Assembly (NCBI RefSeq): GCF_022760755.1 | Contig: NZ_JAIVFP010000001.1 | Span: 3,390,001 to 3,454,000 of the forward strand | DNA length: 64,000 bases | From: Candidatus Rhodoblastus alkanivorans | GTDB taxonomy: Bacteria > Pseudomonadota > Alphaproteobacteria > Rhizobiales > Beijerinckiaceae | Direction of reading: 5' to 3' | Part shown: one piece after another, positions 1-64,000 of the stretch | Layout: each line of letters starts with the position of its first letter | How positions within the stretch are numbered: the stretch's first letter is position 1 | Notes under the pieces: model-generated | What the model was told of the DNA's origin: nothing | What the model saw: the letters and a program-made list of their open reading frames with translations, nothing else | The model's database searches: none | Position numbers and translations under genes: made by a program

Positions 1-683
1 TCTTCGACGACGACACTTTTACCGACGACCTGCCGCGCGCCGAAGCGATCGCCAAGGAACTGGGCAAGCTCGGCGTGACCTGGTCGTGCAACGCCAAGGC
101 CAATGTGCCGCGCGCCTCGCTGAAGGTGATGCGCGACAACGGCTTGCGCCTGCTGCTCGTCGGCTATGAATCCGGCAACCAGCAGATTTTGCACAATATC
201 AAGAAGGGCATGCGGGTCGAGGTCGCCAAGCAATTCGCCAAGGACTGCCGCGAACTCGGCATTGCCGTCCACGGCACCTTCATCATGGGCCTGCCCGGCG
301 AAACCCGCGAGACGATCAAGGAGACGATCGAATTCGCCAAGGAGGTCAACCCGCACACCTTGCAGGTGTCGCTGGCCGCGCCCTATCCCGGCACTTTCCT
401 CTATAATGAGGCTTTGGAGAACGGCTGGCTCGATAGCGCCAACGCCGAACTGGTGGACGAGAACGGCGTCCAGATCGCGCCGCTGCATTATCCCGACCTA
501 AGCCACAAGGAAATCTTCGACGCGGTCGAGACGTTCTATCGCCAGTTCTATTTCCGCCCGCGCAAAATCGGGGCGATCGTCAACGAGATGGTGCGCGACC
601 GCGCCATGATGAAACGCCGCCTGCGCGAAGGCGTGGAATTCTTCCAGTTCCTGCGGGAGCGGAAGCAAGGCGCGCAGTGCTGA
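1..683 (+). CDS. hpnJ: Hopanoid biosynthesis radical SAM protein HpnJ, C-terminal part
   Basis: The 5' end lies outside the window; the frame is open from base 3 and ends at 683. The visible part of about 226 residues is the second half of a radical SAM/B12-type enzyme. It begins with the FDDDTFTDD segment, followed by the barrel motifs GYESGNQQIL and GTFIMGLPGET and the segment AAPYPGTFLYNEA. I recognise these as typical of HpnJ, which is involved in ring formation of the bacteriohopanetetrol cyclitol side chain. The CxxxCxxC cluster motif would be upstream and is not visible. Identification is by resemblance to the family. The partner hopanoid genes are not in the window. Confidence 0.85.
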   Translation, partial: FDDDTFTDDLPRAEAIAKELGKLGVTWSCNAKANVPRASLKVMRDNGLRLLLVGYESGNQQILHNIKKGMRVEVAKQFAKDCRELGIAVHGTFIMGLPGETRETIKETIEFAKEVNPHTLQVSLAAPYPGTFLYNEALENGWLDSANAELVDENGVQIAPLHYPDLSHKEIFDAVETFYRQFYFRPRKIGAIVNEMVRDRAMMKRRLREGVEFFQFLRERKQGAQC

Positions 684-705
684 GGCGCCGCGAGCCACGG
701 CATTG

Positions 706-2049
706 TCAGGGCGTAGGCCAGCTGTAACAGTTATCGCGACAAGCCTCGTAATTTTCGTCGAGCCGATCGCTCAGAAGGATCAGCGTGGTCAGGCGCCGTA
801 TCATGGCCGTCACCTCGCGAGCCTCATCCTTAACAATCGGTCGGCCGAGAATGGCTTCCTCACGATAGGAGAGCCATTTCTTAATCACTAGATAGCCGCC
901 GATCACATAGTCCCATGCGGCCTCGGGCACACACGCCCAGAAGGTCGTCTCGTTCAGAAAGACATCGATCGCGCGGCCGAGCAGCGCGAAACCCCGCGCC
1001 TCGTCAATACCTTGAGCCGCAAATCCGTTGCGCAGAGCCTCCTTTTCGGGGCCGGTCCAATCCCGCGTCTCAGTCTTGCCGAGGCCCGGATTGACGCGCC
1101 CCTTGGAGTCGCGGCTGCCCCAGCCGGCCCTCACGCTCAGATCGGTGCTGGAAATGCCACCCAGCACACGCAGGTGCTCCGCGACGGTGCCGCTGGTGAC
1201 GCCCGGCACATCGGCCTCCGTGTCGAGCAGCGCCGCCACTTGCGCACCGAGCGCCACCGAATTGTCGAGCAGCGCCCGTTGGTCGGGCAGCGGGATGCGC
1301 GGCCAGTCGGTCGTAACTCCGTGACAATTTTGATCGACGTACATAGGCGAATAGGAAATTGAAAGACAGTGCATCCAAATTATTTTTGCGTTATCTTCTG
1401 CATTATTCCCAGCATCTCCAATACTCGAGAGATATACTACCGCCTTCTCTGAGACGTTATCGTGGACGCGCAAAGCAAATAGGCTCACATCGTTGACTAC
1501 ATAGTGGGATGTAAATATCGACGCATTTGGCGGCATAGCGTGGTAGTCGCACAAACAACGAGAAAATAATATCTGAGGTCCTTCTTTTTCCTTGGCTGCT
1601 TTAAAACGTGAAACAATGGACCATTTCGAATTCTGGAAGCTGCCCCATTATTCCGGGCGTGGCTCGCGCCACAAGGGCCGACATGGAGAGTAATAGGCCC
1701 ATTGAACATCAAACGGCCTCATAGCGAAGCGAATAATACGGGTGGGGTCATAGCCTTCCGCCGCGAGCATGGTAGTGCGAGCCGCCTTCGCATCGAAGCG
1801 TGGAACATCTATTGATAGACCACTCTCCAATGCCTGAACTGAGAGCCAATCATTCGATCCATCAAAGTACACCTGCATCCTGTTCTGTAAAGGTGACTTG
1901 TCTATCGAGCTGAGTGCCTTGCCTCTGTCTTCCGAAACACCGGCAAAAGGTGGCGTATTTGCGAGGTCAGGTAGTTTTGGCCATGAGCGGTAACGGCTCG
2001 ATATATTGAGTGGACGAAACGAATATCTGTTCCAAGGCTTCGGATCCGG
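706..2049 (-). pseudogene. Type ISP restriction-modification enzyme, C-terminal remnant with in-frame stop
   Basis: One minus-strand frame reads from about 2049 to 706 and is broken by a single in-frame TAA at 1648-1650. The upstream piece contains MRPFDVQWAYYSP and WREPRPE. The downstream piece contains CLCDYHAMPPN, WDYVIGGYLVIKKWLSYRE and ILGRPIVKDEAREVT. These resemble the target-recognition/C-terminal region of type ISP (LlaBIII-like) single-chain restriction-modification enzymes. The helicase, nuclease and methyltransferase parts are missing: the frame closes at a TGA at 2050-2052 and other sequence begins. The stretch around 1320-1980 is visibly more AT-rich than its neighbours, consistent with transfer. 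Almost certainly inactive. The family call rests on motif memory. Confidence 0.7.
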
Positions 2050-2052
2050 TCA

Positions 2053-2219
2053 TCGAAGGCCGGGCGCAAGCATTGGTGACGCTCCGGGCGCCGGAGGGGC
2101 TTTCCCTCGCCTACACGCTATCCGGGGAACGCCTGACCATTCCCGACGATCGGTTGGTCCAGGTTGTCGAGAGCGACGCGCCGGGGCTGTTGGGGGCGGG
2201 GTTCACGCGCATCGAATGA
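2053..2219 (+). pseudogene. Orphan C-terminal gene fragment, unknown family
   Basis: A plus-strand frame codes for about 55 residues (VIEGRAQALVTLRAPEG at its start, then GERLTIPDDRLVQVVES and LLGAGFTRIE) and stops at 2219. The composition looks like the end of a real protein. The frame can be opened at 2010, but the sequence before about 2050 belongs to the opposite-strand restriction-modification remnant. It therefore looks like the tail of a gene cut off where that remnant begins. I do not recognise the family. Confidence 0.35.
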
Positions 2220-2286
2220 AAAGCGCGCGAGCCGGGCCGGCCCGATCATCGCCCCGAGCTTGTCCCGTTCAGCGGCGCATGAATTT

Positions 2287-2994
2287 TCAGTTTTCGTTTT
2301 TGGATGCCACGCCTCTTTTTTGTCGCTTCGGTCCCGATACGATTTCAATCGGGAGAAAGAGGTCGAGGCTGAGACGGAATTTCGTGGATCCGGTCGCCTG
2401 TCCAAAGCCTTCGCCGCAGATTTCAGCGCGACATTGAACACGGTCATAAACACCTGCGGCGCTCAACGCCGACAGGATTTGGCGATTGTCGGCGCGGGCG
2501 ATGTATCCGACTTTCATCCCGCCAATACGCACGGCGACCGCATCGGAATCGTGCGGATTCTCGGGATCGGGGCAGAGCAAGCAGTTTGTCCGGAAGATGA
2601 TCTTCGCGTCACGTTGGCCGCCGGCGACGGCTTCTAATTCGCTTTGATAATGGGCGGCGCTTGGAACGCGATAGGTGAACAGTCCATCGCCGCGGATTTT
2701 CGGAACATCGGGTATCGGCGCCGGAAGGGCATTGCGGTAATAGAATGACCAGGGCCTGCTGCGGCTGGAAACCTTTTGATAGCCATATGCGTCCAACGGA
2801 ATTTCGGACGCGCATTCGTGGGGTCGCCCACCATTTTCTTTTGGCGTCGCGTCTTGGGAATCGATTGATGCGGCAGGTGGATCGGGATTCGCAGCGGCCG
2901 GCCCCGGAATAGAAGCCTCCGCGTTGCTTTGGTCCTTCGGCGAGATCGTAACGCCATCGCGCGGTCGAAAAAGCCGTCGAATGAAACTCAGCAA
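2287..2994 (-). CDS. HIRAN-like domain protein
   Basis: A 235-residue protein. Residues 1-60 are a low-complexity Pro/Ala/Ser-rich stretch with a basic start (MLSFIRRLFRPRD). The second half carries a HIRAN-like core: EAVAGG, then CLLCPDPENPHDSDAVAVRI and MKVGYIARADNRQIL. HIRAN domains bind DNA ends or damaged DNA and occur alone or fused to SNF2 helicases; here the domain stands alone. The gene is transcribed away from the small gene that starts at 3233, across a 238-bp gap containing two palindromes. It sits in the accessory patch between hpnJ and tRNA-Cys. Cellular role unknown. Confidence 0.6.
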   Translation of the reverse strand: MLSFIRRLFRPRDGVTISPKDQSNAEASIPGPAAANPDPPAASIDSQDATPKENGGRPHECASEIPLDAYGYQKVSSRSRPWSFYYRNALPAPIPDVPKIRGDGLFTYRVPSAAHYQSELEAVAGGQRDAKIIFRTNCLLCPDPENPHDSDAVAVRIGGMKVGYIARADNRQILSALSAAGVYDRVQCRAEICGEGFGQATGSTKFRLSLDLFLPIEIVSGPKRQKRGVASKNEN

Positions 2995-3108
2995 AACAAA
3001 ACCCCTTCGAACTTCAAATCGGCTTTAGGAACCCGACGCTTGGGCCGGCCAATCTGCGGCGATGGCAAAAGCACGCTTCACATAATTGCGCGATTCGCCG
3101 GGATTTGC

Positions 3109-3169
3109 GTCGGGAATTTTCCCGACCGTGCGCCGCTCTCCCCTGAAAAAGTGGTCGGGAAATTTCCCG
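3109..3169. promoter_or_regulatory. Paired GTCGGGAA/TTCCCGAC palindromes in a divergent promoter gap
   Basis: Two inverted repeats lie between the divergent genes starting at 2994 and 3233. The first (3109-3126) is GTCGGGAA-TT-TTCCCGAC. The second (3156-3169) is the perfect palindrome CGGGAAATTTCCCG. A further TTCCCGATC half follows at about 3175. Two near-identical dyads in a divergent gap are typical of a repressor operator pair, but no regulator is identified. Confidence 0.35.
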
Positions 3170-3232
3170 GTTGCTTCCCGATCAATTTTTGATGCTGGAT
3201 CGCCCCGTAACCCAACAAATCCGGGGCTTCCG

Positions 3233-3589
3233 ATGAACGCAATATGCAAAAACTCTCATGAACTCGCCGAACGGCTCGACGCCGCCATGACTGCGATCGA
3301 CGCTTTGAGGTCGCGCCGAACCCAATTCGGGCCGGATGCATTCGACGCCGAACTTGATCGCCTGTTCGATCGCCGTGACGACGTCATTGACGAGATCGAG
3401 GCGCCGCCGGCCGCGACGATCGGCGACCTGATCTTGAAGGCGCGGGCGCTCAAGGCGTTCTATCCCGATTCCGCCGCTCTTGAGCCGGGCCACGAGGCCG
3501 CGCAGGATGTGCGGCTTGCTTCGCAGATTGTGGAGGCGCTGGCCGCTATGGGACGGGCCGGCGAAGATCGACGCCCGGCCATCGCCTGA
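3233..3589 (+). CDS. Small helical protein, unknown function
   Basis: A 118-residue protein from the ATG at 3233; the open frame extends further upstream, but into the palindrome region. It starts MNAICKNSHELAERLDAAM and is rich in Ala, Asp, Glu and Arg with an amphipathic helical pattern, including LDRLFDRRDDVIDEIEAPP and the segment GDLILKARALKAFYPD. Small proteins of this build (paired helices, then a 'K-A-R-A-L' segment) are common hypothetical genes on rhizobial plasmids and islands. No catalytic motif or membrane segment is visible. No function can be assigned. Confidence 0.55.
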   Translation: MNAICKNSHELAERLDAAMTAIDALRSRRTQFGPDAFDAELDRLFDRRDDVIDEIEAPPAATIGDLILKARALKAFYPDSAALEPGHEAAQDVRLASQIVEALAAMGRAGEDRRPAIA

Positions 3590-3625
3590 TCGCTCCCCTA
3601 GCGCTGCAACGGCCGGCGGACCATA

Positions 3626-3958
3626 TCAGCCGCTAGCCGAGGCTTTGCCCCAAGAGCCAAGGCCAACGAAACGCCCACCACGGATGTACTGGCGGGCGTT
3701 TCTCATTTGCCCCATTCCCGGCGCGCGATAGCCGCTCCAATCCGGCATGACCGCATAGTCCCGCGCCCCGCAAGCCGAGCAACGGAACCGCCGCGCCCTG
3801 GCGATCGCAGGGAACGGCGTCGAGTCGGGAAACCCGATTGCATCGAAGGTGACGGCGCCGGAATGACCGCAGGCGCGGCAGAATGGAGAGACGCCCGTCA
3901 CGCCTTGCGCCTTCAAATGGGCGATCGAGGGCGGCGTGATTTGGTCGGGATTCGGCAT
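3626..3958 (-). CDS. Small zinc-ribbon-like protein
   Basis: A 110-residue protein from the ATG at 3958. The longer frame reaching 4027 adds a poor N-terminus. Two CxxC pairs (CRACG near residue 27, CSACG near residue 60) should form a zinc ribbon. They are followed by the segment VMPDWSGYRAPGMG, which I associate with a set of small conserved rhizobial hypotheticals. The last 28 or so codons, after GMGQM, run through a palindrome (3670-3700) and may be read-through into a terminator-like element. Convergent with the gene ending at 3589. Confidence 0.55.
   Translation of the reverse strand: MPNPDQITPPSIAHLKAQGVTGVSPFCRACGHSGAVTFDAIGFPDSTPFPAIARARRFRCSACGARDYAVMPDWSGYRAPGMGQMRNARQYIRGGRFVGLGSWGKASASG
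3670..3700. repeat. Palindromic element, copy 1
   Basis: AACGCCCACCA, a 9-base loop (CGGATGTAC) and TGGCGGGCGTT form an 11-bp imperfect inverted repeat. A second copy with the same loop except for one base is at 24859-24889. The element may be a terminator shared by small accessory genes. Confidence 0.5.
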
Positions 3959-4086
3959 TGTCCAAAACCGGAGGCGCGAGCCTAATCGGCATTTTTGCGG
4001 AGGGCATCCCGGCGACCCTGCAATCATGACGAAACGCTGACTGGAATTTGGCGACGAAATCTTTTGTATCTAAGTTATTGATTTAA

Positions 4087-4160
4087 TGGAGGCCTCGGAG
4101 GGAATCGAACCCCCGTACAAGGATTTGCAGTCCTCTGCGTAGCCACTCCGCCACGAGGCC
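4087..4160 (-). tRNA. trnC: tRNA-Cys (GCA)
   Basis: The minus strand folds as a cloverleaf. Acceptor GGCCTCG pairs with CGAGGCC, the anticodon loop reads CTGCAAA (anticodon GCA), and the T arm carries GGTTCGATTCC. The discriminator base is U, as expected for Cys, and CCA is encoded (4087-4089). The gene lies alone between the accessory patch and rpoC. Confidence 0.95.
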
Positions 4161-4315
4161 GTAAGTCGGACGTTTTCGTCCGGCTCGGTTCGACGGCTAT
4201 AGCAGCAGGAAGGCGCCGGGGGCAAGAGTCTCGCCAACTTTCTGCGGCGCCAGCGCACAGATAGTTAAAATCCTCCAAATTCGAAACATTCTTCGGCCGC
4301 CGCGCGACCGTCCCG

Positions 4316-4343
4316 AACAAAAAGGCCGCCCCGAAGGGCGGCC
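4316..4343 (-). terminator. Rho-independent terminator after rpoC
   Basis: On the minus strand, GGCCGCCC-TTCG-GGGCGGCC is followed by TTTTTGTT, eleven bases after the rpoC stop codon. The stem of 8 GC-rich pairs with a stable TTCG tetraloop makes this a clear terminator for the rpoBC transcript. Confidence 0.92.
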
Positions 4344-4353
4344 TTGTGCTTGA

Positions 4354-8562
<4,209 letters not shown>

Positions 8563-8653
8563 GGTTTTCTCCTGGGCTGGCGATCCCGGCTGCGCGCGCG
8601 GGATCCCGCTCCGAAAGGGGGCCACATCGGGCGGCGTCTACGCCGCCCGTCGC

Positions 8654-12787
<4,134 letters not shown>

Positions 12788-13021
12788 ATCGCTCCTCGCA
12801 CCACAATCAGGCGGACTGATTTGCCCATGATCCGCTTCGTCGGGATCATGCGGTTCCGTTCGCCCCCCCCGGCCTCGCCGGGACCCGCGGAAAACTCCGC
12901 GCAAATTCCTGGGAAGGATCGGAGGCCTTCCCGCCTCTTCGCCGCGACCGGGACCGCACGGGTCCCTGTTACGGCTGCGGCGGCCCCGGAGAAAGCCCCG
13001 AGACCGCCTCTATTTCTGTCC

Positions 13022-13042
13022 GGGCGCGCAAGGCGCGCGCCC
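13022..13042 (-). promoter_or_regulatory. Hairpin in the rplL-rpoB spacer
   Basis: GGGCGCGC-(5 nt)-GCGCGCCC forms an 8-bp GC stem in the 321-bp gap between rplL and rpoB. It has no clear T-run. A partial terminator or RNase processing hairpin between rplL and rpoB is known in other bacteria and would set the ribosomal protein to polymerase ratio; that role is inferred here. The rest of the gap is very GC-rich with no credible gene. Confidence 0.4.
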
Positions 13043-13108
13043 GTCCCCGCATCCGCCGCGCGCCCGCTCCGCAAGCGAAGCAGGCGGCCCGGGCGAAAGC
13101 GCCGATAA

Positions 13109-13489
<381 letters not shown>

Positions 13490-13546
13490 TTTCAGTTCCT
13501 GTATATTTCGGGTTTGGTTCGTTTGATTTCAATGCCACGCCTGCAA

Positions 13547-14062
13547 TCAGGCCGCGTCCTTGTTGGCGTAAGCCCCGAACACGCGCGCGAGCTTCGCAGC
13601 AGGCGCGGTCGAGAGCTGCGCGAGCTTGGTCGCCGGGGCCGAGATGAGGCCAACCAGCTTGCCGCGCAGTTCGTCGAGAGAGGGCATGGTCGCAAGCGAC
13701 TTCACCCCGTCCGGGTTCAGGGCGGTCGCGCCCATGGCGCCGCCGAGGATGACGAATTTATCGAAATCCTTGGCGAATGCGGCCGCGACCTTTGGCGCCG
13801 CCACCGGATCGTCCGAAAAGGCGATCAGGGTCGGGCCCTTGAGCAGGGCTCCGATGGAGGCGACGTCAGTGCCTTCGAGGGCGATCTTGGCGAGGCGGTT
13901 CTTGGCGACCTGAACGCTCGCGCCGGCTTCGCGCGCCTGCTTGCGCAGGGTCTGAAGCTGTGCGACGGTCAGGCCGGAATAACGCGCGACCACCACCACG
14001 CCCGTCTTCGAGAAGACGTCGTGGAGCGTGGCTACGGCTTCTTTCTTTTCCGCTCTGTCCAC
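13547..14062 (-). CDS. rplJ: 50S ribosomal protein L10
   Basis: A 171-residue protein that anchors L7/L12 dimers to the ribosome. It starts [17 protein letters not shown] and contains [19 protein letters not shown] and [11 protein letters not shown], as in L10 proteins, and ends in the helical L12-binding tail. The ATG at 14062 follows a long leader in which L10-L12 autoregulation would be expected from the family. Transcribed with rplL. Confidence 0.96.
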
Positions 14063-14832
14063 AGTGCTCTCACTTCAATGGGCGGAGCCTGGCGAAGGCG
14101 CCCGCCGGTTGCCGACTTGCCGCGCGGTTTGAGGCCACGCGACGCCGAAAAGCCTGTCCCCACGAGAAGTGAGCGCGAAATGCGCGCGCCCCTGTGGATC
14201 AGAGGGTTCGAACCAAACCGCCGGAGGCGAAAACCTCCGGAATATTAGGTCTTTCCCCGTCTATGCTGGCCATCCGCCTCCCGTGACCGGGCGCCTGGTG
14301 GATAATTAAGCCCTTGCACGAAGCGAGAGCGCCGGCAGTCTTGGACAGGACATGACCGCAAGACCCCTCTTCTGTCCCGAGGGACGAAAACAGGGCCTCC
14401 CGGCCAATCCGCCGCCAAAGCCTGAGCCCGAGGCCCAAACCCGGCGGAAGCTGAATTTCCGCAAACATGGCGCGAAACCGTGCCGATCGGTCAATTCGTG
14501 AAGCAAACCAAACCTGGACGATCGAGCCGCGAGGCCCAAAGCGCCCAAAATCCTGTTTCGACACAACATCTTTCCAAAAGGCGGAGAAATCTCGCGACGC
14601 CATATCCGCAAGGCGACATCGCCGTCGCCGGAACCGAGGTTTGTAAACGCTCTCGCGCCATCTGCCAAGAGGGGCGAAAACATTTTTTTGCAAATGTCAA
14701 GCGGCGTGATTTCAAAATTGCGCCGCCTTCCATCTTAGAGACCGCATAGCCCGTGCGGAAAAATCCGCAACTTTTCAGGGCGATGCCGACGGCGCGACGA
14801 CAAAGTCGCGCCGCCGCGCCCCAAGGCCGAAA
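14063..14832 (-). promoter_or_regulatory. 770-bp rplJ leader/intergenic region with hairpins
   Basis: No convincing gene is seen here; the 164-codon frame at 14199-14693 looks spurious. Two clear hairpins are present. One is CCGGAGG-(6 nt)-CCTCCGG at 14221-14240. The other is GGCGCGAC-(6 nt)-GTCGCGCC at 14791-14812, just after the rplA stop. The region probably holds the end of the rplKA transcript, a promoter for rplJL and the L10 binding leader. These roles come from the general pattern in other bacteria. Confidence 0.5.
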
Positions 14833-15531
14833 TCAGTGCTGGGCGATCTCGATCGTGGCAGGATCGACCTTCACCCCAGGCCCCATGGTCGAGGTAAGCG
14901 CGATCCGCTGCAGATAGGTTCCCTTGGCGCCGGCCGGCTTGGCTTTGATCACCGCCTCGACGAAAGCGGCGATGTTCTCCGCCAGCTTTTCCTCGCCGAA
15001 CGAGGCCTTGCCGACCGAGCCCTGCACGATGCCCGCCTTTTCGACGCGGAACTCGACCGCGCCGCCCTTGGAAGCCTCCACCGCAGCCGCGACATCCATG
15101 GTCACGGTGCCGACCTTCGGGTTGGGCATGAGGCCGCGCGGGCCCAGAACCTTGCCTAGACGCCCGACCAAAGGCATCATGTCCGGCGTGGCGATGCAGC
15201 GATCGAAGTCGATCGCGCCGCCCTGCACGGCCGTCACCAGCTCTTCCGCACCGACCACGTCCGCGCCCGCCGCCTTGGCCTCGTCCGCCTTGGCGCCGCG
15301 CGCGAAGACCGCCACGCGCAGGGTGCGGCCGGTGCCGTTCGGCAGATTGACCACTCCGCGCACCATCTGATCGGCGTGCTTGGGATCGACGCCGAGATTC
15401 ATTGCGATTTCGACGGTCTCGTCGAATTTGGCGCTGGCGCGCTCGCGCACCATCTTGATGGCTTCCGTCACCGGATAGAGCTTGGTGCGCTCGATGCCCT
15501 CGCGGGCCTTGACGATTCTCTTGCCGCTCAT
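14833..15531 (-). CDS. rplA: 50S ribosomal protein L1
   Basis: A 232-residue protein of the L1 stalk that also binds its own mRNA in many bacteria. It contains [21 protein letters not shown], the signature [22 protein letters not shown] and [18 protein letters not shown] near the end. Four bases separate it from the upstream rplK stop, so the two are translationally linked. Confidence 0.97.
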
Positions 15532-15535
15532 CGTC

Positions 15536-15964
15536 TTACCCCACCACTTCCAGGCCGATGGACTTGGCGGAGCCCTCGATCATAGCCATGGCGGCCTCGA
15601 TCGTGTGGGAATTCAAATCCGCCTGCTTCTTTTCCGCGATTTCGCGAATCTGGTCGCGGGTCACCTTGCCGACAAAGCCGCGGCCCGTGGTCTTGGAGCC
15701 GGACTTGATGTTGGCCGCCTTCTTGAGGAAATAGGTGACCGGCGGCTGCTTCATCTCGAAGGTGAAGCTGCGGTCGGCATAGGCCGTGATGATGACGGGG
15801 ATCGGCATCCCCTTTTCCATCTGCTGCGTCTTGGCGTTGAACGCCTTGCAGAACTCCATGATGTTCAGGCCGCGCTGACCGAGCGCGGGACCGATCGGCG
15901 GCGACGGATTCGCCGCGCCGGCCGGGACCTGAAGCTTCACGTAACCCGTGATCTTCTTCGCCAT
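15536..15964 (-). CDS. rplK: 50S ribosomal protein L11
   Basis: A 142-residue protein that binds the GTPase-associated region of 23S rRNA. It starts [20 protein letters not shown] at the ATG at 15964; the open frame runs 51 codons further, but without L11 resemblance. The usual [18 protein letters not shown] segment and the C-terminal [13 protein letters not shown] and SAKSIGLEV are present. First gene of the rplKA pair. It is separated from nusG by about 4 kb of unrelated genes, whereas the two are adjacent in most bacteria. Confidence 0.97.
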
Positions 15965-16177
15965 ATTGGCTGCTCCCATGAGCTTTTTCGTCCGCCCTAC
16001 CGGAGCGAAACGAAAATGCGCGGACGACGGAAATTTCCGCCCCGCGCGGGTTGCAGGTCGCGGTGCGGTTTTTTGCCCGGCTGGCGACCGGAAAACCTCC
16101 CGCGGAATGACCTTCATTTGAAGGATGTTGGTCTTTATCCAGCTTTGCCGCGCTTGGCAAGCATTGACGCGACAAAA

Positions 16178-16564
16178 TCAGGCGGGAATGGATATCGGCT
16201 GGCCTTTTTCGAGAATATAGGTCGAGACGATCCGCGTCGCCGCGGCGCCTGTCCTGAACGAATGCGGGCGCCGCGCGGCAATCTGGGCGACATCGCCGGC
16301 GGTGAGTTCGCGCGGCGCCTCGCCGTCCACCAGCAGCACGCCCCCGCCCGCGACGATATAGGCGGATTCAATGCCGGGATGGATATGCCGCGGGACGTCG
16401 AAATCGGGGCCGGCCTCCGCCGCGACGATGAAGGTTTCGTAATCGGCCGTCGGCCCGTCGATCCGCGCCAGAATGTCATAGCGCAGTCCGCCCGGCGCGG
16501 GGCGTCCCGCCCCGCCTGACTCCGCCGCGGCGCAGAAAGGGCAAAATCCGATCGAGCGATGCAT
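16178..16564 (-). CDS. Cupin-domain protein
   Basis: A 128-residue single-domain cupin starting MHRSIGFCPFCAAA at 16564; a longer frame to 16639 is possible but unlikely. Motif 1 reads DVPRHIHPGIESAYIVAGGG with metal-ligand type His and Glu. Motif 2 reads ELTAGDVAQIAARRPHSFR. The CPFC near the start is a possible extra metal site. Such small cupins bind a metal and sense or modify small molecules; the substrate cannot be told. Divergent from the MarC-family gene. Confidence 0.7.
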   Translation of the reverse strand: MHRSIGFCPFCAAAESGGAGRPAPGGLRYDILARIDGPTADYETFIVAAEAGPDFDVPRHIHPGIESAYIVAGGGVLLVDGEAPRELTAGDVAQIAARRPHSFRTGAAATRIVSTYILEKGQPISIPA

Positions 16565-16647
16565 CAAAGCCAGGCCTCCCGGCCTCGTTTGCGGGGCCGA
16601 TTCTCGACCACGCCATCCGTTATGGACTGATCCAGGCAAATCATGTC

Positions 16648-17334
16648 ATGCACTGCAAGGCGCGATTCGCGGAGGAGAAATTGGGACGCGAAGTCACACT
16701 CTTCGTCAGCACGTTCTCGACCTTGCTGGCGATCGTCAATCCGCTGGAGGCCCTGCCCGTCTTCCTGAAGATGATGGAAGGCAAACCCAAGGCGGAATAT
16801 CGCGGCGTCGCCCGCCGCGCCAGCCTTTACGCCGCCGGGCTCATGTTCTTTTTTCTGATCTTCGGGACGATTATTCTGAAAATCTTCGGCGTGTCGCTCA
16901 GCATGGTCCGCGTCGTCGGCGGCATCGTCCTGCTGCGCATCGGCTTCGATCTCTTCTCAGGCTCGCCATCCGGCGCCATCGGCGTCGCGGCGAGCGGCAA
17001 GGATCAGGGCGACATCGCCTTCGTGCCGCTGGCCATGCCGCTGATGTGCGGGCCCGGCGCCATCGCGACCCTGCTCGGCATGACCTCGATGGTCAAAAGC
17101 TCACAATTCGCAGCAGGGGCCTTGCTGGTCGTCGCCGCCGCGATCGTCCTGAGCATGGCCGTAACTTTTCTATGCCTCGCCTATGCCGAAACGCTGGTTG
17201 ACCGGATCGGTCCGCTCGGCATAGACGCGGTTACTCGCATCGTCGGCTTTTTCGTCGCGGCCATGGGCGGCGGCCTGATTTTCCAGGGCGTCATCCAGGC
17301 GCTCCAGGAATATGGCGTCATCGCCGCGCATTGA
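16648..17334 (+). CDS. MarC family membrane protein
   Basis: A 228-residue protein with six hydrophobic segments, starting with the signature FSTLLAIVNPLEALPVFLKM. It also contains VVGGIVLLRIGFDLFSG and AFVPLAMPLMCGPGAIATLLGM. MarC/UPF0056 proteins are inner-membrane proteins of unknown transport function; the old link with multiple antibiotic resistance was withdrawn. Start uncertain: the frame opens at 16648, but a start near 16681 (TTG) would also fit the first membrane helix. Confidence 0.8.
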   Translation: MHCKARFAEEKLGREVTLFVSTFSTLLAIVNPLEALPVFLKMMEGKPKAEYRGVARRASLYAAGLMFFFLIFGTIILKIFGVSLSMVRVVGGIVLLRIGFDLFSGSPSGAIGVAASGKDQGDIAFVPLAMPLMCGPGAIATLLGMTSMVKSSQFAAGALLVVAAAIVLSMAVTFLCLAYAETLVDRIGPLGIDAVTRIVGFFVAAMGGGLIFQGVIQALQEYGVIAAH

Positions 17335-17372
17335 CGGAATCGCCGCGCACTGGCGGATCTTGGCGGCGCCGC

Positions 17373-17612
17373 CTATTGGCGCGCCTGCCAGGATTGCGCG
17401 TCCGGCGCGCCCTCGCCCCATTTGGCGCCGGCGATCTGGGCCCAGCGGCTAAGGGCGTCGGCCATGACTTCCGTCTCGGCCTGTCCGGCGAAATCTCCCG
17501 ACGCCGTCAGCATGCGCATTTGCAAAACCAGATAATGCGCGGAAACGATCGTATCGAGCAGAATATCCTTGACGGCGACATTTTCATGCGCGAATGGCGC
17601 GTGATTTTTCAT
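17373..17612 (-). CDS. Small protein, unknown function
   Basis: A 79-residue protein starting MKNHAPFAHENVAVKDILLD at 17612; the open frame extends to 17750 through a poor N-terminus. Mostly helical, with LDTIVSAHYLVLQMRMLTASG in the middle. There are no membrane segments or catalytic motifs. It is divergent from the Crp-type regulator and may share its promoter gap. I do not recognise the family. Confidence 0.5.
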   Translation of the reverse strand: MKNHAPFAHENVAVKDILLDTIVSAHYLVLQMRMLTASGDFAGQAETEVMADALSRWAQIAGAKWGEGAPDAQSWQARQ

Positions 17613-17748
17613 AACCCTTAACCCTTTACGCCCAAATTGCGGCGGTACAGCGCCAACGAGTCTAAGCTGTGGTCGCGTAAGGGTTTTTCCTTTCGCGGCG
17701 AACGCAACCGTAAGTGGCGTGTTCGGCAGGAAATGTCCCGCAAATAAC

Positions 17749-17760
17749 ATTTGCGCAAAT
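17749..17760. promoter_or_regulatory. ATTTGCGCAAAT palindrome upstream of the Crp-type gene
   Basis: A perfect 12-bp palindrome ends 49 bases before the start of the Crp/Fnr-type gene, in the gap shared with the divergent 79-residue gene. The position would suit autoregulation. No binding protein is shown. Confidence 0.35.
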
Positions 17761-17809
17761 TTCCTACAGTTTTATCTTTATGGTTAGCGCGCAAACTACA
17801 AGCTGAACA

Positions 17810-18547
17810 ATGAACGGCAAATCCATCGACATCCTCGGCGTTTTGAAGAGCTGCAGCGTCTTCGCGACACTTACCGAGGCCCAGAGGCGTGAGCTGGTTG
17901 GAAAGGCGAGGATAGAGCATTATTCCGAGCGCACCCTGCTCACCCTGCGTGGCGAGTTGCCGGACCACATAAGGTATATCGCCAGCGGCAGCATCGACAT
18001 TGTGCTTTCTACCGCGGAAGGCGGCTTTTCCAGCCTGCCGATGCTGGAAGGCCGCTGGGCGACCTGGCTTGGCTGTTTCGGGTCTGAACCGCTCGTCCAC
18101 GATCTCTGGAGCTCCAATAACGCGACCTATGTCGCGATCCCCTGCCGCGACGTCAACAAGGCGGTCGCGAACAATCCCGAAGCCCTGCTCGAGGTGATCG
18201 AACATGTCGGCGAATGGACGCGCTTCCTCACCGGCTGGATGCTTTCCTTCGCCGCCTATGGCCCGGAAAAGAGGCTGGTCTATCTTCTGCTGCTCGCCTC
18301 GTCGGACGCTTGCGCGATCACCCAGGAGGGCCAGGAAACCGCGGTCACCCAGACCCATATCAGCCAGTTCGGCTTCGGCTCGCGCCAGAAGGTCAGCCGC
18401 TTGCTGCGCGGCCTCGCCGACAAGGGCCTGATCGAGATGCGCTATGGCGCGGTCATCATCCCCTCGCGCGCCAGGTTGCATGCCTATATTGCGGACGACA
18501 ACGTCCCCGCGAGCGCGCCGCGCAAGCCGGCCCGCAGGCTGGGCTGA
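17810..18547 (+). CDS. Crp/Fnr-family transcriptional regulator
   Basis: A 245-residue protein. Residues 10-125 form a cyclic-nucleotide-binding-like beta roll (LRGELPDHIRYIASGSIDIVLS), followed by a long dimerisation helix. The C-terminal winged helix-turn-helix reads VTQTHISQFGFGSRQKVSRLLRGLADKGLIE. The Fnr cluster cysteines and the Crp cAMP-binding RxS motif are not evident, so the ligand is unknown. An unusual W-rich segment (GRWATWLGCFGSE) lies in the sensor domain. The stop codon is directly followed by a 19-bp tandem repeat. Confidence 0.8.
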   Translation: MNGKSIDILGVLKSCSVFATLTEAQRRELVGKARIEHYSERTLLTLRGELPDHIRYIASGSIDIVLSTAEGGFSSLPMLEGRWATWLGCFGSEPLVHDLWSSNNATYVAIPCRDVNKAVANNPEALLEVIEHVGEWTRFLTGWMLSFAAYGPEKRLVYLLLLASSDACAITQEGQETAVTQTHISQFGFGSRQKVSRLLRGLADKGLIEMRYGAVIIPSRARLHAYIADDNVPASAPRKPARRLG

Positions 18548-18548
18548 A

Positions 18549-18641
18549 GCCAAATCGTCAGATCAAAGCCAAGTCGTCAGATCGAAGCCAAGTCGTCAGA
18601 TCGAAGCCAAGCCGTCAGATCGAAGCCAAGCCGTCAGATCG
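18549..18641. repeat. 19-bp tandem repeat, 4.9 copies
   Basis: Units based on GCCAAGYCGTCAGATCGAA start at 18549, 18568, 18587, 18606 and 18625. The first unit has two extra changes and the last is 17 bases long. The array starts one base after the Crp-type stop codon. Its last unit supplies the TGA stop of the convergent ribbon-helix-helix gene. Confidence 0.95.
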
Positions 18642-19053
18642 CGGCGGCGGAAGAGGCCGGCCGGCGCAACGCGCGGCGCTCCTTGGGTTCGGCCCCGGCG
18701 CGCGCTGCGAACCGGCTTTGCTCGCGCGCCAGAATTGATTTGGCGTCGAGCCCGGCGATGGATTGTCCCGGATCTGCCGGAATGTCCCCGGCAAGCTGCA
18801 ACATCAGATAACGCGCGCAACAGACCCGCAGAAACGAAGCGAAATTCTCGACGGCCCCGTGGGCCTCCAGCAATTCCTCGTAAAGCCGCGCCAGAATTTC
18901 GGAGACGCTCAGACGATCGCGGCTGGCGATTTCCTCAAGAAGAATCCAATAAATATTTTCCAGCCGGACGCTGGTGGCGAAACCATGCATCCGCACCGAG
19001 CGAAGCCGCGTTTCCCACAGGGTGGGATCGGCCTTGATGAACAGTTGGCACAT
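18634..19053 (-). CDS. Ribbon-helix-helix domain protein
   Basis: A 139-residue protein. The segment LRSVRMHGFATSVRLENIYWILLEEIASRDRLSVSEILARL fits the beta strand and two helices of the ribbon-helix-helix fold used by alphaproteobacterial Arc-like proteins (RHH_4 type). The next helices (LEAHGAVENFASFLRVCCARYLML) belong to the same family pattern. The last 35 residues are Ala/Arg-rich and probably disordered, and the stop lies inside the tandem repeat. Probably DNA-binding; target unknown. Convergent with the Crp-type gene. Confidence 0.7.
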   Translation of the reverse strand: MCQLFIKADPTLWETRLRSVRMHGFATSVRLENIYWILLEEIASRDRLSVSEILARLYEELLEAHGAVENFASFLRVCCARYLMLQLAGDIPADPGQSIAGLDAKSILAREQSRFAARAGAEPKERRALRRPASSAAAI

Positions 19054-19189
19054 GATCGCCTCGCGCCGTCATCGCCTCACGCCGTCGCCGCGGCCCCTCG
19101 CGCCCCCGGACCGCCGCACGACACGACAAGAGATAAGTCCGGGCGCGGATCTTTGCAAATCCGCGCCCCAGATCGCCTCCCGGCTTCTG

Positions 19190-19792
19190 TCACGCGGCCG
19201 AGCGCCGCTCGACCTCGCCGACCGGCGCGCCAATTTTCGTCAGCAACTGGCCGAGCCAGGCGGGATGCGCGGGCCAGGCCGGCGCGGTAATCAGGTTTCC
19301 GTCCGTCACGGCGGCGTCGATCGGAATATTGGCGTAATGTCCGCCGGCAAGTTCGACATCCGGCTGGCAGGCCGGATAGGCCGAGCAGTTCCTTCCCTTC
19401 AGCACGCCCGCCGCGGCGAGAAGCTGCGCGCCGTGGCAGATGGCGGCGACCGGCTTGCTGGCGGCGAAGAAATGGCGGACCATTTCCAGCACCGATTCGT
19501 TGAGCCGCAGATATTCCGGAGCGCGGCCGCCGGGAATGACGAGAACGTCATAGTTTTCCGGCTTGATGTCCGCAAAACTGGCGTTGAGCGCGAAATTATG
19601 GCCGCGCTTCTCGCTATAGGTCTGATCGCCTTCGAAATCATGGATCGCGGTGGCGATCGTCTCGCCTGCCGCCTTGCCGGGGCAGACGGCGTCGACGCGA
19701 TGGCCGACCGCCGCCAGCGTCTGGAACGGCACCATGATCTCGTAGTCCTCGCCGAAATCGCCGACGATCATCAGGATATTCTTGACGCTCAT
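19190..19792 (-). CDS. DJ-1/PfpI family protein
   Basis: A 200-residue protein with the class I glutamine amidotransferase-like fold. The nucleophile elbow [10 protein letters not shown] gives Cys119-His120, and the upstream acid is in [10 protein letters not shown] (around residues 11-20). [14 protein letters not shown] is the oxyanion-side loop. Members are proteases, glyoxalases/deglycases or chaperones; the exact activity cannot be read from sequence. It starts about 120 bp downstream of nusG on the same strand, in a block that separates nusG from rplK. Confidence 0.8.
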
Positions 19793-19908
19793 ATTGTCCT
19801 CCCTCCGCTAGCCGCGGGAGGTCAGTATGAGGCGGGCGGCGCGTTTCGGGGTGTTACCCCGCTATCGCGCGCAAAGGATAAGGGCCGGGACGGAAAACGG
19901 CGCCCGGC

Positions 19909-20442
19909 TCAGCCGAGTTTGTCCACCTGGCCATATTCCAACTCGACCGGCGTGGCGCGGCCGAAAATCGAGACCGCGACCTTGACCCGCGAGCGGCCTT
20001 CGTCGACCTCTTCCACCAAGCCTTCGAAAGTGGCGAAGGGGCCGTCGTTGACCCGCACCTTTTCGCCGACCTCGAAGGAGATCGAGGTTTTCGGGCGATC
20101 GACGCCCTCCGCGACCTGGCCCTTGATGCGCTCGGCCTCATGCTCGGGGATAGCCATGGGCTTGTTGTCGGCGCCGAGGAAGCCGGTGACCTTGGGCGTG
20201 TTCTTGATGAGATGGAAGACGTCGTCGGTCAGGTCGCATTTCACCAGCACATAGCCGGGGAAGAATTTTCTTTCGGAATTGAACTTGCGGCCGCGGCGCA
20301 CCTCGACGACCTGTTCCGTCGGGACCAGGATTTCGTCGAAATTGTCGCTCAAGCCGCGCTGCGCCGCCCCTTCCTTGATCGCTTCGGCGACCTTTTTCTC
20401 GAAGTTGGAATAGGCGTGGACGATATACCACCGTTTGGTCAT
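19909..20442 (-). CDS. nusG: Transcription termination/antitermination protein NusG
   Basis: A 177-residue protein. The NGN domain starts MTKRWYIVHAYSNFEKKVAE and includes GRKFNSERKFFPGYVLVKC. The C-terminal KOW domain includes EVGEKVRVNDGPFATFEGLVEEVD. It binds RNA polymerase, suppresses pausing and links to Rho or ribosomal S10. It follows secE by 43 bp, the conserved arrangement. Confidence 0.97.
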   Translation of the reverse strand: MTKRWYIVHAYSNFEKKVAEAIKEGAAQRGLSDNFDEILVPTEQVVEVRRGRKFNSERKFFPGYVLVKCDLTDDVFHLIKNTPKVTGFLGADNKPMAIPEHEAERIKGQVAEGVDRPKTSISFEVGEKVRVNDGPFATFEGLVEEVDEGRSRVKVAVSIFGRATPVELEYGQVDKLG

Positions 20443-20485
20443 GAATTTTTCCGCGAAATGTGGAAGCCTTTAGCGGCTCGGGCCG

Positions 20486-20677
20486 TTAACGGCCGAGGCT
20501 GAGGATGAAGCCGACGGCGAGACGAATGATCTCATCGACCGAGACGAAGAACACCGCGGTCAGGAACACCATCAGGACGACGAGGCCGGTGGTGATCATG
20601 GTTTCACGGCGGGTCGGCCAGGTCACCTTATTGGCTTCGGCGCGCACTTCCTGCATGAAATTGAACGGATTGGCCAT
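20486..20677 (-). CDS. secE: Preprotein translocase subunit SecE
   Basis: A 63-residue, single-spanning form of SecE that stabilises SecY in the inner membrane. It starts MANPFNFMQEVRAEANKVTW at 20677. The amphipathic NKVTWPTRRET precedes one transmembrane helix (TTGLVVLMVFLTAVFFVSV). The open frame extends far upstream, but only this part resembles SecE. Cotranscribed with nusG. Confidence 0.95.
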   Translation of the reverse strand: MANPFNFMQEVRAEANKVTWPTRRETMITTGLVVLMVFLTAVFFVSVDEIIRLAVGFILSLGR

Positions 20678-20849
20678 GGTCGTCCCGTTGGGCCGCCGGC
20701 GCGCCCTATGGACGAGAGAATTCGTCCTTCGACGGGAACTTGGCGGCGGGTTGCGAAAAGAAAGGCGGCGCGGGACCTTTCGGCCGCGCGCCACACTGGC
20801 CCTATATAGCGAACGCATCCGAGCGCGCCAAGTTTTTTCTTGACAGCGC

Positions 20850-21602
20850 CTATTCGTCCGCGCCCCGCGCCTTGCGGCTGCGGCGCGCCCATTGATTGAG
20901 CCCCTCGACCATGAGCGAGAAGCCGATCGCGGAATAAATGAAGCCCTTGGGAATGTCATAGCCCGCGCCATCGGCGATCAAGGTCATGCCGATCAGCAGC
21001 AGGAAGGACAGGGCAAGCATTTTCACGGTCGGGTTTTCCCGGATGAACTGGCCGACCGGCCCGGCGGCGAGAATCATCATGGTTACGGCGATGATCACGG
21101 CCAGGGCCATCACCACGAATTCGTCGGCCATGCCGATCGCCGTCAGCACGCTGTCGAGCGAAAAGACGATATCGAGCAGGGCGATCTGGAAAATCGCCCG
21201 CCAGAAGCTCTTGCCCCCTTTGCGATGCCCGTCTTCGCCTTCCGGGTCGATTTCCTCGTGGATTTCAACCGTGCCCTTGTAAAGCAGGAACAGGCCGCCG
21301 AGGGTGAGAATGATGTCGCGGCCCGAAACCTCATGCCCCCAGACAGCGAAGAGCGGCAGGGTGAGGCGGGTCAGCCAGACCATGCCGGCGAGCAGGACGA
21401 GGCGGAAGACTACCGCCATGCCGAGGCCGAGACGGCTTGCCTTCACGGCGCGGTCAGGCGACAGCCCCTGGGTGGCGAGCGCCACAAAGACCAGATTGTC
21501 CACGCCGAGGACGATTTCCAGCACCGTCAGGGTCAGCAGGCTGGCCCAGGCGTCGGGGTGGGCGAAAACGGCGATATATTCCAAATGTGCTCCTTGTCGC
21601 AT
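20850..21602 (-). CDS. TerC family integral membrane protein
   Basis: About 250 residues from the ATG at 21602; the frame continues to 21671 with no obvious family match. It has seven hydrophobic segments and the TerC signatures LTLTVLEIVLGVDNLVFV and LLDIVFSLDSVLTAIGM, with conserved Asp in the membrane. An acidic cytoplasmic loop (EEIDPEGEDGHRKGG) sits mid-protein. TerC proteins are now linked to metal (manganese) efflux at the secretion machinery. It lies 170 bp upstream of secE on the same strand, which may be chance. Confidence 0.85.
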   Translation of the reverse strand: MRQGAHLEYIAVFAHPDAWASLLTLTVLEIVLGVDNLVFVALATQGLSPDRAVKASRLGLGMAVVFRLVLLAGMVWLTRLTLPLFAVWGHEVSGRDIILTLGGLFLLYKGTVEIHEEIDPEGEDGHRKGGKSFWRAIFQIALLDIVFSLDSVLTAIGMADEFVVMALAVIIAVTMMILAAGPVGQFIRENPTVKMLALSFLLLIGMTLIADGAGYDIPKGFIYSAIGFSLMVEGLNQWARRSRKARGADE

Positions 21603-21737
21603 GGCGACGCTTGCGCTGGCGCGCCAATATAGCGCCGGTGGAATGTGAAGGAAAAGCTCCTCGCGCGCCAAGGGAGAGAACCAAAAGAGCGTGAGAGCCG
21701 CAGACCGGCGTTCTCACCCGCCGAAGTTTTTATCGTT

Positions 21738-22028
21738 TCAGCGCAAATGCTCGGGCAGTTGCGGTCCGCGTTCGATCAGATCGGCGAAAGCGTCTTCGAA
21801 ATTCTCGCCGCGCAAGGCGGCCGCGAGGCCGTCGAGCGCCCGGTCGAGCTGGGCGGCCTCTTCCTCGTCCAGCGTCCGGATCGCGGAATCAATATGGACG
21901 AGAACCTTTGTTCCAACGGCCTGAGGCCCGATCAGGAGCAACGACACCCGCCGCCGCTCGCCGCCACGTTCGCAAAGCGCCGAAATCTCGCCGCCTTCGA
22001 CGATGGTCATCGGAATTCCAAGGCACAT
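21738..22028 (-). CDS. hypC: Hydrogenase maturation chaperone HypC
   Basis: A 96-residue protein beginning MCLGIPM, the diagnostic HypC/HupF N-terminus whose Cys2 holds the iron-cyanide precursor and binds the hydrogenase large subunit. The beta-barrel core (VSLLLIGPQAVGTKVLVHID) is followed by an acidic helical tail. It is 127 bp downstream of the DUF1614 gene on the same strand. No other hyp gene is in the window. The likely client is the HoxH subunit encoded at 37.8 kb. Confidence 0.93.
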   Translation of the reverse strand: MCLGIPMTIVEGGEISALCERGGERRRVSLLLIGPQAVGTKVLVHIDSAIRTLDEEEAAQLDRALDGLAAALRGENFEDAFADLIERGPQLPEHLR

Positions 22029-22155
22029 GATGCAAACCCCAGGCGACGCCGGGCGACCGGCGCCGGGGCCAAACCTTGCCAGAAGGCGCGATGGCCGACA
22101 AGGCCGGCGGGCGTTTTCGCGCCTCGCCGGGGCGCCGCCCATCGTCCCGCGAGCT

Positions 22156-22878
22156 TCAGCGCGGCGCCGTCCTTTGGTCCGGGCGCCCGGAAAGGCTCGC
22201 GAGGAGCACGGCCAGAATTCCGCACAGATAGATGCCATCGAACGTTCCTGCCCCGCCGATCGAGGCGATCGGCGCGCCAAGGCCCTGAATGTGGCCGAGA
22301 TTGAGAAGATCGGCGCCGATGAGTACGCCGAGGCTGCCCGCAATATAGGCCAAAGGCGCAGCTTCCCGCCGCGACAGCAGGATCGCGACCAGCGCGGTCA
22401 CGGCTGCCGGAACGAAAACCGGCAAGGCGATCCCCAGGCCGGGCACGGGTTTCGCGAGCCCGTGGCAGACGGCGGCGACCACGGCGGTCGCGACGATGCC
22501 CTTCGCCCAGAGCTGATGCCGGAAGAGCAGATAGAGCGACATCAGGCCGGGAATGACGGCGCCGCCGACATTGATCGCGATGATCGTGCCGGGATGGGGG
22601 ACGATGAGCGGCACGACATAATGGATGCCGTAGAAAACGATTTCCCGCCCCACCATGATGTTCCGTCCGGGCAGTTCGCCCACCGGAATGTTGAAATAAC
22701 TGCCCACCAGCGAGCCGACGAGCAGCAGATAGGCCCCGCCCAGGCTGACCCCGAGACGCGTATAGGCATAGCTCAGGACGCCGATCTGCAGCAGAACGAT
22801 CAGGAGGATGAACGCCCCGACCAGAATGGTGAAGAACGGGAGGGCGAGCGGCAGGTAATGCATTTCGCTGTAATTCAT
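22156..22878 (-). CDS. DUF1614 family membrane protein
   Basis: A 240-residue protein with about seven hydrophobic segments, starting MNYSEMHYLPLALPFF. Signature-like parts are GSYFNIPVGELPGR, VGGAVIPGLMSLYLL and LNLGHIQGLGAPIASIGGAGTFDGIYLCG. DUF1614 proteins are of unknown function but are often found beside hydrogenase or formate genes; here hypC is next. A 14-bp perfect palindrome lies 32 bases upstream. Probably an operon with hypC. Confidence 0.75.
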   Translation of the reverse strand: MNYSEMHYLPLALPFFTILVGAFILLIVLLQIGVLSYAYTRLGVSLGGAYLLLVGSLVGSYFNIPVGELPGRNIMVGREIVFYGIHYVVPLIVPHPGTIIAINVGGAVIPGLMSLYLLFRHQLWAKGIVATAVVAAVCHGLAKPVPGLGIALPVFVPAAVTALVAILLSRREAAPLAYIAGSLGVLIGADLLNLGHIQGLGAPIASIGGAGTFDGIYLCGILAVLLASLSGRPDQRTAPR

Positions 22879-22909
22879 GAGGGCGCTCCGGCCGCCGGAA
22901 CGGGGGACA

Positions 22910-22923
22910 GGTCACATGTGACC
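22910..22923. promoter_or_regulatory. GGTCACATGTGACC palindrome upstream of DUF1614-hypC
   Basis: A perfect 14-bp inverted repeat placed 32 bases before the DUF1614 start codon. It is the most regular dyad in this promoter gap and a candidate operator for the DUF1614-hypC pair. The binding protein is unknown. Confidence 0.4.
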
Positions 22924-23003
22924 GTCACGGCCTGTTTCGGCAACACCGAAGCCGCAGATTAAGGGGAGAGCGCCAGAAAGCCCGGCGAGCGTTCGCTCGG
23001 CGC

Positions 23004-23699
23004 CTATCGGGACTCATCGGGCGGGAAATCCAGCACGTCGCGCTGATAGACCTCGTCGACCTCCGAAAACGGCAGGTTATTTTTGGTGTAGAGCACGGCG
23101 CGATGTTCGAACAGGGCCTGGGGCGGCGCCATGGTCGCGGCGTCCTTCGGCGCGTCGAGCGGCGCCCAGAGCATGGTCGCCGCGAAAGTTTTGCGCCAGG
23201 GGCCGAGCGGGCGCACGACCCGGCCGAACGGCGCGTCGCTGGTCTCCAGCGCCCGGTTCATCTCCGGCGTCAGGCGCGAGGGCACATACCAATTATCGGC
23301 TTCGGAGAGCACATGATCGCCGCAGCGCAGTCGCACATTGCGGTATTTGACCGGCTCGTCCGGCCCTATCGCGAGTCGCCGGCGCTGCTCGCGCGACAGC
23401 GGCTTGGGCGCGGCGGCCGCGATCTTTTCGGCGACCAGCCGGGCCTCGGCGGCGAGATGATGGGCGCCGCACCATTTTTCGAGGCTCGTGGTCGCGCTTG
23501 GGCTCGCCAGAATTTCGGCGTTGAGCGTCTCCAGCAGCGCCGTCGCCTGCCAGCGGTTCAAGGCATTGTTGGGCCAGTTCGTCTCCGCGCCGGCGCCCTG
23601 CCCGGCGCCGATCAAGGCGGCGAATGAAAGCAGGCAGGAAAGGGCGAGCGCGGAGGGGCCCGCCACACGCGCTCCCGATCGCCGTGGTCCGCGTTTCAT
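23004..23699 (-). CDS. Exported chorismate-lyase-like protein
   Basis: 231 residues from the ATG at 23699 (MKRGPRRSGARVAGPSALAL). The basic start, a hydrophobic stretch and GAGAET suggest a signal peptide cleaved near residue 38. The mature part contains RNVRLRCGDHVLSEADNWYVP, TPEMNRALETSDAPFGRVV and PLGPWRKTF. These parallel the UbiC/chorismate-lyase fold pattern in which a PLG motif closes the pocket. Family membership is inferred, and an exported form would not act in cytoplasmic quinone synthesis. Likely operon position upstream of DUF1614, with a 125-bp gap. Confidence 0.55.
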   Translation of the reverse strand: MKRGPRRSGARVAGPSALALSCLLSFAALIGAGQGAGAETNWPNNALNRWQATALLETLNAEILASPSATTSLEKWCGAHHLAAEARLVAEKIAAAAPKPLSREQRRRLAIGPDEPVKYRNVRLRCGDHVLSEADNWYVPSRLTPEMNRALETSDAPFGRVVRPLGPWRKTFAATMLWAPLDAPKDAATMAPPQALFEHRAVLYTKNNLPFSEVDEVYQRDVLDFPPDESR

Positions 23700-23879
23700 C
23701 CGGGCCACCCTCCCTTTGGCGTCGCGATGCGCCGATGGACGCCGCCTCATAGCCGCCTGGGCGCGCTGGACGCAAGCCCGCCATACTCTAAGATTTGTCA
23801 GGAAGGGCGATTAAGCTCTTTGTCGCGACGCTCAAAAAAAGGGCGCGGCGGCCAAATTCGAATGGCGCAGGAGGAAAGC

Positions 23880-24377
23880 ATGGCCAGCAAGGCGGATTTC
23901 AAGGCGGACGAGTGGCAGAAGCTTTTGGGCGCCCCGATGCTCGCGGGCCTGGCGGTGACCTTCGCCGAACCGTCCGGATTATTCGGCGTGCTCAAGGAGA
24001 GCATGGCCAGCAGCCAGGCGCTGATCGAGGCCAAGAATGCGCCGGGCGCGATCCGCCTGGTCAAGGAGATCGGCGACGCCATGGGCGCGCTGGAGGACCG
24101 CAACGCCGCCAAGGAAGGAATTCAGGCGGCATTGACCGGCCGATCGAAGGAAGAAATGAAAGCCCAGACGCTGGCGGCCCTGGCCGAAATCGGCAGAATA
24201 GCGGACGCCAAGGCGCCCGACGACGCCCTCGCCTTCAAGATCTGGCTGAAGCAGGTCGCCGAGCGCGTCGCGGAAGCGGCAAGCGAAGGCGGGTTCCTGG
24301 GCCTTGGCGGCGTGCAGGTGACGGAAGTCGAAAAGGCGACGATCGCCGAAGTGGCGAAGGCGCTGAACGTCGCCTGA
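23880..24377 (+). CDS. Conserved helical protein, unknown function
   Basis: A 165-residue protein. The ATG at 23880 is preferred because AGGAGG lies eight bases upstream; an alternative ATG at 23862 overlaps that site. The protein is all helical and Ala-rich, with FKADEWQKLLGAPMLAGLAV at the start and EAASEGGFLGLGGVQVTEVEK near the end. I recall similar proteins in many alphaproteobacteria without assigned function. It lies just outside the left boundary of the tRNA-Trp island. Confidence 0.6.
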   Translation: MASKADFKADEWQKLLGAPMLAGLAVTFAEPSGLFGVLKESMASSQALIEAKNAPGAIRLVKEIGDAMGALEDRNAAKEGIQAALTGRSKEEMKAQTLAALAEIGRIADAKAPDDALAFKIWLKQVAERVAEAASEGGFLGLGGVQVTEVEKATIAEVAKALNVA

Positions 24378-24421
24378 TCCGGCCGCAGCCGCGTCGGGTC
24401 AAATCTCGTCTGAAGATAAAA

Positions 24422-24467
24422 TGGCAGGAGTGGCCGGGCTCGAACCGACCACACCCGGTTTTGGAGA
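24422..24467. repeat. Left attachment-type repeat: 3' part of tRNA-Trp
   Basis: 46 bases match 27808-27853, the 3' part of tRNA-Trp from its anticodon loop to CCA, with one mismatch (24450 versus 27836). The two are in the same orientation and bracket the accessory block, as expected for attL/attR left by a tyrosine integrase using a tRNA gene. Confidence 0.9.
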
Positions 24468-24571
24468 TCAATCATGCCGACGTTCCGCCCGACCTGTCCG
24501 ACGACGAGATCGAGGAACAGGCGAAACGCGCCGAGCGGGAAGCGAAGGCCTCGCTCGAAAAGGAACGGTAA
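24468..24571 (+). pseudogene. C-terminal coding remnant next to attL
   Basis: Directly inside the left repeat, a frame reads DVPPDLSDDEIEEQAKRAER and on to SLEKER before a TAA ending at 24571. This strongly charged helical tail with host-like codons looks like the end of a real protein whose start is missing. A good terminator follows at 24677. Alternatively it could be a tiny gene. Family unknown. Confidence 0.35.
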
Positions 24572-24676
24572 GCGCCGCCGTCACGCAGTCCGAGGCGTCT
24601 TCAGTTTGACACATGCGTCGGCTATGGTGACGACAATTCCAAGGCGCGCTCGGATGTACAGCCGCCGAGGATCCGG

Positions 24677-24708
24677 CCCCGCACGGTGAAAACCGAGGCG
24701 GGGTTTTT
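24677..24708 (+). terminator. Rho-independent terminator inside the island
   Basis: CCCCGC-(15 nt)-GCGGGG followed by TTTTTCTTTT on the plus strand. It would end a plus-strand transcript entering the island, such as that of the gene fragment ending at 24571. Between here and 24858 nothing further is recognised. Confidence 0.8.
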
Positions 24709-24858
24709 CTTTTCCTGCTGGCGGAATTGGATCGTCGCGCCGCCCGCTGTGCTCTTGCCGCGCGCGGGTAACGCTAATTAAGTCCCGCTCTTGGAAAATT
24801 GGCAATTTGGTATATCGTAAGGTCAATTCAGCCTACTTGCTGGCTGAACGACCGCATG

Positions 24859-24889
24859 AACGCCCGCCACGGATGCACTGGCGGGCGTT
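24859..24889. repeat. Palindromic element, copy 2
   Basis: AACGCCCGCCA-CGGATGCAC-TGGCGGGCGTT is a perfect 11-bp stem with a 9-base loop. It is almost identical to the copy at 3670-3700. It lies 38 bases past the CYTH stop on the minus strand and could terminate that gene. Confidence 0.55.
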
Positions 24890-25452
24890 TAATAAGTAAT
24901 TGGCAAGAATTTCCTGGCCAGACCGTCTTACATTTCCGCGGAAATCCCCTCCTGATCGCCATTCAATAGTTCTGCAACGCTCAAGGGACGCCCAGCTTCG
25001 CGACAAAGGCGACCAATAGCCCTTTTGTGGAAACGCTCGTTGTGCGTGACTTCCTGCCCGATCCATTTGGGCAATTCAAAAACTTGATCGATGTGCTGAA
25101 GTTCGAATTCCGCCAGGACGATCCCGGAAAGCTGCCCACTGTAAACGTCAACAAGCCAAATGTTTCCGGCATGTCTGACCTTGTGTCGGGTCTTCACAAA
25201 AATGGCCTTGCCGCAGATGCGTTTAAGCATCTCCTCCGCGTCGGATGGTGGGATTTCATATTCGAACTCCAAACGGCTTGGGCCGGAGCGGTCACTCTTG
25301 ACGGTCAGCCAAGCCTTTCCCCGCGCGATGCGCACGCGCACCTTTGCGCCGTTGCCTTCGCTAATCGTACAGTCTCGGATCACCTCGCTATCTGAAATAG
25401 CCCCGTAAGTCGCCGGACAGGCACTCCCACTTCGCTAAGAGGTAGGAGTAAT

Positions 25453-25866
25453 GTGGTGTTTATGACTGGTGACAATCCGAAGAGTGAGGTCCTGCCGGGC
25501 CGAGAACGACGGCGTCGGCGCACGTCGGCGGAGAAATTGGCGATCATTGCCGAGACGATGGAGCCGGGCATGACGGTTAGCCTTGTCGCGCGCCGTCACG
25601 GCATCGCCCCCAATCAGCTGTTCACCTGGCGGCGGCTGGCGAACCAAGGCGCCCTGACCGCGACGCAGGCCGAGGAGGACGTCGTTCCGGCGTCCGCCTA
25701 CAGGGCTTTGGTCGACCAGGTGCGCGAACTGCAGCGCCTGCTCGGCAAGAAGTCGATGGAGGCCGAAATCCTCAAAGAGGCGCTTGAAGTCGCCGTAGGC
25801 TCAAAAAAACGGATGTTGCGGTCGTTGTCGCTGCCGACGCTCAATCCACGGGACGGTTCGCGATGA
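25453..25866 (+). CDS. IS2-group transposase OrfA
   Basis: A 137-residue protein starting GTG or ATG near 25453-25461. The N-terminal helix-turn-helix reads [20 protein letters not shown] and [18 protein letters not shown] leucine-zipper-like helix follows ([17 protein letters not shown]). It binds the terminal repeats. At codons 117-118 lies a run of seven A (25803-25809), placed as A_AAA_AAA in this frame. That is a -1 slippage signal for making the OrfAB fusion transposase. Confidence 0.9.
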
Positions 25867-26720
25867 AGGCCGTCTGCGAAACCCTCGGCGTCGCCCGCTC
25901 GAATGTCGCCGCGCGCATTGCCGGCGGCGCGGCCAAACGCATGGGCCGACCGCCCCTGCCGGAAGACGATCTGCTCTGCGAGATCAAGGGGATCATCGCC
26001 GAACAGCCGTCCTGGGGCTACGCCCGCGTGTGGGCCGACCTGCGCCGCAAAAGACGCGCCGAGGGCGCGGCGCCGGTCAACCGCAAGCGGGTTTATCGGG
26101 TGATGAGGGCGCACGGCCTGTTGCTTCAACGTCATGCCGGCGGCGGCGAAAACCGCCGGCATGACGGCAAGATCGCCGTTCTGCGCTCCAACCTGCGTTG
26201 GTGTTCCGACGGCTTCGAGATCGCTTGCGACAATGCCGAAAAAGTCCGCGTCGCCTTCGCGCTTGATTGCTGCGACCGGGAAGCCCTCGGCCATGTCGCC
26301 ACGACGGCGGGCGTCAAGGGCGAGGACATCCGCGACCTGATGGTCAGCGCCGTCGAATATCGCTTTGGCCCGGTCAATCGCCTGCCCAGCCCGATCGAAT
26401 GGCTGACCGACAACGGGTCTTGCTACATCGCTGGCGACACGAAACATTTTGCCCGCGAAATCGGCCTTGAGCCGCTGACCACGCCGGTCGAAAGCCCCCA
26501 ATCGAATGGAATGGCCGAAGCCTTCGTCCGCACGATCAAACGCGATTACGCGCGCGTGTCGCCACTGCCGGACGCCGAAACCGTGATCCGCTTGCTGCCG
26601 TCGTGGTTCGAGCATTACAACACACGCCATCCGCATCGCGCGCTTGGCTATCGTTCACCCCGCGAGTTCATCGCGGATCGCTTGGCCGCCGAAGCCGGAG
26701 AGTGTCTGTCCGAAACTTAA
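25863..26720 (+). CDS. IS2-group transposase OrfB (catalytic)
   Basis: A 285-residue protein from the ATG at 25863. The frame is open back to the A7 run, so it is normally made as an OrfAB fusion by -1 frameshift. Contains the IS3-type region ([26 protein letters not shown]) and the rve-type DDE domain. The first Asp is near [12 protein letters not shown], the second in [11 protein letters not shown], and the Glu in [19 protein letters not shown]. It ends with [19 protein letters not shown]. Complete and apparently functional. Confidence 0.93.
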
Positions 26721-26906
26721 GGGGCTACAACACTATCGATGACGGAAGCGCGCCAACCATCCCCAATGACAAGGAATTTGCGCTCGATCTCAAGAGACAT
26801 CGCAAATTCCTTTCATTCTGGTCGCTGAGAAGGATCAGGGCGGCGAGGAAGACGCCGTCGACGACCGTCTTTTACCAGTCAGAATCCCGTAAAGCGAGTC
26901 GAGCCG

Positions 26907-27041
26907 TTAACGAGCGGTAAAGACCGGCTCGCTCACATCCTCCCCATCCCTGGCGCGCGGTAGCCGCTCCGACAGGTCCATCACTGCCCGCAGATGCGCG
27001 ACTCCCTCGCGCTTGGCGGGCGCCCCCTGCCATTTTTCGAC
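26907..27041 (-). pseudogene. Decayed coding stretch in the island
   Basis: A minus-strand frame of about 44 codons (VEKWQGAPAKREG, VMDLSERLPRARDGED, SEPVFTAR, stop) has protein-like composition but no start and no matching upstream frame. Bases 26937-26990 also align with 3703-3757, inside the zinc-ribbon gene near tRNA-Cys, with roughly three of four bases identical. Probably a remnant of an accessory gene. From 27041 to 27256 only AT-rich non-coding sequence is seen. Confidence 0.3.
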
Positions 27042-27256
27042 AGAAGCTCACGAAGAGCGGACGCATCGAGCACCCGGCTTGCTGATCAAATGTTAAGCCC
27101 AGCCTGTCCACGTCCCGGGGTTCACCCCACTCTTGGGTCAGTTCTCACTGGAACTCAACAGGCATGTTGAAAACAGTCATCCGCATCTTGCTTAACATCC
27201 AATTTATCTATTACAATATAATCACAGTAAACGCCTGACATCAAGGCAGATTTAAA

Positions 27257-27601
27257 TTGAAAAATAAGCTCAATTTTGAATCAATGTCTCTTGAGCAACT
27301 CTGGGCGCTTCACGTCGAAGTGAGCACCATCTTATCGGCGCGAATATTGGAACAAAAATCCGAACTCGAGAGGCGTCTCGCGATCGTCAGCGGGAGCGCG
27401 GACATAGCTGGCGACGCCGGTTTGGCGCGTTCCGCATCGCAGGCGAAACCGCGTCGCAAATACCCAAAGGTGTCCCCCCAGTACCGCAACCCGGAGACGT
27501 TCGAGACATGGTCTGGGCGCGGGAAGCGGCCGCGCTGGCTCGTGCGCGCCATAGCGTCTGGCCAAGACATGGACGATTTTCGCATCAAAGACCCGGATTA
27601 A
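27257..27601 (+). CDS. H-NS-family nucleoid protein
   Basis: 114 residues from a TTG at 27257, chosen because NFESMSLEQLWALHVEVSTI matches the family's N-terminal oligomerisation helix from its beginning; an ATG at 27284 is the alternative. A coiled coil (EQKSELERRLA) and a linker lead to the DNA-binding C-terminus KYPKVSPQYRNPETFETWSG with GRGKRPRWL, the AT-hook-like RGKRP loop. Such proteins (HvrA/H-NS type) silence AT-rich foreign DNA. It sits in the tRNA-Trp island directly beside attR, with an AT-rich promoter. Confidence 0.88.
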   Translation: MKNKLNFESMSLEQLWALHVEVSTILSARILEQKSELERRLAIVSGSADIAGDAGLARSASQAKPRRKYPKVSPQYRNPETFETWSGRGKRPRWLVRAIASGQDMDDFRIKDPD

Positions 27602-27807
27602 CGTGCGCCGGGCTTAAGAAGGCGCGCGAAACCGCCGCCGTTCGGCGTCACCCGACCGGCCAAGAATGGCGAAAAGGCGACGACGGAGAATCAGGGATAG
27701 AGAAAAATCGGCCGGAATTTTGCGCGCTACCCGGCTCTTCTTGTTACCCGATTGATTACCCTGGAAAAACAGCGCTTCGAGACTTAGGTTCCAAGTCTTT
27801 GATTTAT

Positions 27808-27883
27808 TGGCAGGAGTGGCCGGGCTCGAACCGACGACACCCGGTTTTGGAGACCGGTGCTCTACCAACTGAGCTACACTCCT
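27808..27883 (-). tRNA. trnW: tRNA-Trp (CCA)
   Basis: The minus strand folds as a full cloverleaf. Acceptor AGGAGTG pairs with CACTCCT, the D stem is GCTC/GAGC, and the anticodon stem CCGGT/ACCGG has loop CTCCAAA (anticodon CCA). The discriminator is G and CCA is encoded. Its 3' 46 bases are repeated at 24422-24467. In many bacteria this gene lies between tuf and secE; that relative order is kept here. Confidence 0.96.
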
Positions 27884-27962
27884 CCATAGGCGCGACGCGC
27901 CGACGGCTTGGCGCTTCTTAGCCGGATTGGCGGGGCGAAAGCAAGCCTGCCATCGATAAATT

Positions 27963-28487
27963 TCAACGGCGGCGGTCACGCCCCTCGGGCTGGTCCGATC
28001 CGTCCGTGCGGCCAAGCCGTCCCGCCGCCGAATTCAAGCGGCTTTTGGCGGGGCCGAGTTCGGCGAAGGCCCCGAGGCCATAGGGCGGCATATTGGTGTA
28101 GAGCGTTTCATATTGGCCTGCGCCAACCAGATAGGTCTCGTGCCAAATGCCCACCGCGTCATTGCCGGCGCTGGCGGCGACCGCCTTGTTGAAATCCCGC
28201 CACGCCTTGAGATGCAGATGATCGCCGCCCGTCGCGTAACCCCGCAAATGATCGAAGCTGCGCCAATATTGCACGACCATAATGTTCCGCATGCCGAAAT
28301 GGGTGCGCGCATGGAGCAGCCCGAGGTCTGGCGCCCGGGTGAGTTCCTCGATCATCGGGCCCATCGCCCGCGCCACGGGAAGCCATTGACCGAATTTGAA
28401 AAAATTGTTGATGCGCATGCCGATCAGGAAAACGACGAAATCGCCGTCGATCCTGGCCGTCATTTTGCCCGGAATGACTTCCGCCAT
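27963..28487 (-). CDS. DUF4188 domain protein
   Basis: A 174-residue protein. The pattern DFVVFLIGMRINNFFKFGQW, then HARTHFGMRNIMVVQYWRSFDHL and WHETYLVGAGQYETLYTNMPPYGLG, is that of DUF4188, a dimeric alpha-beta barrel-like family of unknown function related in form to heme-degrading monooxygenases. Several conserved His and Trp residues suggest a ligand pocket. The last 25 residues are polar and probably disordered. Same strand as the SnoaL-like gene 80 bp upstream; likely cotranscribed. Confidence 0.75.
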   Translation of the reverse strand: MAEVIPGKMTARIDGDFVVFLIGMRINNFFKFGQWLPVARAMGPMIEELTRAPDLGLLHARTHFGMRNIMVVQYWRSFDHLRGYATGGDHLHLKAWRDFNKAVAASAGNDAVGIWHETYLVGAGQYETLYTNMPPYGLGAFAELGPAKSRLNSAAGRLGRTDGSDQPEGRDRRR

Positions 28488-28567
28488 TGCGCCCTCCCCG
28501 ACGCGAACTGTGGTTGGCGCCAGGGACGTCGTTGACCGCGAGGCGTCGCGATCAACGACGCTTGGCG

Positions 28568-29026
28568 TCAGTGCGAACGCGGCGTGATTGTCTCCATCGC
28601 GGAGGACGGCAGGCCGATGGCGTGGACATTGCCGCCGATGAAGGCCTGCACCAGCGCATGGGTGTCGACGAATTCATGGACGGTCGTCACCTTGCCGCCC
28701 ACGATCTTGAAGACGTGACACCAATCGTCGTCGAAACGGACGCCGGATCGCCGCATCCGGCCGGTAGTATGGCCTGTGACGACGACGAAGCCGGGTCCGG
28801 ACAGATATTCGCGCGGCGTGAAGCTTTCGATCTCGACGTTCAACGCCAGTTCCGAAAAAAAGGCCGTGACCTGCTCGATGCCCTTTCGCTCTCCGCCCCA
28901 AGGCAGAAGTCCCGGATCGGTGTTCGACTTCCACTCGATATGCGGGTCCGCCGCCGCGAGGATCTTGTCGATGCCGCCGCTCAAGAAGGCGGCGTACAGC
29001 GACTTGATGAAATCGATATTGTTCAT
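28568..29026 (-). CDS. SnoaL/NTF2-like protein
   Basis: 152 residues from the ATG at 29026, which has a strong AAGGAGG ribosome site seven bases upstream. It shows a typical cone-shaped NTF2/SnoaL layout: helices at the start (NNIDFIKSLYAAFLSGGIDKILAAADPHIEW), then strands VVVTGHTTGR, WCHVFKIVGGKVTTVHEFVDT. Such proteins are isomerases, hydrolases or ligand carriers; the substrate is unknown. Lies between tuf and tRNA-Trp. Confidence 0.75.
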   Translation of the reverse strand: MNNIDFIKSLYAAFLSGGIDKILAAADPHIEWKSNTDPGLLPWGGERKGIEQVTAFFSELALNVEIESFTPREYLSGPGFVVVTGHTTGRMRRSGVRFDDDWCHVFKIVGGKVTTVHEFVDTHALVQAFIGGNVHAIGLPSSAMETITPRSH

Positions 29027-29214
29027 GACGTTCCCTCCTTGCAACGCGGCTCCTCACGCCTCCGGCGAGGCCAAAATGCAATTGCGGGAAGGGGGCTGGG
29101 CGTCCTCTGCGCCATCCTGGGCCCGGCGCAATCACGGCGCGCTCCGGCGTGTTGAAGCGACGAAACGTAGCACCTGAGGGAATGTTCGCCCAATCACAGG
29201 CGCGTGAGAACAAG

Positions 29215-29237
29215 AAAAAGGGGGGCTCGCGGCCCCC
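29215..29237 (-). terminator. Rho-independent terminator after tuf
   Basis: On the minus strand, GGGGGC-CGCGA-GCCCCC is followed by C and TTTTT, 27 bases after the tuf stop codon. A convincing terminator. It implies that the downstream genes have their own promoters. Confidence 0.9.
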
Positions 29238-29263
29238 TTCAGAACTTTGATCCGTTTCGTAAA

Positions 29264-30454
<1,191 letters not shown>

Positions 30455-30858
30455 GGCCCTCGTTCCGAATGTCAGGCGGGTAGAATCCAACGAGGGCGCT
30501 CAATAGAAGGCTTTGCCGGCAACTTCAAGAGCCAAATCATCGCGAATGGGCGGATTCGCGCGCGCTCCCGCCGCGCCGCCGCGCCGCCGCCCTGCTTCCA
30601 ACAGATTGTTTTTCTTCTGGCTTCCACCAAGCCTGCGTCCAACCGTCCCGGCTTTTGCGCGCGCGCCTTATGGCGCGACCGCCAGATTCCCCTCGAATCC
30701 TGGCGCGGGTATCGACAGATTTGGCGATGCAACGTAAGGCCTCGTCATGTTCGATCTTGGCTTTGCAGACCTCGGATCGCGCTCGCCGGGGAGACGCCGG
30801 CATACGAGCAAGGCCGGCTCGCCTCTACTCCTTCACCTCTCATCCTTCGCCTCTAATC
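30455..30858. other. Gap between tuf and the kdpC remnant
   Basis: About 400 bases. Must contain the tuf promoter on the minus strand, but no clear -35/-10 pair can be named. No kdpA or kdpB remnant was recognised. Frames here look non-coding. Confidence 0.4.
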
Positions 30859-31067
30859 ATGGGTCGACGCCAACCGGCCGCCGCTTCGGCCTCCGGGTTC
30901 GATCCGGACATTTCGCCTCAAACGCGATGTCGCCAAGGCGCGCGGCCTCGACGCGGCGAAAATGCGATCTCGGCCACGCCCATGTCCAGAAGGCGATCTT
31001 CGGCTTTGTCGGAGAACCGCGCGTAAATGTTCTCTTGCTGAACCTGGCCCTGGACAAGCTACTATAG
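30859..31067 (+). pseudogene. kdpC: kdpC C-terminal remnant
   Basis: Three frame segments in order match the end of KdpC. SASGFDPDISP (frame of 30859) is followed after a shift by VAKARGLDAAKM, then after another shift by HVQKAIFGFVGEPRVNVLLL with the final NLALDKLL and TAG at 31065-31067. KdpC is the small subunit of the high-affinity potassium ATPase KdpFABC. At least two frameshifts and a small deletion make it inactive. The stop is three bases before the kdpD start, so it marks the old kdpC-kdpD junction. Confidence 0.85.
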
Positions 31068-31070
31068 GGA

Positions 31071-33770
31071 ATGGCGACAGAGCGCGAACTCGACCGCCTT
31101 CCCGATCCCGATGCGCTGCCGGCGCTGGCGGGTCGCGAAGGGCGCGGCAAATTGAAGGTCTTCCTCGGCGCCGCCCCCGGCGTCGGCAAGACCTACGCCA
31201 TGCTGGCCGCAGCCCAAAGGCTGAAGGCGGAGGGCGGCGACGTGGTCGTCGGCCTCGCCGAAACCCACGGCCGCGCCGAGACCGCTGCGTTCCTCGCGGG
31301 CCAGGAGGTTCTGCCGCGCAAGAAAATCCCCTGTCGCGGGCGCGAATTGGAGGCGTTCGACATCGACGCAGCGCTCAAGCGCCGCCCGGCGCTGATCGTG
31401 GTGGACGAATTCGCCCACGCCAATCCGCCGGACAGCCGCCACCCCAAACGCTGGCAGGACGTCGAGGAATTGCTCGACGCCGGGCTCGACGTCTGGACCA
31501 CGCTGAACATCCAGCACCTCGAAAGCCTCGCCGAAGTGGTGAGCCGGTTCATCGGCGTCGCCGTGCGCGAAACCGTGCCCGACCGCGTCCTGCAGCGCGC
31601 CGACGACGTGGTGCTGGTGGACATCACGCCCGACGAACTGATCCAGCGCCTGCACGAGGGCAAGGTCTATCTGCCCGAAACCGCCCGCCGCGCCACCCAG
31701 AATTTCTTCACGCCGCGCAACCTCACCGCTTTGCGCGAACTTGCGCTGCGCCGCACCGCCGACCGCGTCGACGACCAGATGGTCGATTTGCTGCGTCAGC
31801 ACGCCATAGAGGGCCCGTGGGATACTTCGGAGCATCTGCTCGTCTGCGTCGCCGCCGACAGCCAGGCCGAAATGGTGGTGAACGCCGGCGCACGGCTGGC
31901 GACGCGGCTCAACGCCTCATGGGTCGTGGTTCATGTTGCACCAGAGACCCATGCGGAAACCGACCCCGCCAGGATTCGCGCCATGGACCGGGCTTTCCGC
32001 CTCGCCAAGCGTCTCGGCGCCGAGGCGGCGAGCCTGTCCTCCTCGGACATGATCGCGGAGGTCCTGCGCTATGCGCGGCGCGAAAACGTCACCCAAATTA
32101 TGGTGGGCCGCGCGCGCGGCGCAGCCTGGCGGCGCTGGCTGCGCCGGGATTTCGCCATCGCGCTCGTGCGCCGCTCGCTGGACATTCCGGTCCATGTCAT
32201 CGCCATGCCGGATGCGGCGGACCACGTCGCAATGCCGCCCCGCAAACGGCGGCTCGACGCGCGCGAGATGCAATGGCGCGGCCTGTTCGGCTCGGTCGCG
32301 GCGGTGGCGGTCGCCGTTCCCATCGCCGACAGCCTGAAGCGGCTTGTGGGCGTCCACAACGTGTCCATGGTTTTCCTGCTCGCGGTGGTGGTCTGCGCGG
32401 AAAGATTCGGGCTGTGGTCGGCAGTGGCCGCCTCGCTTCTGTCCTATCTCGCCTACAGCTTTTTCGTCACCGAGCCGATCTTTTCCTTCACCGTGGCGGC
32501 GCCGGCGGACTTTCTCTCGCTCCTGGCGTTCCTGATCGTCTCGATCCTGACCAGTTCGCTGGCGGGAAGGGTGCACGACAAATCCGAGGAAGTGCGCGCG
32601 CGGGCGCGCTATACTGAATTGCTTTATGATTTTTCTCGCAAATTGTCGGCCGCGCCGAAACTCGACGACGCTTTGTGGGCGGCCGCCGCCCATTTGCACA
32701 AGGCGCGGGGCGGCACGATCGTCTTCCTTCTGCCGCAGGGCGATGAATTGCGGCTGGCCGCCGCCTGGCCGCCGACGGACGAGGTGAGTGCGGGCGAGAT
32801 GAGCGCCGCGCGCTGGGCCTTCGCCAAGCGCGAGGCCGCCGGCTGGCGCACCGACACTTTGCCCAACCTTCCTTTCCAGTTCAGGCCGCTGATCACGCCG
32901 CGTGGCGCCGTCGGGGTCTGCGGCTTCGAGCCGCGCGAGCTTAGCGAGCCGCTCTCGCCCGAGGACGAGCGGTCGCTGACCGCCATGCTCGACCAGACCG
33001 CGTTGGCGATCGACCGCTCGGTGCTGGTGGACGAGGCGGTGCGCAGCGCGGCGCTGGAAGAAAACGAAAAATTGCGCACGACTTTGCTCTCTTCCCTGTC
33101 ACACGACCTCAAGACGCCGCTTTCCTCGATCACCGGCGCCGTCACCGCCTTGCGCGAACTCGGCGACCGCATGCCGGCGGAAGACCGCCGCGACCTGCTC
33201 GCCTCGATCGAGGAGGAAGCCGGGCGCCTCGCCCGTTTCGTCGCCAATCTGCTCGACATGTCGCGGCTCGAGTCGGGCGCCGTAAAGGTGCGCGGCGATT
33301 TCCTCGATCCGACCGAGATCGTCCGCGGCGCGGTCGAGCGCGCGCGCAAGGCGTTCCCGGGGATGCGGATCGAAACCTCGCTTGCGCGCGATCTCCCGTT
33401 CATCCGCGGCGACGCCGGCCTGCTCGAACAGGTGCTGTTCAACCTGCTCGACAATGCGCATAAATATGGCGGCGAGGCGGGCGCGACGATTCACGCGCGG
33501 CAGGAGGGCCAATTCGTCGTGCTGTCGGTGACTGACGAGGGGCCGGGAATCAAGCCGGGCGATCTCGAACGGATTTTCGAGAAATTCTACCGCGGCGGCC
33601 GGCCCGACGGACGCAAGGCGGGCACGGGCCTCGGCCTGTCGATCTGCAAGGGGCTGGTCGAGGCCATGGGCGGAACGATCGAGGCGCAAAGCCCCGCCAT
33701 GCGCCGGCGCGGCGCGCGCATATTGGCGCGCCTGCCGGTCACGGCGATGGAAAAGGAGCTCAAGGCATGA
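31071..33770 (+). CDS. kdpD: Potassium/turgor sensor histidine kinase KdpD
   Basis: 899 residues, full length. The N-terminal KdpD domain has a Walker A GAAPGVGKT (residues 33-41) and VDEFAHAN. A Usp-like domain (around 250-370), four membrane helices (around 400-500) and a GAF-like domain follow. The kinase core has SLSHDLKTPLSSITG (phospho-acceptor His678), NLLDNAHKYG, DEGPGI and GTGLGLSI. Normally senses potassium limitation and controls kdpFABC through KdpE. All motifs are intact although the transporter genes are gone locally. Its stop overlaps the kdpE start. Confidence 0.95.
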   Translation: MATERELDRLPDPDALPALAGREGRGKLKVFLGAAPGVGKTYAMLAAAQRLKAEGGDVVVGLAETHGRAETAAFLAGQEVLPRKKIPCRGRELEAFDIDAALKRRPALIVVDEFAHANPPDSRHPKRWQDVEELLDAGLDVWTTLNIQHLESLAEVVSRFIGVAVRETVPDRVLQRADDVVLVDITPDELIQRLHEGKVYLPETARRATQNFFTPRNLTALRELALRRTADRVDDQMVDLLRQHAIEGPWDTSEHLLVCVAADSQAEMVVNAGARLATRLNASWVVVHVAPETHAETDPARIRAMDRAFRLAKRLGAEAASLSSSDMIAEVLRYARRENVTQIMVGRARGAAWRRWLRRDFAIALVRRSLDIPVHVIAMPDAADHVAMPPRKRRLDAREMQWRGLFGSVAAVAVAVPIADSLKRLVGVHNVSMVFLLAVVVCAERFGLWSAVAASLLSYLAYSFFVTEPIFSFTVAAPADFLSLLAFLIVSILTSSLAGRVHDKSEEVRARARYTELLYDFSRKLSAAPKLDDALWAAAAHLHKARGGTIVFLLPQGDELRLAAAWPPTDEVSAGEMSAARWAFAKREAAGWRTDTLPNLPFQFRPLITPRGAVGVCGFEPRELSEPLSPEDERSLTAMLDQTALAIDRSVLVDEAVRSAALEENEKLRTTLLSSLSHDLKTPLSSITGAVTALRELGDRMPAEDRRDLLASIEEEAGRLARFVANLLDMSRLESGAVKVRGDFLDPTEIVRGAVERARKAFPGMRIETSLARDLPFIRGDAGLLEQVLFNLLDNAHKYGGEAGATIHARQEGQFVVLSVTDEGPGIKPGDLERIFEKFYRGGRPDGRKAGTGLGLSICKGLVEAMGGTIEAQSPAMRRRGARILARLPVTAMEKELKA

Positions 33771-34456
33771 AGACCCGGGTGCTGATCGTGGACGACGAGA
33801 CGCCGATCCAGCGTTTTCTCCGCCCGGCGCTGCAGGCCTCGGGCTATGAAACGCTCACCGCCGAAACGGGCGCCCAGGCTCTTCGCGTCATGGCGACCTC
33901 GGCACCGGACATCGTCGTGCTCGATCTCGGCCTGCCCGACATGGATGGCAAGGAAGTTCTGTTCGAAGCGCGAAAATTCTGCAAATGCCCGATCGTCATT
34001 CTTTCCGCGCGCGACCAGGAGGCGGAAAAGATCGCCGCGCTCGACCTCGGCGCGGACGATTATGTCGAAAAGCCCTTCGCCATCGGCGAATTCCTCGCCC
34101 GTCTGCGCACGGCTCTGCGCCACGCCGCGCCGGACCAGGCGAAGACCAATGTCTATCGCGCCGAGGGCCTCGCGGTCGATCTCGATTTGCGGCGCGTCGT
34201 CAAGAACGGCCATGTCCTGAAACTCACCCCCAAGGAATTCGACCTGCTTACGATCCTGGTGCGCCACGCGGGACGCGTGGTGACGCATCGCCAGATCCTC
34301 TCCGCCGTCTGGGGTCCCGCCCATGCCGACGACATGCAATATCTGCGGGTCTTCGTCGGCCAGTTGCGCGCCAAGATCGAACCCAATCCGGAAACGCCGC
34401 GCCTGATCCTGACCGAGCCGGGCATCGGCTACCGGCTCTGGGCGCCTGACGCCTGA
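33767..34456 (+). CDS. kdpE: Response regulator KdpE
   Basis: 229 residues. Receiver domain with DDETPIQRF, the phosphorylated Asp53 in VVLDLGLPDMDG, and Lys in DYVEKPF. The C-terminal OmpR-type winged helix includes LTPKEFDLLTILVRHAGRVV and TEPGIGYRLW. The ATG overlaps the kdpD stop by four bases, so the pair is translationally coupled. Regulated target in this genome unknown, since no intact kdpFABC is nearby. Confidence 0.95.
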   Translation: MKTRVLIVDDETPIQRFLRPALQASGYETLTAETGAQALRVMATSAPDIVVLDLGLPDMDGKEVLFEARKFCKCPIVILSARDQEAEKIAALDLGADDYVEKPFAIGEFLARLRTALRHAAPDQAKTNVYRAEGLAVDLDLRRVVKNGHVLKLTPKEFDLLTILVRHAGRVVTHRQILSAVWGPAHADDMQYLRVFVGQLRAKIEPNPETPRLILTEPGIGYRLWAPDA

Positions 34457-34723
34457 ATCCCGCCGGGTCGCATTATCGAGCGACGGTTCAGGCCCAAGAC
34501 TCAACGGTCGCGACCAGGCTTGCCCGGCAAGCCGCCAGGGACGGCGTTTCATCGGACTTGATCAAAATCGCGAGGCAGGCGAAAGTCCGGAATAGCGGCG
34601 TGCGAAAATTCGGACGCCGGCATTTCGCAAATTTGACGCGAAAACAAGGGAATCTAGCCTCGGCAGCGATTCGGCCGAATCGTCGCCAAAGCTGGCGGAC
34701 GGCGCCATACAGGGAACGGCTGA

Positions 34724-36511
34724 ATGAATTCGATCGATCCCGCCCTCGACTCCATCATCGTGAAATATCGCCGCGATCCGACTGCCTTGTTGCAGATCCT
34801 GCGCGACGCGCAGGAAATTTTCGACTGGATTTCACCCGAAATCCGCGCCGCGATCGCCGACGCGCTCGGCATACCGGCTACGCGCATCGACAGCCTGACG
34901 CAGTTCTACGCCCATCTTTACGATGCGCCGCGCGGAAAATACCGCGTGCTGTTCGCCGACAACATCACCGACCGCATGGCCGGCGCCCCGGCGCTGATGG
35001 CGCGCATGCTCGACCATTTCGCCCTTGGGCGCGGCGAGGTTTCGCCGGACGGCCTCGTCAGCGTCGACCGCACATCCTGCACCGGCATGTGCGACCAGGG
35101 CCCGGCCCTGCTCGTCAACAACCGCGCCGTCACCCGCCTGACGCCCGAGCGCATTGACGCCATCTGCGATCTGATCCGGGCGCGCGCCCCGCTCGACCAA
35201 TGGCCGGCCGCTTTCTTCGAGGTTCACGACAATATCCGCCGCGCCGACATCGTGCTCGGGTCGCATTACGCGCCGGGCGCGGCGATCCGCGCCGCGCTGG
35301 CGCGGGGGCGCGACGGCATGGCCGCCGAAATGAAGACATCGAACCTGCGCGGACGCGGCGGCGCGGGCTTCACCACCGCGGTCAAATGGGAGGCCTGCCG
35401 CGACGCGCCGGGCGAGACGCGCTATGTCGTCTGCAACGCTGACGAGGGCGAGCCCGGCACGTTCAAGGACCGCGTGCTGCTGCAATCCTACGCCGGACAG
35501 GTGTTCGAAGGCATGATCATCGCCGCTTACGTGACGGGCGCGCGGAAAGGCTTCCTCTATCTGCGCGGCGAATATTCCTATTTGCGCGCGCCGCTCGAAG
35601 AACGGCTCGCCGAAATGCGTCGCGACGGCCTGCTCGGCCTCGCCATCTGCGGCGATCCCGGCTTTTCCTTCGACATCGACATTCACCTCGGCGCCGGCGC
35701 CTATATCTGCGGCGAGGAGACCGCGCTGATCGAATCGCTCGAAGGCAAGGCCGGCAAGCCGCGCATCAGACCGCCCTTCCCCGCGACCCACGGCTATCTC
35801 GGCCAGCCTACCGTGGTCAACAATGTCGAAACCCTGTGCAAGGCGAGTGAAATCGCGCTCGGCGGCGGGGCCGCTTTTCTCGGCCAGGGCACGCGCCAAT
35901 CGACCGGAACGAAAATCATCTCGGTTTCCGGCGATTGCGCCCGGCCCGGGCTCTACGAATATCCTTTCGGCGTGAAAATCTCGCAGGTCCTGGAGGATTG
36001 CGGCGCCTCGGACGTGCTCGCGGTCCAGATCGGCGGCGCCGCCGGCTATTGCCTCGCGCCGCATGAATTCGAGCGCCGCATCGCCTTCGAGGACGTGCCG
36101 ACCGCCGGCGCCTTCATGGTGTTCGGCGCCGGGCGCGACATGTTCGACGCCGCGCACAATTTCGCGCAATTCTTCGAGCATGAGAGCTGCGGATTCTGCA
36201 CGCCCTGCCGGGTCGGAACCGCGATCGTCGCGCGGATCCTGAACAAGATCGACGCCGGCCAGGGCGCGCATTACGAACTCAACGAATTGGGCCGCCTGCA
36301 CGACCTCGTGCGCACGTCGAGCCATTGCGGCCTCGGCCAGAGCGCGACCATGGCGCTCGACGACATGATGCGCAAATTCGCGCCCGCCTTCGAGCGCCGG
36401 CTGACTTTTCGCGATTTCGCGCCGGGCTTCGATCTCGACGCGGCGCTGGCGGAAGCGCGCGCTCTCACCGGGCGCGACGACGCCGAAGCCCATCTTGGAG
36501 CGGATTCATGA
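34724..36511 (+). CDS. hoxF: NAD-reducing hydrogenase diaphorase subunit HoxF
   Basis: 595 residues, as for HoxF with a fused NuoE-like N-terminus. The NuoF-like part has the FMN/NADH loop GRGGAGF (210-216), NADEGEPGTFKDR and YICGEETALIESLEG. The 4Fe-4S site is at Cys489, 492, 495 with Cys535. In the NuoE-like part only the second cysteine pair (Cys119, Cys123) is seen; the expected first pair is replaced around ADNITDRMAG (about 77-87). Transfers electrons between the hydrogenase and NAD in the cytoplasm. First gene of hoxFUYHW; the preceding 267-bp gap holds its promoter. Confidence 0.95.
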   Translation: MNSIDPALDSIIVKYRRDPTALLQILRDAQEIFDWISPEIRAAIADALGIPATRIDSLTQFYAHLYDAPRGKYRVLFADNITDRMAGAPALMARMLDHFALGRGEVSPDGLVSVDRTSCTGMCDQGPALLVNNRAVTRLTPERIDAICDLIRARAPLDQWPAAFFEVHDNIRRADIVLGSHYAPGAAIRAALARGRDGMAAEMKTSNLRGRGGAGFTTAVKWEACRDAPGETRYVVCNADEGEPGTFKDRVLLQSYAGQVFEGMIIAAYVTGARKGFLYLRGEYSYLRAPLEERLAEMRRDGLLGLAICGDPGFSFDIDIHLGAGAYICGEETALIESLEGKAGKPRIRPPFPATHGYLGQPTVVNNVETLCKASEIALGGGAAFLGQGTRQSTGTKIISVSGDCARPGLYEYPFGVKISQVLEDCGASDVLAVQIGGAAGYCLAPHEFERRIAFEDVPTAGAFMVFGAGRDMFDAAHNFAQFFEHESCGFCTPCRVGTAIVARILNKIDAGQGAHYELNELGRLHDLVRTSSHCGLGQSATMALDDMMRKFAPAFERRLTFRDFAPGFDLDAALAEARALTGRDDAEAHLGADS

Positions 36512-37224
36512 GCGATATTCCGGCGCGCTTCACTCTTGACGGCCAGCCAGTCGCCTTCGAGCCCGGCCAGACCATTTTGCAGGCGGCGCTCGCGGCGGGA
36601 ATTTATATTCCCCATCTCTGCGCCCATCCGGACTTCGAACCGCATGGCTCCTGCAAGCTCTGCACGATCGTCGTCAACGGCCGCCACGGCTCGGCCTGCA
36701 CCATCGGGGCCATGCCCGGACAGGACGCGCGCAGCGACACGCCGGAGTTGAACGAGCATCGCCGCGCCTTGCTGCAAATGCTGTTCGCGGAGGGCAATCA
36801 TTTCTGCCCGGGCTGCGAGAAGAGCGGCAATTGCCAGTTGCAGGCGCTCGCCTATGACCTCGAAATGTACGATCCTCATTTCGCGCAATTCTTTCCCGCG
36901 CGCGAGGTGGACGCCTCCCATCCCCGGGCCCTGCTGGATTTCAACCGCTGCATCATGTGCGAGCTGTGCGTGCGCGCCTCCCGCGACGTCGACGGCAAGA
37001 ATGTCTTCGCGCTCGCAGGGAGAGGCCGCGACTCCCATATCGTCGTCAATTCGCCGAGCGGCCGCCTTGGCGATTCCACTTTCTCGATCGATGATGCAGC
37101 CGCTCATATCTGTCCGATCGGGGCGATCCTGATCAAGGAAATCGGTTTCGCGCAGCCGATCGGCGCGCGGCTGTATGACCGCGAGACCATCGAGGACGTC
37201 AGCCTGCGCGAGGAGGGAAAATGA
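36508..37224 (+). CDS. hoxU: NAD-reducing hydrogenase subunit HoxU
   Basis: 238 residues from the ATG at 36508, which overlaps the hoxF stop (ATGA). The N-terminal plant-type 2Fe-2S site is in CAHPDFEPHGSCKLC and SACT. The His-Cys site is in NHFCPGCEKSGNCQL. A further 4Fe-4S ligand set reads CIMCELCVRA and CPIGAI. Together with HoxF it forms the diaphorase module, carrying electrons from HoxYH to FMN. Length matches HoxU rather than the longer NuoG. Confidence 0.95.
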   Translation: MSDIPARFTLDGQPVAFEPGQTILQAALAAGIYIPHLCAHPDFEPHGSCKLCTIVVNGRHGSACTIGAMPGQDARSDTPELNEHRRALLQMLFAEGNHFCPGCEKSGNCQLQALAYDLEMYDPHFAQFFPAREVDASHPRALLDFNRCIMCELCVRASRDVDGKNVFALAGRGRDSHIVVNSPSGRLGDSTFSIDDAAAHICPIGAILIKEIGFAQPIGARLYDRETIEDVSLREEGK

Positions 37225-37225
37225 G

Positions 37226-37786
37226 ATGAACGCTTTTCCCTCGCAACGCCCGGAAAAACGCCTGAGGATCGCCACCGCGACGCTCGGCGGCTGTTTCGGC
37301 TGCCATATGTCGCTGCTCGACATCGACGAGCGCATATTGGAGCTGGCGAAGATCGCCGATTTCGACCGCTCGCCCTTCACCGACATCAAACATTGCGGGC
37401 CAAGCGACATCGGCCTGATCGAAGGTGGCGTCACCAACTCCGAAAATGTCCATGTGCTGCGCGAATTCCGCGCCAATTGCCGGACCCTGATCGCGGTTGG
37501 CGCCTGCGCGATCAATGGCGGCCTGCCGGCGCAACGCAATCCGATCGACATCGGCGACCTGCTGCGCGAAGTCTATTGCGAGCGCGTGGACGAAAACCCG
37601 CAAATTCCGAGCGATCCCGAACTGCCGCTGCTGCTCGACAAGGTCTATCCGATCCACGAAATCGTGCGGGTCGATTACGCCATTCCCGGCTGTCCGCCTT
37701 CGGCCGACGCCTTGTGGAAATTTCTGACCGATCTGATCGGCGGACGCACGCCGCGCCTCGATTACGCTCATTTCCGTTTCGATTGA
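37226..37786 (+). CDS. hoxY: NAD-reducing hydrogenase small subunit HoxY
   Basis: 186 residues from the ATG at 37226, two bases past the hoxU stop. Proximal 4Fe-4S ligands are seen in GGCFGCHMSLLDID (Cys23, Cys26), VGACAINGG and PGCPPSADALWKF. No Tat signal is present, as expected for a cytoplasmic group 3d enzyme. Binds HoxH to form the hydrogenase module. Confidence 0.95.
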   Translation: MNAFPSQRPEKRLRIATATLGGCFGCHMSLLDIDERILELAKIADFDRSPFTDIKHCGPSDIGLIEGGVTNSENVHVLREFRANCRTLIAVGACAINGGLPAQRNPIDIGDLLREVYCERVDENPQIPSDPELPLLLDKVYPIHEIVRVDYAIPGCPPSADALWKFLTDLIGGRTPRLDYAHFRFD

Positions 37787-37793
37787 GATCGCC

Positions 37794-39269
37794 ATGTTCC
37801 CGCTGGAAAACGCCGAAACCAAACAGGGCCTCCGCCGCATCGCCATCGATCCGGTGACGAGGGTCGAAGGCCACGGCAAAGTCACTCTGCTGCTCGACGA
37901 CGACAATCACGTCCATCAGGCGCGCCTGCACATCGTCGAATTCCGCGGCTTCGAGGCTTTCATCGAGGGTCGGCCGTACTGGGAGGTTCCGGTCACCGTG
38001 CAGCGCCTGTGCGGCATCTGCCCGGTCAGCCACCAGCTCGCCGCGGTCAAGGCGATGGACCTGATCGCGGGCTATGAGCGGCTGACGCCGACGGCCGAGA
38101 AATTGCGCCGGCTGATGCATTACGGCCAGATCCTGCAATCGCATGCGGTGCATTTCTTCCATCTCGCCTCGCCCGATCTCCTGCTCGGCTTCGACAGCGA
38201 GCCGACGAAGCGCAACATTCTCGGGGTCGCGGCGCAATTTCCCGATATTGCGAAACAGGGCATCTTCCTGCGCAAATATGGCCAGGAGGTCATCCGCCAT
38301 GTTTCGGGCAAGCGCATCCATGGCGTCGGCGCCATCCCCGGCGGCGTCTCCAAAGCGCTGACCGACGTGGAGCGCGACGAATTGCGCCGCGACGTCGACA
38401 CCATGATCCAATGGGCGCGCGACGCCGTCCGCCTCGTGGCGAGGATTCACACGACCCATCCGGAATTCTACGACTCCTTCGGCGAATTCCGCGCCTCGAT
38501 GATGAGCCTCGTCGGGCCCGATGGCGCGCTGGAGCTTTATGACGGCGCGCTTCGCGCCCGCGACGCCGATGGCGGATTGATCTTCGACGGCGCGCCCTGC
38601 GCCAGCTACAACGAATTCCTGCAGGAAGAGGTCAAGTCCTGGACCTATATGAAATTCCCGCATATCCGCGCGCTCGGCGCGGAAGCGGGCTGGTATCGCG
38701 TCGGCCCGCTTGCGCGCGTCCAGACCTGCGATTTCATCGCGACCCCGCTCGCCGAGGCCGAGCGGAAAAACTTCCTCGCAGCCGGCGGCGGCAAGCCGCG
38801 CCACGGCACGCTGCTGTACCATTGGGCGCGAATGATCGAGGCCCTCCACGCGGCGGAAACGATCCGCGATCTCCTCGACGATGTCGAGATCGTCGGGACC
38901 GATCTGATCGGCGAAAAAGGCGAACGCCGCGAAGAGGCGGTCGGGGTGATCGAGGCGCCGCGCGGAACGCTGATCCATCATTATCGCGTCGGCGCCGACG
39001 ATCTCGTCAAATATTGCAATCTCATCGTCTCGACCACCAACAACAACCAGGCGATGAACGAGGCCGTCCGCAGCGTGGCGCGGAGCTTCATTGACGGAAA
39101 CGAGGTCACCGAGGGCCTGCTCAACCATATCGAGGTCGCGATCCGCGCCTATGATCCCTGCCTGTCCTGCGCCACCCACGCCATCGGCCAGATGCCGCTG
39201 CAGGTCGATCTGGTGGATTCCTCGGGCGCGCTCGTGAGCCGTCGCGCGAAGAATTTTTCCGCCGCGTGA
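37794..39269 (+). CDS. hoxH: NAD-reducing hydrogenase large subunit HoxH
   Basis: 491 residues. The NiFe site ligands are RLCGICPVSH (Cys73, Cys76) and DPCLSCATHA (Cys456, Cys459). The N-terminal DPVTRVEGHGK is typical of the large subunit. The 28 or so residues after His462 form the tail that HoxW should remove once nickel is in place. It sits seven bases after hoxY. Catalyses reversible hydrogen oxidation; activity depends on Hyp proteins, of which hypC is at 21.7 kb. Confidence 0.97.
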   Translation: MFPLENAETKQGLRRIAIDPVTRVEGHGKVTLLLDDDNHVHQARLHIVEFRGFEAFIEGRPYWEVPVTVQRLCGICPVSHQLAAVKAMDLIAGYERLTPTAEKLRRLMHYGQILQSHAVHFFHLASPDLLLGFDSEPTKRNILGVAAQFPDIAKQGIFLRKYGQEVIRHVSGKRIHGVGAIPGGVSKALTDVERDELRRDVDTMIQWARDAVRLVARIHTTHPEFYDSFGEFRASMMSLVGPDGALELYDGALRARDADGGLIFDGAPCASYNEFLQEEVKSWTYMKFPHIRALGAEAGWYRVGPLARVQTCDFIATPLAEAERKNFLAAGGGKPRHGTLLYHWARMIEALHAAETIRDLLDDVEIVGTDLIGEKGERREEAVGVIEAPRGTLIHHYRVGADDLVKYCNLIVSTTNNNQAMNEAVRSVARSFIDGNEVTEGLLNHIEVAIRAYDPCLSCATHAIGQMPLQVDLVDSSGALVSRRAKNFSAA

Positions 39270-39739
39270 GGCTCGTCGTCTTCGGATGGGGCAATGAAGC
39301 GCGCGGCGACGACGCGCTCGGGCCTCTGCTGCTCGCGCGCATCGCCGCAGCCCAATGGCCTGACAGCGCTTTGATCGAGGATTTCCAGCTTCAGCTCGAA
39401 CATGTGCTCGACCTGCAAGGCGCCGAACTCGCGCTCTTTCTCGACGCCGGCAGGGCCACGCCGGCGCCCTTCGCCTTCAGCGAGATTTTCCCGCGCAAAA
39501 ACCTGACCCACACCAGCCATGCGCTCGCGCCGGAGAGCGTGCTGGCGGTTTACGAACAGACGCTCGGGGGCAACCCGCCGCCGGCCTTTCTTCTCTGCAT
39601 GCGCGGCGAAAATTTCGATCTCGGCGCGGGTTTGAGCGATGACGGCGCCGCGCGGCTGGAACAAGCCTGGGCTTTCCTGCAACGGCTTGAAGCGGGGCGC
39701 AGCGCGGAAAACTGGCGCCGTCACGCCACAAAAATTTGA
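39266..39739 (+). CDS. hoxW: Hydrogenase maturation protease HoxW
   Basis: 157 residues from a GTG at 39266 overlapping the hoxH stop (GTGA). It starts with the family motif VVFGWGNEARGDDALGPLL, in which Glu and Asp bind nickel. A later acid is in LALFLDAGR, and a His lies in LTHTSHALAPES. Cleaves the HoxH C-terminal tail. Its coupling to hoxH is usual for group 3d operons. No clear terminator follows. Confidence 0.9.
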   Translation: MRLVVFGWGNEARGDDALGPLLLARIAAAQWPDSALIEDFQLQLEHVLDLQGAELALFLDAGRATPAPFAFSEIFPRKNLTHTSHALAPESVLAVYEQTLGGNPPPAFLLCMRGENFDLGAGLSDDGAARLEQAWAFLQRLEAGRSAENWRRHATKI

Positions 39740-39826
39740 GGCGGACACCATTTTCCCGCTGCGGAAAGGCCGCGATTTCCCAACATAAACGCGACCAATT
39801 TGAACCGGATCGCAAGGAATGCGTCA

Positions 39827-40042
39827 ATGAGTTCGCAACAACGCCAGCCGCGGCGCGACGCGGCGCTCGAATTCTGGATCGGCCGCGACGAACAGGGATT
39901 CTGGACCGCGCGCGACGCCGACGGGCGCGAGGGCGGCCTGTTCGTCAGCCGCGAGGAGGCGGTGAAATTCGCCAGAACCGCCAGACCCCGCGGCCAAGGC
40001 GTCGCAAAGCCTGCGCCCGCGCCGCTCGATCTGTGGAAATAA
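39827..40042 (+). CDS. Small DUF2188-like protein
   Basis: 71 residues from the ATG at 39827 (AAGGA nine bases upstream). The core ALEFWIGRDEQGFWTARDAD then GLFVSREEAVKFAR fits a short beta-beta-alpha unit similar to DUF2188-type proteins. The ending PAPAPLDLWK is unstructured. Function unknown. Follows hoxW by 87 bp on the same strand. Confidence 0.55.
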   Translation: MSSQQRQPRRDAALEFWIGRDEQGFWTARDADGREGGLFVSREEAVKFARTARPRGQGVAKPAPAPLDLWK

Positions 40043-40354
40043 GGCGCATCGGAACGCTATCGCGAAGACCCTATGCGCCCTTTGGTGCCGAAAGCGCCGG
40101 CGACTCGGCCCCGACGCTTTCGGCGGTCCAGCGCCTGCGCCTCCGACGCCAGCAACAGGCCCGGAACGATGGCGATAGCGGCGTCAACCCTCTGCCGACT
40201 TGCATTCCTCGCTGTCTGCCGCTTTCATTCGTAACGGGGAAGTTAACGGAATATTCTGTTCCCGCGACCACGCTTGCGGCGGCGAACGGCTCGGTTCACG
40301 TCGGGTTCATTCGCCCTGAAGAGAATGAAAACACTCTGACGAGGGAGGGATGAA
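40043..40354. other. 312-bp gap with a 10-bp stem
   Basis: Contains GCCGAAAGCG (40087-40096) and CGCTTTCGGC (40115-40124), a perfect 10-bp stem with an 18-base loop. It may end the upstream transcript, although no T-run follows. The rest should hold the promoter of the secreted peptide gene. No coding stretch is seen. Confidence 0.4.
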
Positions 40355-40672
40355 ATGCATATCTTCGCAAAATGCCTTGTCGTCGCCGGCGCGCTGTTTG
40401 GTGCCAGTCTGATCGGAACGGGCGCCGCGAGCGCCATGCCGATCGCGCCCGATGGCGGCGCCCATACTTCGACAGCGCCGATCGAAACGGTCGGATGGCG
40501 CTGCGGCCCGGGCTGGCACATCAATCCCTGGGGCCGCTGCGTTCCCAACCGCAGGGTCTATTACGGCGCGCCGGTCTATCGTCCCTATGGCGTTTATCGC
40601 CCCTATTATCGTCGCCCCTATTATGGCCACCCCTATTATCACCGCCACTATTATCACCGCCGCTATTGGTGA
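40355..40672 (+). CDS. GCG_CRPN-type exported Tyr/His-rich protein
   Basis: 105 residues. A signal peptide (MHIFAKCLVVAGALFGASLI then GTGAASA) is followed by the conserved block WRCGPGWHINPWGRCVPN, in which the two Cys probably pair. This is the mark of the GCG_CRPN prefix-to-repeats family. The tail is built of short Tyr/Pro/His/Arg repeats such as RPYYRRPYYGHPYY. Exported; surface or metal-binding roles are guesses. A strong GAGGGAGGG site precedes the ATG. The end overlaps the convergent oxidoreductase gene by ten bases. Confidence 0.8.
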   Translation: MHIFAKCLVVAGALFGASLIGTGAASAMPIAPDGGAHTSTAPIETVGWRCGPGWHINPWGRCVPNRRVYYGAPVYRPYGVYRPYYRRPYYGHPYYHRHYYHRRYW

Positions 40673-41904
40673 GAGAACCGCCCGATCGCAAAGGGCTCGG
40701 GATCGGCGAAAGGCTTTTCGCCGGTCATCATTTCCGCCAGCAGGCGGCCGGTGACCGCCGCCAGCGTCAGGCCATGATGCTGGTGGCCGAAATTGAACCA
40801 CAATCCCCTGTGGCGCGGCGCCGGGCCGATGATCGGCAACATATCCGGCAGGCAGGGGCGCCGACCGATCCAGGGTTTCGGATCAAGCCGCTCCCCCAAC
40901 GGGAATAATTGGCGTGCGATGACTTCGCTCGCGTCGATCTGGGTATAATCGGGCGGCGCGTCGCGCCGCGCGAATTCCGCGCCGGAAGTCATGCGGATTC
41001 CGCGCGCCATGGGCGCGAGGAGAAAACCGTTGTCGGCGTCGAGCGCGGGATGGTTGAGAACCGCGCGCGGCGCGAAATGCATGTGATAGCCGCGCTTGAC
41101 GGCCAAAGGGCAGGAATAGCCAAGGGGCGCGATGACAGTCTCCGCCCAGGGGCCGAGGCAGACCACCGCCGCTTCCGCCGTCAATGGCCCCTCCTCCGTC
41201 ACGACGCCGTAACCCGCGCTGGCGGGCCGGAAGGTTTTGGCGTCGCCGCGCAGGAAAACGCCGCCGCGCTTCTCGAACAGGGCAAGATATTTCAGCGTCA
41301 GCGCCAGCGGATCTTTGAGCGAGGCGGGGTCGAGATAATGCACGGCGCCATGGACGCCGTTGAGCGAAGGCTCGATCCTGCTCAGCGCCGCGGAATCATA
41401 GAGCGCGACCTTGAGACCGTAAGGCTCGATCGCTTTCGCCGCCGCGCGCCCGGCAGCGAAAGTTCTTTCGCTGCGAAAAAGCTTCAGCCAGCCGGTCTTG
41501 CGCATCAAGTCGAGCGCGCCGGCCTCCGCCATCAGCTTTTCATGTTCGCTCAGCGAGTTTTCGATCAGCGGCCGCGCGGCAAGAGCGTGGCGCAAGGCGC
41601 GCTCCGGCGCGCTCTCCCACCAATAGCGCAACAGCCAGGGCGCAAAATAAGGCAGATCGCGCAGGTGATAGCGCGCCTCATTGGCGCCGTTGACGGCATA
41701 AAGCGCCAGCGCCCGCCAGTCGTGCGGGAAAAGATAGGGAAAGATCGAGGCGCGCTCGATCAGCCCGGCGTTGCCGTAAGAGGTTTCCTCTCCGGCGCCG
41801 CGCCGGTCCACGAGAACGACCTCGCGCCCGCGCGCCTGGATTTGCAGCGCCGTCGCCACACCGACGATTCCCGCGCCCAGCACAAGCACTTCCGTCCGAC
41901 GCAT
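40663..41904 (-). CDS. FAD-dependent amino-acid oxidoreductase (DadA-like)
   Basis: About 413 residues from the ATG at 41904 ([20 protein letters not shown]); an upstream ATG at 41937 is possible. The dinucleotide motif [17 protein letters not shown] is followed by [18 protein letters not shown], the pattern of D-amino-acid dehydrogenase DadA. The C-terminus has [20 protein letters not shown] and [11 protein letters not shown], as in the family. Oxidises an amino acid or related amine, passing electrons to the respiratory chain; the substrate is not certain. Confidence 0.8.
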
Positions 41905-42022
41905 TCCCTTGGCCTCGCGCATCCCTGCTTCGCCCAAGCAATGCGGGCGCCAAAAGGCGGCCGGTGGACGCCGCGTCCCCGATCATGTAGGAGCGAATTC
42001 GAACAAAAACCAGGAAACGCCG

Positions 42023-42703
42023 ATGCGCCCGTTGAAAATCGCCCCGTCGATTCTTTCCGCCGATTTCTCCAAACTCGGCGAGGAAGTCCGCGCCATTGTC
42101 GCGGCGGGCGCCGACATCGTCCATGTCGATGTCATGGACGGCCATTTCGTGCCTAATATCACCATCGGTCCCGACGTCGTAAAAAGCCTGCGGCCGTATA
42201 CGGACAGGATTTTCGACGTCCATCTGATGATCGCGCCCTGCGATCCTTACCTGGAAGCCTTCGCCAAGGCGGGCTCCGATTATATCGTCGTCCATGCCGA
42301 GGCCGGCCCGCATTTGCACCGCTCGTTGCAGGCGATCCGGGCGCTCGGGAAAAAGGCCGGCGTCTCGCTCAATCCGGCGACGCCGGCGGATGTGGTCGAA
42401 TATGTGCTCGACGAGCTCGACCTCATTCTGGTCATGTCGGTCAATCCGGGTTTCGGCGGCCAGAAATTCATCCCCGCCACGCTCGAAAAGCTGCGCCGGC
42501 TCAAGGCGATGATCGGCGACCGTCCAATCGATCTTGAAGTGGACGGTGGGGTGACGCCTGAAAACGCCATGGACGTCGTCGGCGCCGGGGCCAACTGGCT
42601 CGTCGCCGGCTCCGCCGTCTTCAAAGGCGGCCCGGAGCATTACAAGAAGAACATCGACGCCCTACGCCTCGCCGCCCATATGGCGCGGGGCGAGGTGATC
42701 TAG
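42023..42703 (+). CDS. rpe: Ribulose-phosphate 3-epimerase
   Basis: 226 residues from the ATG at 42023 ([20 protein letters not shown]). TIM-barrel signatures [37 protein letters not shown] and [11 protein letters not shown] supply the metal-binding His/Asp residues and the phosphate loop. Interconverts ribulose 5-phosphate and xylulose 5-phosphate in the pentose phosphate or Calvin cycle. A long hairpin follows the gene. Confidence 0.97.
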
Positions 42704-42726
42704 CCGCAATCCTTCCCGCTCTCCCC

Positions 42727-42756
42727 GCATAGGGCGTCCGTCAGGACGCCCTATGC
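42727..42756. terminator. 13-bp perfect hairpin between rpe and purB
   Basis: GCATAGGGCGTCC-GTCA-GGACGCCCTATGC forms a perfect 13-bp stem with a four-base loop. It is flanked by the direct repeat CTCTCCCCGCA. It lacks a T-run and may be a dispersed repeat acting as terminator or mRNA stabiliser. Confidence 0.55.
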
Positions 42757-42809
42757 CCTCTCCCCGCAATCGGGGAAGAGAGTTTTCCCGTCCCGTTGCG
42801 AGATAAGCC

Positions 42810-44120
42810 ATGATCCCCCGTTATTCCCGCCCCGAAATGGTTGCGATCTGGGAGCCGCAGACCCGGTTCAAGATCTGGTTCGAGATCGAGGCCCATGCCT
42901 GCGACGCCTTGGCCGAGATCGGCGTCATCCCCAAGGAAAGCGCCAGGGCGATCTGGGAGAAGGCGGGCCATGTCACGTTCGATGTCGATCGCATCGACGA
43001 AATCGAGCGCGTCACCAAGCATGACGTCATCGCCTTCCTGACCCATCTCGCCGAATTCATCGGGCCGGATTCGCGCTTCGTCCATCAGGGCATGACCTCG
43101 TCGGACGTGCTCGACACCTGCCTTTCGGTGCAGCTCACGCGCGCCGCCGACATTCTCATCAAGGATGTGGACGATCTGCTCGCCGCGCTCAAACGCCGCG
43201 CCTTCGAGCACAAGATGACGCCATCGATCGGCCGCTCGCACGGCATCCATGCCGAGCCGGTGACTTTCGGTCTGAAGATGGCCGAGGCTTACGCCGAGTT
43301 CGCCCGCGCGCGTAAAAGGCTCGTCGACGCGCGGGAGGAAATCGCGGTCTGCGCCATTTCCGGCGCGGTCGGCACTTTCGCCAATATTGACCCGCGCGTC
43401 GAAGAGCATGTCGCGAAAAAAATGGGCCTGAAGCCGGAGCCGGTTTCGACCCAGGTCATCCCCCGCGACCGCCACGCCATGTTCTTCGCTACGCTCGGCG
43501 TCGTGGCGTCGAGTGTCGAGCGTCTGGCGATTGAAATCCGCCATTTGCAACGCACCGAGGTGCTGGAGGCGGAGGAATTTTTCTCGGAGGGGCAGAAAGG
43601 CTCCTCCGCCATGCCGCACAAGCGCAATCCGGTGCTGACCGAAAACCTGACCGGCCTTGCCCGCCTCGTGCGCGGCATGGTCACGCCGGCGCTGGAAAAT
43701 GTGGCGCTGTGGCACGAGCGCGACATTTCCCATTCGTCCGTCGAGCGCATGATCGGCCCCGACGCCACGGTGACGCTCGATTTCGCGCTCGCGCGCCTCA
43801 CCGGCGTGATCGACAAGCTGCTGGTCTACCCAAAAAACATGCAAAAAAACCTCGACCTGCTCGGCGGCCTCGTCCATTCCCAGCGCGTGCTGCTGGCGCT
43901 GACGCAAAAAGGCGCCTCGCGCGAGGACGCCTATAAATATGTCCAGCGCAACGCCATGCCGGTGTGGCGCGGCGAGGGCGATTTCCTCGACCTGTTGAAA
44001 AAAGACCCCGACGTGAAGCGGCTTCTGAGTGACACCGAACTGGAAGAGAAATTCGACCTCGGCTACCACCTCAAGCATGTCGATACGATTTTCGGCCGCG
44101 TGTTCGGCAAAGACGCATGA
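42810..44120 (+). CDS. purB: Adenylosuccinate lyase
   Basis: 436 residues. It starts MIPRYSRPEMVAIWEPQTRF. Family signature GSSAMPHKRNP lies near residues 264-274; substrate His residues are in GRSHGIHAEP and TSSDVLDT. Catalyses two fumarate-releasing steps of purine synthesis. Its stop overlaps the start of the TSUP gene (ATGA), so the two are coupled. Confidence 0.97.
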   Translation: MIPRYSRPEMVAIWEPQTRFKIWFEIEAHACDALAEIGVIPKESARAIWEKAGHVTFDVDRIDEIERVTKHDVIAFLTHLAEFIGPDSRFVHQGMTSSDVLDTCLSVQLTRAADILIKDVDDLLAALKRRAFEHKMTPSIGRSHGIHAEPVTFGLKMAEAYAEFARARKRLVDAREEIAVCAISGAVGTFANIDPRVEEHVAKKMGLKPEPVSTQVIPRDRHAMFFATLGVVASSVERLAIEIRHLQRTEVLEAEEFFSEGQKGSSAMPHKRNPVLTENLTGLARLVRGMVTPALENVALWHERDISHSSVERMIGPDATVTLDFALARLTGVIDKLLVYPKNMQKNLDLLGGLVHSQRVLLALTQKGASREDAYKYVQRNAMPVWRGEGDFLDLLKKDPDVKRLLSDTELEEKFDLGYHLKHVDTIFGRVFGKDA

Positions 44121-44869
44121 ATGACGTCCTGCTTATTGCGGGCGCCGGCTTCGTCGGCGGAACGATGAACGCCATCGCCGGCGGCGGCTCCTTCGTGACC
44201 CTGCCGGCTTTGATCACGGCGGGCGTGCCGGCGCTCAACGCCAACGCCTCTTCGACCGTTGCGCTGGTTCCGAGCGCGCTTGCCAGCGCCTATGCCTATC
44301 GCAAGGATTTTCAGGGCCTTGAGGGCGTGCGCTTCCGCGACATGGCTTTGCTGAGCGTAGCCGGCGGCGCCGCCGGCGCGCTGCTGCTCGAATTCACGCC
44401 GCAGGACGTGTTCAAAATCCTCGTGCCCTTCCTGCTGCTGTTCGGAACGCTCGCTTTCGCCTTCGGCCGCAACGCCGGCGTCTTTTTGCGCGAGCGCATC
44501 CATATCACGCCGCGCATGCTGCTGATCAGCCAATTCGTTCTCGGCGTTTATGGCGGCTATTTCGGCGGCGCCGTCGGCGTCATGATGTTGGCGGCCTGGA
44601 GCCTGATGACTTCGGCCTCGATCGCCGCCATGCAGCCTGCACGCAACCTGCTCAACGCCGCGATGAACGCCACCGCGACCCTGCTGTTCGTGATCGGCGG
44701 ACTGATTTATTGGCGCGAGACTTTCATATTGTTCGTCGGCGCGATCCTAGGGGGCTATTTCGGCGCCTATTATGCGCGAAAAATCGATCCGTCGCTGGCC
44801 CGCATCGTTATTTCGGGCCTCAACGCCGCGATGACCGCCTATATTTTCTGGCGCACTTTCGGCCATTGA
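44117..44869 (+). CDS. TSUP (TauE/SafE) family permease
   Basis: 250 residues with about eight hydrophobic segments. The N-terminal FVGGTMNAIAGGGSFVTLPA and the internal YGGYFGGAVGVMML are the two family repeats. Such proteins export or import sulfite, sulfonates or other organic anions; the substrate is unknown. The ATG overlaps the purB stop by four bases, an unexpected partnership that is probably positional. Confidence 0.85.
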   Translation: MNDVLLIAGAGFVGGTMNAIAGGGSFVTLPALITAGVPALNANASSTVALVPSALASAYAYRKDFQGLEGVRFRDMALLSVAGGAAGALLLEFTPQDVFKILVPFLLLFGTLAFAFGRNAGVFLRERIHITPRMLLISQFVLGVYGGYFGGAVGVMMLAAWSLMTSASIAAMQPARNLLNAAMNATATLLFVIGGLIYWRETFILFVGAILGGYFGAYYARKIDPSLARIVISGLNAAMTAYIFWRTFGH

Positions 44870-44991
44870 GGCCTACCGGCGAAACTCGCCCCAAACTCAG
44901 CCGCGCGGGGAACCAAAGCTTGGCCAGTGCGTTTGCATCGAGTTTGAGACCGGATTTTCGGCGACCGCCGAAACTCGGGGAGGAGGCTCTC

Positions 44992-45207
44992 ATGCTGAAA
45001 CAAAGTCTTGCCGCGGCCGTGCTGGCCGCCTCGCTGGCCACGCCCTCAGCCCCGGCCGAGGCCTATTGGGTCTATGTCCGCCCCCACCACCATTATTATC
45101 ACAGACATTATTACTATCACCCGCACCGCTACTATCACAGGCATTACTATCATAGGTACTATCACCACCCGCATTATTATCACCGGCGCAGGTGGCATTA
45201 TTATTGA
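44992..45207 (+). CDS. Exported His/Tyr-rich small protein
   Basis: 71 residues from the ATG at 44992, with GGGAGGAGG upstream. A signal peptide (MLKQSLAAAVLAASLATPSA) is cleaved near PAEA. The mature 47 residues are almost only His, Tyr and Arg with a few Pro (HHHYYHRHYYYHPHRYYHR and similar). It has no conserved Cys block, unlike the protein at 40355. The composition suggests metal (Cu, Ni, Zn) binding or surface adhesion; both are inferences. Confidence 0.7.
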   Translation: MLKQSLAAAVLAASLATPSAPAEAYWVYVRPHHHYYHRHYYYHPHRYYHRHYYHRYYHHPHYYHRRRWHYY

Positions 45208-45231
45208 AATTGGGCGTGGTCAGCGTCGCTT

Positions 45232-46086
45232 TCAGCGTCCCTTGGCGAGGCGGTCGAAGGCGATCAGCCTCGCCAGCAAGGCTGGCATTTCGCTCAACGG
45301 CACCATGTTCGGCCCGTCGGAAAAGGCTTCGTCGGGCCGGTCGTGCGTCTCGATGAACAGGCCGGCGACGCCGACCGCGACCGCCGCGCGCGCCAGCACG
45401 GGGACGAATTCGCGCTGGCCGCCGGACGAAGCTCCCTGCCCTCCCGGCTGTTGCACGCTATGCGTGGCGTCGAAAATCACGGGTGCGCCGATCTGCTGGG
45501 CCATGATCGGCAGGCCGCGGAAATCGGTGACCAGAGTGTTGTAGCCGAAGGAGGCGCCGCGCTCGGTGACCAGAACATTGGGATTGCCGGCGCCATAGAT
45601 CTTGGCGGCGACATTCTTCATGTCCCAGGGCGCGAGGAACTGCCCCTTTTTCACATTGATCGGCTTGCCGGTCGCCGCCGCCGCCAGCAGCAGGTCGGTC
45701 TGGCGGCACAGGAAGGCCGGAATCTGCAACAGATCCACGACTTCCGCCACGGGCGCGCATTGCTCCTTTTCGTGAACGTCGGTGACGACGGGCACGCCGA
45801 AAGTCTGCTTGATCTCCGCGAAGATTTTCAACGCCGCGTCGAGCCCGATGCCGCGCCTGCCCTCGGACGAGGTGCGGTTCGCCTTGTCGAACGACGACTT
45901 GAACACGTAATCCATGCCGAGCTTTTCAGTCAGCGCCGCCATTTTCTCGGCCATGAACAAGGCGTGATCACGGCTTTCGAGCGCGCAGGGACCGGCGATC
46001 AAAGCGAGCGGCAAATCATTTCCGAAACGCGCCGCGCGCGGTCCTTCGCCGATCGTGACCGTCGCATTCTTCCGCGCTTCCGCCAT
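45232..46086 (-). CDS. kdsA: 3-deoxy-8-phosphooctulonate synthase
   Basis: 284 residues from the ATG at 46086 ([10 protein letters not shown]). Signatures [30 protein letters not shown] and [12 protein letters not shown] are complete. Condenses phosphoenolpyruvate with arabinose 5-phosphate to make KDO-8-phosphate for lipopolysaccharide. Follows the VOC gene and pyrG on the same strand with short gaps, so probably one operon. Confidence 0.96.
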
Positions 46087-46097
46087 GCCTCCTCCGA

Positions 46098-46736
46098 TCA
46101 ACCCTGTTCGAACGCCACCGCGACGCCCTCGGCGTCGCCTGCCGCGAGCCGCCCGACCTGAAAAATCGACATCACCTTGTTGGCGACCAGAACCCCTTCG
46201 GTCTGTCGCGCATTCTTGACGGCGAAGACGAGGCCCGCAATGCGAAAGCCGCTCGCCTGCGGCGTGACGCCGAAACGAAAGGCGAAGGCCGATGGACTCA
46301 GGACCTGGAGGCTCGTCCCGCCATCGAGACGGATTTCGAGCCCGGCCGAGGTCGCCAGCATCTCGCGCTGGCCGGTGAGCGCGGAAAGATATTCACCATG
46401 ATTGGCCGGCTCGGGCGCGATGGCGGCGACTTCGCTCAGCCGAAGCGCGCCATTGGGATGATCGGGCGCCGGCGCGGCCGGGAACGCCTCGACCAGATGG
46501 AAACACGCCGCCGCCTCGTCTACGGGCAGGGACGGCGGGGCTCCCGGAGCGGCGCTCAATCCGACCGAGGCCGCGCGCCGCGCCGGATCGTCGGTCGCGG
46601 CAAAGGCGAGAGCGACGCCATCGGCCAGCGTGACGCCATTGCCGCCCGGATCGAGGGCGAAGCCCAGACGCGTCCAGGCCCCGACGAGATCCTGCCGGCT
46701 GGCGGCGGTGAGGGCGATACGGGCGACCTTGCGCAT
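46098..46736 (-). CDS. VOC/glyoxalase-like protein
   Basis: 212 residues. Two half-repeats begin [19 protein letters not shown] and later [24 protein letters not shown]. This matches the paired beta-alpha-beta3 units of the vicinal oxygen chelate superfamily. Metal ligands are not obvious. Substrate unknown. Lies ten bases after pyrG and eleven before kdsA, so cotranscribed with both. Confidence 0.6.
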
Positions 46737-46746
46737 CTTCTCCCCC

Positions 46747-48480
<1,734 letters not shown>

Positions 48481-48502
48481 TCAAAAAGCGCGACGCGCGA
48501 AC

Positions 48503-48904
48503 TCACTGCCGCGGCGGCGCCGGGACCGGAGCCGGCGCCGGCGCCGCGGGCGGCGCCTTCTTTTTTTCCAACTGCTTCAACTGTTCGAGAACCGTTCCCT
48601 TGGGCTGCGCGGCGCCGCCCTGCTGCGAAGGCGGAGCGGGAGCGGTCGTCTCGAAGATCGATTTCTGCGAGTGGTGGCTGTAGGTCGAAAGGATCGTCAG
48701 GCCGAGGCTGGTCATGAAGAACAAAGTCGCCAGAATCGCCGTCGCCCTTGTCAGCGCATTGGCCTGGCCGCGCCCGGTGAAGAAGCCGCCCCCCCCGCCG
48801 CCGCCGCCCATTCCCAGGGCGCCGCCTTCGGAGCGCTGCAACAGGACGACGACGATCAGCGCCAACACGATCAGGAGATGAACGACGATCAGTACTGTCT
48901 GCAT
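48503..48904 (-). CDS. secG: Preprotein translocase subunit SecG
   Basis: 133 residues. Two membrane helices (MQTVLIVVHLLIVLALIVVV and about 51-72) flank a loop with the typical LLQRSEGGALGMGGG, here with eight Gly in a row, then FFTGRGQANALTRATAILA. The C-terminal Pro/Ala-rich tail is common in alphaproteobacteria. Supports SecYEG protein export. Between tpiA and pyrG on the same strand. Confidence 0.93.
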   Translation of the reverse strand: MQTVLIVVHLLIVLALIVVVLLQRSEGGALGMGGGGGGGGFFTGRGQANALTRATAILATLFFMTSLGLTILSTYSHHSQKSIFETTAPAPPSQQGGAAQPKGTVLEQLKQLEKKKAPPAAPAPAPVPAPPRQ

Positions 48905-49053
48905 TTTTTCGTCCTCAGGCCAGGCCGGATTTTCCCCCTAGCCGGGCGGCAGGAGCCATTCAAACCGCCAAAGCCGCCGGGGAAGCGACCGCGGCGGCGA
49001 AGTCGGGGCGTCATATCGCAAAAGTTCGCCGATGGAAACCCCGACACATAGGT

Positions 49054-49803
49054 TTACTTATAAACGGATGCGATGCCGAGAAAGTCCTTCGCGGTGAGGC
49101 TGGCGCCGCCGACCAGTGCGCCATTGACATTCTCGACCGCCATCAGTTCGGCGGCGTTGGCCGGCTTGACCGAGCCGCCATACAGAATGCGCACGGCGGC
49201 GCCCTCGCCCGGCAAGAGGTCGATCAACTCGTGACGGATGAAGTTATGGACCTCGGCGACGTCCGCGAGCGTCGGAGTGAGGCCGGTGCCGATCGCCCAT
49301 ACCGGCTCATAGGCGACCACGAGATTGGTTGCTTTCCCCCCATGCGGCAGGGAGCCTGCAAGCTGCGCCCCGACAACCGCGAGGGTCTGGCCGGACTCGC
49401 GCTGGAGATGGGTCTCGCCAACGCAGACGATGGCGGTGAGCCCCGCGCGCAGCGCCCCCTCGGCCTTGGCGCGCACGACCTCGTCGCTCTCGCCGTGGTC
49501 GGCGCGACGTTCGGAATGACCGACGATGGCGAAGCTCGCGCCCGCATCCTTGAGCTGTTCGGCGGAAATGTCGCCGGTATGGGCGCCCGACGCCCTGGCG
49601 TGGCAATCCTGGCCGCCGATCGCGATTCGCCCGGCCGCTGCCGAGCAAGCGGCGGAAATCAGCGTCGCCGGCGGGCAGATCAGCACGTCGGCCCCGCCGG
49701 CCTCGCGCGCCGCCGCCTCGGCGATGGCCGCGATTTCGGCCACAGAGGCGGTCAAACCGTTCATTTTCCAATTGCCCGCCGCGAGCGGACGGATCGTTGT
49801 CAT
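49054..49803 (-). CDS. tpiA: Triosephosphate isomerase
   Basis: 249 residues. It starts with the substrate loop AAGNWKMNG (Asn, Lys), then GHSERR with the electrophilic His. The active-site Glu is in [12 protein letters not shown], and [10 protein letters not shown] closes the phosphate site. Interconverts dihydroxyacetone phosphate and glyceraldehyde 3-phosphate. First gene of the tpiA-secG-pyrG direction. Confidence 0.97.
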
Positions 49804-50168
49804 GTCATTTCCCCCCTAAATCGTTGCGCTCCGCTTAGCAGAGGAGCGCACTTTTGCCCAGAGGTCCTGTTGCGGCGGCTTCCGGCGCAAAACTTGCTTC
49901 GTCGCCCATGGGAGTTCGCCGGGCCTGCGGAACGATCGCCATAATGGCGTCTCGCGCAGGCCATCCATGCCACCGCTGGCAGGGTTTGCCCATTTTGTCG
50001 GGAAAGCTCCACTATCGGAAAAAGCCACAATTGTCGCAACGGGCGCCGCCGGCAGGCCGGCGCGCGCCGTCGCGGCGTCCGCAAGGCTGCCCATCGCAGT
50101 CTCCAAAATTGCGCGACCGCTACGGTCTTGAATATCTCAAGAAGGAGCGGGTCTTTTGAAAGCCAAAC
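49804..50168. other. 365-bp divergent gap
   Basis: Lies between tpiA (minus) and the gene starting at 50169 (plus) and should hold both promoters. No RNA gene or coding remnant was recognised. An AAGAAGGAG stretch near 50140 is the probable ribosome site region for the plus-strand gene. Confidence 0.4.
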
Positions 50169-50696
50169 ATGACCTCCATCGAAACCACCGCCTTCCAGCG
50201 TCTCGAAGCGGACGGCCGCCTGGTGAAGCCCGCCCACAAGGGTCCGACCCACGTCGCCGGCCGTTTCGCCTTCCGCGGTGAAATCGAGCTGACCAGCGAT
50301 CCCGAGGTCCTGCTGACCGCCGCTTTCGCGGCCGCGCAGGGCGGCGAGACGGCTCTCTCCTTCCTGGCCGGCCAGCTCGCGACCTTCAGCGAACTTCCCG
50401 CCCTTGTCGCGGCGCTCGACGGCGCGCTGGCGCCCGACGGCAAATATTTCATCTATGTCGGCGACGTGAAGCGTGGCGACCGCTACCAGGTCTCGTTCGG
50501 CGATTCGTCGCTCTATGTCCTGCCCTATGACGACGTGTCGGTTTATAATGAGCTGATCGACTTTCTCTATCTCGACAAGACCAAGATGAAGAAATTCGAC
50601 ACCGCCGCGAAAATCGACGCCATTGCCGACGGCGCCGCCAAATATGACGAGACCTTCCCGAAGGTCACTTATGAGGAAGGCCTCGCCAGGATTTGA
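50169..50696 (+). CDS. Conserved-looking protein, unknown function
   Basis: 175 residues, soluble, mixed alpha/beta. It starts MTSIETTAFQRLEADGRLVK. Distinct segments are VLLTAAFAAAQGGETALSFL, GKYFIYVGDVKRGDRYQVSF, SSLYVLPYDDVSVYNELIDF and FPKVTYEEGLARI. There is no signal peptide, membrane helix or recognised motif. Codon use matches the housekeeping neighbours, and its regular build suggests a real and probably well expressed protein. I do not recognise the family. Confidence 0.65.
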   Translation: MTSIETTAFQRLEADGRLVKPAHKGPTHVAGRFAFRGEIELTSDPEVLLTAAFAAAQGGETALSFLAGQLATFSELPALVAALDGALAPDGKYFIYVGDVKRGDRYQVSFGDSSLYVLPYDDVSVYNELIDFLYLDKTKMKKFDTAAKIDAIADGAAKYDETFPKVTYEEGLARI

Positions 50697-50807
50697 TCCC
50701 GCGCGTCGCGCCCGTCCCTGCCCAGCAGACGGGCGCCAAGCGGCCCTTCATCTTCTCCCTTTTGATTTCGAGTCGCTTGAAGACGATTCATTCCAGGCTA
50801 CGACAAA

Positions 50808-51572
50808 TCAGACTTCGGCCGTCATCAACATGGTGTCGATCGTGAAGCTGCCGTCCGGCTCCAACGCAAAATGCCCGCTCACTTGCGCGCCGGCTCGCGA
50901 TTGCAAGGATCGAATGGCCTCGCGATGAAGGACCGGCGCGCCGATCCGCTCGACCCACGACAAGAATTCCAGGCGAAGCCTGAAACGCGACGCCGTTGAC
51001 GGCCGAAAGCCCGCCGATTCGAATTTCGCCCGCCATTCCTCGACCGAATAATCCCTCACGTGGGACGTGTCGCGCAGCAACTCCAGGCACTGCAGCCAGT
51101 TGTCCAGCAGCGGGTGCTCCGGCGCCACAACGTCCATGACGACCATCAGGCCGCCCGGCCTCAGGACGCGGCGGGCCTCGAGAAGCGCCGCGTCGACGTC
51201 ATGCCAGTGATGGGCGCTGTAGCGCGTCGTTACGAGATCGAACGAATGATCAGGCCAGGGAAGCCGTTCGACCGATCCCTGAACAGCTTCCAGATTGTTC
51301 AGACCCCGGCGGAGGGCCTCCGCCCGGACGATCTCCACCATGGGTTCGGAGAGATCATAGGCGAACGCCTTTTGCACCTTTGGCGCGATCAGGAAGGAAA
51401 CATGTCCGCCGCCGCACCCCAAATCCAGCGCGACACTATGCTGTCGGCCTCCGACGATCCGCGCCAATTGCGCCAAATCCTCACCCTGGGCGTGCACCGG
51501 GCTCGCAAGATAAGCCTCCGCCTGGGGGCCAAATTGCTGGCTGACGATGGTTTCGTGCGTTTTCCCCTGCAT
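50808..51572 (-). CDS. Class I SAM-dependent methyltransferase
   Basis: 254 residues. SAM-binding motif I is VALDLGCGGGHVSFLIA, motif II AFAYDLSEPMVEIVRAEAL, then VQGSVERLPWPDHSFDLVTTRYSAHHW, the UbiE/Methyltransf_11 pattern. A small-molecule substrate is expected but not identifiable. Divergent from an MmyB-type regulator across 92 bp, so probably controlled by it. Confidence 0.85.
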   Translation of the reverse strand: MQGKTHETIVSQQFGPQAEAYLASPVHAQGEDLAQLARIVGGRQHSVALDLGCGGGHVSFLIAPKVQKAFAYDLSEPMVEIVRAEALRRGLNNLEAVQGSVERLPWPDHSFDLVTTRYSAHHWHDVDAALLEARRVLRPGGLMVVMDVVAPEHPLLDNWLQCLELLRDTSHVRDYSVEEWRAKFESAGFRPSTASRFRLRLEFLSWVERIGAPVLHREAIRSLQSRAGAQVSGHFALEPDGSFTIDTMLMTAEV

Positions 51573-51626
51573 GTGCGGCTCCTGTCGGCATCGTGATCGC
51601 GGCTACCATGAGCGGGCAATTAAACT

Positions 51627-51655
51627 GGTACAAGGCCACCATTTATCCTGGTATA
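51627..51655. promoter_or_regulatory. CTGGTAYAA direct repeats in the regulator/methyltransferase gap
   Basis: CTGGTACAA and CTGGTATAA occur about 23 bases apart just upstream of the regulator start at 51665, separated by an AT-rich stretch. They resemble the paired half-sites often found for this type of regulator. Weak evidence. Confidence 0.3.
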
Positions 51656-51664
51656 AATATCGCC

Positions 51665-52426
51665 ATGATTGCCGCCAATCCCCGCCGCGCCCTCGGCGCC
51701 TTCATCCGCGCGCACCGCGAGCGCCTGCCGCCGCCGGCCGCGTTCTCGGGCAGACGCCGCACGCCCGGATTCCGACGGGAAGAACTGGCCGAAGCCTGCG
51801 GCGTCAGCGCGACATGGATTACCTGGCTGGAACAGGGGCGCGACGTTTCGGCTTCTCCGCACGCCCTCGCGCGGCTCGCCGAAGCGCTTCGTCTCGCCTC
51901 GGCCGAACGGTCTTATTTGTTCACGCTGGCCGGCAAGCGCGATCCGGCGGAGCCCGCGCCCGCCACAGACGATTTGCCGCCAGAGGTCCTGGCGTTGCCG
52001 GAGCGCATGACCATCCCGGCCTATCTGCTCGACCGGACATGGACGGCGAGGTCCTGGAACAGCCTCGCCGCCGAACTTTTCAACGGATGGCTGGACGGCG
52101 ACCATGATCGCAATCAGTTGCGGTTCATCTTCCTTTCATCCAGAGCTCCTCGCCTGATCGCGAATTGGGACGATCGCGCCCGCCGCATCGTGGCGGAATT
52201 TCGCGCCGATTTCAGTTGTCGCCTTCACGATCAAACCCTGCTGGCGCTTGTGGACGACCTGATCGATCGTTCGGCTGTTTTTGAACGCCTTTGGCAGGAA
52301 CAATCGGTTTTGGCGCGGGAGGGTGGAGAGCGCCGCTTCATCGACCCGCCGCGGCGTTTCTACCAATCGACGCTCATCGTCAGTTCGAATCCGGACATCC
52401 GTCTCGTCAGCCTGACCCCGCTGTGA
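51665..52426 (+). CDS. MmyB-type helix-turn-helix regulator
   Basis: 253 residues from the ATG at 51665; an earlier ATG at 51593 would include the probable operator. The N-terminal HTH reads LGAFIRAHRERLPP, RRRTPGFRREELAEACGVSATWITWLEQGRD. The C-terminal ligand domain (PAYLLDRTWTARSWNSLAAELF and later QSTLIVSSNPDIRLVSLTPL) is that of the MmyB/DUF-type PAS-like domain, reported to bind fatty acids in some members. Probably controls the divergent methyltransferase gene. Confidence 0.85.
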   Translation: MIAANPRRALGAFIRAHRERLPPPAAFSGRRRTPGFRREELAEACGVSATWITWLEQGRDVSASPHALARLAEALRLASAERSYLFTLAGKRDPAEPAPATDDLPPEVLALPERMTIPAYLLDRTWTARSWNSLAAELFNGWLDGDHDRNQLRFIFLSSRAPRLIANWDDRARRIVAEFRADFSCRLHDQTLLALVDDLIDRSAVFERLWQEQSVLAREGGERRFIDPPRRFYQSTLIVSSNPDIRLVSLTPL

Positions 52427-52630
52427 GGCGAATCTTTCCGACCGGCCTTCCAAAAGGTCGCTCGCCTCCCACAACCGCCCGCCCGAAGCTGAAATTCGGA
52501 TACGAAGCGACCGGCGCCACAAGATGTCGCAAGTGGATTGCGCGCGGCCTTTGGCGTTTCTATAGTCCGGCGCCCAAGCCGGCCCAGACCGGTCGTCCTT
52601 CGGGACGGTCGCCAGAACAGGAAAAACCCA

Positions 52631-54538
52631 ATGCTCGATGGTCTTCGGATCATGTCGAAGAATATTTTCGGCCGCGTCATTCTCTCGGTCTTCGCCGCGC
52701 TGATCGTGGTCGGCTTCGGCCTGTGGGGCATCCGCGACATGTTCACCAATTTCCGCGCCAACCAGCTCGCGACGATCGGCGAACAGGAAATCACCGTCCA
52801 GCAATATCGCAGCTCCTACCAGACCGAATTGCAGCGGCTGCAGCAGCAGGCGCGCCGCGCCATCACCAGCCGGGAGGCGCGCCAGTTCGGACTCGACCGC
52901 CAGGTCCTCGCCCAGCTCTTGACCGGCGCCGCGCTCGACCAGGACGCCCAGCGCCTCAGCCTCGCCCTCTCCGATGTGGAGATCGCCAAGATCATCCGCG
53001 CCCTGAAGATTTTCGCCGGCCCGGATGGGTTCGACCAGGCCCGCATGGACCAGATTTTGCGCGACAACGGCTATACCGAGACGAGCTTCATCCGCGAGCA
53101 GCGCCAGCTCGCCTTGCGCAAGCAGATCGGCGCGGCGGTGACCGGCAACCTCAAGGCGCCCGAAGTCCTGCTGTCGGCCGTCAACACTTTCGCCAACGAG
53201 ACCCGCAAGGCGGATTATTTCATCCTGCCGCCGCCCGATCTCTCCAAGGGGCCGCCGCCGTCGGAAGATTCGGTCAAGTCCTATTACGATTTGCACAAGG
53301 ACGCCTATCGCAGCCCGGAATATCGCACCGTCAATGTCCTGATCGTGTCGCCGTCCGAGGTCGTCAAGACGATCGCCGTCAGCGACGACGCCGCCCGAAA
53401 AGTCTATGAGCAGGACGCCGCCCGCCTTTACGCCACACCGGAAAAGCGCGCGATCCGGCTGCTCACCTTCCTCGACCAGGCCGCCGCGAACAAGGCGCGC
53501 GCCCGGATCGACGCCGGCCAGAGTTTCGACGCGGTCGCCGCCGACAAGAAGGCCGGCGGCGTACTCGCCGATATCGGCGTCACCACCAAGGCCTCCATGT
53601 TCGATCCCGCGATCGCCCAGGCCGCGTTCGCCCTGAAACAGCCCGGCGTGACGGAACCCATCGCCGGCAAGTTCGGCTATGTCCTCGCCAGGATTTCGCG
53701 CATCGAGCCCGGCTCGACAAAACCCTTCGACGAGGTCAAGGACCAAATCAAGGCCGAACTCGCCAAGGCCCAGGCGGAGAGGGCGATCCAGAAGCTGCAC
53801 GACAAGATCGAGGATCTGCGCTCCGCCGGCAAGAACCTGACCGAAGCCGCCAAGGCGGTGGGCCTGAAGACGCAAATCGATGTCACCGACGCCTCCGGCG
53901 CTGGCACGGGCGAGGCTGGCCAGCCCGGCGCGCCGATCCCCGCGCTCGCCAGCGCGCCCGAATTGCTCAAGGCGATTTTCGCCTCGGACGTCGGCGTGGA
54001 CAATGACGCCGTCTCGCGCAAGGACGGCGGCTATGACTGGTTCGAGATCAATTCCATCGCGCCTTCGCGGCAATTGCCGCTCAACGAGGTCCGCGCCGCG
54101 GTCGTCAAGGCCATGGAGAACAGCGAGGCCCAGAAGCAGGTCGCGGCCAAGGCCAACGATCTGGCGCGCAAGATCGAAGCCGGCGACAGCCTCGAAAAGA
54201 TCGCGACCGCCAATGGCGTCGCCACGATCCATGCGGGGCCGTTCAAGCGCTCCAGCGCGCCGGGCCTGTCGGCCGCCGCCGTCCAGCAGATTTTCGGCAC
54301 GCCGGTCGGCGGCGCGGGGGCCGCTCTGGCGGGCGGGGGCGGTCGCATCGTGTTCAAGGTGACCGACGCCGCGACTCCGCCGATCGACCTGAAAAACCCG
54401 ACCCTCGCCGGGCTCGCGCCGCAGCTCGATTCGAGCCTCGCCGACGATCTGTTCAGCCAATATATTTCCGGACTGCAATCGCAATTGGGCATGCGTGTGA
54501 ACCAGACCGCCCTGGCCGCGATCGTCGGGCAGGAATGA
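52631..54538 (+). CDS. ppiD: Periplasmic folding factor PpiD-like (SurA_N/rotamase)
   Basis: 635 residues from the ATG at 52631; another ATG at 52652 is possible. An N-terminal inner-membrane anchor (FGRVILSVFAALIVVGFGLW) precedes a SurA_N-type chaperone domain (LDRQVLAQLLTGAALDQDA). A parvulin-type domain (around 230-370: YRTVNVLIVSP, ARARIDAGQSFDAVA, FGYVLARISRIEPG) and a long C-terminal part follow. Assists folding of exported proteins. Lies directly before trpE, an order found in many Hyphomicrobiales. Confidence 0.9.
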   Translation: MLDGLRIMSKNIFGRVILSVFAALIVVGFGLWGIRDMFTNFRANQLATIGEQEITVQQYRSSYQTELQRLQQQARRAITSREARQFGLDRQVLAQLLTGAALDQDAQRLSLALSDVEIAKIIRALKIFAGPDGFDQARMDQILRDNGYTETSFIREQRQLALRKQIGAAVTGNLKAPEVLLSAVNTFANETRKADYFILPPPDLSKGPPPSEDSVKSYYDLHKDAYRSPEYRTVNVLIVSPSEVVKTIAVSDDAARKVYEQDAARLYATPEKRAIRLLTFLDQAAANKARARIDAGQSFDAVAADKKAGGVLADIGVTTKASMFDPAIAQAAFALKQPGVTEPIAGKFGYVLARISRIEPGSTKPFDEVKDQIKAELAKAQAERAIQKLHDKIEDLRSAGKNLTEAAKAVGLKTQIDVTDASGAGTGEAGQPGAPIPALASAPELLKAIFASDVGVDNDAVSRKDGGYDWFEINSIAPSRQLPLNEVRAAVVKAMENSEAQKQVAAKANDLARKIEAGDSLEKIATANGVATIHAGPFKRSSAPGLSAAAVQQIFGTPVGGAGAALAGGGGRIVFKVTDAATPPIDLKNPTLAGLAPQLDSSLADDLFSQYISGLQSQLGMRVNQTALAAIVGQE

Positions 54539-54549
54539 AGGGAGCCCGC

Positions 54550-56070
54550 ATGTTCACGCCGGAATTCGACGCTTTCGCCGCGCTCTATGAAGCCGGCGAA
54601 CCGTCGCTGGTCAGCCTGACCCTGGTCGCCGATCTCGAAACCCCCGTCTCGGCCTTTCTGAAACTCTCGCATGGCCGCGCGGGCGACGTTTTCCTGCTCG
54701 AATCGGTGGAAGGCGGCGCGACCCGGGGCCGCTATTCGATGATTGGCCTCGATCCCGACGTGATTTTTCGCGTGCGCGACGGCGAGGCCGAGATCAACCG
54801 CGCCGCGCGGCGCGATCGCGAACAATTCGTCGCCTGCGATGGCAAGCCGCTCGACGCTTTGCGCGCTCTGCTCGACGAATCGTCCATTCCCGCCGTTCCC
54901 GGCATGCCGCCGATGGCGGCGGGCGTATTCGGCTATCTCGGCTATGACATGGTGCGCGAGATGGAGCGACTCGCGCCCGCCAAGCCCGATCCGATCGGCA
55001 CGCCCGACGCGCTTCTGGTGCGCCCGACGCTGATGGCGGTGTTCGATTCGGTGCGCGACGAAATCTGGCTCGTGACCCCCGTCCGCCCGCAGGCCCATAT
55101 CGCCGCCAAGGCGGCCTATGAAGAGGCGCTCGCCCGGCTCGACGAGGCGGTGGCCGCGCTCGAAGGGCCGATGCGGCTGGAGGGCCAGTCCGGCGACGCG
55201 CTTCTCCTCCAGGCGCACGATCCGGTCTCGAACACCGGCGAGGCGCGCTATATGCGAATGGTCGAAGCGGCCAAATCCTATATCCGCGCCGGCGACATCT
55301 TTCAGGTCGTGCTGTCGCAACGTTTCACCTCGCCGTTCCAGCTGCCGGCCTTCTCGCTCTATCGCGCCTTGCGCCGCGTCAATCCGGCGCCCTTTCTCTG
55401 CTATCTCGATTTCGCCGATTTCCAGATCGTCTGCTCGAGCCCCGAAATCCTGGTGCGGGCGCGCGACGGCAAGGTCACGATAAGGCCCATCGCCGGGACC
55501 CGCTGGCGTGGCGCGACCCGCGAGGAGGACGAGGCCCTGGAGCGCGAATTGCTGGCCGACGAAAAAGAGCGCGCCGAACATCTGATGCTGCTTGATCTTG
55601 GCCGCAACGACGTCGGCCGCGTCGCCGAGATCGGCACGGTCAACGTCACCGAGCAATTCGTGGTCGAGCGCTACAGCCATGTCATGCACATCGTCTCCAA
55701 TGTCGAGGGCAAGCTCGACCCCAACCGCGACCTCATCGACGCTTTGTCGGCCGGCTTTCCGGCGGGCACTGTCTCAGGCGCGCCTAAAGTGCGCGCCATG
55801 GAGATCATCGACGAGCTGGAAGTGGACAAGCGCGGCATTTACGGCGGCTGCATCGGCTATTTCGGCGCCTCGGGCGAGATGGACACCTGCATCGTGCTGC
55901 GCACCTCGGTGGTGAAGGACGGCCAGATGCATGTCCAGGCCGGCGCCGGGATCGTCTATGATTCCGACCCGGCGAGCGAGCAGCGCGAATGCGTGAACAA
56001 GGCCCGCGCCCTGTTCCGCGCCGCCGAGGAGGCCCTGCGTTTCGCCTCGTCGGCCAGAAGGGGGCAATAG
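54550..56070 (+). CDS. trpE: Anthranilate synthase component I
   Basis: 506 residues from the ATG at 54550, with GAAGGGAG upstream; an ATG at 54535 overlaps the ppiD stop. The chorismate-binding half has PFLCYLDF, SSPEILVRARDG, RPIAGTRWRGA, LMLLDLGRNDVGRV and the final IVYDSDP. Converts chorismate and ammonia to anthranilate; the glutaminase partner TrpG is not adjacent in this window. Confidence 0.94.
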   Translation: MFTPEFDAFAALYEAGEPSLVSLTLVADLETPVSAFLKLSHGRAGDVFLLESVEGGATRGRYSMIGLDPDVIFRVRDGEAEINRAARRDREQFVACDGKPLDALRALLDESSIPAVPGMPPMAAGVFGYLGYDMVREMERLAPAKPDPIGTPDALLVRPTLMAVFDSVRDEIWLVTPVRPQAHIAAKAAYEEALARLDEAVAALEGPMRLEGQSGDALLLQAHDPVSNTGEARYMRMVEAAKSYIRAGDIFQVVLSQRFTSPFQLPAFSLYRALRRVNPAPFLCYLDFADFQIVCSSPEILVRARDGKVTIRPIAGTRWRGATREEDEALERELLADEKERAEHLMLLDLGRNDVGRVAEIGTVNVTEQFVVERYSHVMHIVSNVEGKLDPNRDLIDALSAGFPAGTVSGAPKVRAMEIIDELEVDKRGIYGGCIGYFGASGEMDTCIVLRTSVVKDGQMHVQAGAGIVYDSDPASEQRECVNKARALFRAAEEALRFASSARRGQ

Positions 56071-56126
56071 GCTTCCTCTCCCCGCGCGCAAGGAGTAAGG
56101 AGCCACCTGGCGCTCTTCTCAACCAG

Positions 56127-57797
56127 TTGATCGGACCTGAATTGACATTTGAACTCGCCAGTCCCGCACTGGCCCGCGCCCTCGCCGAACATGGCTATGT
56201 CGTGCTCACGCCCGTCCAGGCCGCCGTCCTGAAGCCCGAGGCCGAGGGTCGCGACATTCTCGTCTCGGCCCAGACCGGCTCCGGCAAGACCGTGGCCTTC
56301 GGCCTCGCCATGGCCTCGGACCTGATCGGCGCCGGAGACAAAGTCCCCGACGTCGGCGCCCCGCTCGGCCTCGTCATCGCCCCGACGCGCGAACTGGCGC
56401 TTCAGGTGGCGCAGGAGTTGCGCTGGCTCTATTCGCAGGCGGGGGCGCGGATCGTCGCCTGTGTCGGCGGCATGGACCCGCGCTCCGAGCGCCGCGCTTT
56501 GGAGGCCGGCGCGGCCGTCGTCGTCGGCACGCCGGGCCGGTTGCGCGACCATCTCGAACGCGGCGCGCTCGACCTGTCGCGCCTCGCCGCGGTCGCGCTC
56601 GACGAAGCCGACGAAATGCTCGACATGGGCTTTCGCGAGGATCTCGAATTCATCCTCGACGCCACGCCGGAGACCCGCCGCACCCTGCTGTTTTCCGCGA
56701 CCATGCCGAAAAGCATCGTCGCACTCGCGAAGAAGTACCAGCGCAACGCCTTGCGCATCGAGGCGACTGGCGGCGAAACCGGCCATGCCGACATCGAATA
56801 TCGCGCCGTGCGGGTCGATCCGCGCGAGGCCGAGAAGGCGGTGATCAACCTGCTGCGCTTTTTCGATTCGCCCACCGCCATCGTCTTCTGCAACACGCGC
56901 GATTCCTCGCGCCATTTGCAAGCCATGCTGCAGGAGCGCGGCTTCACCGCCGCCCTGCTCTCCGGCGAACTCGGCCAGCATGAGCGCAATCTCTCGATCC
57001 AGGCCCTGCGCGACGGCCGCGCCCGGGTCTGCGTCGCCACCGACGTCGCCGCGCGCGGCCTCGACCTGCCGACGGTCGGGCTGGTGATCCACGCCGACCT
57101 GCCCCATGACGCCGAGGCTTTGCAACATCGCTCAGGGAGAACCGGCCGCGCCGGGCGCAAGGGGGTGAGCGTTCTGCTCGTGCCACCCAAGGCGCGGCGG
57201 CGCGCGGAAAATCTCTTCGCCGAGGCGAAGGTCGTCCCCGACTGGCAGGCGCCCCCGACCGCCGACGAAATTCGCAAGCTCGATCGCGAACGCATGACGC
57301 GCGACGAAGCCTTTTCGGGCGAGCCGAGCGAGGAGGAAAGCGAGATCGCCGCCGCGCTGCTCGGAGAACTCGGCGCCGAGAAATGCGCGCAGGCGCTTGC
57401 CCGTCTGTTGCGCGCCCGCCTGCCCGAGGCCGAGGAAGTCGCCGACCCCGGCCACGCGCCGGACTTTGCCAGCGGCAAGGCGCCGCGCGGCGGGCGTCAG
57501 CCGCTCGCTGGCGGGGTATGGTTCCGCCTCGACGTCGGCCGCGACCGCAACGCCGACCCGAAATGGCTGCTGCCCATGTTGTGCCGCAAGGGCGGCGTGA
57601 CCCGCGCCGACATCGGCGCCATCCGCATCTTCCCCAAGGACAGCAAGGTGGAAATCGCGGCAGCCGCAGCCGAGGCCTTCCTTCACAATATGCGCAGGCC
57701 CGGCGGCGATCCGATCCGCGTCGAAAGGATCGGTCCTTCAGGAGATAATGCTGGTCCGAAGGAGCGCCAGCCGCGCAAGGGCGAAAAGAAGCGGTAG
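56127..57797 (+). CDS. DEAD-box RNA helicase with DbpA-type RNA-binding tail
   Basis: About 556 residues. The frame is open into trpE (from 55989), but the first helicase-like residues are near LTFELASPALARALAEHGY. A TTG at 56127 or 56142 is therefore the likely start; no ATG fits. Motifs: Q-loop PVQAAVL, AQTGSGKT, PTRELA, TPGRL, DEADEMLDMGF, SATMP, CVATDVAARGLD, HRSGRTGRAG. The C-terminus (VGRDRNADPKWLLPMLCR and RIFPKDSKVEI) is a DbpA/CsdA-type RNA-binding domain. Likely ribosome assembly or RNA decay. Confidence 0.88.
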   Translation: MIGPELTFELASPALARALAEHGYVVLTPVQAAVLKPEAEGRDILVSAQTGSGKTVAFGLAMASDLIGAGDKVPDVGAPLGLVIAPTRELALQVAQELRWLYSQAGARIVACVGGMDPRSERRALEAGAAVVVGTPGRLRDHLERGALDLSRLAAVALDEADEMLDMGFREDLEFILDATPETRRTLLFSATMPKSIVALAKKYQRNALRIEATGGETGHADIEYRAVRVDPREAEKAVINLLRFFDSPTAIVFCNTRDSSRHLQAMLQERGFTAALLSGELGQHERNLSIQALRDGRARVCVATDVAARGLDLPTVGLVIHADLPHDAEALQHRSGRTGRAGRKGVSVLLVPPKARRRAENLFAEAKVVPDWQAPPTADEIRKLDRERMTRDEAFSGEPSEEESEIAAALLGELGAEKCAQALARLLRARLPEAEEVADPGHAPDFASGKAPRGGRQPLAGGVWFRLDVGRDRNADPKWLLPMLCRKGGVTRADIGAIRIFPKDSKVEIAAAAAEAFLHNMRRPGGDPIRVERIGPSGDNAGPKERQPRKGEKKR

Positions 57798-57871
57798 TTC
57801 ACACGACGGCGGAAAGCGTCGGCGTTTCGGCGACGGGCTGAAGGAACTGGGCGCCGGCGCGGCCGTCGCGC

Positions 57872-58600
57872 TCACGCCTCCGGCATGTCCGAGGCGAAAG
57901 CCTCGGTGAGCGGTTCGTCGCCGAGAGGCTCCTCGTCCTCCATCAAAGCGGAATCGTCGCGCGGCTGCGGCACGCCGAAACCCTTGGGCAGGCGGCCGTC
58001 GAACAGGCCCGCCCCCTTCAACTCGTCGAGACCAGGAAGGTCCGAGATCTGCTCAAGGCCGAAATGCAGGAGAAACGCCTCGGTCGTGCCATAGGTCACC
58101 GGGCGGCCTGGCGCGCGGCGGCGGCCGCGCAAGCGCACCCAGCCGGTCTCCAACAACACGTCCATGGTGCCCTTGGAGAGTGCGACGCCGCGAATGTCCT
58201 CGATCTCGGCGCGGGTCACCGGCTGGTGATAGGCGACGATGGCCAGGGTCTCCATCGCGGCGCGCGACAGCTTTTTCGGCTCCTGCTGCTCGCGGCTCAG
58301 CACGTAGGCGAGGTCGGGCGCGGTGCGGAACATCCATTTCCTGCCGACCCTGACGAGATTGACGCCTCGCGCGAAATATTCGGCCCTGAGATAGGCCAGA
58401 GCCGGCGCAAGCTCCGCGCCCTGGGGCAGGCGCTTGCGCATTTCGTCCTCGTCCAGAGGCTCGGTCGCGGCGAAAATCATCGCCTCGCACAGCCGCATGA
58501 CCTCGCGCTGCGCCTCGCTTGGCTTTTCGCGGGCGAGAAGGGCGGCTGCGTCCGCCGCCTTGAGGTCGAACAGGGGCTCTTGTTCCGCCAAAAGACTCAC
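57872..58600 (-). CDS. scpB: Segregation and condensation protein B
   Basis: 242 residues from a GTG at 58600 overlapping the scpA stop (GTGA). Winged-helix segments include REVMRLCEAMIFAATEPLDE, SRAAMETLAIVAYHQPVTRAEIEDIRG and RPVTYGTTEAFLLHFGL. Works with ScpA and SMC in chromosome condensation. The C-terminal 45 residues are acidic. Convergent with the helicase gene; tat genes, often next in this cluster, are absent. Confidence 0.94.
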   Translation of the reverse strand: MSLLAEQEPLFDLKAADAAALLAREKPSEAQREVMRLCEAMIFAATEPLDEDEMRKRLPQGAELAPALAYLRAEYFARGVNLVRVGRKWMFRTAPDLAYVLSREQQEPKKLSRAAMETLAIVAYHQPVTRAEIEDIRGVALSKGTMDVLLETGWVRLRGRRRAPGRPVTYGTTEAFLLHFGLEQISDLPGLDELKGAGLFDGRLPKGFGVPQPRDDSALMEDEEPLGDEPLTEAFASDMPEA

Positions 58601-59433
58601 TCCGCCGCCAGCGCCTGCCGACGCCGCAGCATCAGCGGCGCGAAGGCGCGGTCCTGGCGCAGGTCGATCAGCCCCTCCTTCACCATTTCCAGCGAGGCGG
58701 AAAAGGTCGAGGCGCGGGCGGTGCGAACCTGGGCCGGGCTTGCGACCCAGTCTATCAGATAATCGTCGAGCGCGGTCCATTCGACCGCCATTCCGATGAT
58801 GCGCTCAAGCGCCTCGCGCGCCTCGGCCAGCGACCAGACGTGACGGGTCTTGAGTGAAACATGGGACATGGCCTGTTTCTGGCGCTGGCGGGCATAGGCT
58901 GAAAGCAGGTCGAACAGGCTCGCCCGGTAGAGCGGCGCATTGATCACGTCGAGCCCCTCCGGCGCGCCGCGCGCGAAAAGGTCGCGGCCGAACCGGGGAC
59001 GATTCATCAGCCGTTCCGCCGCGACGCGGATCGCCTGCAGGCGGCTGAGGCGGCGGGCGAGATTGGCGGCGAGGTCCCTCGGGTCCGGCTCCTCGGCCCG
59101 GGGCGGAGCGGGCAGCAGCAGGCGCGATTTGAGGTAGGCGAGCCACGCCGCCATAACGAGATAATCGGCTGCAAGCTCAAGACGGACGCGGCGCGCGGCC
59201 TCGACGAATTCGAGATATTGCTCGGCCAAAGCAAGGACGGAAATGCGGCTCAGGTCGACCTTCTGGCGCCGGGCAAGCTCAAGCAGCAGGTCGAGCGGGC
59301 CCTCATAGCCCTCTACGTCGACCCGGAAATCCGCCTCGCCGTGCTCTTTCGCGCCCTCCGCCTCGAAAGCCACTTCGGCCGTCGTCAGGCCTCGCGTCGC
59401 GGCGTCGGGCGGATTTTCGCTGTCCCGCTCCAT
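58597..59433 (-). CDS. scpA: Segregation and condensation protein A
   Basis: 278 residues from the ATG at 59433 (AAGGA five bases upstream); an ATG at 59448 is possible. The N-terminal kleisin helix region FRVDVEGYEGPLDLLLELAR is followed by SRISVLALAEQYLEFVEAA and AAWLAYLKSRLLLP, and the C-terminal winged helix by TFSASLEMVKEGLIDLRQD. Bridges SMC heads. Part of the argS-SPOR-nagZ-scpAB run. Confidence 0.95.
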   Translation of the reverse strand: MERDSENPPDAATRGLTTAEVAFEAEGAKEHGEADFRVDVEGYEGPLDLLLELARRQKVDLSRISVLALAEQYLEFVEAARRVRLELAADYLVMAAWLAYLKSRLLLPAPPRAEEPDPRDLAANLARRLSRLQAIRVAAERLMNRPRFGRDLFARGAPEGLDVINAPLYRASLFDLLSAYARQRQKQAMSHVSLKTRHVWSLAEAREALERIIGMAVEWTALDDYLIDWVASPAQVRTARASTFSASLEMVKEGLIDLRQDRAFAPLMLRRRQALAAE

Positions 59434-59476
59434 TTCCTTACGTCTCAAATCGAATCAGGCGTTCAGCGTGGGCGAA

Positions 59477-60487
59477 TCACGCCAGAGCCGCAAGCGCCGC
59501 GAACAGTTCCGCGCGAGCTTCCACAGGATCGAACGCCGCCGCCGTGCTTTCTGCCGCCGCGACGGCGGCGCGGGCGCGCTCCACCCGCTCCAGCGCCCGG
59601 CCGCCGAGGAGCGGCGAGGCCTGCGCCACCGCGCCAGCCTCGGCCAGATCGCCGTTGCAGTGCAAGGCAAGATCGACGCCGGCGCCGAAGGCCCGCGCCG
59701 CGCGCTCGAAGAAGCGCCCTTCCAGCGCCTTCATCGAAAGATCGTCGGTCATCAGCAGGCCGTCGAAGCCGATCTCGCCGCGCACGACATTCTCCACGAT
59801 CGCCCGCGAATGGGTCGCCGGGAACAGGGGATCGAGCGCCTCATAGACAACATGGGCGGTCATGGCCGCCGGAAGGTCGGCATTGGCCTTGAACGGCGCG
59901 AAATCCACCTCCAGCTCCGCGCGGGAACTCTTCACCCGGGGCAGTTCGACGTGGCTGTCGGCCCGGGCGCGGCCATGGCCGGGAATATGTTTCATGACTG
60001 GCGCGATTCCGCCGGCCATGAGGCCAAGCGCCGCGGCGCGGCCGAGCCGGGCGACGTCCCGGGGATTATCGGCATAGGCGCGGTCGCCGATCACTTCATG
60101 CGCGCACGGCGCCGGCGAATCGAGCACCGGCAGGCAATCGAAGTCGATCCCCACAGCGCGCAGATCATATGCGATCAGCCGCGCGCCGAGTTGCGCGAGA
60201 CGCGCGCCGTCCGCCCCCATGCGCCCAAACGCCGCGGCCGGCGGATAGGCCGGCCAATGCGGCGGGCCGAGCCGCTGCACCCGGCCGCCTTCCTGATCGA
60301 CCAGGACGGCGGCGTCCGCCCCGAGCAGATCGCGGAAGGAATCGGTCAAAGCGCGAACCTGATCCGGCGACTCGACATTGCGGCGGAACAGGATCAGCCC
60401 CCACGGGCGCGCCTCGGTGAAGAAAGCGCGTTCGTCGGGGCTGAGGGCGAGGCCGGCGCAGCCGGCGATGAAGGCGCGAACTCCCAT
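59477..60487 (-). CDS. nagZ: Beta-N-acetylhexosaminidase NagZ
   Basis: 336 residues. Glycoside hydrolase family 3 features: VDQEGGRVQRL near residue 85, the loop KHIPGHGRARADSH with catalytic His, and the nucleophile Asp in LLMTDDLSMKAL. Releases N-acetylglucosamine from cell-wall muropeptides during recycling. Six bases after the SPOR gene stop; same operon. Confidence 0.94.
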   Translation of the reverse strand: MGVRAFIAGCAGLALSPDERAFFTEARPWGLILFRRNVESPDQVRALTDSFRDLLGADAAVLVDQEGGRVQRLGPPHWPAYPPAAAFGRMGADGARLAQLGARLIAYDLRAVGIDFDCLPVLDSPAPCAHEVIGDRAYADNPRDVARLGRAAALGLMAGGIAPVMKHIPGHGRARADSHVELPRVKSSRAELEVDFAPFKANADLPAAMTAHVVYEALDPLFPATHSRAIVENVVRGEIGFDGLLMTDDLSMKALEGRFFERAARAFGAGVDLALHCNGDLAEAGAVAQASPLLGGRALERVERARAAVAAAESTAAAFDPVEARAELFAALAALA

Positions 60488-60493
60488 TCCGCG

Positions 60494-61873
60494 TCAGTCT
60501 CGGGCGACGAAGCAGCGCCCGCCCTGGGCCTTGACCGCCTCGCATATGCTTTTCGCCTTATCCTCGGCGAGATGGTTGACGCGCACGCGCCAGATGGTTT
60601 TGGCGCCGATCTTGGCCTGCACATAGCTGGCCTGATGGCCGGCCAGCGCGCTCGAATATTTGGCCGACAGCCGCTTCGCCGCGGCGCGGGCGGCGCTTTC
60701 GCTGGGCGTGCCGGCGAGCTGCACGGCATAGCCGCCGCCTTGGCCGGCCGTTTCGCGCGCGGCTTCGACCTTGGCCGGCCGGGAATGAGCCGAAGGCTTC
60801 GACGCGGATTCCGTCAGCGCGGCGGCGCGCTGGGTCGATTTTTCCGCCGACCGGCGCGGCGGCGCGGGCGCCACATCGGGTTCGGGGGCTCCGGCGGCCA
60901 TGGTCGGCAGCGTCCTCGTCATGGGCACCGGCACGGGAGCCTCAGGGCCGCCGATCACGCTGCCGTCGGCGCGCACGGCGATGGTTTTCACCTTTTTCGG
61001 CGGCGGGAACAGGGAATCCGTCTGCGCGCCCCCGGCCGAAGGCGCAGGCGGGGTCGGGGTGGCGACGCCAGCGGCGCCGGCGGGCGCGTTCTTGACGGCC
61101 GTCTTCAGGTCGGCCGGCTGTTCCGCATTGGCGACGACCTTGGACACATTGTTTCCGCCCTTGCGGTCGAAAAGAGCCTGACCTTCGGGCGTCGCATTCT
61201 CGACCTGCGCCGGCTTGACCCGGGCCGGATCGCGGTCGGGCTCGATGGTCACGACCTCACGGCTGCCCGAATGGCCGCGCAGCGCCAGGACGCCGGCGAT
61301 TCCGGCGACGCCAAGCGCGAGAACGGCCGCCATGCCATACATCACCTTGCGGCGGATCCGCGGCGCGGGCTCCGGCGGCGCGGCTTCGCTGAAGGCCGCC
61401 GGCCAAGCCGGCTGCTCCGCGGCCCCGGACGTCTCGGCCCAGGCCGGCTCCGATTCCTGATAGGGCAGCGGGTCCGCCGCATAGCGCTCGTCGGGATAGG
61501 CATAAGCCTCGTCGGGATGAGCATGGCCGCCCTGGGCCGCCGGCGCCTCGGCGCCGGCATAATCTTCCCCATGCGGAGGCTGTTCGAAATAAGGCTCGCG
61601 CAGACCATAGGGAGCTATTTGCGGCTGCGCGGCCGCGGACCGCGACTGCGCGGCCCTGCGGCCTTCGGCCACCGCCGTCTGGGCCCGGAACAAGGATTCG
61701 AAAGGATCGGACCGGCCGGCCATCCCCTCGCCATTGACGAGCCGGGCGAGTTCGGCAAGCGGATCGGCGGCTTCCTCGGGGCGCGGCTGAGGCGCCGGCG
61801 CGGCGGCGCGCAGGCGACGTTCGAACTCGTCCAGATCGACCTCCGGACGAAATTTGGCGGCATATTCACCCAT
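60494..61873 (-). CDS. SPOR-domain membrane protein
   Basis: 459 residues from the ATG at 61873 (GAGGG upstream). A cytoplasmic Pro/Ala-rich region (1-160) precedes one transmembrane helix (KVMYGMAAVLALGVAGIAGV, about 180). A long low-complexity periplasmic linker leads to a C-terminal SPOR domain (YAVQLAGTPSESAARAAAKR, then TIWRVRVNHLAEDKAKSICE and GGRCFVARD). SPOR domains bind denuded septal peptidoglycan, so a role in division is likely. Between argS and nagZ, as in relatives. Confidence 0.88.
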   Translation of the reverse strand: MGEYAAKFRPEVDLDEFERRLRAAAPAPQPRPEEAADPLAELARLVNGEGMAGRSDPFESLFRAQTAVAEGRRAAQSRSAAAQPQIAPYGLREPYFEQPPHGEDYAGAEAPAAQGGHAHPDEAYAYPDERYAADPLPYQESEPAWAETSGAAEQPAWPAAFSEAAPPEPAPRIRRKVMYGMAAVLALGVAGIAGVLALRGHSGSREVVTIEPDRDPARVKPAQVENATPEGQALFDRKGGNNVSKVVANAEQPADLKTAVKNAPAGAAGVATPTPPAPSAGGAQTDSLFPPPKKVKTIAVRADGSVIGGPEAPVPVPMTRTLPTMAAGAPEPDVAPAPPRRSAEKSTQRAAALTESASKPSAHSRPAKVEAARETAGQGGGYAVQLAGTPSESAARAAAKRLSAKYSSALAGHQASYVQAKIGAKTIWRVRVNHLAEDKAKSICEAVKAQGGRCFVARD

Positions 61874-61944
61874 GGCCAACCCTCACGATCAACGCAAAGC
61901 GACGCGGAGGCGGCGCCCTCTCCCAAGGGCCATGCGCGAAAAGT

Positions 61945-63723
61945 TCAGCGCATCTCTTCCGGCGCTTTAACACCTAAAACGGACAGTCCAGACGCCAGAA
62001 CTTTCATTAACCCCGTGACGAGGGCGAGTCTGGCGCAGGTCAAATCTCTACGATCTTGATTAACAAAGCGTAATTGTGGCTGATCTTTGCCCCGATTCCA
62101 ATGAGAATGGAAAAAACTCGCCACGTCATGCAGGTAAAAGGCCAGTCGATGCGGTTCATGCGCGGTCGCGGCGCTTTCGATAACGCGCGGATATTGCGCC
62201 AATAATTTGATGAGCGCCCATTCGTTTTCATCGGCGAGCAGCGCAAGCTCGGTCTCGGCGAGGCGCGCCGGCGCGAGATCGAGTTCGGCAAAAGCCGCGA
62301 GCGCTTGGCGCAGCACGGAATGGGCGCGGGCATGGGCGTATTGAACATAAAATACCGGATTGTCCTTCGATTGTTCAATGACCTTGGCGAGGTCGAATTC
62401 GAGCGGCGCATCGTTCTTGCGATAGAGCATAATGAAGCGGACGGCGTCCACGCCGACCTCGTCCACGACTTCGCGCAAGGTGACGAAATCGCCGGAGCGC
62501 TTGGACATTTTCACCGGCTCGCCGTCGCGCATCAGCTTGACGAGCTGGCACAATTTGACGTCGAGCGCGACCTTGCCGCCGGACAAAGCCTCGACCGCCG
62601 CGCTCATGCGCTTGACATAGCCGCCATGGTCGGCGCCCCAGACATCCACCAGAACGTCGTAGCCGCCTGCGATCTTCTTGCGGTGATAGGCGATGTCGGA
62701 AGCGAAATAGGTGAAGGAGCCGTCCGATTTTTTCAGCGGGCGGTCGACGTCGTCGCCGAAGGCGGTCGAGCGGAACAGGATCTGTTCGCGATCTTCCCAA
62801 TCGTCGGGCAGCTGGCCTTTGGGCGGCGGCAGGCGGCCCTCGTAGATCAGGCCTTTCGCGCGCAAATCTTCCAGCGCCGCCTCGACTTCCGAAGGTCCGT
62901 TCGAACTGTCGTGCAGGCTGCGCTCCGAGAAAAACGACTCATGGGTGATGTTCAACGCCGCCAGATCGTCGCGGATCATCTCCATCATCGCGTCGATGGC
63001 GAAGGCGCGCACCGGGGGCAGCCATTCGCCTTCCGGCTTGCCGCGCAGGCTATCGCCATATTTCGCCGCGAGCGCCGCGCCGACGGGTTTCAAATAATCG
63101 CCGGGATAGAGGCCCTCCGGCACGGTCACGACCTCGCCGAGCGCTTCGAGATAGCGCAGATATGCCGAGCGCGCGAGCACGTCCACCTGGGCGCCGGCGT
63201 CGTTGATGTAATATTCGCGGGTGACCTCGGAGCCGGAAAATTCCATCAGGCTGGCGAGGGCGTCGCCGAACACGGCGCCGCGGCCGTGTCCGACATGCAT
63301 CGGACCGGTCGGGTTGGCCGAAACATATTCGACATTGACCTTTTTCGCCGCGACCCGGCCGGACGCGCCGCGCCCGAAATTTTCCCCCTCGCGCAGGATC
63401 GCGCGCAGGATGTCGCCATAGACCGCCGGCTTGAGACGAATGTTCAAAAAGCCCGGCCCGGCGACTTCGGCCTGCTCCACATCCTCCATTTCGCCCAGGC
63501 TGAAGGCGAGTTCAGCCGCGAGCTGGCGCGGATTGGGGTAGAACGCTTTGACCTCCTTGGCGAAAACCATGGCGGCGTTGCAGGCGAGATCGCCAAGGCT
63601 CGGATCGCGCGGCGGCTCGACCACGAAACGGGCTAAGTCGAGGCTCGTCGGCAGGCGCGCTTCCGCGCCGAGCCGCTCCAGAAGCGCGGCGATGCGGGCG
63701 TGGAATTCGGCGTAAATGTTCAT
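61945..63723 (-). CDS. argS: Arginyl-tRNA synthetase
   Basis: 592 residues. It starts [19 protein letters not shown]. Class I signatures are [14 protein letters not shown] (HIGH-type) and VKMSKRSG (KMSKS-type), and the C-terminal anticodon-binding domain ends [13 protein letters not shown]. Charges tRNA-Arg. First gene of the operon with the SPOR gene, nagZ and scpAB. The 277 bases upstream to the window edge show no certain gene. Confidence 0.96.
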
Positions 63724-64000
63724 GGCGGCCTCGGCTCTTTTCGCGCCGAGGGGCTAAACCAATTCGCCGTCGAGGTCAAAGCGCGCCGGGAATTTTGGGC
63801 AAAATCGGCGCCACGGGGCTTCAATTCCGCTGCGCCGGCGCCCATTTGCGAAAAGGAAACAGCTTAACCGTTTCGCAACAATTCGCGCGCAGCCTCGACC
63901 TTTACTAAAATGCAAGATTCCTGGCGACGGTTCGGGCAACGGCAGGATCATTGCATCGGGCCCTGAATTCGGACAAGCGTTTCAATTGAGGACCGGCCAT

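Follow-up and report, generated by a model that had tools for sequence, protein, structure and literature searches.

IS2 elements produce 5-bp repeats at their target and transpose by a copy-out-paste-in route (PMC6350997), and IS copies without target duplications have also been described (PMC11708052). Among the CYTH proteins, a Tyr-28/Lys-52 pair was proposed as the catalytic dyad of NeuTTM, the NE1496 protein of N. europaea (PMC3440374). In this family, glutamates of the N-terminal strand serve as ligands of the catalytic metals, and AtTTM3 and ygiF proteins in which they are mutated have strongly lowered activity (PMC4641920). Here, we describe a locus of Candidatus Rhodoblastus alkanivorans in which an element of the first kind lies inside a gene of the second. 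The window, i.e., the whole stretch of DNA analysed, comprises 64,000 nucleotides, and all coordinates are window positions unless a genome and contig are given. In our view, an active IS2-group element that has multiplied in this chromosome inserted into the CYTH gene and knocked it out, a reading to which we assign a probability of about 0.96.

The element and the frame that it interrupts

The features of the insertion site are the following.

25393..26732, plus strand: IS3-family, IS2-group insertion sequence of 1,340 bp, with imperfect inverted ends TGAAATAGCCCC...GGGGCTACAACA
25453..25866, plus strand: OrfA of the IS, HTH_Tnp_1 (Pfam PF01527, E = 5e-19)
25863..26720, plus strand: OrfB of the IS, DDE transposase (Pfam rve, E = 1e-14)
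25803..25809, plus strand: A7 run, candidate -1 slippage site, from which the -1 frame is open into OrfB (frame reading)
25388..25392, no strand: left copy of the CTATC target duplication
26733..26737, no strand: right copy of the CTATC target duplication
24928..25392, minus strand: C-terminal part of the CYTH gene to the stop codon, including one CTATC, placed by Pfam CYTH, the joined frame and a PDB match
26733..26800, minus strand: 5' part of the CYTH gene, encoding the N-terminus with its EIERK metal/substrate strand; ATG at 26800, MSLEIERKFLVIGDGWRASVID

The terminal inverted repeats of the element are imperfect and begin with TG (TGAAATAGCCCCGTAAGT and TGTTGTAGCCCCTTAAGT, the second read inward from the other end). 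The best NCBIfam match of OrfA is the IS2 repressor TnpA, at an E-value of 6e-38 that is under the model's own cut-off, and that of OrfB is IS2 TnpB (E = 3e-89), likewise under the strict cut-off of that model; OrfB is above the cut-off of the general IS3-family model. Together with the helix-turn-helix domain of OrfA, the rve domain of OrfB and the 5-bp duplication, these matches uphold the assignment to the IS2 group made in the preliminary description. Since the -1 frame of OrfB is open back to the A7 run, an OrfAB fusion protein may be formed, and a -1 frameshift at this run is a possible route to it, as judged from the reading frames. A frameshift-stimulating RNA structure was sought downstream of the A7 run and gave no signal (fold z about 0).

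The boundaries of the element are exact to the base, with CTATC on both sides. Eight other full copies in this genome have the same two end bases, each with a 5-bp duplication of its own (CCAAA, CATGG, CCGCG, CATAT, CTCAG, CCTTC, GTTTC and ACGTT), which shows that the boundaries here are not due to chance. A chance repeat as the origin of the two CTATC copies is ruled out on the same grounds.

The interrupted gene runs on the minus strand from 26800 to 24928. When the flanks were joined by script with a single CTATC, a frame of 528 bases was obtained, corresponding to 175 codons plus stop, which begins MSLEIERKF and reads WRASVID-SEVIRDC across the join, placing the insertion near residue 22. 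The 175-residue protein expected from removal of the IS and one CTATC, with its EIERKF motif, is thus recovered. The restored frame is undamaged and its tunnel residues are intact, in agreement with the earlier view that the gene carries no further damage. At present, the N-terminal piece meets a stop codon inside the IS, and an open frame of 168 aa crosses from the end of the IS to the C-terminal part.

The C-terminal 151 aa alone match Pfam CYTH with E = 3.8e-7 and 30.6 bits, against a curated cut-off of 23.2. In the PDB, the 175-aa frame finds NE1496, the CYTH protein of N. europaea (3typ/2fbl), with an E-value of about 3e-11 over residues 3-148. The N-terminal strand of ExExK type is present as EIERK in the uninterrupted frame, and E4, E6, R7, K8, R40, R42, K53, E63, E65, K88, R90, D103, E116 and E118 are conserved with NeuTTM and five relatives from the genus. 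The short CYTH protein may be an inorganic tripolyphosphatase-like hydrolase.

Copies of the element and the age of the insertion

The chromosome holds 14 full-length copies of the element that are 100% identical across 1,340 bp, the present one included, and several interrupted or partial ones besides. This is the copy count that the preliminary description had called for. A 5-bp duplication flanks nine of the 14, this copy among them. The element is absent from the 10 other genomes of the genus, where only chance-like matches of 33-43 bp were found. Set against its closest relative, a fragment in genome G005, the CYTH gene has a dN of 0.155 and a dS of 0.82 (dN/dS about 0.19; 85 codons, both genes being broken today), indicating that the gene was under purifying selection until recently, before the break. 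An undamaged frame, this low ratio, the identity of the copies and the absence of the IS from sister species all support the recent insertion proposed earlier, bearing in mind that gene conversion among IS copies could maintain their identity, in which case the burst would be older than it seems.

Other copies show a variety of flanks. L010 and L011, at two loci far apart, have the flank TTCAT in common, a pattern that recombination between copies or another IS-linked rearrangement would produce. One full copy (L014, G000:C1:178511-179850, in this genome) has an 18-bp direct repeat, GATTCCGAGAGGAATCGC, on its two sides in place of a 5-bp one, and another (L005, G000:C1:2313734-2315073) has a second copy of its first 24 bp directly before it, with the CCGCG duplication outside both. 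Two further copies (L015, L016 and L020; G000:C1:2154155-2156430 and 3081493-3083590) are each broken near IS position 43-49 by a stretch of other DNA of about 930 bp, with a 7-bp overlap of IS sequence; the interruptions look like another IS that used one site twice.

The insertion into the CYTH gene is an ordinary, routine event and one among several by the same element. The element has struck four or more further genes or gene regions, the flanks of these copies having been read separately and not joined. Halves of an Acyl_transf_3 protein lie on either side of one copy (L009), the match of one half being below the Pfam curated cut-off, and halves of an Exo_endo_phos nuclease on either side of another (L012). 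A third copy is found in or after a frame with an AAA-type ATPase domain (L003), and a fourth after an OmpW-like N-terminus (L013), both domain matches being below the curated cut-off.

We thus propose the following course of events. An IS3-family element of the IS2 group, new to this lineage within the genus, would have multiplied in the chromosome by means of its OrfAB transposase, presumably by copy-out-paste-in with OrfAB made through the -1 frameshift. One copy would then have been pasted into CTATC in a short accessory CYTH gene, at about codon 22, duplicating 5 bp. The first 22 codons, which include EIERK as the strand for metal and triphosphate binding, would thereby have been cut off from the remainder. 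As neither fragment should be able to form the tunnel active site, the result would be a fresh gene knock-out, probably with loss of the enzyme activity.

The accessory CYTH gene and the consequence of its interruption

The surroundings of the gene include four further features.

27808..27883, minus strand: intact tRNA-Trp(CCA)
24415..24467, plus strand: partial, att-like copy of the 3' half of tRNA-Trp, 45/46 bases matching the tRNA
27257..27601, plus strand: gene for a small H-NS-like protein (Pfam Histone_HNS, E = 4e-15), between the CYTH gene and tRNA-Trp
24859..24890, no strand: dispersed hairpin AACGCCCGCCA-CGGATGNAC-TGGCGGGCGTTT, just past the CYTH stop codon

The short CYTH gene is accessory. 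Matches to it occur in five of the 11 genomes of the genus and, across the family, in 53 of 298 genomes from 18 of 43 genera, and relatives are found on 89 plasmid records as well as in viral-contig collections. In sister species, the gene is either 46-52% identical or truncated. A close uninterrupted orthologue was sought, and the best identities were 38-53% among genome contigs, 28-45% among viral contigs and 55% in the family sample (G187). The closest relative (about 75% identity; L103 / G005:C198, about 6411-7600) lies near tRNA-Cys and starts only at residue 89, adjoining an IS5-like transposase gene (family named by eye from sequence); no N-terminal half was seen in the sequence that was read. 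Different mobile elements, IS2-type here and IS5-like in G005, might be inactivating this CYTH family repeatedly near tRNA loci of the genus, a conjecture that we regard as quite improbable. If true, either selection would be acting against a triphosphate-metabolising gene of recent acquisition, or there would be a hot spot for IS elements.

The interval between the tRNA and its partial copy (24468-27807) holds the CYTH gene, the IS and the H-NS-like gene. The segments 24415-24467 and 27801-27853 are 92% identical over 53 nt, so that the 3' end of the tRNA is duplicated at the far side of the interval as a copy of 46-53 bp, 3.4 kb from the intact tRNA. The Rfam matches comprise two tRNAs only, and no integrase gene was recognised among the ORFs in 24415-27808. 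In genome G009, a similar partial tRNA-Trp copy is found next to a probable tyrosine recombinase gene, which suggests that the tRNA-Trp end may serve as an attachment site in the genus. For the comparison of the locus the tRNA-Trp itself was used as anchor, the sister drafts breaking at tuf repeats. Genome G006 is without the CYTH gene, the IS and the second repeat, yet it has the same 155 bp just 3' of tRNA-Trp. We consider the tRNA-bounded interval as a genomic islet to be a lead.

Small repeats are found close to the gene. The hairpin is present in four copies in this genome (24859-24890, 3670-3701, G000:C1:2785116 and 2838103) and in up to seven per genome in the genus, and it stands just past the CYTH stop codon both here and at the truncated G005 relative. 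A second element of about 120 bp (24594-24712), with a terminator-like GC stem and a T run at its end, is single here and reaches four copies per genome in sister species. As a dispersed element, it was ruled out as an ancestral flank of the insertion.

The preliminary description had concluded that the cell lost a triphosphatase-like function. One part of this holds: the genome's only short CYTH gene is the interrupted one, and its larger fragment is without EIERK. The wider claim is less secure, since an intact protein of CYTH-CHAD type (559 aa, C1:1096781) remains, and the NeuTTM-type dyad is incomplete in this gene and its genus relatives, in which the lysine (K53 here) is present but the tyrosine is absent. 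As Tyr-28 is not conserved, a NeuTTM-like substrate stays putative. The loss should be read as that of one short CYTH protein with a putative triphosphate substrate.

The most probable alternative is that the interval was accessory and the gene within it dispensable even before the IS struck, so that nothing of consequence was lost. It concerns the consequence and not the event, and is compatible with the knock-out reading. The patchy distribution and plasmid-borne relatives described above, the position between tRNA-Trp and its partial copy and the likewise truncated closest relative agree with it, as does a base composition (GC 54%, GC3 62%) below that of intact genus relatives (60-66% and 73-84%). 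So does E. coli, where a ygiF knock-out caused no measurable change in the total triphosphatase activity of extracts (PMC3440374). However, the IS is the sole damage to the frame, the tunnel residue set is complete and dN/dS is well below 1. On balance, we give this alternative somewhat less than even odds.

A mixed culture, in which only part of the sequenced population carries the insertion and the species retains the function, would suit a very young event; the assembly has only the occupied site, though, with no empty-site copy elsewhere in the genome, and we consider it unlikely. It is hardly credible that the truncated C-terminal frame of 151-168 codons is still expressed and functional, as the open frame from the IS end might allow, because it has lost the N-terminal 20-odd residues, E4, E6 and K8 among them, and with these the strand glutamates of the kind on which AtTTM3 and ygiF depend (PMC4641920).

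Comparison with described systems

Apart from a better annotation, in which it accounts for two broken gene pieces, the knock-out by the IS2-group element has little significance. It is part of a young IS2-group expansion, with 14 identical copies, by which one genome is being reshaped and other genes are struck, and the IS positions would offer a clean marker for distinguishing strains of the species. As a caution, this genome should not be scored as having the short CYTH enzyme.

The remaining CYTH-CHAD protein shares with the short one a CYTH domain and a presumed triphosphate chemistry, but differs in its length, in a further domain at its C-terminus (named CHAD by eye and not from a profile) and in being uninterrupted; among long CYTH proteins, it can be compared with ygiF of E. 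coli. With NeuTTM, the short protein shares a single CYTH domain, a similar length, the EIERKF start, the basic and acidic tunnel residues and the Lys-52 equivalent at 32% identity, whereas it is set apart by the missing Tyr-28, a C-terminal extension of about 25 residues and the interruption of its gene.

The element itself has in common with IS2 and IS1312 an OrfA with a helix-turn-helix domain, an OrfB DDE transposase in the -1 frame, the 5-bp duplication, a length of about 1.3 kb and TG...CA ends, and its OrfB is 66-74% identical to alphaproteobacterial IS3-family transposases (68% for IS1312). At the DNA level it is distinct from both, its closest relative in the plasmid collection, from Bosea, being 75% identical, with none closer found there, and by this distance it would probably receive an IS name of its own.
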